Source: Plumapathes pennacea
Taxonomy: Eukaryota > Cnidaria > Anthozoa > Antipatharia > Myriopathidae
Direction of reading: 5' to 3'
Assembly: GCA_964036295.1 (NCBI GenBank)
Contig: OZ038465.1
Location: forward strand, 10,299,667-10,363,666
Length of the DNA stretch: 64,000 bases
How positions within the stretch are numbered: the first letter of the stretch is position 1; each line of letters opens with the position of its first letter. Positions 1-64,000 of the stretch are shown here, in pieces. Position numbers and translations under genes: made by a program. A model generated the notes under the pieces. It saw only the letters and a program-made list of their open reading frames with translations. It did no database searches and had not been told where the DNA came from.

Positions 1-34
1 TTGTTTGTTTGTTTGTTTGTTTGTTTGTTTGTTT
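1..34. repeat. (GTTT)n microsatellite at window edge
   Basis: Uninterrupted TTGT/GTTT units fill the first 34 bases. They sit just upstream of the splice acceptor of the first visible exon, so they form the pyrimidine-poor, T-rich end of an intron whose start lies outside the window. Confidence 0.9.
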
Positions 35-43
35 TATTCTTAG

Positions 44-972
44 AAATTGACTTTACCAGACGGAAACCACTCTTAGGTAGCACAAATGGCACCAGTGTTG
101 TCGCCATGACGACGAAACCACAAGCGAACTCACCAAAGGATATGCATTGTGTGTCCGGCGGGTTGTTGGAAGAGGTTCTGGTGGATCTTAACGAGTCCAG
201 GTGAGTGTGTAGCTACACATGACTCACTCACAGTCATGTGCAGTTGACGGGGCACCGCTAAAACGATCACGACGAATAAAGTGATGTATAAACAAACCAA
301 AGTCAGGCAAGTCCCTCTGTTTATGCAGGATTAACTAATTTTTTTCTTTGTCCTGTTGGCCAACAAACTGCAAGATTTTGTTCAAGGACCAGCTAAAAAG
401 CTTCTTTTAGCTCAAAAGTTGTCAAGCAAGACTTCCCGATTTTCAGGCCTCAAAGTGACAAAACGTTTGCTGCTAATCAAGGATTAGACTAATTGCCCTT
501 TGAACAACCGGACCCTGAGCTTGAGTGTGAAAGTGGCTTATTGTCTGGCGAATGTCGTAGCTCGATTCATTTCAGTCGCGTTATTTGGCATTGGTAATGA
601 ATAACACGTTCTAACACAAACTGACTAACTCATCTAAGCGCAGACCTACACACAAATGGTTTTTGCGAGTCAAGAACATTTTTAACGTTTGGTTCATTGC
701 TTGTTTGTAGTGTTGCACCAAAAGGAGACAACGCTTTGCTTTCAATGGCAGCCAGAGAACATTATGACAATGAAATTGGGACCTCTAAACCAAAGACAAC
801 ACCCCCACCTCCACCAGAAAAGAAAAAGCCAATCCCTGTACAAGTAAAGTTCCTTGGATCTAGCACTGCAACGTCTCCCACATCAATTGTACTCCCCAGC
901 AAACCAACAGCTGTCCACAAACCCACAACTAGTCCACCCCCGCCTCCGGGACCTCGACCCGTGAAGAAATAG
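44..972 (+). CDS. 3' end (last two exons) of an unrecognised proline-rich protein
   Basis: Two exons are visible: 44-200 (acceptor ...ttcttag, donor gtgagt) and 711-972 (acceptor ...ttgtttgtag, stop TAG at 970-972). The split codon AG/T joins them in frame as serine. The joined tail is about 139 residues. It reads as a Ser/Thr-rich linker, then a last exon with two proline clusters (PPPPP near 810-825 and 934-945) and a basic Lys-Lys end. No domain is recognisable, so I assign no function. The proline runs could be SH3/WW/EVH1-type ligands, which is inference only. The gene starts upstream of the window. The ATG at 697 lies in the intron and is not a start. No canonical AATAAA was seen soon after the stop. 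Confidence 0.6.
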
Positions 973-1468
973 ATAGAAGATACAGCCCTTCACCAAGATT
1001 GAGTTACAAGGTGTTGTTGGAAGAGCAGTGAAGTACGACAGGCAGTTTATAGACTTGCTGGTGAATCAGGACCACAGTAGAGTCCCTATGCCATCCTCAA
1101 TAGAATTTTGTGGATTGGACAACCGTGCAAAGCTCAGGAGACGAGCAGTGCAGTATTTTTGGACCATGTCCGTAAGTAGCAATGTGTCAGGCCATGATGA
1201 ATAGCACGTGATGACTGTTCGATCAGCACGTGCCGCGGACTCGAGAGACAAACCCAAACCTTTACTGCGATTCTATGTTTACCCTTAATCTGCCCTCATG
1301 GTACTTTTTATACATTTTTATTACTTCAAGATAGGTTTATTTTTGTCGTTAGTACTGTACATTTTATGATAGATTAATATTTTTGGTTTATGTTAAAATA
1401 GATGTAGATTGTGGGAGAAATTGTGGAAAGAAATATGGCCCGATTTAGACGACGCTTGTCACTGCGCA

Positions 1469-1560
1469 GCATCTAAAGCAAATGAGCAAAAGCCATTGTT
1501 TGAGCTAACTTACATTATATTCGGTGCATGTGAAGAGCGACGTTTGAACTGGGTCTAAGA
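1469..1560. repeat. Dispersed repeat, 'CATGTGAAG..ACGTTTGA' family, copy 1
   Basis: It contains ccattgtttgagctaa followed by a gcatgtgaag / cgacgtttgaactggg motif. The same motif order recurs at 7832-7886 in one orientation and at 48628-48700 in the other. Three copies in 64 kb indicate an interspersed repeat; no protein or terminal structure is evident. Confidence 0.55.
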
Positions 1561-1635
1561 CTGACTCGTATGTCATGTAAAGCAAGCCGGCGCAATGCAA
1601 GTAATGTCAACGTGTAAAATTTGTGAAGCAAAGTT

Positions 1636-1820
1636 GTGGAAAACATTCTTTGCGCTTGCTTTACATTACTGTGTGAGTCAACTTTTAAGCGGCTAGCGCA
1701 AACGCAAGCGCAAGAGAATAGGAAAGTTTCTTTTGCAGTTGCGTTTGCGTTTGCTTCACCAAATTTACCTTGTGAACCGGTCGCTTGCGTTTGCTTTACT
1801 CGTGTGAACCAGCCTTTAAG
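1636..1820. repeat. Repeat with CAAGCGCAAG/CTTGCGTTTG motifs, related to the element at 23351-23484
   Basis: Alternating cgcttgcgtttgcttt and gcaaacgcaagcgcaagag segments can fold back on each other. The right end (cgtgtgaaccagcctttaag) matches the right end of the element at 23351-23484 (cgtgtgaaccagcctcaaag). This is probably a degraded copy of the same inverted-repeat family. Confidence 0.5.
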
Positions 1821-2517
1821 GGTGTCGGGTATCAGTAACAGATCCACTCTACAATACCATGGAAACACGGATTTTTCTATTCCTAATTTTAAGTTTAGTT
1901 ATGAGAATCCTCTCACTGCGTAAGTAAAATAGTATGGCTTTATTTTCAAGAGGGAGGGGTGGGTGGGTGAGATTAGCAGCCAATGAAGTATTACGAAAAT
2001 ATAGCGAAGAAATACTGTGCATGTCGGTTGGGAGTAGGGTTGTGTGTTTAAAATGTCACTCAACTTGATCCTTCAGTGGTTGCCGACTGTTTTTGCCGGC
2101 TTAAATTTGATAATGGATGTTCTATCAAATGCATAGATTCAGAAAGAATTCAGAAAGAAAAATTACAAGTTAGTGCTTAGAAAGTTAAGCTTTGCGTTAT
2201 GCGAGGTTTGTAAATAAAATGCATCAAGTGTCAAAGTCACTGATGAAGCTAATTGGATAGTCGGCGAAAGCTTTGATAACTTTGGCTGACAAACCTCGCT
2301 TAGTGCCAAACTTAACAATAAAAATCACACGTAAAGTATGTTACAGAATGATAGTAATTTTAATGGAAAATATGGTGCTAGGTACTAAGTGCAATACGCT
2401 AAATCTTCGTTTTAAGAGTCATTAATTTGACCCGCCATGTAAACTCAGGAAAGTAAGGTTTTGGGTAAAATTTATGAAGTGTTAAATTTTGTAGAGAGAG
2501 GGTGTGTGTGTGGGGAG

Positions 2518-2520
<3 letters not shown>

Positions 2521-2551
<31 letters not shown>
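2521..2551. repeat. Poly-G tract (31 G)
   Basis: An unbroken run of G follows a GT/GA-rich stretch. Length is likely to be unreliable in sequencing, and such runs can form G-quadruplexes. No gene overlaps it. Confidence 0.9.
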
Positions 2552-2552
<1 letters not shown>

Positions 2553-3332
2553 GTGGGAGTGGAGGTAGAGCCGAGCTTTACGCCTTTACCACATCTCATG
2601 GGAACGAATAAATACACTTTAAAAATATCCGACTAAAATTAATGATATTTTGTTACTAATTTCTTGTTTTCCTAAGAAAAGATAACCCGTTTTATTTGCT
2701 CTCAGATAGTGTACAGATGCCATCCAAATATCCATTGGTATTGTAAAGGATTAAGCTTTGGTGGACATTCACTATAGCAACTCTTTCTTGTATCGATAAA
2801 TACTTCATGCGAACAAAACTTTTTGGACCACTATAGAACTTTTTTTTGAACAACGTTTCATAATAAGAGTTTAGATTCAGTTCATTTTACCCGTCCATAC
2901 TTTACTATGTAAAGATCGTGATAATAAATAATATCAGCAAAAAGTTTGATTTGTTTTCATTGTTCCTTGCTTGTCTTTGAATGCTTGTCTTTGAGACTGT
3001 CATGAAGTGTTTTTTACCGTTGTGGCGCTGTTTCACAATTTCCCTCCCCGAAGATGGCGAAAACATGATAACGTTGTTCACTACAACTATCAGTGGACTT
3101 CTTCGCTGCAGTCTTTGTAATGTAGGCTTGCGTCTTGCACGAGCGATTCCTCACAAAAGAAATAAGTATTGAATACAATTAGCCATCATGCAAACGTCAT
3201 ATTGGCAGCTTGCCCACGGCACCGCATGACTTCCACATTTTTAGATGTTTTTTCGGATCACAATTAAAAATTTTAAATCAAAATGATTACATTGTCAATC
3301 ACGGAGGCTGTTAGAAAACTGCTTTTATATAG

Positions 3333-3403
3333 GGCTATTAACAAATCAGAACTAAATACTTGCGTTTGGTTTACTCTGAAGAAGATAGCCAATCAGCAGC
3401 TTG
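3333..3403 (+). repeat. CCAAT-bearing dispersed repeat, copy upstream of LAMTOR2
   Basis: The order attaacaaatcag, tgcg-ttggtttactctga, gccaatcagcagc matches the copy at 39181-39280 segment by segment. It carries a CCAATCA box and ends about 160 bp before the first LAMTOR2 ATG, so it lies in the probable promoter. Other copies are at 35707-35786, 42762-42912 and 51487-51640. Confidence 0.5.
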
Positions 3404-3564
3404 TTTGCGGAGCCTTTTTTCGTTCGGGCGGTTGGCCTGCTCTCGTACTCATTCCTCTGAAGTTGACCGCGCTTAGTGCGTGGTTACTCAGCATTTTAGA
3501 GCATGTGACGCCTGACTGATATATCTAATCTCTGAGAGAACGTGAACGGAAAAGAAGGTTGTAA

Positions 3565-6500
3565 ATGTCCCTTAGTGACTCGCTCAAAGACCGTCAAGAC
3601 GTAGAACTGCCAGACTTTCCACCGATCAAGATGCTGAAGCCTAAAATCCTCTCTGACGTCCTTGGACAAGCGATCAGTGGCGGAGTTATCAGTTCGCTGT
3701 ATGTACTTTAGTGTGTGCTGTCATGTCCTAGTCTCGTGATCCATCTGACCTCAGTACACTGCATATTTCCATTACAGTCTAAGTACTCGTCGGAACGGAG
3801 ATCAGGCATTTTTTTCTGGGTTCTTTTCTCAGTTTTCAAATGTGTAAACAGTTCAATTTGTGTCAGTTGGGGGTGCGTGCCACTTTTGAACCTATACTGT
3901 CAGGTTTCCCAAAATTCCTGCCCTTTCTTAGCCGCATATTTTAGGAAGCGGCAACTAAAACTTTTTATAACATACAAAGCTTTGTTTATGTGTCAAAACT
4001 TACATAGCTGAGGGTAAGAACCTTCGCCTGTTGGGGACATTGTACAGTCATCTCCCTCAAATTAAGGCCGCATTCACACTTGGTGCCCGCACACTAGTGC
4101 CTGGGCACTGGCAAAAAAATAAATAAATAAATAAAAAACATGCTCACAATGCAAAAAGGTGCCCACTGTAGTTCCCCATGAACAAGGTCGAGATCTTGTA
4201 CTCACGGTGCCCATATTCTGGCATGGGTACCTGAAAAAATGGTTTGTCCACATTAGTGCTCAGTGAGAATCATGCTTGGGTACCAAGTGTGAACATACTA
4301 TAAGATGGTCATCCTTGAGCCAGGTGTCCGTCTTAAAGGGTGTCCGTTAAAAGGGAGTTGACAGATATGTTAAAAGGACATCTACATGTAGCCTAAACAT
4401 TCTACGTTGAAGGGGCCCTCTCAACCACAGGCCTTTGTGTGCTGAAATCCTTGGTTCTGCCATTTTTGGGGCCCCCGAAAGTCGAAAGATGAATAGCAAT
4501 CCACTTCCATCTGACTCGTTTGAGGAGAAGATTAGTTTCTTTTAATCTAAAAGTGCTACTAACCTAATATTCTTTTGATTGATTATGTTCTTTCGTGTTG
4601 GGAACAAAATTCAGCCTCAGATTTCCCAGATGTAAACAAAAACATTGAAAAGGCTGAGAGGGCCCCTTTAAGGTGATGACCTCACCACCCTATTAATACT
4701 AAATTGCTAACAATCTACACAGCAGTGAAATATACAATTAAAAATAAAATCTACTAATTACTAATCTACCCTACTAAGTTAATTTCAGTGAACATCTAAA
4801 GCCATTGATATCTGTCATAAAGTTTAAAGCATTTGGCCTCTTTTTGGGCCTTGTTTTGGCCTACTGGGCCTTTATTTTGTGTCTAAATATTTGACCTCTT
4901 TAAATATTTCACACTTCCCCATGACTAATACATGTATACCTGAGTACCCCCCCCCCCCCTCCCCCCCTGGGGTTCACTATCATGAGATAGGAACTGGCAT
5001 GAAATTCAGTTGAATCACCATGGGATGTGGGTAAAAGTGGAATGTACAGTAAGCCTGGATTCTGAACCTGTAAGTTTTAGTTTGTTAATGGTCGTGTGTG
5101 TAAAATACATGTAATGTGTAACATTTGATCTGTTTGAACAGGCTTTTGAATCAGGAGGGATCCCTTCTAGCATATGCTGGATCTGGAGACAAGGATGCCA
5201 AAGTAACAGCAGCCATTGCATCGAGTATCTGGTCAGCTTATGAGAAGAATGGTAAACTGGCATTTTATAATGAAGACCTGAAGGTCATCCTTATGGACTG
5301 TGAGGTGAGCAAACTGGTAAATACAAGGTACAGTGAACTGCTGACAATAGAATAAACTAGCTCAAATAAAACACAAATACAAATGTTGAATGATTCTGGA
5401 TATATTGTACTGTATTTTCATAGTGTAACATGATAAATACATGTAATAAAGAGAGGATATTACGCGGCGGCACGAAGATATGAATTTTATTTTCAGGTGG
5501 TAAAAACAATATTTTACGAACGAGCACTTCGCGAGTAAATATAATATTGTTTTTACCACGAGAAAATAAAATCCATATCTTCAAGCTGCCATGTAATTTT
5601 CTTTTTATTATATTAAACATGAGTGTTTTATGAGAACTTGCACAAACAACCAGGCAAAAGCAGGAAATGATGCCAACGATATCCTCACTAGTGAGGATAT
5701 GGAAAATACGCCACTCGGGTCTCGGATGTAGTTTTGTATGGATTTTACGCACGGTATATTTTCCAGTAAAACACTCGTGTCTATATAATATACCTGCATA
5801 TGTTGACTTGTACATCATGTGTGTTCATTGCATCCTGGATAGTGGCTTGACCTTGTGCCAAAAAACTGATTTATATAAACAATAAACTACTTTTGGAGAG
5901 GAAATATGAACTGATAATTGTCCGAGGATATTATCTGTTCCGAGAAGTGAACAGTTGCCCGAGACAAAGCTCGAGGGCAACTGTGAGCTTCAAGGAACAG
6001 ATAATGTCCAAGGACAATTATCCGTTCATATTTCCGAAGCCAAAAGCAGTTTATTGTCTTTATTATCCTTCAACTATTTCCTCTCGCAACGCAAATAATG
6101 GTGCAAGAACTGTGAAGCTCTTTAGTGCTTTCTGGAACTACTTTTTCAACAAATAAAATGATGTCCTCCTCGGTAGTCATCTCCTAATGGTTTTTTGTGT
6201 TTAATGTATAAAACTGTGTTTGGATATTGTCAATAAACAGCGATAGTTTGCCAGGCGGGGGTTATTTGCTGATAACGTCCGCTCATGTGTCATGTTTCCA
6301 CCAATCACGCGCGGGAGGAAATATTTGATGGGTCATAAAGCCTGATAATCTCTTGGTCATTTCTTCTTTGTTGTGAACTCTTTCACTGTAACTCTGCAGA
6401 TTATATAATGTACATGCAGAGACCACATTATACCATGACCATATGACAGGACTATATTGACTTTCATAGCTTTATGTGGGCCAACACAGTGATTCAAAAC

Positions 6501-6928
6501 TTCTAGTGTTTCCTATTTATTTTTCTTAGGATGGCAAGGTTGTGATCACGCGGGTTGCCAACTTACTGTTGTGTTTGTATGCTGAAGAGTCTGTCGGCTT
6601 TGGAATGCTGAAGGCCAAGGTCAGTGTAGCCAATTTATTGCCAGTGACTATAGAAGAATGCCAAGTTAACTTTCTTCACATTCATACCCAATCAAGAATG
6701 GAAATCTGAGACATGTACTGTAATTCAATCCTGCCATACTACCTTATATGAAAAGGGTGGGGGAGGGGTGTACGGTAGTAGAAGTTACTGTACTTGATGG
6801 AGGCATGGTAGTACTGTTGATATGGTATTTACACTGTGTTGTATTTTCAATTTTTTTTTTCTCCAAAGGCTCAAGCTTTAGCTGGTTACCTTGAAGATCC
6901 CCTGAGGCAAGTGGCAGCATCGACATGA
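3565..6928 (+). CDS. LAMTOR2: LAMTOR2, Ragulator complex subunit (roadblock/LC7 domain), four exons
   Basis: Exons are 3565-3698, 5142-5304, 6530-6619 and 6869-6928, all with GT-AG introns and consistent phases; the stop is TGA at 6926-6928. The product is 148 residues from the first ATG, or 126 from the in-frame ATG at 3631, which matches the start and length of vertebrate LAMTOR2 (about 125). Recognisable family segments are [57 protein letters not shown] and [13 protein letters not shown]. The fold is a single roadblock/LC7 domain. In animals LAMTOR2 pairs with LAMTOR3 in the pentameric Ragulator on late endosomes and lysosomes, where it anchors Rag GTPases for mTORC1 and supports MAPK signalling. 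The 22-residue upstream extension is acidic and proline-bearing and has no counterpart I know of; the inner ATG may be the real start. Intron 1 (1,443 bp) holds several MITE-like elements. Confidence 0.95.
4071..4294. mobile_element. MITE-like element in LAMTOR2 intron 1 (TTCACACTTGGT termini)
   Basis: Inverted ends are attcacacttggtgcccg on the left and gggtaccaagtgtgaac on the right. The interior repeats short GTGCCC/GGCAC modules and an (AAAT)n run. It has no coding capacity. Target duplication is not clear. Confidence 0.6.
4410..4668. mobile_element. MITE-like element in LAMTOR2 intron 1 (AAGGGGCCCTCTCA termini)
   Basis: The left end aaggggccctctcaacc and right end ggctgagagggcccctt are near-perfect inverted repeats about 260 bp apart. 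There is no reading frame of note, which is typical of a short non-autonomous DNA transposon. The class is not determined. Confidence 0.65.
4949..4968. repeat. Poly-C tract in LAMTOR2 intron 1
   Basis: C runs are broken by single T residues and lie about 170 bp before exon 2. Length is likely polymorphic. No further structure is seen. Confidence 0.75.
5465..5590. mobile_element. Foldback element in LAMTOR2 intron 2
   Basis: Arms of about 48 bp (gaagatatgaattttatttt... and its complement ...aaaataaaatccatatcttc) flank a short spacer containing gagcacttcgcgag. A perfect 22-bp palindrome (ATATCCTCACT and its complement, 5679-5700) lies just downstream, and both may belong to one larger repeat ending near 5800. 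Confidence 0.6.
5877..6059. mobile_element. Long hairpin (foldback) element in LAMTOR2 intron 2
   Basis: Arms of about 84 bp run from 5877 to 5960 and from 5975 to 6059, around a 14-nt loop. Matching anchors are gaaatatgaact/cgttcatatttc, gataattgtcc/ggacaattat and cagttgccc/gggcaactg. Mismatches are scattered, so it is somewhat old. No coding capacity; probably a snap-back DNA element. Confidence 0.7.
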
Positions 6929-7831
6929 CAGTTTATACCAAAAGCAGAAAATATTGAGGACTGAATCTGTGTGTTTGTCTTGCTCACAGTGTGTGGTCAC
7001 AACAACAATGTAAGGGAAGTGTAGATCAGTTATATTTTATCAGTCAGAATGCAAGGTTGAGGTCACTGTAATTTTCCCAGAAGTAATCAACCTGTTCAGT
7101 AATTAGGAGAATTTATTCATTGGATATTTTTTCAAATCTCACTACAATGTGCATGCATTTCTTCCTGAATAGTTGGGAGAAGGTATGAGATGCCTGGTTC
7201 TCCATCCTGTACTACATATCTAGTATCAATATAATATTTGAAAATAGAAACTCTTTCTGACAATCATTAACATGACACTTCGTTTAGCTACTCCACACAT
7301 GTTTTTGTGTAGATAAAGTTTAAATATCAAATTTAATTGTACTGTAAGAGCATTTATATTTCAATAAATCTTCCATTACAGTATTTGAGAATATTTGACT
7401 ACAGTGTATGTCATGTGTATGATGTCTACAGGTCAAGCACCTTACCTACAGGAACTTATATAAATAGTTCGTCTTCAAGTGTGACCAATTGGATAGACAA
7501 TAAAAAGCATTGGAACTGAACAATCACCCAACCACAAGAATGCCTGCATTCATTCATTCATTCATTCATTTTTATTTTGCACTATTTTTCTTTTTTTCTT
7601 TTACAGGTAAGTAGGAACATGTTACACAAAAAAAGAGAGAAAATAGACACTATGTTAGATATGTTTAGATGGATGTGCATAGTGGTCAAAACCCGTAGCA
7701 ACGAACTTTACATGTGGTATCAGTGCTTTTTCATCTCGCTTGGAGCTTCAGTAGTCACGTCCTCGACTTGGTTGAAAGACAACGGTCGAGAGGAATTCTT
7801 GTTTGCTTGTGCAGACGATTCAGTTCCAAGG

Positions 7832-7886
7832 GCTAATTTGCATTGAGTTTGGCTCATGTGAAGTACGGCGTTTGACCCGGGCCTTA
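7832..7886. repeat. Dispersed repeat, 'CATGTGAAG..ACGTTTGA' family, copy 2
   Basis: tttgcattgagtttggctca, catgtgaagtacggcg and tttgacccgggccttag follow one another, matching the reverse complement of 48628-48700. Orientation is relative only. Confidence 0.55.
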
Positions 7887-8363
7887 GATATGTCTAGGGT
7901 TTGTTTTTTTGGCCTATAAAGGCTCACCAGGAAAGAATTTGCCAAAAAATGTTGAATTTGAAGGGGTCTCAAAGCCCTCTAAAGTCACTAATATCTGCAT
8001 TGTTAGCGACAATATTATGACCAGGGACTTGAATACACTTGGGTGAAAGTACCACACTGTCGGCAGGTCCAGCAAAGAAAATAGTTGCTCATGAACTTGT
8101 ACTGAGTGTGCATGAGGATGGACCCAGGGATCAAATGTGCATTTAGCAACAGTGTCTCCCAAGCTCGGCCAAGACTGGGTCGAGCTCGGCCAAGACTGAG
8201 TACCAGTAAATATAAAGAGTAGAAGCTAGTGCCGAAAACTGGTAATGCCTGGGGCTTTTTAGCTTTTTAGTGGGAAAGTCTGTGTTTACATGAATAAAAC
8301 ATCATGATGGCTTCAAGAGATGTTTGCCGGAAGAGCAACCCAGATAAATAGGCAAATATGTTC

Positions 8364-8369
<6 letters not shown>

Positions 8370-8399
<30 letters not shown>
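8370..8399. repeat. Poly-A tract (about 30 A)
   Basis: A pure A run immediately precedes the inverted-repeat element at 8404. It could be a retroposon tail, but no retroposed sequence upstream of it was recognised. Confidence 0.85.
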
Positions 8400-8400
<1 letters not shown>

Positions 8401-8403
8401 AAC

Positions 8404-8703
8404 ACAGATTTACCTGGTTTATCCTAATATCATTATGCACAAATTTTAACTTTAAACAAGTTGAGCAGTTTTCAGCCAAACAAGGTCCATGAATTGGGTA
8501 CATTTTCTCCAATCAATAGTAAAATATCATGGTACTCTTCATCTTTGGAGAATAGGAATTGCCATCAGCCCTTACATAGAAACAAGCAGGAATGTGTCAG
8601 ACCAAAAGAGTATAGTATGGATAATCTCCAGCTATTATCAATGCCATGTACAACTTTTCAGTTAATTACCTGTGATGTACATTGATAGACCAGGTAAATC
8701 TGT
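8404..8703. mobile_element. MITE-like element with ACAGATTTACCTGGT termini
   Basis: The left terminus acagatttacctggt (8404-8418) and right terminus accaggtaaatctgt (8689-8703) are perfect 15-bp inverted repeats 300 bp apart, enclosing non-coding AT-rich DNA. Confidence 0.65.
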
Positions 8704-8864
8704 AATATCAAGTTCATTTGACTGAGCATAAAGTGTACATTATAAAACATAGTTACTGCGAATGCTGTATTACCAGGAGTAACGGGGCTTATTTAAAGAA
8801 ATAAGATGACGACGAGGTATTCTTGGTAAACAAAACTGATCACACTTTAGTGTACTAGTTGAAC

Positions 8865-9060
8865 AATGTAATACAAGGAAATCGATTTACACAAGAATTA
8901 TATAGTAGAACAAACTATGACCATTTTTCAATAATAACAAAGTGAACAGGTATCCAGAATAATATACCAAAAGAACTCAAAAACATATTCTCCCGAAATC
9001 AATTTAAGGGAATTTAAAACAACACTTCCTGACACTGAAAATGTAACAGAAGAAAAAGTA
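8865..9060 (+). pseudogene. Degraded LINE relic (end of a reverse-transcriptase ORF, L2/CR1-like)
   Basis: The + strand frame around 8950-9020 reads IQNNIPKELKN followed by SRNQFK, which resembles the carboxy-terminal W-N-x-[IL]-P-x-x-[IL]-[RK]-N ... F-K motif of L2/CR1-type non-LTR reverse transcriptases. The tryptophan codon is lost and the frame is broken by stops and an indel after FK. It is a short, old, 5'-truncated remnant next to the satellite array. Confidence 0.45.
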
Positions 9061-9256
9061 AGAAATTAAATTTTTGATATAGTAAATTATACTATATCTG
9101 ATGTTATTTTATTTTATGCAATATGCCTAATTAGTTACAGTAATGAAATGCACCATATGAAAAAAGAAAGGGCACTTATATAAAACCCGAAATGGTTTAG
9201 ATTTTTAGTTCCCCTCCCTGAAATGTAATCTAAATCTTATTCTTACAATATTGATT

Positions 9257-12200
9257 GAAACCTCTTGAAATTTTCAGGAAACCTTCCTTGGACTATAATA
9301 AGACGTTTTGCAATACATTTTCTTTATCTATCTTCATCCGCTGCTAAGATATATCAGCTTAAATTTGGCTCCTTTGCTCGAAAGGTGTGATGATTTAATT
9401 ACTGCACGATTTCCTCTAGTTTACTATAATTTCTCACGACGCGTAGGCTAAAAGTCTACTAAAACTGTGCAAAAACCGTCGACAAAGTCCCAGAAAAGAT
9501 ACCTGAAAGTTTCATGCGATTCTGAGATGGTCGAAAAATAAACGGATTTTGACAAATTACAATAAGGCTATAGCACAGGTTTTTTCTCAAAAATTAAAAA
9601 CTCTTCAAACTTTCAGGAAACCTTCCCTAGACTATAAATGGACTTTTTGCGATACATTGGCTTTATCAATCAAAAGGTGTGATGAATTAATTAGTGCATG
9701 ATTTGCTGTAATTTGCTCTAATTTCTCACGACGCGCGCCCTAAAAGTTTACAAAAACTATGCAAACGTCGTCGGCATAGTCCCAGGAACGTTTCCTGAAA
9801 GTTTCATGCGATTCTGAAATGGTCGAAAAATCTTGGAATTTTGACAAAATACTAAGGCTATAGCACAGGGTTTTTTGCCGATTTTGGCCAAAAATTGAAA
9901 ACTCTTGAAACTACCAGGAAACCTTCCTTAGACTATAAGAAGACTTTTTGCAATACATTTTCCTTATCTATCTTCATCCGTTGCCGAGATATAACAGCTT
10001 AACTCGAAAGGTGTGATGAATTAATTAGTGCATGATTTGCTGTAATTTGCTCTAATTTCTCACGATGCGCGCCCTAAAAGTTTACAAAAACTATGCAAAC
10101 GTCGTCGGCATAGTCCCAGGAACGTTTCCTGGAAGTTTCATGCGATTCTGAGATGGTCGAAAAATCTTGCAATTTTGACAAAATACTAAGGCTATAGCAC
10201 AGGGTTTTTTGCCGATTTTGGCCAAAAATTGAAAACTCTTGAAACTTACAGGAAACCTTCTTTGGACTATCAGAAGACTTTTTGCAATACATTTTCCTTA
10301 TCTATCTTTATCCGTTGCCGAGATATAACAGCTTAACTCCAAAGGTGTCATGAATCTATTAGTGCATGATTTGCTGTAATTTGCTCTAATTTCTCACGAC
10401 GCGCGCGCTAAAAGTTTACAAAACCTATGCAAACGTCGTCGGCATAGTCCCAGGAACGTTTCCTGGAAGTTTCATGCGATTCTGAGATGGTCGAAAAATC
10501 TTGCAATTTTGACAAAATACTAAGGCTATAGCACAGGGTTTTTTGCCGATTTTGGCCAAAAATTGAAAACTCTTGAAACTTACAGGAAACCTTCTTTGGA
10601 CTATCAGAAGACTTTTTGCAATACATTTTCCTTATCTATCTTTATCCGTTGCCGAGATATAACAGCTTAACTCCAAAGGTGTCATGAATCTATTAGTGCA
10701 TGATTTGCTGTAATTTGCTCTAATTTCTCACGACGCGCGCGCTAAAAGTTTACAAAACCTATGCAAACGTCGTCGGCATAGTCCCAGGAACGTTTCCTGA
10801 AAGTTTCATGCGATTCTGAGATGGTCGAAAAATCTTGGAATTTTGACAAAATACTAAGGCTATAGCACAGGGCTTTTTGCCGATTTTGGCCAAAAATTGA
10901 AAACTCTTGAAACTTTCAGGAAACCTTCCTTAGACTATAAGAAGACTTTTTGCAATACATTTTCCTTATCTATCTTTATCCGTTGCCGAGATATAACAGC
11001 TTAACTCCAAAGGTGTGATGAATTAATTAGTGCATGATTTGCTGTAATTTGCTCTAATTTCTCACGACGCGCGACCTAAAAGTTTACAAAAACTATGCAA
11101 TCGTCGTCGGTATAATCCCAGGAACGTTTCCTGAAAGTTTCATGCGATTCTGAGATGGTCGAAAAATCTTGCAATTTTGACAAAATACTAAGGCTATAGC
11201 ACAGGGTTTTTTGCCGATTTTGGCCAAAAATTGAAAACTCTTGAAACTTTCAGGAAACCTTCCTTAGTCTATAAGAAGACTTTTTGCAATACATTTTCCT
11301 TATCTATCTTTATCCGTTGCCGAGATATAACAGCTTAACTCGAAAGGTGTCATGAATTAATTATTGCATGATTTGCTGTAATTTGCTCTAATTTCTCACG
11401 ACGCGCGCGCTAAAAGTTTACAAAAACTATGCAAACGTCGTCGGCATAGTCCCAGGAACGTTTCCTGAAAGTTTCATGCGATTCTGAGATGGTCGAAAAA
11501 TCTTGCAATTTTGACAAAATACTAAGGCTATAGCACAGGGTTTATTGCCGATTTTGGCCAAAAATTGAAAACTCTTGAAACTTTCAGGAAACCTTCCTTA
11601 GACTATAAGAAGACTTTTTGCAATGCATTTTCCTTATCTATCTTTTTCCGTTGCCGAGATATAACAGCTTAACTCGAAAGGTGTCATGAATTAATTAGTA
11701 CATGATTTGCTGTAATTTGCTCTAATTTCTCACTACGCGCGCTCTAAAAGTTTACAAAAACTATGCAAACGTCGTCGGCATAGTCCCAGGAACGTTTCCT
11801 GAAAGTTTCATGCGATTCTGAGATGGTCAAAAAATCTTGGAATTTTCACAAAATATTAAGGTTATAGCACAGGGTTTTTTGCCGATTTTGGCCAAAAATT
11901 GAAAACTCTTGAAACTTTCAGGAAACCTTCCTTAGACTATAAGAAGACTTTTTGCAATACATTTTCCTTATCTATCTTTATCCGTTGCCGAGATATAACA
12001 ACTTAACTCGAAAGGTGTCATGAATTAATTAGTGCATGATTTGCTGTAATTTGCTCTAATTTCTCACGACGCGCGCGCTAAAAGTTTACAAAAACTATGC
12101 AAACGTCGTCGGCATAGTCCCAGGAACGTTTCCTGAAAGTTTCATGCGATTCTGAGATGGTCGAAAAATCTTGGAATTTTGACAAAATACTAAGGCTATA

Positions 12201-15200
12201 GCACAGGGTTTTTTGCCGATTTTGGCCAAAAATTGAAAACTCTTGAAACTTTCAGGAAACCTTCCTTAGACTATAAGAAGACTTTTTGCAATACATTTTC
12301 CTTATCTATCTTTATCCGTTGCCGAGATATAACAGCTTAACTCCAAAGGTGTGATGAATTAATTATTGTATGATTTGCTGTAATTTGCTCTAATTTCTCA
12401 CGACGCGCGCGCTAAAAGTTTACAAAAACTATGCAAACATCGTCGGCATAGTCCCAGGAGCGTTTCCTGAAAGTTTCATGCGATTCTGAGATGGTCGAAA
12501 AATCTTGGAATTTTGACAAAATACTAAGGTTATAGCACAGGGTTTTTTGCCGATTTTGGCCAAAAATTGAAAACTCTTGAAACTTTCAGGAAACCTTCCT
12601 TAGACTATAAGAAGACTTTTTGCAATACATTTTCCTTATCTATCTTTATCCGTTGCCGAGATATAACAGCTTAACTCCAAAGGTGTCATGAATCTATTAG
12701 TGCATGATTTGCTGTAATTTGCTCTAATTTCTCACGACGCGCGCGCTAAAAGTTTACAAAACCTATGCAAACGTCGTCGGCATAGTCCCAGGAACGTTTC
12801 CTGAAAGTTTCATGCGATTCTGAGATGGTCGAAAAATCTTGCAATTTTGACAAAATACTAAGGCTATAGCACAGGGCTTTTTGCCGATTTTGGCCAAAAA
12901 TTGAAAACTCTTGAAACTTTCAGGAAACCTTCCTTAGACTATAAGAAGACTTTTTGCAATACATTTTCCTTATCTATCTTTATCCGTTGCCGAGATATAA
13001 CAGCTTAACTCCAAAGGTGTCATGAATTAATTAGTGCATGATTTGCTGTAATTTGCTCTAATTTCTCACGACGCGCGACCTAAAAGTTTACAAAAACTAT
13101 GCAATCGTCGTCGGTATAATCCCAGGAACGTTTCCTGAAAGTTTCATGCGATTCTGAGATGGTCGAAAAATCTTGCAATTTTGACAAAATACTAAGGCTA
13201 TAGCACAGGGTTTTTTGCCGATTTTGGCCAAAAATTGAAAACTCTTGAAACTTTCAGGAAACCTTCCTTAGTCTATAAGAAGACTTTTTGCAATACATTT
13301 TCCTTATCTATCTTTATCCGTTGCCGAGATATAACAGCTTAACTCGAAAGGTGTCATGAATTAATTATTGCATGATTTGCTGTAATTTGCTCTAATTTCT
13401 CACGACGCGCGCGCTAAAAGTTTACAAAAACTATGCAAACGTCGTCGGCATAGTCCCAGGAACGTTTCCTGAAAGTTTCATGCGATTCTGAGATGGTCGA
13501 AAAATCTTGGAATTTTGACAAAATACTAAGGCTATAGCACAAGCTTTTTTGCCGATTTTGGCCAAAAATTGAAAACTCTTGAAACTTTCAGGAAACCTTC
13601 CTTAGACTATAAGAAGACTTTTTGCAATACATTTTCCTTATCTATCTTTATCCGTTGCCGAGATATAACAGCTTAACTCCAAAGGTGTCATGAATTAATT
13701 AGTGCATGATTTGCTGTAATTTGCTCTAATTTCTCACGACGCGCGCGCTAAAAGTTTACAAAAACTATCCAAACGTCATCGGCATAGTCCCAGGAACGTT
13801 TCCTGAAAGTTTCATGGGATTCTGAGATGGTCGAAAAATCTTGCAATTTTGACAAAATACTAAGGTTATAGCACAGGGTTTTTTTGCCGATTTTGGCCAA
13901 AAATTGAAAACTCTTGAAACTTTCAGGAAACCTTCCTTAGACTATAAGAAGACTTTTTGCAATACATTTTCCTTATCTATCTTTATCCGTTGCCGAGATA
14001 TAACAGCTTAACTCGAAAGGTGTCATGAATTAATTATTGCATGATTTGCTGTAATTTGCTCTAATTTCTCACGACGCGCGCGCTAAAAGTTTACAAAAAC
14101 TATGCAAACGTCGTCGGCATAGTCCCAGGAACGTTTCCTGAAAGTTTCATGCGATTCTGAGATGGTCGAAAAATCTTGGAATTTTGACAAAATACTAAGG
14201 CTATAGCACAAGCTTTTTTGCCGATTTTGGCCAAAAATTGAAAACTCTTGAAACTTTCAGGAAACCTTCCTTAGACTATAAGAAGACTTTTTGCAATACA
14301 TTTTCCTTATCTATCTTTATCCGTTGCCGAGATATAACAGCTTAACTCCAAAGGTGTCATGAATTAATTAGTGCATGATTTGCTGTAATTTGCTCTAATT
14401 TCTCACGACGCGCGCGCTAAAAGTTTACAAAAACTATCCAAACGTCATCGGCATAGTCCCAGGAACGTTTCCTGAAAGTTTCATGGGATTCTGAGATGGT
14501 CGAAAAATCTTGCAATTTTGACAAAATACTAAGGTTATAGCACAGGGTTTTTTTGCCGATTTTGGCCAAAAATTGAAAACTCTTGAAACTTTCAGGAAAC
14601 CTTCCTTAGACTATAAGAAGACTTTTTGCAATACATTTTCCTTATCTATCTTTATCCGTTGCCGAGATATAACAGCTTAACTCCAAAGGTGTCATGAATT
14701 ATTTAGTGCATGATTTGCTATAATTTGCTCTAATTTCTCACGACGCGCGCCCTAAAAGTTTACAAAAACTATGCAAACGTCCTCGGCATAGTCCCGGGAA
14801 CGTTTCCTGAAAGTTTCATGCGATTCTGAGATGGTCGAAAAATCTTGGAATTTTGACAAAATACTAAGGCTATAGCACAAGGTTTTTTGCCGATTTTGGC
14901 CAAAAATTGAAAACTCTTGAAACTTTCAGGAAACCTTCCTTAGACTATAAGAAGACTTTTTGCAATACATTTTCCTTATCTATCTTTATCCGTTGCCGAG
15001 ATATAACAGCTTAACTCCAAAGGTGTCATGAATTAATTAGTGCATGATTTGCTATAATTTGCTCTAATTTCTCACGACGCGCGCCCTAAAAGTTTACAAA
15101 AACTATGCAAACGTCCTCGGCATAGTCCCAGGAACGTTTCCTGAAAGTTTCATGCGATTCTGAGATGGTCGAAAAATCTTGGAATTTTGACAAAATACTA

Positions 15201-18200
15201 AGGCTATAGCACAAGGTTTTTTGCCGATTTTGGCCAAAAATTGAAAACTCTTGAAACTTTCAGGAAACCTTCCTTAGACTATAAGAAGACTTTTTGCAAT
15301 ACATTTTCCTTATCTATCTTTATCCGTTGCCGAGATATAACAGCTTAACTCCAAAGGTGTCATGAATTAATTAGTGCATGATTTGCTGTAATTTGCTCTA
15401 ATTTCTCACGACGCGCGCGCTAAAAGTTTACAAAAACTATCCAAACGTCATCGGCATAGTCCCAGGAACGTTTCCTGAAAGTTTCATGGGATTCTGAGAT
15501 GGTCGAAAAATCTTGCAATTTTGACAAATACTAAGGTTATAGCACAGGGTTTTTTTGCCGATTTTGGCCAAAAATTGAAAACTCTTGAAACTTTCAGGAA
15601 ACCTTCCTTAGACTATAAGAAGACTTTTTGCAATACATTTTCCTTATCTATCTTTATCCGTTGCCGAGATATAACAGCTTAACTCCAAAGGTGTCATGAA
15701 TTAATTAGTGCATGATTTGCTATAATTTGCTCTAATTTCTCACGACGCGCGCCCTAAAAGTTTACAAAAACTATGCAAACGTCCTCGGCATAGTCCCGGG
15801 AACGTTTCCTGAAAGTTTCATGCGATTCTGAGATGGTCGAAAAATCTTGGAATTTTGACAAAATACTAAGGCTATAGCACAAGGTTTTTTGCCGATTTTG
15901 GCCAAAAATTGAAAACTCTTGAAACTTTCAGGAAACCTTCCTTAGACTATAAGAAGACTTTTTGCAATACATTTTCCTTATCTATCTTTATCCGTTGCCG
16001 AGATATAACAGCTTAACTCCAAAGGTGTGATGAATTAATTAGTGCATGATTTGCTGTAATTTGCTCTAATTTCTCACGACGCGCGCGCTAAAAGTTTACA
16101 AAAACTATGCAAACGTCGTCGGCATAGTCCCAGGAACGTTTCCTGAAAGTTTCATGCGATTCTGAGATGGTCGAAAAATCTTGCAATTTTGACAAAATAC
16201 TAAGGCTATAGCACAGGGTTTTTTGCCGATTTTGGCCAAAAATTGAAAACTCTTGAAACTTTCAGGAAACCTTCCTTAGACTATAAGAAGACTTTTTGCA
16301 ATACATTTTCCTTATCTATCTTTATCCGTTGCCGAGATATAACAACTTAACTCGAAAGGTGTCATGAATTAATTAGTGCATGATTTGCTGTAATTTGCTC
16401 TAATTTCTCACGACGCGCGCGCTAAAAGTTTACAAAAACTATGCAAACGTCGTCGGCATAGTCCCAGGAACGTTTCCTGAAAGTTTCATGCGATTCTGAG
16501 ATGGTCGAAAAATCTTGCAATTTTGACAAAATACTAAGGCTATAGCACAGGGTTTTTTGCCGATTTTGGCCAAAAATTGAAAACTCTTGAAACTTTCAGG
16601 AAACCTTCCTTAGACTATAAGAAGACTTTTTGCAATACATTTTCCTTATCTATCTTTATCCGTTGCCGAGATATATCAGCTTAACTCCAAAGGTGTGATG
16701 AATTAATTAGTGCATGATTTGCTGTAATTTGCTCTAATTTCTCACGACGCGCGCGCTAAAAGTTTACAAAAACTATGCAAACGTCGTCGGCATAGTCCCA
16801 GGAACGTTTCCTGAAAGTTTCATGCGATTCTGAGATGGTCGAAAAATCTTGCAATTTTGACAAAATACTAAGGTTATAGCACAGGGTTTTTTGCCGATTT
16901 TGGCCAAAAATTGAAAACTCTTGAAACTTTCAGGAAACCTTCCTTAGACTATAAGAAGACTTTTTGCAATACATTTTCCTTATCTATCTTTATCCGTTGC
17001 CGAGATATAACAACTTAACTCGAAAGGTGTCATGAATTAATTAGTGCATGATTTGCTGTAATTTGCTCTAATTTCTCACGACGCGCGCGCTAAAAGTTTA
17101 CAAAAACTATGCAAACATCGTCGGCATAGTCCCAGGAGCGTTTCCTGATAGTTTCATGCGATTCTGAGATGGTCGAAAAATCTTGCAATTTTGACAAAAT
17201 ACTAAGGTTATAGCACAGGGTTTTTTGCCGATTTTGGCCAAAAATTGAAAACTCTTGAAACTTTCAGGAAACCTTCCTTAGACTATAAGAAGACTTTTTG
17301 CAATACATTTTCCTTATCTATCTTTATCCGTTGCCGAAATATAACAGCTTAACTCCAAAGGTGTCATGAATTAATTAGTGCATGATTTGCTGTAATTTGC
17401 TCTAATTTCTCACGACGCGCGCGCTAAAAGTTTACAAAAACTATGCAAACGTCGTCGGCATAGTCCCAGGAACGTTTCCTGAAAGTTTCATGCGATTCTG
17501 AGATGGTCGAAAAATCTTGCAATTTTGACAAAATACTAAGGTTATAGCACAGGGTTTTTTGCCGATTTTGGCCAAAAATTGAAAACTCTTGAAACTTTCA
17601 GGAAACCTTCCTTAGACTATAAGAAGACTTTTTGCAATACATTTTCCTTATCTATCTTTATCCGTTGCCGAAATATAACAGCTTAACTCCAAAGGTGTCA
17701 TGAATTAATTAGTGCATGATTTGCTGTAATTTGCTCTAATTTCTCACGACGCGCGCGCTAAAAGTTTACAAAAACTATGCAAACGTCGTCGGCATAGTCC
17801 CAGGAACGTTTCCTGAAAGTTTCATGGGATTCTGAGATGGTCGAAAAATCTTGGAATTTTGACAAAATACTAAGGCACAGGGTTTTTTGCCGATTTTGGC
17901 CAAAAATTGAAAACTCTTGAAACTTTCAGGAAACCTTCCTTAGACTATAAGAAGACTTTTTGCAATACATTTTCCTTATCTATCTTTATCCGTTGCCGAG
18001 ATATAACAGCTTAAATTGAAAGGTGTCATGAATTAATTGGTGCATGATTTGCTGTAATTTGCTCTAATTTCTCACGACGCGCGCGCTAAAAGTTTACAAA
18101 AACTATGCAAACGTCGTCGGCATAGTCCCAGGAACGTTTCCTGAAAGTTTCATGCGATTCTGAGATGGTCGAAAAATCTTGCAATTTTGACAAAATACTA

Positions 18201-18409
18201 AGGCTATAGCACAGGGTTTTTTTGCCGATTTTGGCCAAAAATTGAAAACTCTTGAAACTTTCAGGAAACCTTCCTTAGACTATAAGAAGACTTTTTGCAA
18301 TACATTTTCCTTATCTATCTTTATCCGTTGCCGAGATATAGCAGCTTAACTCGAAAGGTGTCATGAATTAATTAGTGCATGATTTGCTGTAATTTGCTCT
18401 AATTTCTCC
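9257..18409 (+). repeat. Satellite array: about 27 head-to-tail copies of a 334-bp monomer
   Basis: The anchor CAGGAAACCTT recurs at 9275, 9614, 9915, 10249 and then every 334 bp (occasionally 335, once 328) to 18262, giving 28 anchors. The first spacings (339 and 301 bp) and first two or three units are clearly diverged; inner units are nearly identical, the usual edge pattern of a satellite. Every monomer carries cacgacgcgcg, a 16-bp segment gtttcctgaaagtttc with its exact reverse complement about 100 bp further on, and the palindrome TTTTGGCCAAAA. Variant bases show duplicated blocks of two, three and six monomers. Two identical 72-codon frames on the minus strand (10074-10292 and 10408-10626) simply reflect the repetition. 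The array lies between the 3' ends of LAMTOR2 and the dynein gene and stops abruptly at 18409. True copy number may be mis-assembled. Confidence 0.97.
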
Positions 18410-18907
18410 TTACTTTACATTACACACTCGATAGCAGTGTCTAAAGCTTCTCCGAAGCAGTAGACAAAAAAAAAAACAAGGGAAATATTTCATTGTTACA
18501 TTTACAACCATTACTTCCACACAACACAGTTTATTAGCCAAGAGTTTCAAATATATACTTTATAAGTACACCTGAATGATGCTGCTAAAAGGAACAGAGG
18601 AAGGAGGCGTAATACGAAGGAAAGAATAAATCTAGACGAACACTGGGATAGAGAAAGAAACACTTAAAGAATGCCGATTGAAAAAAAAAAATCCACGTTC
18701 CGATCGTGAGCAATGAAAAATGCTAAATTGGCCAGAGTGGGTGGGACGAAAGAAAGAAAACTATTGATACACAATATTAGAAAAGTCGCCATTTTATGGC
18801 TCGCAATTTGGAAGAAAAATAGAAAAAAAAGCACTCTTTGCACGCTTGAAACACACTCATTAAAATACTCTGCAATAAGAGTATGAAAAATGGCACTGTC
18901 AATAATA
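18410..18907 (-). other. Dynein heavy chain 3' UTR and array-flanking sequence
   Basis: Read on the minus strand, this follows the dynein stop codon. The + strand TTTATT at 18530-18535 is AATAAA on the transcript strand, about 375 nt after the stop, and is a plausible polyadenylation signal. The satellite begins only about 120 bp beyond it. Confidence 0.6.
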
Positions 18908-21900
18908 TCAAACACTGAGCAGCAGTGCCACTCCAGCCAAAGTCCACTTTGCCGGGTTCTCTTTGGTCTTCAGGAAGAAGTTCCACACGTACGTGGGCCC
19001 TCTCTGCCGAGTCTTATACACGGGACACTCGTACACGTTCTTGGTCTCTTGTTTGTCCACAGGAATAGCGCGGATGAACATAACCGGCATGGCGGGCGTG
19101 AGATCTTTCAGCTTTGAGTCCGCGATCAGCCCTGTCTGGGTATCCCAGCGGGCACCCTCCATAAAGAGTCCATGCACGTAGGCCCCTTCTCGAGGGGGGC
19201 TGTTGAAATCCTCTCGGTTCTTCTTGGTAACATCCACCTGCAAGGCCATCTTATCCAGGGGCCATTCGTTTTTGCGCGCCATAGATTGTTCGATGGCGGT
19301 GAGGAAGGACTGGGGGTTGAAGAAGCCCGCCAGCCAGACAACATTCGGTAAGCAGAAGTCAGAAGTCCAACTCTCAAGTTCCTTGATACGCAGCAGAAGA
19401 TCAGCAAACCACGCGGCTAAGCCTGCCATGGAGGGGTAGGCGCGGCGCGTCCACGACTCAGGCACATCGCCGAGGTACAGCGCGTTACTGAGATCCTCCA
19501 TGCCCGCTGTGATGGTGAGCTCACCCTGTTGTAACAAGAACCCAGCTGAGTACCACGAACAACCACAAGTCCTATCTCAAACGGACACGTACACACACGT
19601 ACACTGCACACGCGCATACAACGAAGGCCCACACGCACACACAGCACACGTACGTACAAGATCCGTCGTGCTAGTAAAAACGTTATGCACGTGGCCACTC
19701 CGAAATGCCTGTTACATGTTTCAAACCTTTCTTATGAAAATTAGTCTGATTTGTATGAAATTGTATTTTCATGAGAAAGAATTCGTACTAGACCTCGTTT
19801 TGAAACAGAGGCAAAAGGCATTTAGAAAAAGGCCTAACATGACCGACACTTCCATAGGCCGTTTCTCCAGCACAAGACACTTGATTTCAAAAACGACCTA
19901 TATACGGGATGAAAAATGATTTCAATATGCGGATAGAGAAAAATAAGAAAGTGCCGTTAGAAGTTACAAAGCATCTTCATCAGCTCACACAAGGGCGTTG
20001 TTCCGGTATCGCGGAGGTCATGATTGTGATTCAAATATTGAAACGGAGATAGAAACCATTCGCACTCATTTCCTGTCAAACCTCTTACGATGGAGAACGA
20101 GAAACATGACAAGAACAGGTTATAACTCGTGTGTGTCTTACCTTCAGACCCAAATCAAGCTCCTTGAGGGATCTGCGCATCTCACTTGTCAAGTTGTTCA
20201 TTCGCTCGCATTCCTGGAAAGCCACTACAGTGTAGGGCGTCCTTTCCTCGGCCCGCGCCATCATCTCTGGCACGTTGAACTCGTCTGGCAATTTCTCCAA
20301 GATTTCGTCAAGAACTTGCTTGACCTGCAAACAAAGACACCAGTCAATTCACATAAATGAGACCACAGGAGGCCAGATACTGTTAACAACAGAGTGCAGC
20401 CCCTCTACAAGCTCACGCCACTCTTTTGCTGTCGTCGGTGTTACAACGTTGTCACTCCAGTGAAACAACAGTGAAATACAATGTCTCTTAGCCTGCTTTA
20501 CATTCTTCGCTTTTCACGCGGCCGTGCGTGAGCTGTTCCATGTTTCAGTTAAACACCAAACATGCACCAGTGTATATGTGGTATATATTTAGTATATACC
20601 ACACAAGTTTAATAGCCAACTACCAAATAGCTATTTTTTTTTAGCTATTATTTCCGACAAAACTGGGCAAAAATTGGGTTCGCGCGCCATTTTGTTTTAC
20701 TGGAAGCCGCCGGGAGGTGAATAGTACTTGATATTCCGAGATTGAGGAGCCAATCAGAGCGCGCGAAAAGCACTATTCACTTGTGTGGTATATACTAATA
20801 TAATTTACTATTGATAGATTATTAATACCACTAATATAATCCCCGAACGAAGTGAGGGAAATATTTACGACGCTAATGCAGCATAGTCGGCTCATTTGAA
20901 GACTCCAAGCGCGTCGCCATCTCGAAATCTAATGTTCGTGTGTTTGTTTGTGCGATGCGACCTTTTTAGGCCAGGTGCCTAAGGCAATGTCCAAATAAGG
21001 CAATGACGTAATCATTATCGACTAGCCACCGCCATGTTTTTAAGAAAGATTTAAACGAAGCAACAATTGTACGTAACTGCGTTCACGAAAATGAATTTGA
21101 AAGCTAGAAAACTTGAAACAGAACGGTCTCGCGAAGCTCGTCTTCAAAAGTGAAGCGAACAGGCACTTCAAGAGCAAAAGCGGACCGAAGAGAAGACTCC
21201 GCAAAGACAACAGCGCATGAATGCCGACCAAAAGCGACATGAACAGAAGCGGGCAACACAGACAACTGCGCAAAAAGAGCAGCGCTTGAAAGCGAATCGG
21301 GACCTTCAGGAGAAAAAGCGGGCCGAAGAGAAGACTCCGCAAAGACGACAGCGCATGAATGCCGACCAAAAGCGACATGAACAGAAGCGGGTAACACAGA
21401 CAACTCCGCAAAGGGAACAGCGCTTGAAATCAAATCGGGAGCTTCAGACGCCGTTTTGTGTTAAACTCAGATACTTATTTAGAAAGGACAAGCAACAAAG
21501 GTTAGTCAGTGGAAACCGAACAATCACCGTGACAAATATATTGTATCCCGTATAGCTTGTAACTTTATCACTTCAAGAATGTATTAAAATCTGTATGCTG
21601 ATCATTTTCCCTCGAAGTATTGTTTTACTACGCTTCTGTCGCCAGTTTCGGCTACCGTATTCGCTCAGAGCAATCGGAACTTGGAGTCTTGAATGATTTA
21701 GTCAGATGTCTTATTTTTCTGTAATCTGACACGCGGTGATTGCAGCGAGAATCGTTCACAAGCCCTTAGAAGTATTACTGGGTCTGAAGCCCGTGTATAA
21801 TTTGAAGTAAACTGTTCAAGTTTTGCTTTGATTCTGGGAGAAATCTTGCTGTTTTGAGTGAGTTCACATACAAAACAATTCGAGCCTATTAAATATGCAT

Positions 21901-24900
21901 GTCTGAATCTGGTGCATGCAGTCCAGAGTAAAAACAAATCGCACAGGAAGCCTATTTAATTGTACTGCCTATGAATTCAAAATTGGAAAATCAGTGTTCC
22001 TTTTTTCCCGTACTACGACGGCCGACCAACTTCAAACTTTGAGTATTAAATTTTGAGAACGTGCTTGGCAGACTGCATGAATTAATTTGACGTGCCGACC
22101 GTGGGAAATACGTACTTCGTCACGCAATCAATTCTTTTTTCAACGCAAAAGTATAACACACACCATTCTTTTTCTCCTTCCTTTGCGTGTAGCACTTGAC
22201 TTCGAAGAAAAGATCGAGTCAACATTTCAATAAAACAAAGGCTACTCTTGTTGGGAGTTACCAAAGTAAAAGTCCCATCAATGGCAGAGTGAGGGGGTAT
22301 CTGCGATTATCGTATTTCTAGTATATCGCAACAGTTTGGCCTGCTAACCTTCTCCTCTCTCGTCTGGCCAGCTCCGCCTCCTCCCTCAGAATCTCTGGGC
22401 TGCATCTCCAGTACAGTACGGAACAAGTTGTCCGAGGTGGCGGTAAGGAAGCCGATCTCAGCATTAGGGTGCAGCCCGTACAGATAGGGGCTCTCTGGGG
22501 GCAGGGAGTCGTCAATGTACGCATGGTATCCCTTGTAGTCCATATTAGGAGGGATGGGGAAGCCTGGCGCCAAGTTCAGTTCACCTTCAAGCTGTAGGAT
22601 AACCAGCAATAAAGTTTAGCAGTCTTAAACTTCTAAATTGTCACAGATAATTGGTAAGGGCGACGACTACAGTTGAACTTCTACAGGCCCTTTACATCAG
22701 GTTAGTCACATGACCAAAACCCACCACGTGAAAATAGAAGTTGCTGGGACGCAAGGCATATTCAACGGCCTTGATGGGGGCAGACCTTTCTAAAACCTAG
22801 CATTTTGTCCACCAAAAGATCGAGAAAAGAAATTCGCAAATCTTGGATTATTAGATGAGCGTAATCGAGTTTCAGGACACTTGGCGTGCCCCAGCACAAC
22901 AACAACGATGACAGGCTTTACAATTTCTCTTACCATCTCAGGTTTCATGTACTCCTCCAGGTACGTTTTGCACAAGCGTCTGTCCCAGTCATCAGTGATG
23001 TGGCCGCCGTACATGATTTCACCAAACAAGTATCGCAGGTCAGTCCACGGCACCTAGTAACAAGAGATACAAGAGCACATTAATCAATGCAGTACTATAC
23101 GTAGAGGCACACAACGTTTTACTTGACTAGCTGAGTGAGTGACCATTCCTTTATAAAGGTGCACAGAATATCGAGAACACACAACACAGAATTATATAAT
23201 TATAACAATGTGAAAAAAAAAAAAAAAAAAGAAAAGAAAAACAGAAGAAAAGAAACTGTGGTTCATTGCATAGAATTTCTAGCTACCTTACATCTGAAAA
23301 CGAACCTCAAAACTATCAAACAAAATAGGCATGGCATATTGTAACCAGTAGAGACTGGTTCATACTAGTAAACAAGTGCAAGCGACCGGTTCACACGATA
23401 AAATTTGTGAAGAAGTCGGCAAACCTAAGTGCAAGAGAAACTCTTCTATTCTCTCGTGCTTGCTTTATCGTGTGAACCAGCCTCAAAGGGCGGCCTGTAG
23501 GTGTCAAAGTGAGCCGATGGACACCCTAACGCCTACCTTAGGGTTTGCCTCCAGGTAGTTGTACAACACGTCCTTGCTGATCGTCAGATCTCCTGTGTTG
23601 AACGGATAAGACCTGTTCCAGCCCTGGGGGCCGAATTTGCGTCGCTCAGCCACCACAGCGTGGAAATAGCACAGCGAGAATAGGATGCTCTTGAACTCGT
23701 TTTCACGGGCGCACATCTCAAGAGTTTCCTGCAATGTGGCCAGTAAAAGAAGATTAAACCATGCTCATCTCGTTTCTACATGCACTCAAACGCCTTAAAG
23801 GCTTCCCTGCAGTTCAAGTGCAAGTATGTCTATTGCACGTCGATTATGCAATCACCTTATTAACAGCCAAAAACATTTAAACGAAGGCAAATTCAATGAA
23901 GGAGTCTCAGCAGCGTGCAAGACAAGACCAGTAAAAGCATATATTTGACACTAAGGTATATTATAAATTAGTTCAATGTATTTTCTTAGGCACGATATGA
24001 AATTTACCCAGTTATATGGCAATGGGAATGAATGTTAACCAACGGAAGTGACGCAGCAGTTCCCGCGAAAACCTAATATACTGATTAAGGGCGCGTTCGA
24101 TTGGGTCTATTCCGGAATAGGAATAGCTAAAATGACCCAACGTTTTGCTTGTTCCGAGGCAGATTTTGTTGAAAATTGTTTTAAATATCTCCATGCTTGC
24201 ATTTTGAACAGCTCCCGATACATCCTAACCTTAATCAGCTCCAAACCAAAAAAAATTTATCAATCAGCAGCGCTATTCCTATTCCGGAATAGACCCAATC
24301 GAACGCGCTCTAAGACTTTCCAGTTACTCATGCACACCAGTGGAGAGTTTACCTGGTTAAAGTTGTCGAGCGACTGGTGCAGGTTGGCCAACATTCCAGT
24401 GGGAGGTTCATTGGTGATCTTGATCGACGTCTCCAAGATTCCTCCAGGAATGATGTGTGAGTCGGGTGTGGGTGCTGGCTCGGCCGAGATGTACACTCGG
24501 TAGTTCTCATGGCTACCCTCGCTGTACGCCTCCAGTTTCTTCTCCAGGGTCGACAGCCAGTTCTTCACAAGATGAATGTTCTGTGTAAGGATGGGAAATG
24601 AAATGGGTCAGCGGTAAATAAAAGTTTGTCAACAGGAAGAGTAAGGTTTCCTTATTTTCTAAGTAACAAGATGAAAATGGCCTAACCTGTAGGATGACCC
24701 AGTGGCCTTCTTTGGCGGCCAGATCCAGACACTGTTCGGCAACAACTTCCTGACCCTAAAAGCGATGCAACACACGTGTCAGTTAAAACACAAGGCGTAC
24801 GATTCTGTTCACGGTCTCACCATGAATATAGGGACCATACAAAGGCCGACCCAGAAGGGATCGTTTTGAACGTTTTAATCTGGAATAGGGTATAGATTTT

Positions 24901-27900
24901 GCTTTTTCTCTGAAAAGGGGTACGCAAAATGAAAATTTGTAGTCTGAAATAGGGAGTTGTGCGGCACAGACCCACCCAAAATCCTTAAGAGCAACCACTT
25001 TCTCACCTGGCCAAGAGAGACGTTGTGGAAGTTTTTATTGTCGAAAGTGAAGCCCAGTTTTTTGCCAAGGGCTTCCACGTCTTTCAGTGGATCGACACCA
25101 GGGGATAGGATAAAGAAGATCGGTGTGCCTGGACCGCTCTCCTCGTACGACTTGGAAAACTCCATCTGACGATTCTCCACGTACTTCTGTCCCAGTTTCT
25201 CTTCAACGAAGTTACTAAACAAGAGGGAAATGCATAAGTAACTCTATTTCGTACACAAATGTATGGAATACAGTGTCTCGTTTAAATCTGACGATCTGCC
25301 TATCCTGCTGACACAACAAAACTTCGGTTTTCGACCGTGCTGTCACCTTATATCTGAATCAGCGGTCAATGAAAAAACAGTGGATTCCAGTGCAAATTTT
25401 GTAGCTCTGTGTAACGCTCGGAAGACCGCAAAAACTCAATACTGGGACTCCACTAGTTTAATATATTGCCTATAACATAAGCTTTGCAGAAGAAAAAACG
25501 GCGCTTGCACACGAAGTGAAATTCTCCTCGAGTTAGACCGGGTTACATACTGTAGTACTGGCGACGAACGCTGACCGACGGAAGTGACGTCAAGAACGTC
25601 TTCCCGCGGTACCTGGGTGCTCACCTGCACGCGTACGTCATACGGTCAGGCCGCAGCGCGCGCATCATGCACAGCTTCTGCAGTGCGGACTTGTTCTTCC
25701 ACTCCTGAGGGAACTTCTCTTTCTCAGGACACTCGCTTTCCACGAATTTCTTCCAGCGCTTGGCTGAGCCTTCGATGTCACGGTCCAGATTGCGGAATTC
25801 CTCCATATCACTCAAGGCCTGGAAAACATTAAACATGGTGGTCAATATAGTTGTTACATGTCAGAAACTTGCTGAGTTGCCGACTTGCAAGTTGCTGAAG
25901 AACTGCACGGTGTAACATATCACCTCTGCGAATCGTCTCGCGACATTCTTATGGCACGAAGTAGAACTAAATTCTCCTTTTTACACACGATTGCAGAAAC
26001 GTTCAGTCGGCGCCGTTGCAAATTAATGAGTTCGCGTTGCACGACTGTGACACTCCTGCAGCAACTCGACGTGTATAATTCTCACTTCAGATTGGCCGAG
26101 AATGCTGACAAACATGCTTAGCCAAATAAAAACGTAAAACCACAAAACAACCACATCTTGGACAGTGGACTAAAAATAACGCCACTGTCTTATCCCTTAC
26201 CTTAATTCCTCCCCACGAGTGAGACGAGAGGAAGTCTACCGGAGTGGTCACGTTCATCTTGGCCGGAAAACGCAGAAGAAAATCGAGTTCATGGGGAACG
26301 ATCTCCTTCTTCATCAAGAGCACCTGGAAAGCCACTTGCACCGTGAAGATGAGTTTGTCCTTTTCAAACAAGCCTCGCGTGGTGTAGATGAACACGGAGT
26401 ATGTGACGAAGTCGATCAGGTTCAAGACGCGGTGCTTGACGTCTTCAGCTGGCTCGGCACGCTCGATGGCTTTGCTGAACACCACGGTAAACGCCTGTGC
26501 CGAGGAAATGAAGCCAAATGAGTAAGTAAGGAGGGGCTTGGGTTATGAAAACAAACGAAGGAAACTACTCGTAGTACCACAGCTGGGTTTCAGTTGAAAA
26601 ACAATAAAAAAATATTTTGCTCCATGTGTGCTTTAAATTCCTTGTGTGTCATATCTGGGTGGACTTGAGCAATGTTTCATTAGGTGGGTACAGGGTGCAC
26701 GCAAGAAATTTAGAAAGTCTAACAATGTGGAAGTTTCACGGCCAGTTGCTCGGTTTTAACGTCAAATAATTACTCGATACAACTTGCTGAGCCAAATGTG
26801 TCAACACGAGATGCCTCTTGCTTCTGTTTCTAAGTGACGCCTAGTGCAAAAACTTTCATTGGAAGTGAAAATGGAAGGTATTGCACACTAGGCCTCGCTT
26901 TGAGACAGAGGCTGTTCCCGCTGTTACCACTCCTCTCCCACGAATTTGAAAGCTGGTGGGTCAAGACGGAGGGGTGGAATTAGTCTCACATACCAAATAT
27001 TCCTGTCACCACAACTTTCACGTACCTTGAGGGAAAACTGGTAAATCAGGTTAATCTTGTTCAAGTCATTCAGGATGAAGTAGAGCAGCGAGGCACGGGC
27101 AGCCGCTGGCCGGTAGTGTTCGCGGGCCTCGTTAATCATCACTTCAGTCTTCTTCGCCTCTTCCACTTGAACTTCAATCTCCGCCGCAGTGCGCTTGGTC
27201 GTTTCCAGGTTTTCAACGAGGGCGTAGTCGCCCAGGAAGTTGCCCCCAGCGGCCGACAGTCTCGCCAGCAAAGAATCCTCCAGCTCTTTGAGAGTGATAG
27301 TGAACTGGTTTTGTTGCTGCGTAAGATTTGCCTGGATAAAGCAACACGAAATAAGTGTGGGTTGGAACGAGGTATGACGAGTCTGTTAATAAGCACAGAT
27401 CTCTACGCACCAATGTATAACCATTGCTTAATGTTTTACAATCAGTTCAACTCTGAGTGTAAGCAGCAAATCAGTCGCTCACTTAATCATTCAACCTATA
27501 TTAATACGCGATAATAGTTTAGTTGCTGTGTGGGGTCAATCAGCTCCATAAACGAAGCAGCCAAGTTCTTGACTCCTGGTGAGGAAACTTCTCATCCTTA
27601 AGTAAACTCACTTTAGTTTCCTCCAAGTCTGGTCTTTCTTTCCGCACGACGTTGGCCAAGAGCTGATCTTCCAGGCCTTCTCGTGTGACGGTGAAATTGA
27701 TGAGAGTGGTTTGGGCCTGCATCTCTGGTTTGTAGTGAGGGTTGGCCATCTTGGTGTGCAGAATGAGCCTGAAGTCTGGATGATACTCCGTCTCCTTGTC
27801 GCCGATCTTGATTGCTCTACACAGAAGGAATACAGGAAACGAAAGGGCAATGGGTGTCTGATACACACATGCATGGATACAGATATAGAGCAGTGTGTTT

Positions 27901-30900
27901 ACAATCAGTTATTTGCTTTATGATTTATAGACCTTTTATTGTCCTTGGCATCACGGAAGACAACACAACAGAGCTAGGCTCCAATTTAGTACGCCCTCCT
28001 CACACTTATCTGAATGTGTGTCAGTGCGTATATGTGCGATTGTGTTTGTGTCTGTATATGTGTACACGCCTTTGTTTATGTGTACTCGTTTTAGTCAATG
28101 TGTATGTGTGTTATCTGTATTGTTTGTCTGCGTATTTGAGTGTAAGCACGGACTTCCTTGTGTGCGTTTGTACTCACCTGCCCTTTTTGATTGTGTTTCG
28201 TCCCACCAGCGCATCTAACACTGGGTCAATACTTTCTTCCATGTTTTCGATTAGCACACAATCACCATTTGCAACAGCACGCTCAATAGAATCCAGGTAT
28301 CTGAACAAAAAAACAAAACAAATCAATAAGCACAAAGTCATCAAGGAAATTCCCGTAACAGCACTAAGAACTTACTGCCTGGGTTAGAATAGGGAGATAT
28401 GACGTCGACAGGGCACGTCAGTGACGTCATCCAATATGGCACACAGGGCGCGAAAAGTCTGCCAGCCCGGCGCCCGAGTAGGAAAAGAATAAAAGCCTCA
28501 CGTCTTCCCTAAGGCTATTTGACTTCTAGAGTTTACTCATACATGACTATCTTACCCAGTCAAACATGGAAATTAAAATAAATCATAAGTGTAGTGCTTC
28601 TTGTTCTGGTACATAATTTTATGCGTGCATAACTCGAGTTCACAGCGGAAATCCTCTTAGTAGTTTGAAAATGAGCTTAACAACCAGTTTTTTCTTTCTT
28701 CTTTTATTCAGTTTCCCCAGCTATTTCACAAAGATCGGATTGACGCGCCCACGCTACAATAGTCGGCGTCGAACTTGTCCCAGGGCATTACGTTTTTCAG
28801 CCTTGTCACGACGACGCAACATGTTTAGTTGTATTTGTTTACTTACAGGTTTAGCATACGCGTGCAAGGTAAAGTTAACAATAGGACACGAAGTCCCCTA
28901 CAAAGGTTACTTCACCTGCTCCTAGAAATCCAAGTAGATATTCATTTTAACATAAAATGCCTGTAACCACTGAATTCCCTTACCCCTTCTGTCCAAGCCT
29001 GACAACCCGCAGTGACTCTCCCTCTCGGGTCTTAATCCACTTGACACCCTGCAACTGTGGGTCAATCATCAGGGGCCATCTTTCACAGTTCGTTAAGATC
29101 GTCGCGTTTTCGGTGGACATTCGGTCACTCGGCAAATTCTCGTTGTTCCAGGTGGCGATAGTTGCGTTGTCGGTCAACAGGGTCAGCGGGTCTAGATTTT
29201 CCGTCAGTGCAATTGGTGTCTAAAAATGAAAAGACATCGGTCGTAGTACAAGACTTAGCTGAGAAACTCAAAACCAAGACTGATTAATCAAGTATATGTT
29301 AGTTCAATGCATTTTCTATAACAAACTGTATGTGCCCCCCCCCCCCCCCCAAAACAACAACAACAACAACAACAACGGGCTTGCACACGAGGTGAAGAAT
29401 TTACCTCGATCTAAGATACCAATGGTCACAAGCTCTGACCAACGGAAGTGTCGATGTAATCCACGGTGCGACCGCCGAACAATAATAATAAGAGTCTTCG
29501 AAGTCTCTCCAGAAATAGCCCCCCCCCCCCCCCCCCCCCCCCTCCCTTCCCTTTAAAAAAGAAATAATGACAGCCTGAGGCCGATTTACTTGTTTCTCAC
29601 CTTCTGTTGCTTCAAGAAAGGCAGCCACTTCGCATTCAGCAGGGTGTCACGGTATTTGCGCGTGAAACAGCCGACGTACGAAACGAATGCAGTGGTCAAC
29701 AACACATCTCCCGGCAGAGTCTTCTCCTGCTCCTTAAAATTATTCACGGACTCGGCCCAGCGAACATTCTCCGAAGCCAACCCGCCGACTAATCGATTAG
29801 CGAGCTCGATGGTGCGCGCAGTGGACTCGGCCTCCTGTTGGCATTTGAGTTTCTCTGCGGTGGCTTTCTCAAACGAAGCAGTCAGCTCCGCCAGATTTTG
29901 ATCCAGTTCGGCAATCTTCGCCTTGATCTTAGCCAGCTTTTCCTGGGCGGCAGATAGCTCAGCATTGGCGGCTTCGAGAGCCTTCCTTTTTGGTTCGACA
30001 TCACAGTACACGTAGAAGAACTTCACGATGTTGATAGTCCAAGAACACAGCCCGGCCGCGGCGGCAGATTTGCCACGTATGAAGTCGGCGTCAAACTCTG
30101 GGTCTGACAGGTACGGCTGGATCGCCTTCAAGTTGTTGTCGTGTATGTTCTCCTTGTCGTAGTTTATTAAACTGTCTAAAAACTGGTCGACCTGTCGAGT
30201 AAAAATATGATAACGCTTAGCTTGGTCTATAGTACTGTGTGTAGATATAACAGTGGTTGTTTGACCTCTTGGTATCTTCTGCTGAGAAAAGTCTTGAGCC
30301 AGAAGTGACCAAACGATACACTAAAACATGTCAATCAGCAAGATTACTGTTACGCGGCACGTGTAAAAATGAATCTAGATTCAAAGGGAAGAAAATAATT
30401 TCGCATCACAAACCGTCAACAGATTATCAGATTAAGTTCCAGCTTTCGCTGAAACTGAACAGCGAAAAACGTTACCTTCGCCATCATAATCTTAGCCGCC
30501 TTCCAACTCCTGTCCTTGGGAATTTTGCTCGGCGGAGCCAGAAGTACCATCACGGCAGAGGCAACATTAACCACAGCAGAAGGGGGCGCGCCAAACGACT
30601 TCAGCTCGGTCAAGTTGTTCTTGTTCAGCGTGTTGAGAGCCTCTTGTGCAGCGGCTAACGCTGGTTCAGCCTTGGCTAAATCCTCCTCGCAAGACCTAGC
30701 TTTTTCACTTACATCTTTAGCGATCACTTCCACTTTCTTTTCTTCCTCGTCGGCGATGGCTTTTTCTTTGCTGACTTTCTCTGTTTCGACGCCGACCTTC
30801 TCAATCAGTTTATCTGCGTCTTCGTTTTTCTGTTTCAGCTCCACCTCTTGCGAGGCTAGTTTTGCTTTGAGGTCATCCACTTGGGAGGCCGTACTCTGCA

Positions 30901-32834
30901 GTTTCAATAAACCGTTCTCCAGACGCTCTGTTTTCTGAGACAGCTCCAGAACTTTCTTCTTCAACAAGTTACGATAAAGTGTGATCTACAGTGAGAGAGA
31001 GAACACACTCTTGAAGTAGCTGCATCAACGACTCATTCATCATGTACAACGCACAGTCTACAGCATGACAATAAAGTGACAGAAATTTTCTCTTTGTGTT
31101 GGGCATAAAAAGGATAGGCCTTTGCACTTGGTACAATAGTACAAGTAAATAAAGAACCAGGTACACGTACAAGTCAAAACTGGGGGGCAAGGAGGGAAGA
31201 AATGAAAATAGGGGGAGAGATAAGGAAGCAAAGATGAAGACATCTGTCAAAAACAAGCAGAGCAGACAGAGAAGTGAATATGGGAAAGTAAAAGTCGGCG
31301 CCGGGTAGGTTAAACAGTCGCTGTCTTGATCAGATAGCACGTACTTGTTCCAGGAAGCTTTTGGGCGTGGTGTAATTGTAGCGCCTCTCGTTTGCGAGGT
31401 ATGCCTGACTTTCCTCGTTCACGCTTGTGTGTACGTACGCCATGAACTCAGCAATGGAAGGCTTTAAGTCGTCCTGAAACGAAACAAAGAGAACACCATT
31501 AGACCAGCAACTGCAGTGCCCAGACAGCAAAATAGCGCAACGAACCATTTTGGAGGCTGAGTCGCTCTTGGTTTTCGCGAATATTACCAGATGTCCTACT
31601 GATTCCACCTCCACTCATTCACACTTGTCTTTCCGTTTCCTCTAACCCCTCCCAACCTCTCTTTACAAACGTCTTTGTCTGATTTCTTTCTTCAGTTGGT
31701 TTTGGCCAAAACTTGGCATATTTGGCCAAAAGATTGAGAGAAAGGATTTAGTTAAATCCTGGATTAGATTCATGGAGCTCCGAACATCCGGGCCCAGAAA
31801 GATGGTTGACTTTAATTCACCACGAAGTGAATACTTTCTCGGTTTTCCTCTGGACATAATTGCCACTCAAAGACCAAATAGATACGTTCACATACCGTGA
31901 GCTGTTCGCAGTCATCAATAAATCTTCGGCTGACGGACACCAAGGCTTCCTCAGGCCACTCGTGGAACCAGTCAATAGCCGTGCAGTTGGTAACAGCCGG
32001 GAACTTTCGACCACGCACACGCAGGGTGGAACCCACGGGGGAGAAACACAACACCACCTGGGGGAGGGGGTTAGTAGATAAAATATCAGTGAGTGGTAAA
32101 ACACGAGCAAGGAAGCTACAATTTGTAGTGAAAACCATCTTAATGTGGAAGCATTTGAGAGCACAGCCTATTCTTCAATGAATATTCTTTAACTACAACC
32201 CTGGTCAAAAGTGTATGGGACACCCTAATAATATTGCCACACCGTGAATAAAACGTCGGACCACTGGCTAAATTTACTAAACTAACGCCCCCCAAAAAAA
32301 TGTTTGACCAAAGGCATAAAAAAAGGACACATTAAACATCATTGAGGGGGTGGGGGGGCAGGAGAGCTCACTGATCTTTTATGTGAGTGTCCCAACACTT
32401 TTGACCAAAATTGTAGGTCGACCCGGAGGTGACAGACTGCAACTTGCCTTGAGATTCCTTCGCACTCTATCAATATAAAAGTTCCAGCAGTTTTCTCGCG
32501 TATCCTGTAGACCGGCGCCCTTGACTTCGTTTCTCAAGCCAGAGATGATGTTCTCCACCTCGTCATCAGGGAACAGATCCGGGATCTCACCGGACGCCAG
32601 TAGATCGTTGATCAACACCAAGAAATTCTCCTCTGGCACCTGGGCGTCAGTCAACAGAAACACAGTGCCAATGTTCTTCAGGCCCGCTTTAGTGCACAGC
32701 ATGGCCAGGTCCAGCTGCAGAGAGAACAACAAAGAAGCTCAGGGAACTTGCACAATCACAGTCAATATTAGAATACATAAACACACAGACAAAACAAACA
32801 CAACAAAAGCACATGCAGGCACACACAAACACAG

Positions 32835-32870
<36 letters not shown>

Positions 32871-35800
32871 TATTTATTTATTTATTTATTTTCTTTGCCA
32901 CATAGAATGATAATATATACATATGTACATAGATATACATTAAGAAACTACATAAAGAAATTACGTTTGCTAAGTAGAGGCGAGGAAGCCTCAAGAAACC
33001 ATGGGGCTTATAGTGAAGAGGCCTCCTCACAGTGTTCGTATTAGTTTACAATAAAAGCAGTGAAAGCTGAGTATAGAGATATTGTATTTAATTACTTAGT
33101 GGAAAGCATATAATCTTCTTTTAAAACGAGGTAAGGTTTCAGAACTAGTGACAAACGTAGGCAAAGAATTCCATGTTTTGGGTCCCTGATAAAGTATGGT
33201 GAATTGTTTAATATTAGTTCAACAGGAGTGACGGGATTTTGGTGGTTTGTGGGGATTTACCATTGCTTTTTTTTTTTCGAGTATCGACGTAACTAATGTT
33301 TTATTTTTGGTTCCCATAACGGACACCGCGGAAAAGACGTACTGGACGTCGCTTCTGTTGGTCATACGTTACTATGCAAGACTCATTTTTCTTGTGCACA
33401 ACGTATGTTACACGCTCGCACAAGCGTTCGCACGAACACACGCACACCTAACAAGTCAGGCGTACATGTACATCATTACAAAAGCGCGTAGACAAACAAG
33501 CTCGAAACTTAAACGGGGCACAACCGGTGAAACTCAAGCAAAACAGGTGTAGCTTTGGAAGCGATCGGCTTCGTTTCAACCATCATTATTTCTCGGTATC
33601 AACTGATAACAGGTAAGCTCATGTCTGGTAACGTACAACAGAGTAGCCAGTACACTGCTCACCTTCAGATCAGGGATTGCGTAGCCTTTCTTAAGCTGGA
33701 TCTGGAACACTTCTAACGCGCTGATGAAGGCGGCCAGTCGAGCCAAACTCTGTTTACCACTTCCACCAACACCAACAAGGAGAGCGTTACCGCGAGGGGA
33801 CTCCAGAATGCGGTTGATACGACATCTGTAAAGGTCATGAACAAACGGCACGCGTCACGATATTAATCTATTAGATTGTCTAAGACCCGCCTAAGTCCCC
33901 AGATATACGAGAGGAATTCTAGAGTTTGATGTAAATAACTTACACATGCTGCATCGCATCTTCAAACAGCACCAGGTTCATGACCGCGTTCACCTCGTTG
34001 TAGTTTTCTAGCGCCTCGACCAGCAGTTTGGATAAAGACTCCCAGTTAGGTACCGGCAAGTACTTGGGCTCACCAATTCCTTGAGCGAAGTGACAGTACA
34101 TGTTCGGCTTGACATACAGCTCTTCTTCGTTTAGATCCTGCAAATGACATAAGTACGATTGCTTACATCATGATTTCGGCCAAAGCAAGCTGTGTGTAAC
34201 GGAAACATTGACAACAGAAAGACACAGAAAAACGATACAAGAACATCTGACAGACAACGAAACAGAGAAAGAGACAAAATAGAATAAAATAGACTAAACC
34301 TAAACTACACCTTACAAAGACACAGTTTGGATGAGCAGGATTTAACGCACCTCAAAGAACTTCCTGGTCATGTCTTGTTGAATTTTGTCGTACAAGTCCA
34401 TATCGCTGTTGTCCACCAATTTGTCAAAGTAGACCCGGTTACACTCGTGCATCCACAAACGTACTAGATCCACAGGCACCTTAGCGCATTCCGGCATACT
34501 AAATAGAATACCCTGAAACAAACAAACAAACAAACAAACAAACAAACAAACACTGACTCAGCATCTAGACCACAAAGAGCGTACTGCGCCTTTCCGCGGG
34601 TCCCAATAACAAGTGTACGGGGAGGCAGCTAGTCCGCCCAGACTTTCAACCCCTTATCCTCTAATATACAGTACCATCCTTAGGTACAAATAGTGACCAT
34701 TTTATATATCTCAAGTAAAGAAATTGTCCCCTTTTGTGACTTGGGCAAAATCCATAATTAAGGCACGAGTTTTCTGGAACCTCTATGAAATGCCAACACG
34801 ATTCTCCTTTCGCTAGCAGTTCTCACCAACTCTTTGCCAAAAAGCATAAATTTTCTATACCCTTTCTTATGCTTGAAAATGAACCCCTTTCCATTTTCTT
34901 CTACAAGAACAGCAGTGAGGCAATCCATCGCCCACACTAAAAGGTGTCCCGACTAATTACCTGAAAAATGTTGGACAGGTCACGCAGATTGAACACGTAG
35001 TGAAACTTGACGGCAGTGGGTAGGAATGTGCTCGTCACCTGAGAATAAACGACGTGTCATTCAGACTACAGACCGCAGCCAGACATACGAATACACTTAA
35101 TAACAGAGTAGAAAATACTTTGTGACAGACTTACAAGGTAAGCATATAGTCAACCACAGTAAATTTACCACACTTTGGCCAGGAAAATGTGTATTGTATC
35201 AACTAAGAGTTAAAGTAAACATGCTGAACGCCATAAAGACTGACTTATCTGATATTCGTTTTACGAGTCGAACGGGCCAATGCTCAAAACGTCAGCATAA
35301 ACGTTTTTAACGGCGTTGAGCTTTTACATGCATACCGCCTTTTGGTTGATGTACAGATACGTATAAAGAAAGGACGAGTCAAACCTTTTGATTCATGGCC
35401 AATGCCGCGTCCACGACTTTCTCCGCGAGTTTCTGCACAGACTGCGCAAAGTTGTTCTGACGTAAGTGCCCGTTGAGGATGCTCAGGTAGATGGTCTTTA
35501 GGGCATCCAAACCGGGGAAGCTGATGGCGAACACTGCGAAGTGACGCTGGAGAACAAAAAGACCAGACGGTCAAAATGCGACGGAAAGAGACAAAAGTCA
35601 ATTTTTGGGTCACTAATCACTAGTTGTCACTAGTTGTCGTTTTTTTGCTAGTTTGGCAGCACTATCGACTAATTTGCGGTCAAGGTGGTAATATCTCTTC
35701 TTCTAATTTCAACCAGTTGCAAACTACTTAGGCTTCTGGTTGGTTAAAAGTGTTTTTTACAGCCTTTGTACTTGGCGCTGATTGGTTTCGGCTTGTGCCG

Positions 35801-38800
35801 GTCTGTGACTCACCTGAAGTCTGGGGTTGATGGTGAAGCTTCCTGCAGTGGGGTTCATGCACGCTACGTACTGACAGTTGTGCACCTCCTTCAGTGTCAT
35901 TTTGTTTCTGTCGTAGAAGTGACTGTAGTCCAAGTGCTGTCGGATCAGCGTGTGTGGCTGCACCGTGCCGTAAGTGTCAACCTATATAGTCAACAGACAG
36001 ACAGACCATTAAAGGGGAATACGTCACACAGAGTTGCTTGTTCATATTATTGGTAGTGCTGATCAAAGAGAGAAATGAGGTGGTGGTGAGCTGTATTCAC
36101 CGCTGTCGTGATTGCTTCAAGTTTTTCTGTGTTTTCAGCTTTTATTGCTGAAATATGCCGACACAGTTGTTGTTGTTGTTCATATCAATATGTTGGGCAC
36201 CGCGACTGCTGATCAACTCTTCCTGTTAGTCCATCACCGGAGATCTATTGAGTGTATGAAAGCTGGTGGAACAATAAATTCTCACCACATCACCTCACGC
36301 ATTTTCTTCTTGAATGGTTGGGAGAATTTCCATTCGGAGCTCAGCGAGTGAAAGGGTAAATACGTACCATGGGCATGTTCATGTCGTCGATGAAGTAGAT
36401 GAGTCGCTTGGATCCTGGTGGGCCGTAGTTCCTGCCAGCTTTCTTTTCTAGCGGCTTCTCCAGCACGCCTTGCAACATGAGTGACGTGGTGTAGTAATTG
36501 AACGGCACGTTAGTAATCATGAAGTTGTCAGGATCCATGGACGCGAACTTGTCGCCCACCAACACGGTCTTGCCTGTGCCCGCGTTGCCCACCAGCATGA
36601 CTGGTCGGCGGTTTTCCATCAGCAAGTCCATGAAGAAACGCACGCGAGTGGTTTCTGCCGTGTGCACCAGAACAGCCTGGGAACGAGTACAATCAATCAG
36701 TCAATTTATACATTACCATATTAACATTGTGAATTATTTTGGCTGATATGAACTGAGAAGAAAACGTCTGGGAGAACAAGCTAAACTGGTAGCACAAACA
36801 AAATGTTCACCTGCAGGGGAATCTCCGGGTCGAGCTCAAACTTGGGCACTCTTTCGGTCCACGGCACAAACTTCTTGCTGTCTGGGTCGATGTAGTAGTC
36901 GAACACTGTGCCGGCAGAGGGGACCTTTATCGTCTTGAATTCAGTTACCCACCACTTGGAGAACTCCGATCGGTAGTCCACCAGCTAAAGACAAACAAAC
37001 AGAAAAAATAAAAAGACACGTCAATATCACAGCAGAATCACGGGCGTGTGATAAACCTTAGCCTCGATGCGTTCGTCCATCTCCAATACTAGTGGCTAGA
37101 TAGTGACGAGTCAAAAAAGGCTAGCAAGTACAACAGCCGAGTCGCCATAGCTCTTACTTTCGTTGTTTGTCTGCTGAGTGCAGGTTAATAACACTTTCAG
37201 GACATATAAGACTGATCTTATTCTCAAAAGGAAACCGCTCTAAACCATTGATAGGGTCCGGAGTTTAAGAATCGTGCAACACATTCCATCCAAACTTCGG
37301 GAGAGTATTATCCCCTTCTCCTCCCCCGTCCGGTCCTGTACTCTGACTAAATTAGCCCACTGGTTATTTCAGTTGACTAACATACTTCCTCGTGTTATAT
37401 CTTATTTGTAACTTTTATTTGCTTTCTTTATTAGCAGCACTTGAAATAAGTTGCCAATGATGCTTCAATACTCCAAAAAATAAGCAAGTCAAGGGGATAG
37501 TCTTAAAAGCAATAAGCCTGCATTTCATCCATACCTGATCCTGGAACATGGCGCCGCCAAACGCCCACACGGCTGCGAAGACGAAGTATAGTTCGTACAG
37601 CTCCTTGTTACAGTCAGGGGGAGTGTTGGTCGGCGTCAAGAGGCACTCCAATAGGTAGCACAAGGTAGTTACCATGGTGATGTCAGGCACGGGTGTTATT
37701 TTCTTGAAACGCACGCGCAGTGTGTCCAGACAAACAGGGACGTACTTGTCAAACAGGATCTGCAGATTGGCCTTCTCTGATTGGACCTCACGCGAGTCAA
37801 TCCAGCTGGATACGTATCTGTAGTTACAAGAGAAAGAAAACAGAAAGCTTTAGAACCACGCAACACAAGGAGCAGCTTTATTCTCTCATGTTGTAAGAGT
37901 GAGCAAAGAAAGAGGTCCTTATGACCCTACTCAAGCAAGCACCCAATAAATACGCGCTGTAGTGCTTCAACTGTCGTTCAACAGCCGAGTCGCCATAGCT
38001 CTTACTTCCGTTGTTTGTCTGATGAATGCCACTCGTTTACATTTTTTGGCTAACTGGCAGAACAAAGAGTTTTGTACTAAACACTCCTGATAGAACTAGA
38101 AACATGAAATTCTCAGGCAATCGTGTCATGCGAGCACTGACAGATCTAGTTTGGACTGCAAACCGTCTATATCTCGATTCATCTCGTTCTTGACTCCCCA
38201 ACACAACTTTGGAAACACCATTTTCGAGAGCCGATGCCCGATAAAGCTAGCCTTCTTTACATTTGAACCTCCGCTCCAAGCTAACTCAAGTCAATAGGAA
38301 AGACAAAAAGTGACTCACGGGTTCCAGCCGACGTCAGCGTAGTTCAAAAACAGGATACCGGCTCTGGACACGGTGGCAGGAGTGGCGGTCTTTAGATGAC
38401 CGATCTCAAACAGCAGTCTCATGGACGGGGTGAGCGGCACACGTTCGTTACTAGCCAGAGTCAGCACCTAACAAATCACCACACAGTGGGCTTAGTTGTT
38501 GGTCTAAGAAGTGTGTGTCGTTCTGTGAAAATCCTCTTGAATAAAGTTTACTACCTGAAGGAATCGAGTCCTTAAGTGGGCTAGTGGGTTTTCTTTTTTC
38601 TTTTTTTCAAGAGTTACTCACGGCCCAATGGCCATCCTTAGTTTCTCAGATTAAACGCATCGAGTTCACCCAAAAAAAGCTGTTCCGTCATGGCGTGTTT
38701 CTTCAACAAGGATAGCGCAAGTCTGTACAGTTAAGGGTATTTAAGGAAGATAAAGGGTATTGGTCAAAAGTTAAAACAATGCCTCTTTTCTATTCTGCAA

Positions 38801-41800
38801 TTTGAAGGTTACAACTTCTACAACGACGCAACTTGGATGGTAAGTGCATTATGTAACAGGTTCTTCAAACACACAAACTGATCTAAAGTCCTGACAAACA
38901 CAAACCTTGTTGTCGTCCATGACAGTGTTGAGTGACTCAATCCACATTGGATCGATATCACCGTCCAGTACGATCCACTTAGGGCTGTCAGTGTGTATCT
39001 CAGACATGTCGCGCATCGTCGTGGAAAACAAACCTGCAAGAAGCACCACAGTGAATTCATGTGTCGGTCCACAACATTTCGTGCAGGTCCACTTTGCATT
39101 GCTATTCGCAGTGTCGTCGTTCAGTAAAAATTACAGTAAGAAAATACTCGATTCCGGGTATTTACCCCTGCCCTAATTACAGCGCCAATCAAAAACGCTG
39201 TACAAATACTTTTAACCAATCAGACGCTGAAGTAAACTGCGATTGGTTTTACTTTGAATAAGAGACCAATCAGCAGTGCGAGGAAACGCCATCACCACGT
39301 GCTTCCTTGCGTGAACAGTTTTCAATCGGATGTTGATTTTGTTCCTTGGCCAATAACGCTGTCAAACTTGTTCAGACCATCTAAAGGCGCAGCAAACGCA
39401 AACCCAACTAATAATTACGTTGGACAGTCGATTAAAAACCACTCTAAACTAAATCTTGTTCCTACCATCTTTCCATTCCCGGGTGGCTGGGTTGATGAAA
39501 CCGAAGAGCTCGTCTGCAGTTACAGCCTTGGGGTTGATGTCCTGCATGATGGGTTTGCGCTTCTGATTCTGGTAAGTCTTGTTCAGGGACCGGATCACCT
39601 GAGTCTTGCCGGTACCCGCCGGGCCCAACACGAACACGGAGTGACGCACCGCCAGCAACTCCTCTAGCTGAACGATCTTCAGGATGAAGCTCTCCTCCGG
39701 CTGTAGCTTCAAGTCCTGGATAGTGGAACGAGTATCGAATGTTAATGTATGTACATGGAGCACTGGCAACCTTCTTCAATCACTTCTGTTAAATACAGAG
39801 TGATGTGAAGTATCACAAAAGCCTAGCATTCTCATTCATTCACTCCTGTTAAACCCAGAGCGATCTAAAGTATCAAACACTGAATCCAACATTTACCTGT
39901 ATTTGGAGTACTGGCAGCCTTATTCAATCTCTTCTGTTAAATCAACTTTTTATATTTGATTTGATGTACAGAAATAGTCTCAAATCACCAAGCATATACG
40001 TTACTATCTAGTTTAACTAGCAAAGCAACGACAATTTGCAGCCTAGTTCTAATAAATTATGGCTTTATAAACATGTTCTTCCTTACGATAATAAACCCTC
40101 TCTCTCATACAAGGTAGAACATTAGCCACTAACCAATGCAGACTTCTTGACGAGAGCTTCGAAGTCCAAGTTCCTCTTTCGAGGCACGTCCAAGGCTGGG
40201 AACAGATCTCCAATAAGACCCATGAAAATCGGTACGTCGTCCGTGACAATTTTGGGGATGTTAAAGTCACGCAAGGCACGCATAAGCACTTGGTCCTCAG
40301 GACGATCCCTGTCAGAGCGCTTCAGTGAACCCGCCACCACCAGAACCGACTTGATGGCTCGCAGGCCCCAATCATAATGGTCCTAAAAAGAGTGCCACAT
40401 TTGGTGAACAAGGCACCTTCATACTCCAGCTTTAACTGTGTTTTTGAAACACTGTCCTTGGGACGCTATGCGCGGGTATCAATATCCACTGTAAGCGGAG
40501 TACAATCTTTATTCGTACAGGGGCTAGTATTATTCAATTCAGCTACGCGGGAGGGGGAGGGGGGACTGTAATCGTCCTAACAATTTTGACCACGATTGTA
40601 GGTAAGGTGTATGGTCTAAAATGATGCTTCGAGCAACAAGCCAATTCAAAATGGGAACAGCCGTACCTGCTTGGACAGTAACTCTTTGCACAATGAGTAC
40701 AAGGTGATGAACTTGCGAGCCAATGCACGAGCTTCGACGAAACCTTCAGCCACCAACATGATCTCACAAATAAGCTCGAAGTCGGGAACCACCATGGCAC
40801 AAGGACTGCAGACAGTGACATGACATGACTTGAGCTCGATGGGCACAGAGCACCGTATAATCTCATGCATTGATATTTATTGTGAGGGGGTAGCGAGGGG
40901 TTATACACCAGTTGAAGCATCGATATAAAAAGTATAGTAAGTCAAGAGGCAGTGGGTTTTGAGTGAGTGTGAAGAAAGCTGAAGCTAAGAGAAACAAGAT
41001 AAGAAACAATGTGACGCATAACGAATTAACATACACTGTTATTTTCAGGGAGTTATTTTAACTCCAAAAAGGGAGTTTAAAAAAAGGTACAGAACGACTC
41101 CTTTTTTAGAGTAGTTTTCACTCCCACTTTTTAACTCCCTCATGAGAGTAAAAATTAACTGACTAAATAGGAGTTGATATCACCCCTGTTTTGGAGTTAA
41201 ACAAATGAAGGGAGTTAAAAAGTGGGAGTGAAAACTACTCTAAAAAAGGAGTCGTTCTGTACCTTTTTTTTTACTCCCTTTTTGGAGTTAAAATAACTCC
41301 CTGAAAATAACAGTGTAGTAAACAACTGACCGGAACAAAGCCTTCAAGTTCTCCGGCAGCTCGGTCCTGCCCGCGTATCCCGGGTTCATGGTGATAAAGA
41401 GACCCACAGTCGGCACCATGCTGATCTCCTCTCCCTGGAATATGAAGCGATCTTTTCTGTCTTTAATGGCGTCCTGGATAGACTTGACCTGTACAGCCAC
41501 CACCGACAGTACTTCCACCGAGATGCGGTTGAACTCATCAAAGCAGCCCCACGCCCCCGTCTGAGCCAAGCCTTTGTAGATGTTACCGATAGACTGAGGA
41601 GAGACGGGAAAGTGATGTTAACAATAAAATAGAGATTAAAAAGATGTTACCGATACACTGGGGAGGGATAAGAAGTGAATGCTGAGATGCTGACGGAAGA
41701 CTGAAGACGATAAAAAATAATAGGAATGTTAAGCCCCATGCACACGAGCAAGTTTTCTATGACAAGTTTTCTGTGACAAATGATTTGCCCGTGTATACGG

Positions 41801-44800
41801 TCGAGCAACTCTTTTTTTCACAAGTTTTTTGACAAATTTTCGTTGTTTCTTTTCCTTCTGACTTTGACTTCCATAAACTTTTCGCGTGATCTCAAAGCCT
41901 CCAGCAAGAGGCTAACTGCATTATTTGGCTAATTCAAAGACTTTGTTGTCAATGTTGTGGATGCCGCCATCTTGACCGTGCGAACACGCTTGCAAATGAA
42001 GACATGGGAACTAAAGTTTTCCAAAAAACTTTGACAAGTTTTCGTGTACACAATCAAATTCCACATGTGACAAGTTTTCCTTGTCATAAAAAAGCTAGCA
42101 CGCCAGCTTTTCAGCAAATGAATTTGTCAAAGAAAATTTGCCCAAATTTTCTCATGTACACGAGCAAAAAAATCTTGTCACAGAAAACTTGCTCGTGTGC
42201 ATGGGGCTTTAACGACAGACAAGAGAAAAATGAGAAAGTGATGACGAGACAGGGAGATGGGACGGTAGCAAGTTTTGCATGTCAGATGTTTCTCAAACAG
42301 AAGGGGCAAAACTTCGACCATCAAATGAAACTGTTTTCTTACAGACCCGGGCACATGTTTGTTGAAACAATGATACTTCAGCTAAAATTTTATCGACAAA
42401 ATGCTTGATCCTGTAAAAATACACACTACTGTACATGTCCAGTGTGAGTTAAATCATAAGAGGGCAAGAGGAAGTAACGATTACCTTGTAATCCATCTGT
42501 TCTGAGCAGTTGAACACATACACCATGATACCCAACGCTCGCCCCAGATCCTTGGTAGTCTCTGTCTTGCCAGTTCCAGCAGGCCCAGCGGGCGCACCAC
42601 TCATGGTCAAGTGAAGGGACTGGGTTAGGGTAATGTAGCACCTGAGGAAGAAACAAAAACAAATATTAGGTTGACAAAGTCGACTTGTCTTACCTGCTAA
42701 TGCATGGCTAGTCAAGCACAAGAGAATTTGCGAGCACATTCTATAACAAAAGCAAACCCGGTTGCGATCTGCCCACGCATGCATGCAAGTGGCTATGGCA
42801 TTTGCCCACACTGCTATTGGTTTCTTCAGAGTAAAATGTATTGCAAATTAATTGCTTCGGTGTCTGGTTGGTTAAAAGTATTTCATTACGGCCTCTGTGA
42901 TTGGTACCTTAATTACTTTGGTTTTAGTTATAACCCTTTCACCCCGAAGCTCAAAATACAGATTCTCTCAACGTAGTGAGAATTGATAGTTTACTCAGCT
43001 TTGTACTGAGCAAGCTATCAACCGCCAAATTCTCCTTACCGTATGATATTTCTTGTTAGAAAGTGAAGGAGAAAGTGATGTTAATCACTGATAGAGTAAA
43101 ATACCGCTCCAACAGCTACTTGTTTTTAAACTGACCTATCAGTCAAGGGTGTGATGACCAGACGAGGAGTGTTGCCTAGATACTCGTATGAGTATCGGAA
43201 CTGCGCGTCGCAGATGTTGGCGAAGCAGTGGCTCTTCCCGTCGTCCCAGCGGTGCCGGAGTTGACTCAGCCACAGGAAAGCCTGCGCGTTCTCCACTTTC
43301 TGGTGAATTAATTTGGCCACAACATCTCGAGCGTGTACATCAATAGTACAGATGGTCATGATCTTCTGCCGGTCACCTTTGGTCAGCTCGCCCACCAACA
43401 TTCCAATCAGCGTCGTCAGCTGACTGACCTGAGGAATGTTAAGCGATCCAAATTTTAGTTCGAAATTCTAAGCATGATTTGACAAGAAAAATCTGAGTCA
43501 AATTTTAAAAGTGAAGCAATTATATTATTTAAACAGGGCGGCGTATTCAGCTACGAAGCTGCTGCTGCTGGTATCCAGAAGTATGAAGGAAGAGGAAGAA
43601 CGATAATCAGCCGACTACTGCAACGTTAAATTTACTGAAGAGTGCAAGTTCGCAGAAGACGAATTGCATGCTTCCAAAGACAGACTTCGGTCTCGCACAT
43701 AATCTCACCTGCTTCTTGTAGTAATCCTTCAGTGCGTTTTCATAACCTTCTTCTAGTCGGCCAAAAGCGATGCCGACCTCTGTTGTCCACCAGATCTGAG
43801 TTCCACACAGCGCAACCTGAGCGGGGTAGTCGAACAGCCATTGGTCTCTTGGTTTCTCTTCATACGACACCACGGCTTCGGATAACTCGTGCTTAACGGT
43901 ACTGCGCATGGACTCCATCACACGGTTCAGCCACGCCTCGACCTGAAGAGAGAAAACAAAGTTAGTGAGCAGCGTGTTCAGACCGGTCATTGCTATACTT
44001 CGTTTCACTGAAACGAACGTAACGTCAACCGTAGAAGTGACACAATTTAGACTGACAATAAACAACTAATTCGTGGGAAATTCAGAGAGCGCTCGATCGA
44101 TCGAGAGAGCTGATAAATGGGCAGTAAAAAACTAGGTATCACACCACGCACTACTGTTCTCGATCAACTACTGATGAAGTGTTCCCTGACCTGGCCACTG
44201 CAATCACAGGTGGTGTTAAATTCCACATATTCCCCTTCCTTGCTGTACATGCCGGACGCCTCTTTTGTGTCCTTGCCGTCGTCATCTTCGACAAATTTGA
44301 GCTTGGACATGTTGTCAAACAACTTGGACAAGTGACGGCAAACCTGTTACATAAAAAGAGAAACTTGATTAGCGATTTTTGTTGTCCAAGTTGATCCAAT
44401 GTATCTAGCAGATAGACAAATATTACAATGTATCGAAACTAAGCCAAGCTCTATGTAAAACATACAGCTAGTGCTGGGAGAAACGAATACGTCTGCTTCT
44501 GGTTACAAACAGATGACCAATTGTCCGGTCAACTTAGATCCAAAAACAAAAGGTACTTATATTGAGTGATGTAATGAGAATTGATAGGTCAATCAACCTG
44601 ATCAATATATCAAACACTAAGTTCTCCATACTGTAAGATGACATTTTATAGGTTGCACCCAATTCACTATTGGCAGAGTTAAGACCTAAACGGTCTTCAC
44701 AACTTACTTCTGTTGGTTGGTTTCCTTTTGACAAAATATCAAGCAAGTCTGCAGATGACACAAAGTAGAAGCGTGGAAAGGCCAAACGCTTGGTTTCCAG

Positions 44801-47800
44801 ATACTCGGCCAAAGCTTTCTCACACAACGCAAGTCTGTACAAAACAAACACAAGGCGGGCAGGTTGATGAAACAATGCTTGTTGATAAGAATACAATATG
44901 CGCCCCTGTGAGAACTAGTTTTGGTCTGCGTATAATAAACGTATAATATTTCGACGTACGTTTGATGTGGGCAGGCTAAACGCCGTAAATGTGCTAGCTG
45001 CCGTTTCGAGCGCTAGCCCTTCATCAGAGCAAAGAGGAGATTATCGAAATAGGGTACACAAAGTGTGAGGGCGCACTGAGAGTGATCATCGGCATCCACG
45101 AAGGAGACGACGCCAAAATAAAGTTAAGATAAAAAAGCAAAAGAGGAGCCATACTATCATCTCTTTTGTGAAATGTAGTTTGAAGATTTAGATGAATTTC
45201 TAAAAAGCATGGACCACATGGATTGCGTGTGAGGAGGTTCGCACAGTATCAGCAGTTGGTTGTGAGTGTAACAGCGACTTGTCCTCACCTTTCCTGCAGA
45301 TTTTCGAGAGTATCAAACAGTCCACTTCTGTTGCAGCAATCTACGACGTTGGGAATCTCCGCTGCTTCTTTCATCAGTTCCTGAGAAATTAATAATCTCC
45401 TTTAGTACGTGTGCCCAAGTGGTCCCTTCATAAGGGAGCGTCCATGGTTGCACAAAAGTCAGCGTGTGACATGGCCTTAAAGCTCACCTTAAAGTCCACA
45501 TCGATGCCATCAAATCTCTTGGAGTCTTCCGGCAGCTGATTTCGGATGTCCTCTGAGCCGATGAAGATGCTCTCCAAATGAGACCAGGTCCTCTGCACTT
45601 CAAACCAGATGGAGATCACTGAATCTGCTTGAGACAGCTTCTTCTGCCACAAGGTCACCTCCTCCAAGAAATGTCCGATGTACTTGGACGTGATCAGGTT
45701 TTGAAGTTGAACCTGCATTCAAGAAGGCATTCAATGTTAGAGGTCGTTGATTATTTGACTATGTGCATTTGTACAGTGTGAGTAATTGTAAGCGCGTACG
45801 TTTAGTGTGGGTGAGTGAGTGGTTGAGTTGAGAGTGAACAAGTGTGAGTGCGTGAGTGTACAGTACGTAGACATAGTGAGTAAATGAATGAATGAATGAA
45901 TGAATGAGTCAGTCAGTCAATAAGCGAGTCTATGAACCAATGAGTGAGCAGTTCAGTGAACTAGTGTCTGGGTCAATTAGTATGAGAGAGAATGACTGAG
46001 TCAGTGAACGAGTGAGTGGGTCCATGAACCAGTGAGTGACTGATTCAGTGAACTAGTGTGTGAGTCAGCTAATCTGAGTCAATGAGTGCAAGAGAGAAAG
46101 ACCGAGTTAGTGAACGAGTAGGAGAACAAGTGAGTGTGTCCATGAACCAGAGAGGCGACTGATTCAGTGAACTAGTATGTCAGTCAGCTAACCTGAGTCA
46201 ATGAGTGCGAGAGAGAAAGATCGAGTTAGTGAACGAATAGCTGAACAAGTGAGTGTGTCCATGAACGAGAGAGGCGACTGATTCAGTGAACTAGTATGTC
46301 AGTCAGCTAACCTGAGTCAATGAGTGCGAGAGAGAAAGACTGAGTTAGTGAACGAGTACGTAAATGAGTGGGTGGAGTAATAAAAATGAATATTAGGAAA
46401 CTACAACTTGGCCTGTAGAAAACAACTGCACTTGTGATTACCTGGTTGTCTTCAAGAGTTTCAATCAGCTCCTCACTTGACTTCAACAGAGGAATGCCAG
46501 TCCGCATGTGCGTCTCGTACTCGAATTCCATCTGTGACCAAGTCTGGTCAAGTTCCTTCAGTACTTTCTCCATTCCCAGTTCCTTGGTGGCCTTGTCCAC
46601 GATGTTACGCACCTCGTCTTCAAAGTTGTGAAGATTCAGCGCCAAAAGATCCGACAGGTTGGTGTCCTCATTCATAATAAATTTGACCTGAAGTGGCAAA
46701 ATGGTCGCATGGAACTCAATTCGATTACACAGGATTCACACGCCTTCCATGTGACCCCAACAGTTTGGTCTGCCCCTGTATCTTGTCTATATAAACCATA
46801 CTTGTTGATACAAAATTTGTGGCAGTTACACAAGTACTTTTAACATCGACACAACAAATACATGTGATGATCATGATCATAGTCACACGACGGTATTGAT
46901 TATGACGATGACGACGACAACGATGATGATGATCATTGTGGTGACAACAATGAAGAAGACGAAGACGATGACGACGACTATGGGGTATGCGTGCACCGTG
47001 AGAGTTCAAAAGCAAGATGGTGTATATCAAATCAAACTACAAGCAATTATAGGAGCAATGAAAATGGCAAATAAACCCGGAATAGTGAATGTTTGATCGT
47101 ATTACATGTAGGAACAGCAATCATCGGGAGCTACAATACATTCTTTTTGGACGCTACAGCCCTTGATCGTAAATACGGAATACAATATTTCTTCTAGGTT
47201 AACCAGTTCACGTAGTCTGGATGGTTAGATTGAGTAACAAAACCTGGTACTCACCTTGGTGGCCTGCATGAGCTGCTGCCAATGACGCTCTCGGATTGCC
47301 GGGTTCTGCAGCTCACCCACAGCCCTTAGTGACGTCACCATGTTCTTGACGGTGGAATCAAGCCCGCTGAACGCGTCCCAAGCCCTCATCTCTTTGTCCA
47401 GCATTCGAATCTCCTTCACGAATCTCTTGCATTCCATCTCCATGTTCTCGACGTCGATGTCGGCCCACAGCGTGGTCTTCCACTCATCTATGCTGCTCAG
47501 CACTGTCTCCACCATGTCCCAGAGCTGCTTGAGTAAGATGACCTCGCGCCGGCAAGCGCGCAGCTGTTTGTAGTCAGGGAAGTTCACTTCAAACAGACCT
47601 GCAGACTCCGATAAGCAGTTCATCTCTTCTTCCATGGCACAGATCTGGCGATTACACTGCACAAAAGAGAGTTGGACAATGTGTCAATAGCTGGCCTCTT
47701 GAATGCTAGTCCAGTCCAAGAGAACTACAATCCTGGACACACCTGGTTTGTTTAAAGCTCGACAAGGCTAATCCTGGAATGTGTCTAAATTTTGTCATTT

Positions 47801-50800
47801 TTAGGCCTGGAAACGAGATATTTTCGCCCTCAGCACATCTTCCCTGATATGTTTTGAACTAGAACAAGATTTCTACTTGGTCTATCAGCAAAACTCTGCA
47901 ACTTTTGGCCAAGAGGTCGGGATAAAGAATTTGGTTAAACCTGGGTTAGTGACACTTACCCTGTCCAACCGACTGTACACATTTTCTGAGTTAAACAGGA
48001 ACGGCGCATCTTTGCGGAAGTCTTCTCTAAACTCGTGTTGTTTGATCTGTGCAAGAAGACCACAGCAAAAACGGTGTAAGACGTTTCGTACATCAAAAGA
48101 AGTAACTTAACGAAATAAACCAATACTTTACAATTTGAAACTTCTCAACTTTCAGCTTCGTACCTATAAGTTTCATGTATTTATAAATAATAAAGTGAAA
48201 ATACACCATCCAATTCAATAAATTCGCATCTTTCCCTCTACGGTTAGCTTGCTTGGTGAACTTCCTATATAAACTCGGGTCATAAATTGAATTTCAATTC
48301 TTTCAACAATAGCCCATGTTGTTTGAATTAGCGTTAAACCTCAAGTGGGCCTCTCCTCTGTGAGATACTCACATCAAACTGTCCGCACTTGCGTCTTATG
48401 ATGGCCACTTCAGACGCCTGTAGAGGCGCCACCTGCTGTTTCACAGTCACGGCAATCTTCTTGCTGTTGTTCCACTGCTCTGGCAGTTCCTAAAAAAACA
48501 AGTTCACCTGCTTCAGAGGGTATTGACGGCAGCAAGTGATTAACCAAACTTTAACTTCCAAACCTCGCAACACAAATTCTCCCCACCATTGAATAGTACG
48601 TATGAGAATGTACTGTTGGATCAGCTGTGTAAGGCCCAGGTCAAACGTCGAACTTCACATGATTCACAACTCAATGCAAATGAATAAGATCCATTGTTTG
48701 AGCTAATTTGTATCGATTTTGTTCTAAGCGTTGTAAGGTGTTAAAGAAATGATGAAGATGCAACAGAAATCCTAAGTAAACAAAATAAACTTAACTCGTA
48801 TCTCTATATATGAAGTCTTACGTGAAGGGCCCAATAGGGATCCCTGTGAGTCTTTATGGTTTCCCCTGTATTGAGGCATACACGAAGGGTCTAAATAGCC
48901 TTTGCTTAGCATATATCTCGTTTCACTCGTCCTGCTACAACACGCACCTGCAGTTGCACATGGACTTCTTCAGGCATTTCCTGCTCGTACGTCTTGAGGA
49001 GTTCAATAGTCTGTTTGAGTGGCTCAAACATCTCATCTGTGGCTGACTGTCTGTCCTTGACAGCCATCAAGTGTCCCATGACGGCCACCAGGCCATTGTA
49101 GTCACCCTCCTCCACTGGCTGGGTGAGGCCCACATCGGCAACCTTGATGAACTCCGCCAGGTCGTTCAAGCTGAGAGAAAACATGAAGAGGATATTTAGA
49201 TACTGTGTGGCACGATATTTTCGCGGGATAAAATTTTAATTAGATCTCGTAAAAATAAGATTCTGCAATTTAAAAAAAATACTCCACATATATAGGCTTG
49301 GGGAGAGAGAAAGGAGGGTCTGCTCGCAGGTGTAGCCTTCACCAAAACAGCTGCCGATACACCAGTAATCAAGAGAGTTAACAAATCAACCCAGCTAGTC
49401 AGTCGTATTCCGGAAAAAAAGGTCCAAACAAACACGGCCCTAGGAAATGTAGAGGGTGAAGTACCAGATGAACCCTATTACCTGTTCGTGACATGATCTA
49501 TCAAGTGCTGTTTAAACATGTAGCTCCATCTTTTGATTATGTTCACTAAGGCCACCTTGAAGGGTCTGGCGTCCACACGGAACCACTGGTCGAAGATCGT
49601 GGTGCCATCAATATTGTCCACTTCTACGTACAGCTTCTCATAGGTGTCAATCTGGACAAGAAGGACAACAAAATGTTATCTATTGACTAACAAGAGAGAC
49701 GAGTGCAACTGGTCTGTACAATGCCTTTTGTGTTAATAGAGCTATTTTATGCTGTCAAACGTAACATCCAGAAAAAAAGTTAATAGTTTACCAGAATGAA
49801 CGGTTAATGTGGCCAATTTGAAGGGCTGAGGGGGGGGGGGGGGGGGAGGGGTGAAGGATACAGATGGGGGAAGGACTAGGTAGCTCGAGTAGAAATAATG
49901 GTACTGAGAAAGAAGGGACAAAGATAGAACTTGTGACCAAACTACGAAATTACCAAAACAACTTTTCGCTAGAATTTGTAAGGTTTTCATCCCAAAGTTT
50001 AACAACAAAATCTCTCTGTGAAGACTGAAGCTCTGTCGAATATGCATTCGATAGGAAGTTGGAAACTGGCTGACTGTGTATAGTGTCGTGTATTAGAAGT
50101 TCAGTAAGTGTCTACTAATCAGATGGCAACTGAGCAATTCATACCTGGTCTTTGAACTGCTCTAAGGTAGGAGGGCACTCTGGGACGCCCTCTTCCGCAT
50201 GCGCCTCGATCTCCTCCGCTGTCAACACGTGGTTATACAGCAGGAACTGGCGCATAAACTCGTTCCTGTCGTCGAGCCACAGGTAAGCATAGACGTCAAA
50301 CGAACTGCGGTACTCGTTGGCTTTGTTCATGATGCCCGTCATGCGGTCCATCAAGTCCTGGCGCATTTCAGACAAATCCAACATGTCCTCCACATCAGAC
50401 TAAAACAGCACAAGAGACGCGAGTCAAGGCAAGCTACAGCATAACTGCAGTGAACATAATTTGGCTTAAAGAATCCTCAAATATACAAGAGGTAAAAATG
50501 CAAGCGACTACGTAAACATACTTATAATACAACGTCATTAATATACCTGATAATGTTCTGAGTTGCCATGCTCTGCCAGTCTTTTCACAAGTGAAGCCAT
50601 CTTGTAGATATCACTAACAATGCCCTCCACCACGTCATAAAAGCCATCAGCGATGCCAAAGTCCAGCGAGGGGATAAACACCATGTCAGGCTGCTGCAGC
50701 TCCAGTTTGGCTTCAAACAGCGCCGCCTGGTTGTGTTTAGCGTCCGTGAATTCCAGCAGATAGTTGAGAGAACAGTGGATAGCATTAAAGAAGCCATCTA

Positions 50801-53800
50801 GCACCATGTCGTCCAGGTAATCTACATACGCACGCCAGATGTCAGACGCAACGTCTGCCTTGAAGAGAACCAGGTTTTCCTGCCAAAACGAATGAGAACA
50901 TTATCTTGAGGGAAATATTCACAAAAAAGCGTTTGTAGGAAAGATATATATTTAAAGATGTACAACGTTTCTAACAAATTTTATGTATGTTCATACGAAG
51001 GGTCAAGAGTTTGATGACAGTGAAATCATGGCGGCTTCAGCAATTTAACACGTCAAAACTATATGCTATTGATGTCTTACCTTCATGAGATTGTGGATCT
51101 TCTCTCCAGATTGCTCAATCATTGTGTAACGCTTGTTGAGGTTTGTTTCACGATCCTAGGACAAAGCATTTTCACAATTCAAGGCTACCTCAAACTTTAA
51201 CATCATGCACACATCATACGTTGGAAATGCTACGTCTATAGATGTAAATTACATTGCATAATGATACTGCATCTGTTATCTACAAGTAAACACTCTCCTT
51301 AAATTATGCTCTAAACACCACAAATACGTACAGTACTGTGGGAAAATACGTCATCGCATGTAACACCCAAACAAGTTGATGCAACTATGAACTGTCAACT
51401 CTTACCATTTATTGTGATTTTCAAATAAATGTCGAAAGTGTAGTTGTGTGAAATACGTTTTGCATAATGACAAAAGCAAAATCCGATTGTGAGTTGCTCA
51501 CGCAAGCAAGCAAGTAGCAATGTTTTCTCACACTGTTAATAATTGGGTTCTTATTCAAAGTATAACCAATCGTAAATTACTTTGTCTTCTAGTTGGTTGA
51601 AGTTGTTCTCCTACAGCCTTTGTGATACTGATATGGTTTTGGTTTTCAATTGTAGACTGCACTATGACATGCACTTCCCGATAACATTGGTTAGTGTGCA
51701 CATGGACAGTTTACCTCCAGGTTGAGCAGGCCCTCGTGTTTGCCTTCCTTCCTCTCATACAGTGGAGCCTTTGCCCACTCTGTCATCAGCTGGCTCATTG
51801 ATTCTACATTGTCCTTTGCTGACTGTACACGCTTCTCTAAGTCGTGCACCATGTCTCGGGTCTTCTCAATGTATTCCCACACACCTGACCAAGAGAAGAC
51901 AAAACTCAGCAGTGAAACAACACTACTGCATATAAAGAGGTTATTACACGGGAAGGAGTGCAATACGGCGGAGTATTTTTACGAGTCGGTTTTATTTTTT
52001 CGAGCCTGCTTCAGGCGAATGTTTGTCGTGTAATAAATCGTTTATTACACGACAAACGAAGCAGGGCAAACATTCTCGCCGCGCGCAAAGTGGAACAAAA
52101 TATGACGCGTTCGTAAACTTTGCTTGTGAAAACTGATCACGTAAGCTAATAAAGCAGTTGATCTGGTTCCTGACGAGTGCAATACGCTCCCATCTTTGCA
52201 CTCGTTTTGGCCCGTATTTGCACTCGAAAATGTGAAGTCGTGTAATAAAGGTGACATATAGTTCCAACAATTGAAAGGTAAAGCGTTCAAAAGATTGACA
52301 AGGAAAAGAAAAGGAGGATACAGTAGGTTCAAAGAAGAAAACTGGACAGGAAAAACAAAAGATGCAAGAAAGGAAAAGTGACTACCAGTAAGTGGAGAGA
52401 AGAAGGGTCAGTTAGAAGAAAAGCAAAGGATGAAGGAAAATAAAGATGAAGAAATGGAGGAGAGAAAGATCAGTGAGTGAGAAGGAGGGAGGGAGAGAGA
52501 CAGAAAGGGAGGAAGAGAAGGAGGGTTGAAAGAAGGGATCCAAACAGAGGAAGGTAAAGCAGAGGAAAAAAAATTATGTTTGAAAGGAAAAAAGATACAG
52601 TAGAATAGAAGAAGTGATTGTTACTTGTCATACCCTCACTGTTCCAGTTCAGGGTGGTTTCAGCCTGGCGAAGCTGCTGATCAATCTCTTGTAGCTGTCC
52701 ATCCACCAGAGGGAACTCCACATCCAGGAGTGTTTCTCTCACTTTGTTGTACCAGGACACAGTCAGGTCAAGGTTGGCACAGAACTTGTGGAAAGTTTCA
52801 TTTCTGGAAAAGATCTTTGTCGCACTGTCTGGAATGCTTTCTAAGGTTTCATTTTGAGCTGTCTCAAGGTACTTGACTTCACGAAGAAGAGCAACCAACT
52901 GTGAATGAGAATCAAACACAGAAATCAAGGTTAGTTCACAGAAACTGTGCACTGCAGATTTGCAGAAATTTGCTGAACTCAGTTCTCAAAGTGAAAAGCA
53001 ACCACAATGAAATGACACTGCAAGAATTATTTTGACCAGTGTTGTAGAGAGAGTATTTTCTTCTCAGACAAATTAGAAATATACAGTCAAGTGAACTCCC
53101 TCTGAGACACCCTCGGGACCAGCTCCAACTGTCAGTTTTAGAGGTGTCCGTGTTAAATAGACTTTAGTTAGAGAAACTGACTGAAGAGCAGCAGGGACTC
53201 CTCCTATCGAGTTTGTCTTAAGGCCTGGCAAAACGAGGACACATTGTGGCGGCAACATTGCTAGCACGTGCATGTTTCCCAAATGTTGCCCCGTTTTGCC
53301 ACGTGCAAAACATTTGTTGCGGACACAAAAAATGTTTCGGAAAAACTTCAGAAACACTTGTTGTGTCCACGCGGAACGCAACAATGTTGCTGCATGTTTT
53401 GCCACCCTGGAAACATCGAAGGACACAATGTTGCCGCCACAATGTGTCCTTGTTTTGCCAGGCCATTAGAGGTGTCCATCTCAAAGGTATACATCCAGTC
53501 AGAGGAAGTTGCATATCTTAAAATCTGTCATGATATAATGCTAATACTGTGGATACAGACATACATCAGGGTCGAAGTTGACTGTGATCAGCTTTGTGTT
53601 CCCATCTCTTATGATCAAAGGCTTGTTCAGATTCTGTTGTGACACAATATCAACACCTTTGGTCCAACCAGCATACACATCAACTTCATACCTGCAAAAA
53701 AAAAGGTAATGAATGCATGTGGCTTTATTACTTTGGGTCCACTGTATTTGAAAAAGTAAATTCTCTATTGGTACTGTAAGTACTGCCTGTGATACTTACA

Positions 53801-56800
53801 GTATTAATAAAGGAATTTACATTTTTTCAAGATATGTCCTAATACAGCTTGGCACTCAGTAGGCTGAAAAAAAAAACTAAAAGGAAATGATTTGTGTCAA
53901 CTTACCCATTCAATAACTTCTTCATTTCATCATATTTGTTGAAAATAATCATCGCTTCAGCTGTCTCTAGCGTTCTGAAAACAAGAATAGAAATAAATTT
54001 GATTATATGAGATTATTATATGAAAAAAACTCCTTTGTGGCACACAATGACACATGATTAATATTTTGCTAACATATGCTATTGATTTTGCAGACTAAAT
54101 CTGATATCATTGAAGACAATCATGTGGCATTACTCAATACCAACCCGTGGTTGACTGATAGCTTTAGTGCTAGCATTGGCTTGGTTATCCTGTCTCTCAA
54201 CTCATTAGACCACTTGAGAGCTCCAGCAATGTGTGGCATGTTCTTGTTAATAGGAGGTGTACCATCATCTCTTGACACCTCCATTTGTACATCAAAGATA
54301 ACTTTTGCTTGATCGAGTTCTTTCTCATACATCTTGAGGAGAATGGGGTATTTGTGCTCAAAGTCGGCATGGATCAGTGGCCGCTCCAACAGGGAGCCAA
54401 AACAGTCCAACAACTAAAAGAAAGCATCATGAATGGTGAGAAATCCTGATCTGGAAAACACTGAACAAGAAAAATGTTCAACAGTGTTATGAAGTCAGGG
54501 CAGCCATGCAAAGTCACCCCAGATCTGGCCTCATCTAGTAGGAACAAAATTCACTAAACTTGATACAATTTTCGTGTAGTTCAAGAATAAAGAAACTTAT
54601 TATTAATTTATGGGTTGGTGTGTCTTGTGAATACAGCCCCAATACTGAATTAACCTGGGTGATTCAGTAAGCACCCGGCATGAAGGGGCTGTACCCCTGT
54701 ACTCGCAGGCTACATGAACTATTACTAAATACTACTGTGCAGCTTCTTCTTACCTTCAAAGCAGCTTCTGTTCCTGGGCAATCATCAAATCCTTGGCACA
54801 CAATGGAGGCAAGTCTTCTGTCCAGGTCAGCAATTCTTTCAGTGAACTTGTTGTAATCATCTACAAATTCCTGGTGGAATAAAAGTTCCAATGTATCATA
54901 AACAAACCGTATCCATCAAACAACAAGACACACAGAGTGAAACAAAACAATATGAAGGCTGAAAGTGACAGATTATGGACTGATCTCCTAAATGTACCAG
55001 ATGCTCTGTTCTGTACCTTGTTGGTAGCATCCAAGCCATCATAGGTAGAGTTACCAAAGACGGCAAATGTCTCTTGGAATTCTGTGAAGATCTCCACAAC
55101 CTGATGGCTCAGCATCTTACCCTTGATGCCTCCCAGTTCTACTTTCTCCAACTTGGCAAATTCCATGGCAGTACCGAACAGTGCCTAATAAAAATATGAA
55201 GCACATGCACAACATTTAAACATGCATGGAATGCAACTCTTCTTTACACAGACATGAAGTGACTAAGTGCACACAATACATTGCTTTACTGGTTGGATGT
55301 CTGCTTCATAAACAGCTATGTTGCAGGCATCACTTCCAATGGTCAATGTGGAGGTAAAACTTAAGACATTGTGTGTGCTAGCTCAATTTTTCTTAAATGC
55401 ACACCTTACAGTGCATCAGTGTAGCTTATAGAAGATATAAAACAAAAAAGATAACCAAAAAGTTTGAGTTTTCTGGTAATTCAAGCATTGCACAAAAGTT
55501 AGAAAAAAGAACTTGAATTGCTGTTACTTTAGTCAGAAGGGTAAAAAATTGTACAGTACATGGAATATAATAAAAATACACTCAATTATATGTACAGTAC
55601 CTCTACAACTTGAAGCCTTTCTATGAACTTGTCAATTCTTGTGAACACCAAGTCGCTGGAGAATTCCCACACTTTAACTTCCTGTCCTTCCTTGAATAAC
55701 TTCTTCATGTTCTTCCTGGTCTCTTCAAATGTTTCTCTGAAGCCTGAACATATCTCCACAGTCTTCTTTGTCTTCTCATATGCCTCCTCTGCTTCAGATT
55801 TGAAGATCTCACCAGGGTCAAGGTAAGTTCTTGCCTGGAAAAATGCCAGTGGATTAATTAGCATTTCAGTTATTGAACTATCAATTCTCACTACATCACT
55901 CATATATTTTCCTCTTAAAAGGTTGGGAGAATATGCATTTTGATCCTGGGAGTGAAAGGGTTAAGGTAGGAGTAGGCTGTAGATGTGTATGAGCTAATTG
56001 GCTGACAGTTACAGTACCAGGATAGTGTATGAAGTTGTTGTTTACAATCTCAAAAGAGGCAGTCAAAGCACTGGAGGATTAGAAGCTCAGTGAGCTGCCA
56101 ACTGGATGGTTTTGAGAAAGATCTGAGTACATTAATATACTGTACCGTATCACAACACAGACTCACTGTCACTCTGACAAGTACCAACATGTTTGTCTGA
56201 ATATTACTTGTTTCAGTCAACTAAAGTTGTTTTATGGAACCATAAAAAATAACCATATGGAATGAGCAAGTTAAATATACAAATCATCAATGAATGTTCC
56301 TCACCATTTCAATTAACATGTTGCATAGCTCCTGCAGAAGGACGATAACTCTGGGGGGTGAACAGTAGTACTTGGAGTTGGCCCATATCAGACCCACAGT
56401 GTGTACAATTGCAGGAAGGATCTTATCCAGCTCAGAGAAGTCATACTGTTCCATGTCATCAATAAGCCTACGCAAAGGTTTCATGTGCATTGTGATATCC
56501 CTTGCTTCCTCCAGAGCTATAAACCGAGGTCATACATACATTGGTTAGTTCTATATGGTACTTTAGAGTGATCTTTTTGAAATCAAACCAAAAATTTCAC
56601 AAAAGTTGTTTCAATAACACTTTCAATCTACAAAATGCAGATAAGATGTGTTGATTATGCTAATTCTATGATTTTGACAGTACAATAACCCTAATGACCA
56701 TGGGGGGCAAAACCTGCATATGAACAAAAATGCTCGTAAGTATGACTTGTACGGTACAATCATACTATCTTGTGCAAGATAGTATGCATACGTCATTCTT

Positions 56801-59289
56801 ACGATGCAATAAGCCATATTGCTTGTGAACATTGTACATCTAAAAGTTTGGCAAATCACAGCCTCCAGCTCTAGAGAAAACTGTTTTTGATCATGCCCTG
56901 ACTTCTGTACAATACACATAAACCAAAAGGTTTGAAGATGGCCATTTTGCCTCCAACAGAAGAGACTCGAGATAGAATGTGTCTTTTACTCTAAGTGAGA
57001 CCAATATAATACACTGTACTATACCTTCCAGAGCCCCAGCATAAGTATATTTTTAACATTAAAACACATATAAGCTGTAAAATATATACTGTAGCAAATG
57101 CTGTACCTGCTACAACATCTTTGAATATCTTCTTGAATGCAGGGAAGTAGCTGCTCTGTGTTTTCTGCAGGAGTTCTGCCATCCTGCGAACCTTCACATC
57201 ATGGAGCTGTTCAAAAATGCACTCCAGGTTTGTGGCGCGAGCCTTCCAGAAGTCCAGCTCTACAAGAGGCCCAGGGTTCAGCCCCTCCAGTAATGGTTGT
57301 GCAGAATTCCTCTTTAGTACTGTCTGGATCTGGTGTGTCCAGTCAATGATGACAGACTCAATAGCGTGCACAAGGCTGCGGTCAAATGGTTCACCCCTGC
57401 AGAGATTCAAAACCATACAGGCCTCCATTATTTAAGTTCTGGTATGTTCTAGAAGAAAATACAATTTCATGTACATACCTTCTAATTTACAAGTTGTACA
57501 TTTTTTTATAGTTAAATAACATTTGGCTTCTGGTGATAGTGTTCCTTACTTTACCTCAGTCTGTCATTATATTGGCTTTGTCAAATAAATAGGTCTGGAT
57601 TTACAAAAGTCAATTAAAGGAGTTTCATTGTTTACAGAACGAGAGAGTGAAATAGATAATAAATCATGAATACAAATCATACAGTACCTCTCTTCTGCTT
57701 CGACGGCATCAGAAACCTGCTCTGATCCCACAGGTAGTGGTAATAGTGTTTTGCCTTTGACTTGACCAGCAATGACAAAAACATTACTTTTGAGCTGATG
57801 AACATGACGCATGACATCCTGAGATACAACTGCAGGCCACTGTTCATGATTTTGTGGATTTGACAAGAGGGGAACTAAGATCTGCAAGTACAGAAAACAC
57901 ACATTCAGAATACTTTGGTGTTGGTGCATGTATACTGTGATGACCCTGTATGGGACTGATGCATGTCAAGTCTACATTCAAGCATGCATAATGGAATGCT
58001 AACTCCTGCGAGAACTAGTTTTGGTATTGCCTCAGTGTGAGGAGACTCAAGAGTAAAGCATTAATGTATCACCTAAATGTTGGTATCCAATGTTAACCCT
58101 TCATGAGAGCTTTGAGAAGGACTACAGTACATGTATTTAATGTAAAGCTCTGATTGTCAGCTTTGATGACGCATTTTACACAGGCCCTACTGTAAGTTCT
58201 AAGAAACAGTGGAAACTTCATAGGGTACTTCTCAGAATTTTGGGTGGGGGTTTGAATACCACTGTTCTCAAGCCCCATGCAAAAAAATGTAGTTATCAGA
58301 TCAACATATAGTGATTTTCCACAGCCTTTTTGGGTCCCCAATTATCCACAGGATACTGAGGGATGTGACCATGCAACTGTTTCGTGTATGGTTAATGATG
58401 GTGCATGCACACAAGAATAATAACAAATTTTGCAAGTAAAAATATTATTCCTCATAATGGGCATTTGCTCTGCATGCATCCATATGAGCTTGTATCACTA
58501 TTAAGGGATTTCAACAGCTTTTCAAAATGATCGAAAGAACACGACAATCGTGTAATATGTCAACAAATTAAGACACAAAACAGCAAAACTGACTGTGCAA
58601 GAGTATAAATTACTGCAGATAAATCCTGTCTTGAAGATATATACCGATAAATGAGCTCTCTCAAACTTGCAAATAGCATTCCCCTTTTATGTACTTGTGG
58701 ATAATAAAGACGACGTTACGTAAACAACAGTGATTTAAATCAGCACTGCAGCGAAAGTTTACTGTTTTGCTGAATTCAGAAATGCCCAATAATTTCGTTC
58801 TGAGGAGCTTAATTATCAATTAGAAGGGGCACAAACAACGTCTGGAAATACTTAGCGCTACAGTGTATCGAACAAAATCACGTTACTGAGGGAAAACGCA
58901 ACTACCGTACTGCAAAGCAACTCATTTGGGCAATTCATACTAACCTCTTCGACAAGAGCTGACAGTTGCTCCAGTGGTGAATATGACAGATCCCCGTAAC
59001 TCAGGGCAGTCTTGAAGTTGTCCTTTCCAACATTTAGGCCTTTTTCTCTTTTCATGAAGTACACAGCTTTGGTTTTCATCGTTGGCGGAAAGGTAAATGA
59101 TGGCTGCAATTGTCCAGCACTATTTTGGAAGATTACTACAATATTGTACTCTGATTTCTCCATAAAGTCCAGCAGGATTTGCCTGAATTCATCATTTCCT
59201 TGTAACTTGGACCATTTGTCAGGCTTCAATTTCATTGTCTTCAAGACATAATCGGAAAGATACTCGAAGCGGACGTCGCTGAACTCCAT
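18908..59289 (-). CDS. DNAH9: Axonemal dynein heavy chain, outer-arm beta class; complete, 62 exons
   Basis: The ATG is at 59289 and the TGA ends at 18908. In transcript order, exons 1-20 lie between 59289 and 47255, 21-27 between 46687 and 43136, 28-46 between 42641 and 31345, 47-48 (stalk) between 30985 and 29601, and 49-62 between 29219 and 18908; limits are given in the segment entries. The exons sum to 13,398 nt with every phase consistent, giving 4,465 residues, essentially the length of sea-urchin ciliary beta chain and human DNAH9. P-loops are GPAGTGKT (about 1850), GPAGTGKT (2131), GNAGTGKT (2458) and GVGGSGKQ (2804). All introns are GT-AG except one GC-AG. The tail, linker, stalk and carboxy-terminal domain all align with DNAH9/11/17. 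It should be a force-producing heavy chain of outer dynein arms in motile cilia. Which vertebrate paralogue is closest is unresolved; the symbol marks the class. Confidence 0.95.
20591..20797. mobile_element. MITE-like element in a dynein intron (GTATATACCACACAAG arms)
   Basis: The left arm agtatataccacacaagt and right arm acttgtgtggtatatact are perfect inverted repeats about 200 bp apart. The interior is non-coding and contains gccaatcagagcgcgcgaaa. Confidence 0.65.
21091..21480 (+). pseudogene. Lys/Arg/Gln-rich tandem-repeat coding fragment inside a dynein intron
   Basis: A + strand frame from ATG 21091 runs through a TGA near 21151 and then stays open to 21555. It contains two copies of a 46-residue (138-bp) repeat starting [12 protein letters not shown] at 21217 and 21355, each with a KTPQR(R/Q)QR or RAEEKTPQ module. 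Highly charged helical repeats of this style precede helicase domains in proteins of some invertebrate mobile elements (Helitron-like), but that link is from memory and weak. The internal stop, antisense position and lack of splice context suggest a transposon-derived remnant. The alternative is an exon of an unrecognised nested gene. Confidence 0.4.
23351..23484. mobile_element. Short MITE-like element (GAGRCTGGTTCA termini)
   Basis: The left end gagactggttcatactagta and the complement of the right end (gaggctggttcacacgataa) match at most positions. The 134-bp element has no coding frame and lies between dynein exons 58 and 59. It shares its right end with the repeat at 1636-1820. Confidence 0.55.
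24086..24314. mobile_element. MITE with GGGCGCGTTCGATTGGG termini in a dynein intron
   Basis: Inverted ends of about 37 bp (gcgcgttcgattgggtctat, attccggaataggaatag and complement) flank a non-coding core. Flanking TTAA/CTAA suggests a TA-rich target. The same terminal sequence recurs at 62270-62324 in the ASB-like gene, so this is a multi-copy family. Confidence 0.75.
25495..25605. repeat. Dispersed repeat (GCTTGCACACGAAGTGAA ... ACGGAAGTGAC)
   Basis: The order gcttgcacacgaagtgaa, attctcctcgag and gaccgacggaagtgac recurs at 29378-29465 (gcttgcacacgaggtgaaga, tacctcgat, gaccaacggaagtg). Both copies are in dynein introns and in the same orientation. Confidence 0.5.
26201..29219 (-). other. 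Dynein AAA5 module, exons 49-53, residues about 3394-3781
   Basis: Exons: 28984-29219, 28178-28300, 27612-27816, 27026-27331, 26201-26494. Characteristic strings are [59 protein letters not shown] and [22 protein letters not shown]5 lacks a P-loop, as expected for the family, and its extension supports the stalk. Confidence 0.9.
29336..29542. repeat. Simple repeats and second copy of the GCTTGCACACGA repeat in a dynein intron
   Basis: A poly-C run at about 29336-29350 and (AAC)n to 29376 precede the dispersed repeat copy (29378-29465). A further C run of about 23 follows at 29520-29542. Confidence 0.7.
29601..30985 (-). other. Dynein stalk and microtubule-binding domain, exons 47-48, residues about 3027-3393
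   Basis: Exons 30476-30985 and 29601-30191 are the two largest after the last exon. Exon 47 encodes the outgoing coiled coil (Lys/Glu-rich heptads) and reaches [12 protein letters not shown], the conserved entry to the microtubule-binding domain. Exon 48 completes that domain ([15 protein letters not shown]) and encodes the returning coiled coil. The single intron falls inside the microtubule-binding domain. Confidence 0.92.
32193..32416. mobile_element. Tc1/mariner-like MITE in the GC-AG dynein intron
   Basis: The left end CTACAACCCTGGTCAAAAGT and right end acttttgaccaaaattgtag are inverted, each bounded by TA, as for Tc1/mariner-type insertions. The 224-bp element occupies most of the intron between exons 44 and 45 and ends about 30 bp from the GC donor. 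Confidence 0.7.
32834..33225 (-). mobile_element. 5'-truncated LINE, 3' end with reverse-transcriptase C-terminus
   Basis: On the minus strand, about 33219 down to the stop at 33096 reads [18 protein letters not shown], then [13 protein letters not shown] and stop. This is the carboxy-terminal end of an L2/CR1-type reverse transcriptase (W-N-x-L-P ... F-K-x-x-L). It is followed by about 250 bp of 3' UTR and a microsatellite tail of AAAT and TCAA units (32838-32890), as expected for such elements. It lies in the intron between exons 43 and 44, sense to the dynein. The open frame over 40 codons suggests fairly recent insertion. Confidence 0.75.
34515..34551. repeat. (AAAC)n microsatellite beside exon 41
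   Basis: About nine AAAC units lie immediately upstream (transcript sense) of the exon 41 acceptor. Read on the transcript strand they are TGTTTGTTTG..., so they supply the polypyrimidine-like T-rich tract. Confidence 0.85.
34961..36984 (-). other. Dynein AAA3 module, exons 36-40, residues about 2371-2667
   Basis: Exons: 36811-36984, 36368-36676, 35814-35981, 35385-35546, 34961-35038. Walker A GNAGTGKT and Walker [12 protein letters not shown] are both intact, so a regulatory nucleotide site is expected. The block [18 protein letters not shown] followed by [19 protein letters not shown] is characteristic of axonemal chains. Confidence 0.92.
35707..35786. repeat. CCAAT-family dispersed repeat, copy 2
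   Basis: ggcttctggttggttaaaag, acagcctttgtacttgg and cgctgattgg match the complement of 39181-39280. It ends about 27 bp from exon 38 on the donor side. Confidence 0.6.
37535..39715 (-). other. Dynein AAA2 module, exons 32-35, residues about 2101-2370
   Basis: Exons: 39466-39715, 38906-39033, 38319-38467, 37535-37817. Walker A is [11 protein letters not shown]; the Walker B-like block is [17 protein letters not shown]; the sensor motif PATVSRAG is present in exon 34. AAA2 in dyneins binds nucleotide structurally. The intron between exons 32 and 33 contains a CCAAT-family repeat copy. Confidence 0.9.
39181..39280. repeat. CCAAT-family dispersed repeat, copy 3
   Basis: It has three CCAATCA boxes (gccaatcaaaaacgctgt, ttaaccaatcagacgctg, gaccaatcagcag) plus gattggttttactttga. 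The best reference copy of the family in this window. Confidence 0.65.
41034..41315. mobile_element. MITE with 107-bp near-identical inverted arms, TA target
   Basis: The arms 41034-41140 and 41209-41315 start CACTGTTATTTTCAGGGAGT and differ by about one base in over 100. TA dinucleotides flank both ends (41032-41033 and 41316-41317), as for Tc1/mariner-class elements. The core is 68 bp, with no coding frame. It sits in the intron after dynein exon 29, ending 13 bp from the donor GT. Arm identity points to a recent insertion. Confidence 0.9.
41731..42210. mobile_element. MITE with AGCCCCATGCACACGAGCAA termini, TTA(A) target
   Basis: Left terminus aagccccatgcacacgag and right terminus ctcgtgtgcatggggctt are inverted, 480 bp apart, followed inward by repeated CAAGTTTTCT/GACAAG modules on both sides. 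TTAA occurs at both boundaries. The element is non-coding apart from a spurious + strand frame. It lies between dynein exons 28 and 29. Confidence 0.85.
42762..42912. repeat. CCAAT-family dispersed repeat, copy 4
   Basis: Contains cccacgcatgcatgcaagtg, gctattggtttcttcagagt, tctggttggttaaaagtatt and cctctgtgattgg, in the same order as copies at 51487-51640 and 35707-35786. Confidence 0.6.
44890..45070. repeat. Dispersed repeat (GCGCTAGCCCTTCATCAGAG)
   Basis: gtgagaactagttttggt recurs at about 58010-58027 (gcgagaactagttttggtat). Here it is followed by the attTCGACGTACG and gcgctagcccttcatcagag segments. No terminal structure could be defined; probably part of a larger interspersed element. Confidence 0.4.
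45930..46360. repeat. Minisatellite, about 118-bp unit, 3.5 copies, in a dynein intron
   Basis: The segment tccatgaac recurs at 46021, 46139 and 46258, and a variant at about 45933. Each unit contains gattcagtgaactagt, gtcagctaa, gagtcaatgagtgc and gagagagaaaga. The unit itself is built from GAGT/GAAT/CAGT tetranucleotides, and (AATG)n lies just before it (45887-45906). Confidence 0.8.
46895..46980. repeat. (ATG/ACG) trinucleotide-rich stretch
   Basis: gatgacgacgacaacgatgatgatgatc and similar text gives Met/Thr/Asp-only frames. It is a low-complexity run, not coding. Confidence 0.75.
48628..48700. repeat. Dispersed repeat, 'CATGTGAAG..ACGTTTGA' family, copy 3
   Basis: taaggcccaggtcaaacgtc, gaacttcacatgattc, caatgcaaatgaataag and ccattgtttgagctaat match the complements of 7832-7886 and 1469-1560. 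Confidence 0.55.
51487..51640. repeat. CCAAT-family dispersed repeat, copy 5
   Basis: cacgcaagcaagcaagtagc, cttattcaaagtataaccaa, ttctagttggttgaagtt and cagcctttgtgatactg align with copy 4 over its full length. Located between dynein exons 12 and 13. Confidence 0.6.
53222..53464. mobile_element. MITE with GGCCTGGCAAAAC termini
   Basis: Inverted ends of about 43 bp (ggcctggcaaaac, aggacacattgtggcggcaa and complements) enclose repeated AACATTG/CAATGTT and TTGCC modules. TTA-like sequence flanks each end. It is in the dynein intron between exons 10 and 11. No coding frame. Confidence 0.85.
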
Positions 59290-59821
59290 CTTGAATTTTC
59301 GGCGGGCTTTCTTTGTCGAAGTCTATTTACAAAATTTACAACTTTCTGTGGCACAAAGGCATAGAAATGGCTCCAGTGTATAAATTAATGAGCTTTAAGC
59401 TTGCGTATGGAGCCTTCAAGGCGGTGGAACACTGTTTTCTTCTGTTGCAAGCCCGATGTGTCGCCCCCTGAGCTGAATTTGCGCCTTGTTCGTAGCTATG
59501 GAAACATGTCTGTTTACACCGTTCCCAGGACACTTCCGTTGCGACATCACACAACTGTATTACTATTAGCGTTTATTAAAAATGAAGCTTTATTTTTCAG
59601 TTAGGCAGCATGGGGTGACAACTACCCCCTTTTGTGTGTATGTTTCGGTGCTGAAATGAACTTGATGAAACTTTTCTTCTAAATTTTATCCAGTGGAGAG
59701 GAGGGTCAACTTTTGCGCTTCCCACAATGCCAAGTGAACTTGGTCAAAACATGGCGGCCACGAAGAGACGTGTTTCCTTCAAAAATTGAAAGCTCTGACA
59801 TCGCTTGCTTCTGCTTCTGCG
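59290..59821. promoter_or_regulatory. 532-bp head-to-head spacer, probable bidirectional promoter
   Basis: The dynein start codon (minus strand, 59289) and the ASB-like start codon (plus strand, 59822) face away from each other across this spacer, so both promoters and 5' UTRs must lie here or within short upstream exons. A short upstream reading frame on the + strand (ATG 59727, in-frame ATG 59751, TGA ending 59789; 20 codons) precedes the ASB start. No TATA box stands out. Actual transcription starts are not visible. Confidence 0.6.
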
Positions 59822-62482
59822 ATGGGCAACATAAATTACGCAGAAGCGACAATCGAGAAAAAACCTAAAGATACCCAACTTCTCTTTGCTGCTGAGAATG
59901 GAAACACAGAAAAACTGAAAGCTCTTGTTGCGGAAGGTAATGGCTGCGTCGACCCACCGAACAGTCGAGCTTTTACACCGCTCTTTCTTGCCGCAAAACA
60001 AGGCCACGAAGAGTGCGTCAGAACCCTGCTTGAGGCAGGTGCAAAGGTGGACGGAATTGGCCGCGACGTTAAAAACCTTACTCCCCTGTGGGTTGCAACG
60101 TTTGCTGGGCATGATGGTTGCGTTAAACTGTTGATCGATGCTGGTGCAAATTTGTCTGTTGGATACCCCAGGGATCCGATACACGTCGCAACTCAAGAGG
60201 GGCGCGTGAACTGTTTGAAGTTATTACTCGATGCCGGTGGACATGTTGACGAGACAGGCAATGTTGAACGTCTCAGTACCCCACTACACGCTTCATGTGA
60301 AATGGGACATTGGGAGTGCACCATTTTGTTGGTGAGTTGATCACCTCTAGGGAGTGGTGGGGGTACTTCGATGGGAGAGGGGTTGCCCATTGGGGTGGGT
60401 TATCAACCTACAGTCTGACGTGGATATGCTGGGCACAATAAAGTAATAAAGCACGTTTCATCAGCTTGCTACTGTATTTAAGAAATATAGCATGTCACCG
60501 TGTAATATAGCCTCATCTAAACCACAGGTGGCCCAAGCATTGGGAGTTATTCTGCTGATAGTTTGCAGGTGCAACTTAATGGCAGTTATAAGAGAATATA
60601 TGAGGATTTAACTTGATCTGACAAAAAGAATATTTACAAATAAATTGAAACTTGAACACACTGGCCAAGTTTGTCTGTCTCTCCTTCTTAACTCGGCGGG
60701 TTCTGGGGCCATTTAAGCCAGATTTGTCCTTGGTGGTCCCCAGGAAGTCATTTTTCTTGTGTTTTCTTGGGTGTACTATCTGTATTGTTCTGTTATGGTA
60801 ATCCTATTGGTACTCTTTTGTTTCTTTAGATACAGTTTGGCTATGATTTGGATGCATTTGATCCCCCAGGCTTCACCCCTCTCCATTCTGCTTGTTTCAA
60901 TGGCCATTACAACTCTGTACAGGTACAGTGCAAAAAAAACAAGTTTAATACCTACTACTGACTGGAAGCTTCAAAGATATTTTCCTACAGTAATCCTACA
61001 ACTCAGTGAACTGTGTGACATGTGTGTGTGTGTGTGTGTGTGTGTACAGCATGGCTAATATAAAATGTCAAACTGATAGGATACTAAAAGAAATGTTTAT
61101 TTCCCACAGGTGCTGGTTGAAGCTGGAGCAAAAGTGAATCAACTGTCTGATGGATGGAACTACACATCCGCCCTGCACATCTGTGCAGAGTACAACAGGG
61201 TGAAGATTTCAAGGTTGCTTCTCCAATATGGAGCCAATGTGTTTCTCAGGGACAGGGCCGGCTTTACCCCAAGACAGAAAGCCAGAGATATTGAATTGCA
61301 AGAAATCTTAGAAGAACGTGAAGGTACGCACATGTACCATATGTTCCCTCTAGTCTGGTCCCCAGACTGGACATTTTGGCAAGATCCTATAAGATCTTGT
61401 GACATCTTCTTAAGACTTTGTCTCACCAGAATCTTGGCAAGATGTTTGCCAAGATTCTCATCTGGGGTTTTAGCAAACTAAGAAGTTGTAACTTTCGGTA
61501 TGTGCATTCCAAAAGGGTGTGGTTTTAAATCATTTGTCTCAAATAGGTTCAGTGCAGTAGGTAGGTTTTGTTCTGAGGTCTAGGTATGGTTTTGACAGGT
61601 CAAGTAACTTCATCCTAAACTGTCTTATTTCATGACCTGTTTCTTTGGTAAGGAACTTATACTAAACAAAGACGTAAAACTTCTCTATCCTGAAATCTTG
61701 CACACATTCTTACAGCAGCTCACCTGCTGTTATGTCACACGTTATCACTCTCTTGGTTACCCTATTAAACTATATTGTGGTGTAACTTTGTTTGAGGTGT
61801 TGTGTCATTTTGGGAATATTCCATTTATTTCTATTCCGGAATAGGAATATACTGAATACCAGTTCCCAAAATAACAGACTTTGCGATTTTCCGAGAACAA
61901 AATAACTGACGTAACAGAATACGGCAAAAATACCAAAAGAACACGATTACCGTCTAGGCCCCGTTTACACTAGAGCGAATTTATCCGGATTCGAGACATT
62001 TGTTTCCGGATTCGTGAAAGCGTTTACACTAGTTTTTGTGAATTTGGTGTCATTTTTAGTGCGTCCAGAGAGAAAACAAATCCGGAATCGAAAGTGGGAA
62101 CTTTGTATCCGGATACTTTGTTATCCGAAATAGTTTTTAGTGTAAACGGGGCCCTATTCTGTCCATTTCGAATAAACCGCTATTCCGTCAATTCTGCTAT
62201 CGGGAGCAGAATGGATGGAATACTATTCTGTTTATTCCGGAATCGGAATCGGTCCCAAACGAACTCGATTGCCGTCTATTCCGGAATAGGAATAGACGGA
62301 ATAGACCCAACAGAACGCGCCCTAAGTCGTGGTACTTACTGATTTTTCTTGTGTTCACAGCTGAAACGGCTTCACTGAGGCAGCTCTGCCGCTGGAAATT
62401 GAGATCATATTTAGGACCGAAAGGTGTAAAAAGGATTCACGAGCTCCCGATTCCACAACAGGTTCAGGAGTATCTGCGGTGA
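59822..62482 (+). CDS. Ankyrin-repeat and SOCS-box protein (ASB family-like), four exons
   Basis: Exons are 59822-60331, 60830-60922, 61110-61323 and 62361-62482, with consistent phases and GT-AG introns; 312 residues. Residues about 13-260 hold seven or so ankyrin repeats (TPLFLAAKQGHEECVRTLL, TPLWVATFAGHDGCVKLL, DPIHVATQEGRVNCLKLLL, TPLHASCEMGHWEC, FTPLHSACFNGHYNSVQVL, SALHICAEYNRVKISRLLL). The last exon, SLRQLCRWKLRSYLG then IHELPIPQQVQEYL, is a SOCS box with the LCR BC-box and an LP.P..xYL Cul5-box-like end. Family members are substrate adaptors that recruit Elongin B/C and Cullin-5 for ubiquitination; the substrate is unknown. I chose ATG 59822 because the upstream frame has no ATG. The exact vertebrate orthologue is not resolved. 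Intron 3 contains nested MITEs. Confidence 0.88.
61021..61045. repeat. (GT)n microsatellite in ASB-like intron 2
   Basis: About twelve TG units lie between exons 2 and 3; probably polymorphic. Confidence 0.9.
61826..62324. mobile_element. Host repeat of the TATTCCGGAATAGGAATAG family, interrupted
   Basis: The right end (attccggaataggaatag, gacccaacagaacgcgccct) matches the terminus of the element at 24086-24314. The left portion begins tttctattccggaatagg but lacks the outermost GGGCGCGTTC segment, so the left end looks truncated or diverged. A second element is inserted at 61957-62153. Confidence 0.6.
61957..62153. mobile_element. Nested MITE (GGCCCCGTTTACACTA termini, CTA duplication)
   Basis: Inverted ends ggccccgtttacacta and tagtgtaaacggggcc lie 197 bp apart, flanked by CTA on both sides (61954-61956 and 62154-62156), consistent with a 3-bp target duplication. 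Internal modules such as tccggattcg are repeated in both orientations. It interrupts the host repeat. Confidence 0.8.
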
Positions 62483-62759
62483 CCCAAGCCACAGTCAGGT
62501 AAAAAATCCATGGCACCGATAGAAATGTTATGAGATGGACTCATACTCACAACCCGCGCCTCCACCTATAAACCACCTATATACAGTAAGATATACTTTT
62601 TCCATTTCGTACATTTTCTTTTCGAAAGGTTAAGATAAGGTGGGTAAGGGTGAACGCGCGCGCGTCTCGGGAACATCATAATGACGCCGGCGTGACGAAT
62701 TACGACGTCATAGACTAAACTAAACTAACAGCATAGTTGCAAGAAAAAAAGCGATACAT
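62483..62759. other. Spacer between ASB-like and RBR genes
   Basis: It holds the ASB 3' UTR and the upstream region of the RBR frame. I saw no canonical AATAAA. A CG-rich patch (gaacgcgcgcgcgtctcggg) lies near 62653-62672. The frame of the RBR protein is open back to 62724 without an ATG. Confidence 0.5.
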
Positions 62760-63809
62760 ATGAAAAAAACATCCATGAATCCTGACGACCCAAAAAACGA
62801 GCCAAGTCCCGCGGCAAAGGTAGAAATCTTGGGCTCGTCTGAAGTTCAACGAAAAAAAGCGATAAATATGAAGAAAACATCCAAGATTCCTGACGACCCA
62901 AAAAACAAGCCAAGTCCCGCGGCAAAGGAAGAAATCTCAGACGCGTCTGAAGTTCCACGAAAAAAAACGATACGTATGAAGAAAACATCTAAGATTCCTG
63001 GCGACCCAAAAAACAAGCCAAGTCACGCGAAAAAGGAAGAAATCGAGAAAATGTGCGACGTTTGCTTTAAAACAGTTCGTTCTTCGAAGTTTCCGTCGAC
63101 TAGACTCACCTGCAAGCACACTTGCTGCCGAGAATGCCTGGAAAGCTACTTCAAGGAGCGCATAGCTTCCGGCTTCATCAGCATCGGGTGCCCCTGGAAC
63201 GGCTGTGAGCAGACTTACTCCCCGGCTGATATCACGAGTATCCTAAGGACTCCCAGATGGAAAGAGAAGTACAGTCACCTATCGCTCACAAAAGCGCTGT
63301 TGAAAAATCCAGAAACCCGCTTCTGTCCAGGAGTGGATTGCCAGTATGCAGCCTTCGTACCTGCGGGCATTCAGTGCCCAGTGTTGACGTGCGAAAACCG
63401 CAACTGCGGCGTCAAATTCTGCTGCAAGTGCTCAGAAGTGTGGTGCGACCAACATCAGTGTAAACAGAAGGAACGCTTGCCCGAGACGAAGCGATGTCCT
63501 GGTTGCAAAGTCCCCCTGCACAAGATTGTTGACGGCGCATGTAACCAGATAACGTGTCGTATCTGCGAGAAGAGTTTCTGTTGGCTTTGTCTCCAGGAAC
63601 TGAATTCATGGTATAACCATGATCACTTCAGAATGAAGTGTCCTCTGTACGGCAAAAAGCGCTTCGGCAAAGGAAGACTGATGTTCAACAAGGCTGCGTA
63701 TGTTGGTGAAGTGGTGGTTGGCATTCCTTTAGCGGTTGGTGTAGCTGCAGGTATAGTCACAGATGGAGAAATCATTGTAGACTGTCTAAACGTCGTCTTT
63801 TTAGATTAG
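62760..63809 (+). CDS. RBR-type E3 ubiquitin ligase with N-terminal 36-residue repeats
   Basis: A single open frame of 349 residues ends at TAG 63807-63809. Residues 1-97 are two complete 36-residue repeats and a partial third, each starting MKKTS and containing DPKN(K/E)PS. RING1 spans about 99-149 (C99-x2-C102, C118-x-H120, C123, C126, C144, C149). The IBR zinc ligands fall between about 189 and 234. The Rcat domain begins CPGC at 246 and has DGAC with the likely catalytic Cys near 261, then C-x2-C and FCWLC. A hydrophobic stretch near 312-330 may be a membrane segment, as in some RBR ligases. RBR ligases pass ubiquitin from an E2 through the Rcat cysteine. The frame continues upstream to 62724 with RKKAIH, a partial repeat, so an additional 5' exon is possible. 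AATAAA at 63859-63864 is a likely polyadenylation signal. Confidence 0.9.
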   Translation: MKKTSMNPDDPKNEPSPAAKVEILGSSEVQRKKAINMKKTSKIPDDPKNKPSPAAKEEISDASEVPRKKTIRMKKTSKIPGDPKNKPSHAKKEEIEKMCDVCFKTVRSSKFPSTRLTCKHTCCRECLESYFKERIASGFISIGCPWNGCEQTYSPADITSILRTPRWKEKYSHLSLTKALLKNPETRFCPGVDCQYAAFVPAGIQCPVLTCENRNCGVKFCCKCSEVWCDQHQCKQKERLPETKRCPGCKVPLHKIVDGACNQITCRICEKSFCWLCLQELNSWYNHDHFRMKCPLYGKKRFGKGRLMFNKAAYVGEVVVGIPLAVGVAAGIVTDGEIIVDCLNVVFLD

Positions 63810-63865
63810 GGACTTTAAGATACAGGACGCGAGAGGACGACGGCAACGTCGGTGAAACAATAAAA

Positions 63866-63917
63866 CCCGCTATCTCGAACTCTTATGGGAGCGAGAAATA
63901 GTTCGAGCCATAGCGGG
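63866..63917. repeat. Hairpin just after the RBR polyadenylation signal
   Basis: cccgctatctcgaact and agttcgagccatagcggg pair around a short loop; the motif gttcgagacagcgggg appears again near 63972. Probably part of a small inverted-repeat element running to the window end. Confidence 0.6.
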
Positions 63918-64000
63918 CTTCTGCCAAGGGCAATTTCTACAAAGTTCATTTCCAAGAGAAATCGGAATCTGTTCGAGACAGCGGGGTTAGCATAAGCATA

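Follow-up and report, generated by a model that had tools for sequence, protein, structure and literature searches.

The 64,000-nucleotide stretch of the Plumapathes pennacea genome analysed here (the window; contig C4, positions 10299667-10363666) carries an array of 334-bp tandem repeats, and the locus raises the question whether this array is an isolated satellite, as an earlier note on the same DNA had taken it to be, or one site of a wider family that reached this place by a recognizable route. The genome assembly that includes the window comprises 290 Mb in 24 contigs, and the copy number given for the array is derived from this one assembly. The satellite array is real, with all units arranged head to tail, and has the following parts:

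9254-18408, + strand: whole satellite array, delimited by Tandem Repeats Finder, Blast and unit alignment
9254-9675, + strand: left margin of the array, made of diverged older units (338-bp type), with the 14-bp box and without the 10-bp box
9676-18408, + strand: core of the 334-bp type, 26 full units plus 52 bp, forming one clade (support 0.899)

The earlier note's description of a 334-bp tandem array is confirmed, with 26 full units plus partial and diverged ones. Two of the checks for which it had called were carried out: Tandem Repeats Finder returned a single array (9673-18408; period 334, 26.2 copies, 97% matches), and the monomer tree placed 26 of the 26 window units in one clade. In a Blast search with one monomer, the array reached from 9254 to 18408, i.e. 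beyond the start at 9673, and its first parts were 88% (9254-9362) and 81% (9384-9671) identical to this single query monomer; the stretch 9384-9675 has a mean identity of 82.6% to the remaining window units. The 26 full in-phase units occupy 9676-18356 and are followed by 52 bp up to 18408. Their mean pairwise identity is 97.1% (0-19 differences per pair). In the comparison made with the tree, identity is 97.4% within the window array, compared with 94.2-95.3% to the six other 334-type loci; as is characteristic of satellite DNA, the array is long, head to tail and homogenised within itself.

Within the core, a patchwork of duplicated blocks had been described on the basis of shared marker strings. 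All of these strings are present, within 1-2 bp of the positions originally given: ATGCAATCGTCGTCGGTATA at 11095 and 13099, TTAGTCTATAAG at 11264 and 13268, GCACAAGC at 13537 and 14206 (with two further copies outside the array), CTATCCAAACGTCATC at 13765 and 14434 and, in a third copy that had been overlooked, at 15437, and CGTCCTCGGCATAGTCCCGGG at 14778 and 15780. The longest stretches with at most 2 mismatches at each lag are:

10606-11505, + strand: block of 900 bp with a copy 2004 bp on (12610-13509), at most 2 mismatches
13211-14032, + strand: block of 822 bp duplicated in tandem, with its copy 669 bp on (13880-14701) and at most 2 mismatches
14524-15053, + strand: block of 530 bp with a copy 1002 bp on (15526-16055), at most 2 mismatches

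The proposed two-monomer duplication holds, with 822 bp at lag 669. For the proposed six-monomer duplication the recurrence at lag 2004 is real, but the shared block covers about 2.7 monomers, and 'six monomers' is therefore a distance and not a block size; the proposed three-monomer duplication recurs at lag 1002, with a near-identical stretch of 530 bp. The near-identical stretches span 1.6-2.7 units; of the three cases, just the one at lag 2 amounts to a plain tandem duplication. Among whole units, 0 or 1 difference separates units 4/10 and 5/11 (lag 6), 12/14 and 13/15 (lag 2), and 15/18 and 16/19 (lag 3); these three consecutive-pair matches (at most 1 difference each) compare with a mean of 0.16 after shuffling of the unit order, and three were reached in 9 of 20000 shuffles. 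Unit difference is correlated with lag (Mantel r 0.20, p 0.012). The mean difference between units is 8.5-10.1 at every lag from 1 to 12, hence there is no single higher-order period, and one regular higher-order unit of the alpha-satellite type was ruled out, since none of these lags stands out. The unit-pair and lag comparisons support the earlier view of overlapping duplications that follow no single higher-order period. What had been taken for higher-order blocks are stretches of about 0.5-0.9 kb that were duplicated locally, at lags of 2, 3 and 6 monomers, and unequal exchange or conversion fits as the source of the patchwork.

The satellite is not confined to the window. At least 49 places, distributed over C1-C8 and C10-C12, carry members of the family (matches listed plus loci read directly); the genome thus holds a dispersed family, which is also the central repeat of a mobile element (see below), and the view of an isolated satellite does not stand. 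Two boxes define the monomer types: the 348 type has both, the 338 type lacks the 10-bp box, and the 334 type lacks the 14-bp box; in an array on C1 the unit spacing is 324. The monomer tree was built from 131 monomers of 18 loci representing 16 arrays (L030 and L031 are opposite ends of a single array, as are L032 and L033). The units of L034, L036 and L038-L043 each form one clade, as for the window; L011, L026, L030-L033, L035 and L037 show no clean clades, and L029 is nearly one clade (24 of 25 units) with a support of 0. L030 and L033 likewise have 338-type units at the margins of arrays of the 334 type, and at L047 the first unit past the element end is without the 10-bp box. We read this as a younger 334-bp type that is expanding within older 338-type arrays. 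Loci were partly picked via earlier hits, and the proportions given here are therefore not genome-wide rates. A text search of papers with four monomer strings gave no literature match. Arrays of about 39 kb (C7:14.931-14.971 Mb) and about 29 kb (C5:23.419-23.448 Mb) are suggested by the matches listed.

A common flank around all arrays was looked for and rejected; among the flanks compared there is none, save an element end in L034 (C1) and L037 (C6), where the 376 bp directly ahead of the satellite are in common. This 376-bp end is a dispersed repeat (at least 40 near-full-length matches; 1193 first-look candidates), as is a second end past the array in L034 (at least 40 near-full-length matches; 431 first-look candidates), and the element with these ends is termed family A. 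Two such ends at most 40 kb apart occur in 17 pairs among the 40 x 40 matches listed, in the same order and orientation in 17/17; 15 of these pairs span 1.0-3.9 kb, and another pair of ends lies 33 kb apart. Twelve family-A copies were examined, four of which (L034, L037, L047, L051) enter the satellite at one joint. The other eight 3' ends (L044-L046, L048-L050, L055, L056) have another middle instead, which is a point against a carrier role of the element. L034 and L037 had been picked for their arrays and L055/L056 for a nearby second end; among the copies taken irrespective of the satellite (listed after L034 and L037), two of eight carry it. The pattern of the joint between satellite and family A has eight matches in the genome (0-3 mismatches; control 0), four of which were inspected. 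The satellite-free element is about 1.45 kb long and non-coding (two copies). At L053 the array joins the middle of the element almost at the site of the first joint, replacing about five bases, and in L034 and L052 further parts of the middle are missing. Family-A elements hence exist without the satellite, and some have an array inserted at one point via the same joint; both matching ends flank the array at L034 and on C5. Satellite similarity was no better than that of shuffles in the left flank of L037 and in the single flanks of L055 and L056.

Oriented as in the published HINE scheme, family A begins, behind 4-5 T, with AAGGTCGCCCAC, a short loop and a complementary repeat; its other end consists of GGGCGACCTTT, the palindrome CAGCG-N4-CGCTG and CTTTGAT|T. 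A 5' subTIR and, close to it, a complementary inverted repeat were found in 6/6 of the 5' ends, with AAGGTCGCCC exact in five of them (the subTIR strings of the HINE families are AAGGTCGCCC and GTGTCTACTGC). The 3' subTIR GGGCGACC is present in 10 of the 12 3' ends, as is the palindrome; the insertion site reads GAT|T at all 12 of these ends, and 4-5 T stand ahead of all six 5' ends. The host monomer that the C5 element interrupts halts at position 168 and resumes at 167, so that there is no target-site duplication, and the element at L034 splits an older, inverted satellite monomer, which halts at about 165 and resumes at 167. With a 5' subTIR and inverted repeat, a 3' subTIR and palindrome, and a T-rich target without duplication, the family-A element has, judged by its sequence, the published layout of a HINE (non-autonomous Helentron). 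Thomas et al. 2014 (PMC4067079) and Vojvoda Zeljko et al. 2020 (PMC7492417) describe this layout, together with T-rich targets, the lack of a target-site duplication and central repeats as an optional part.

On C5 (L047/L053), family-A ends in matching orientation are located at 2823945 and 2854549 and delimit an element of 30.6 kb overall, with satellite at both inner joints. Satellite was found at 5/5 interior probes of 351 bp, in one orientation throughout, and the distance from joint to joint is about 29.05 kb, which corresponds to about 87 units of 334 bp, with the interior sampled at five points. Both this element and the one on C1 (L034) are inserted at the same site, about position 165-168, of an older, inverted monomer of the satellite that they carry. 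It is conceivable, albeit unlikely, that a HINE holds, and perhaps moves with, a core of about 29 kb (about 87 units), with the satellite serving as both cargo and landing site. If true, small rolling-circle elements could, with cargo and target identical, build up large satellite arrays in a process that reinforces itself.

The window array itself lies between the 5' end of a second element, family B, and a cut-off dispersed repeat, with the 338 type at its edge and the 334 type inside. Its surroundings are:

7289-9143, + strand: segment whose one other long copy lies on C3 (L011 6708-8598), between inverted satellite blocks
8138-9256, + strand: dispersed LINE-like repeat, cut off at the array start, with shared ATTGAAA
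18409-18476, - strand: HINE-like 5' end of family B, abutting the right edge of the array
18410-18427, - strand: microsatellite of this end
18437-18450, - strand: inverted repeat of this end
18454-18465, - strand: subTIR of this end
18466-18476, - strand: A/T-run of this end

Read on the - strand, the right edge consists of a T-run, GTCTACTGCTTC, a short loop, a complementary repeat, a GTAAT-type microsatellite and satellite, i.e. the T-run, subTIR, inverted repeat and microsatellite of a 5' HINE end are all found at 18409-18476, and the array starts directly at the family-B microsatellite. This edge is a further argument against an isolated satellite. In oyster HINEs the arrays come after a similar microsatellite, according to PMC7492417. 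The family-B hairpin at the window folds better than 200 of 200 shuffles, the first part of this end matches at least 40 other places, and the terminal pattern occurs 212 times genome-wide (control 0).

At L027 a matching 3' subTIR (GCAGTAGACAC), a palindrome and a T-run follow 1.0 kb further on, and family B is therefore regarded as HINE-like, its 3' end being fully visible once. At L025 the 3' subTIR is present without that palindrome, and at L026 and L028 no 3' subTIR was found in the 5-6 kb stretch. Overall, 2/5 other 5'-end copies have the 3' subTIR and one (L027) the palindrome within 5-6 kb; these incomplete 3' ends are a point against the derivation of the window array from a HINE. Opposite the 5' end in the window, no 3' subTIR-like match (at most 3 substitutions) occurs within 11 kb, for which reason the array is not filed as an intact HINE. 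A family-B 5' end is also located about 1.2 kb ahead of a 338-type array at L026, in the same relative orientation as in the window. The joint between array and family B was not found elsewhere (among the 40 matches listed, one spans the joint), and family B is therefore possibly a chance neighbour of the window array. No family-A sequence beyond chance-level matches is present in the window, which likewise counts against a HINE reading.

At L025 (3557-4975), two family-B 5' ends are arranged face to face at a distance of 1.34 kb; outside one of them, the flank resembles the satellite from 30 bp on (a better match than in 300 shuffles), and in the other flank satellite similarity is no better than in shuffles. 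A plain inverted-repeat transposon end, considered for the right flank of the window array because of these facing copies, was replaced by the HINE reading. On the left, the LINE-like repeat was rejected as a carrier of the satellite, because 9 of the 12 other copies shown continue past the joint without satellite. The 1.85-kb segment 7289-9143 and its copy in L011 are 93-95% alike, and since the latter lies between satellite blocks, satellite and neighbour segment probably moved together at least once.

We consider it probable that the satellite is at least also a central repeat of HINEs and that the window array is a one-sided derivative. Rolling-circle transposition would have spread the older arrays, inside which the 334-bp variant would then have expanded; the window array may have lost its other element end via a repair joint with short shared sequence, and unequal exchange or conversion of 0.5-0.9-kb blocks would since have made the patchwork. 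A host function would not be required for this explanation.

The alternative that fares best, an old independent satellite which spread as extrachromosomal circles, with a whole-unit circle once entering a family-A HINE that from then on transported some of the copies, and with the window array as a direct circle insertion, appears unlikely. At L047/L053 the array begins near monomer position 180 and stops at 177, so that it is in phase, as expected of a circle that was opened at a single site; most array edges examined lie at unrelated monomer positions, and the segment 7289-9143 adjoins satellite both in the window and on C3. Expansion within the element, however, also yields an in-phase array. 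Decidedly unlikely is an ordinary satellite that lies beside HINE debris by chance, with joints that are secondary and uninformative on spread: HINE ends are common (the 1193 and 431 first-look candidates of family A and the 212 termini of family B), few array edges were inspected, and bounding by HINE ends is demonstrated for a minority of arrays, yet one joint pattern gave eight matches against a control of 0, and an array is enclosed by a matching pair of element ends both at L034 and on C5.

Each monomer examined contains an imperfect inverted repeat of about 170-190 bp, for example:

11431-11627, no strand assigned: dyad, imperfect inverted repeat of the monomer

A separate function of the monomer, in which selection would maintain it as a hairpin RNA or a protein-binding dyad, is very improbable: the dyad occurs in the subfamilies examined, a window monomer folds better than shuffles (z -3.55 as DNA, z -3.79 as RNA) and the core arm columns average 96.5% versus 92.1% outside the arms, but the arms as a whole average 94.0%, and RNA structure kept by selection was rejected on an alignment without covariation (two-sided change in 2/58 pairs; covariation term +0.51). 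A hammerhead retrozyme was ruled out, with no hammerhead ribozyme match in the window at gathering scores and, in 10900-12100, 19 matches with E up to 10, none of them a hammerhead. At L029 (C7:17812500-17822400) the satellite switches strand at about 5120-5150, where the arms (101-131 and 231-261) overlap, and the dyad may therefore promote inversions; a second strand switch, near 9168, lies away from the arms.

Other features of the window comprise:

18908-52952, - strand: dynein heavy chain exons (Dynein_C, MT stalk and DHC_N1 domains), with the array end about 430 bp past the last codon of the gene
45928-46358: further tandem repeat, period 119 (and 44/20), detected by TRF
62735-63044: tandem repeat of 108 bp, located where an open frame with zinc-finger domains of the IBR/RING type begins

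HINEs that carry satellites have been published before, as have one-sided arrays, and the present family is a further example. As described in PMC7492417, Cg_HINE of the oyster Crassostrea gigas has satellite-like central repeats and genome-wide dispersal, with monomers of about 138-181 bp and a longest array of 29.3 units. The elements described here are like Cg_HINE in the subTIR, inverted repeat, 3' subTIR, palindrome, T-rich target and lack of target-site duplication, and in satellite-like arrays as central repeats that are dispersed genome-wide, the two being likened by layout and not by sequence; they are unlike it in monomers of 324-348 bp and in one element (C5) whose array apparently comprises about 87 units, or three times as many as the longest oyster array. 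They share with the Helentrons DINE-1/HINE-Mo, for which PMC4067079 gives known autonomous Rep/helicase partners, the subTIRs, an inverted repeat by the 5' subTIR, a 3' stem-loop, T-runs at the ends, a TT target and optional tandem repeats. For the Cg170/HindIII satellite, element-borne, one-sided ('intermediate') and free arrays are listed in a review (PMC12628747). The present family is similar in having arrays in an element, one-sided (window), and without element ends at the edges examined, and differs in sequence and host. The Tetris foldback transposon of Drosophila virilis is said to have supplied a satellite; the tie between transposon and satellite is comparable, with inverted satellite blocks here in L011 and L029, whereas no long terminal inverted repeats were found on the family-A elements examined.

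A single chromosome-scale assembly thus shows stages of satellite-birth models, i.e. the empty element, the short array and the very long array, as well as the one-sided array (window) and arrays without an element end at their edges. A newer variant (334 bp) is furthermore visible inside remnants of an older type (338 bp), and with these staged forms and layered types the order of events is therefore testable in sister species. A satellite without known relatives is, in this way, traceable via its other genomic sites.
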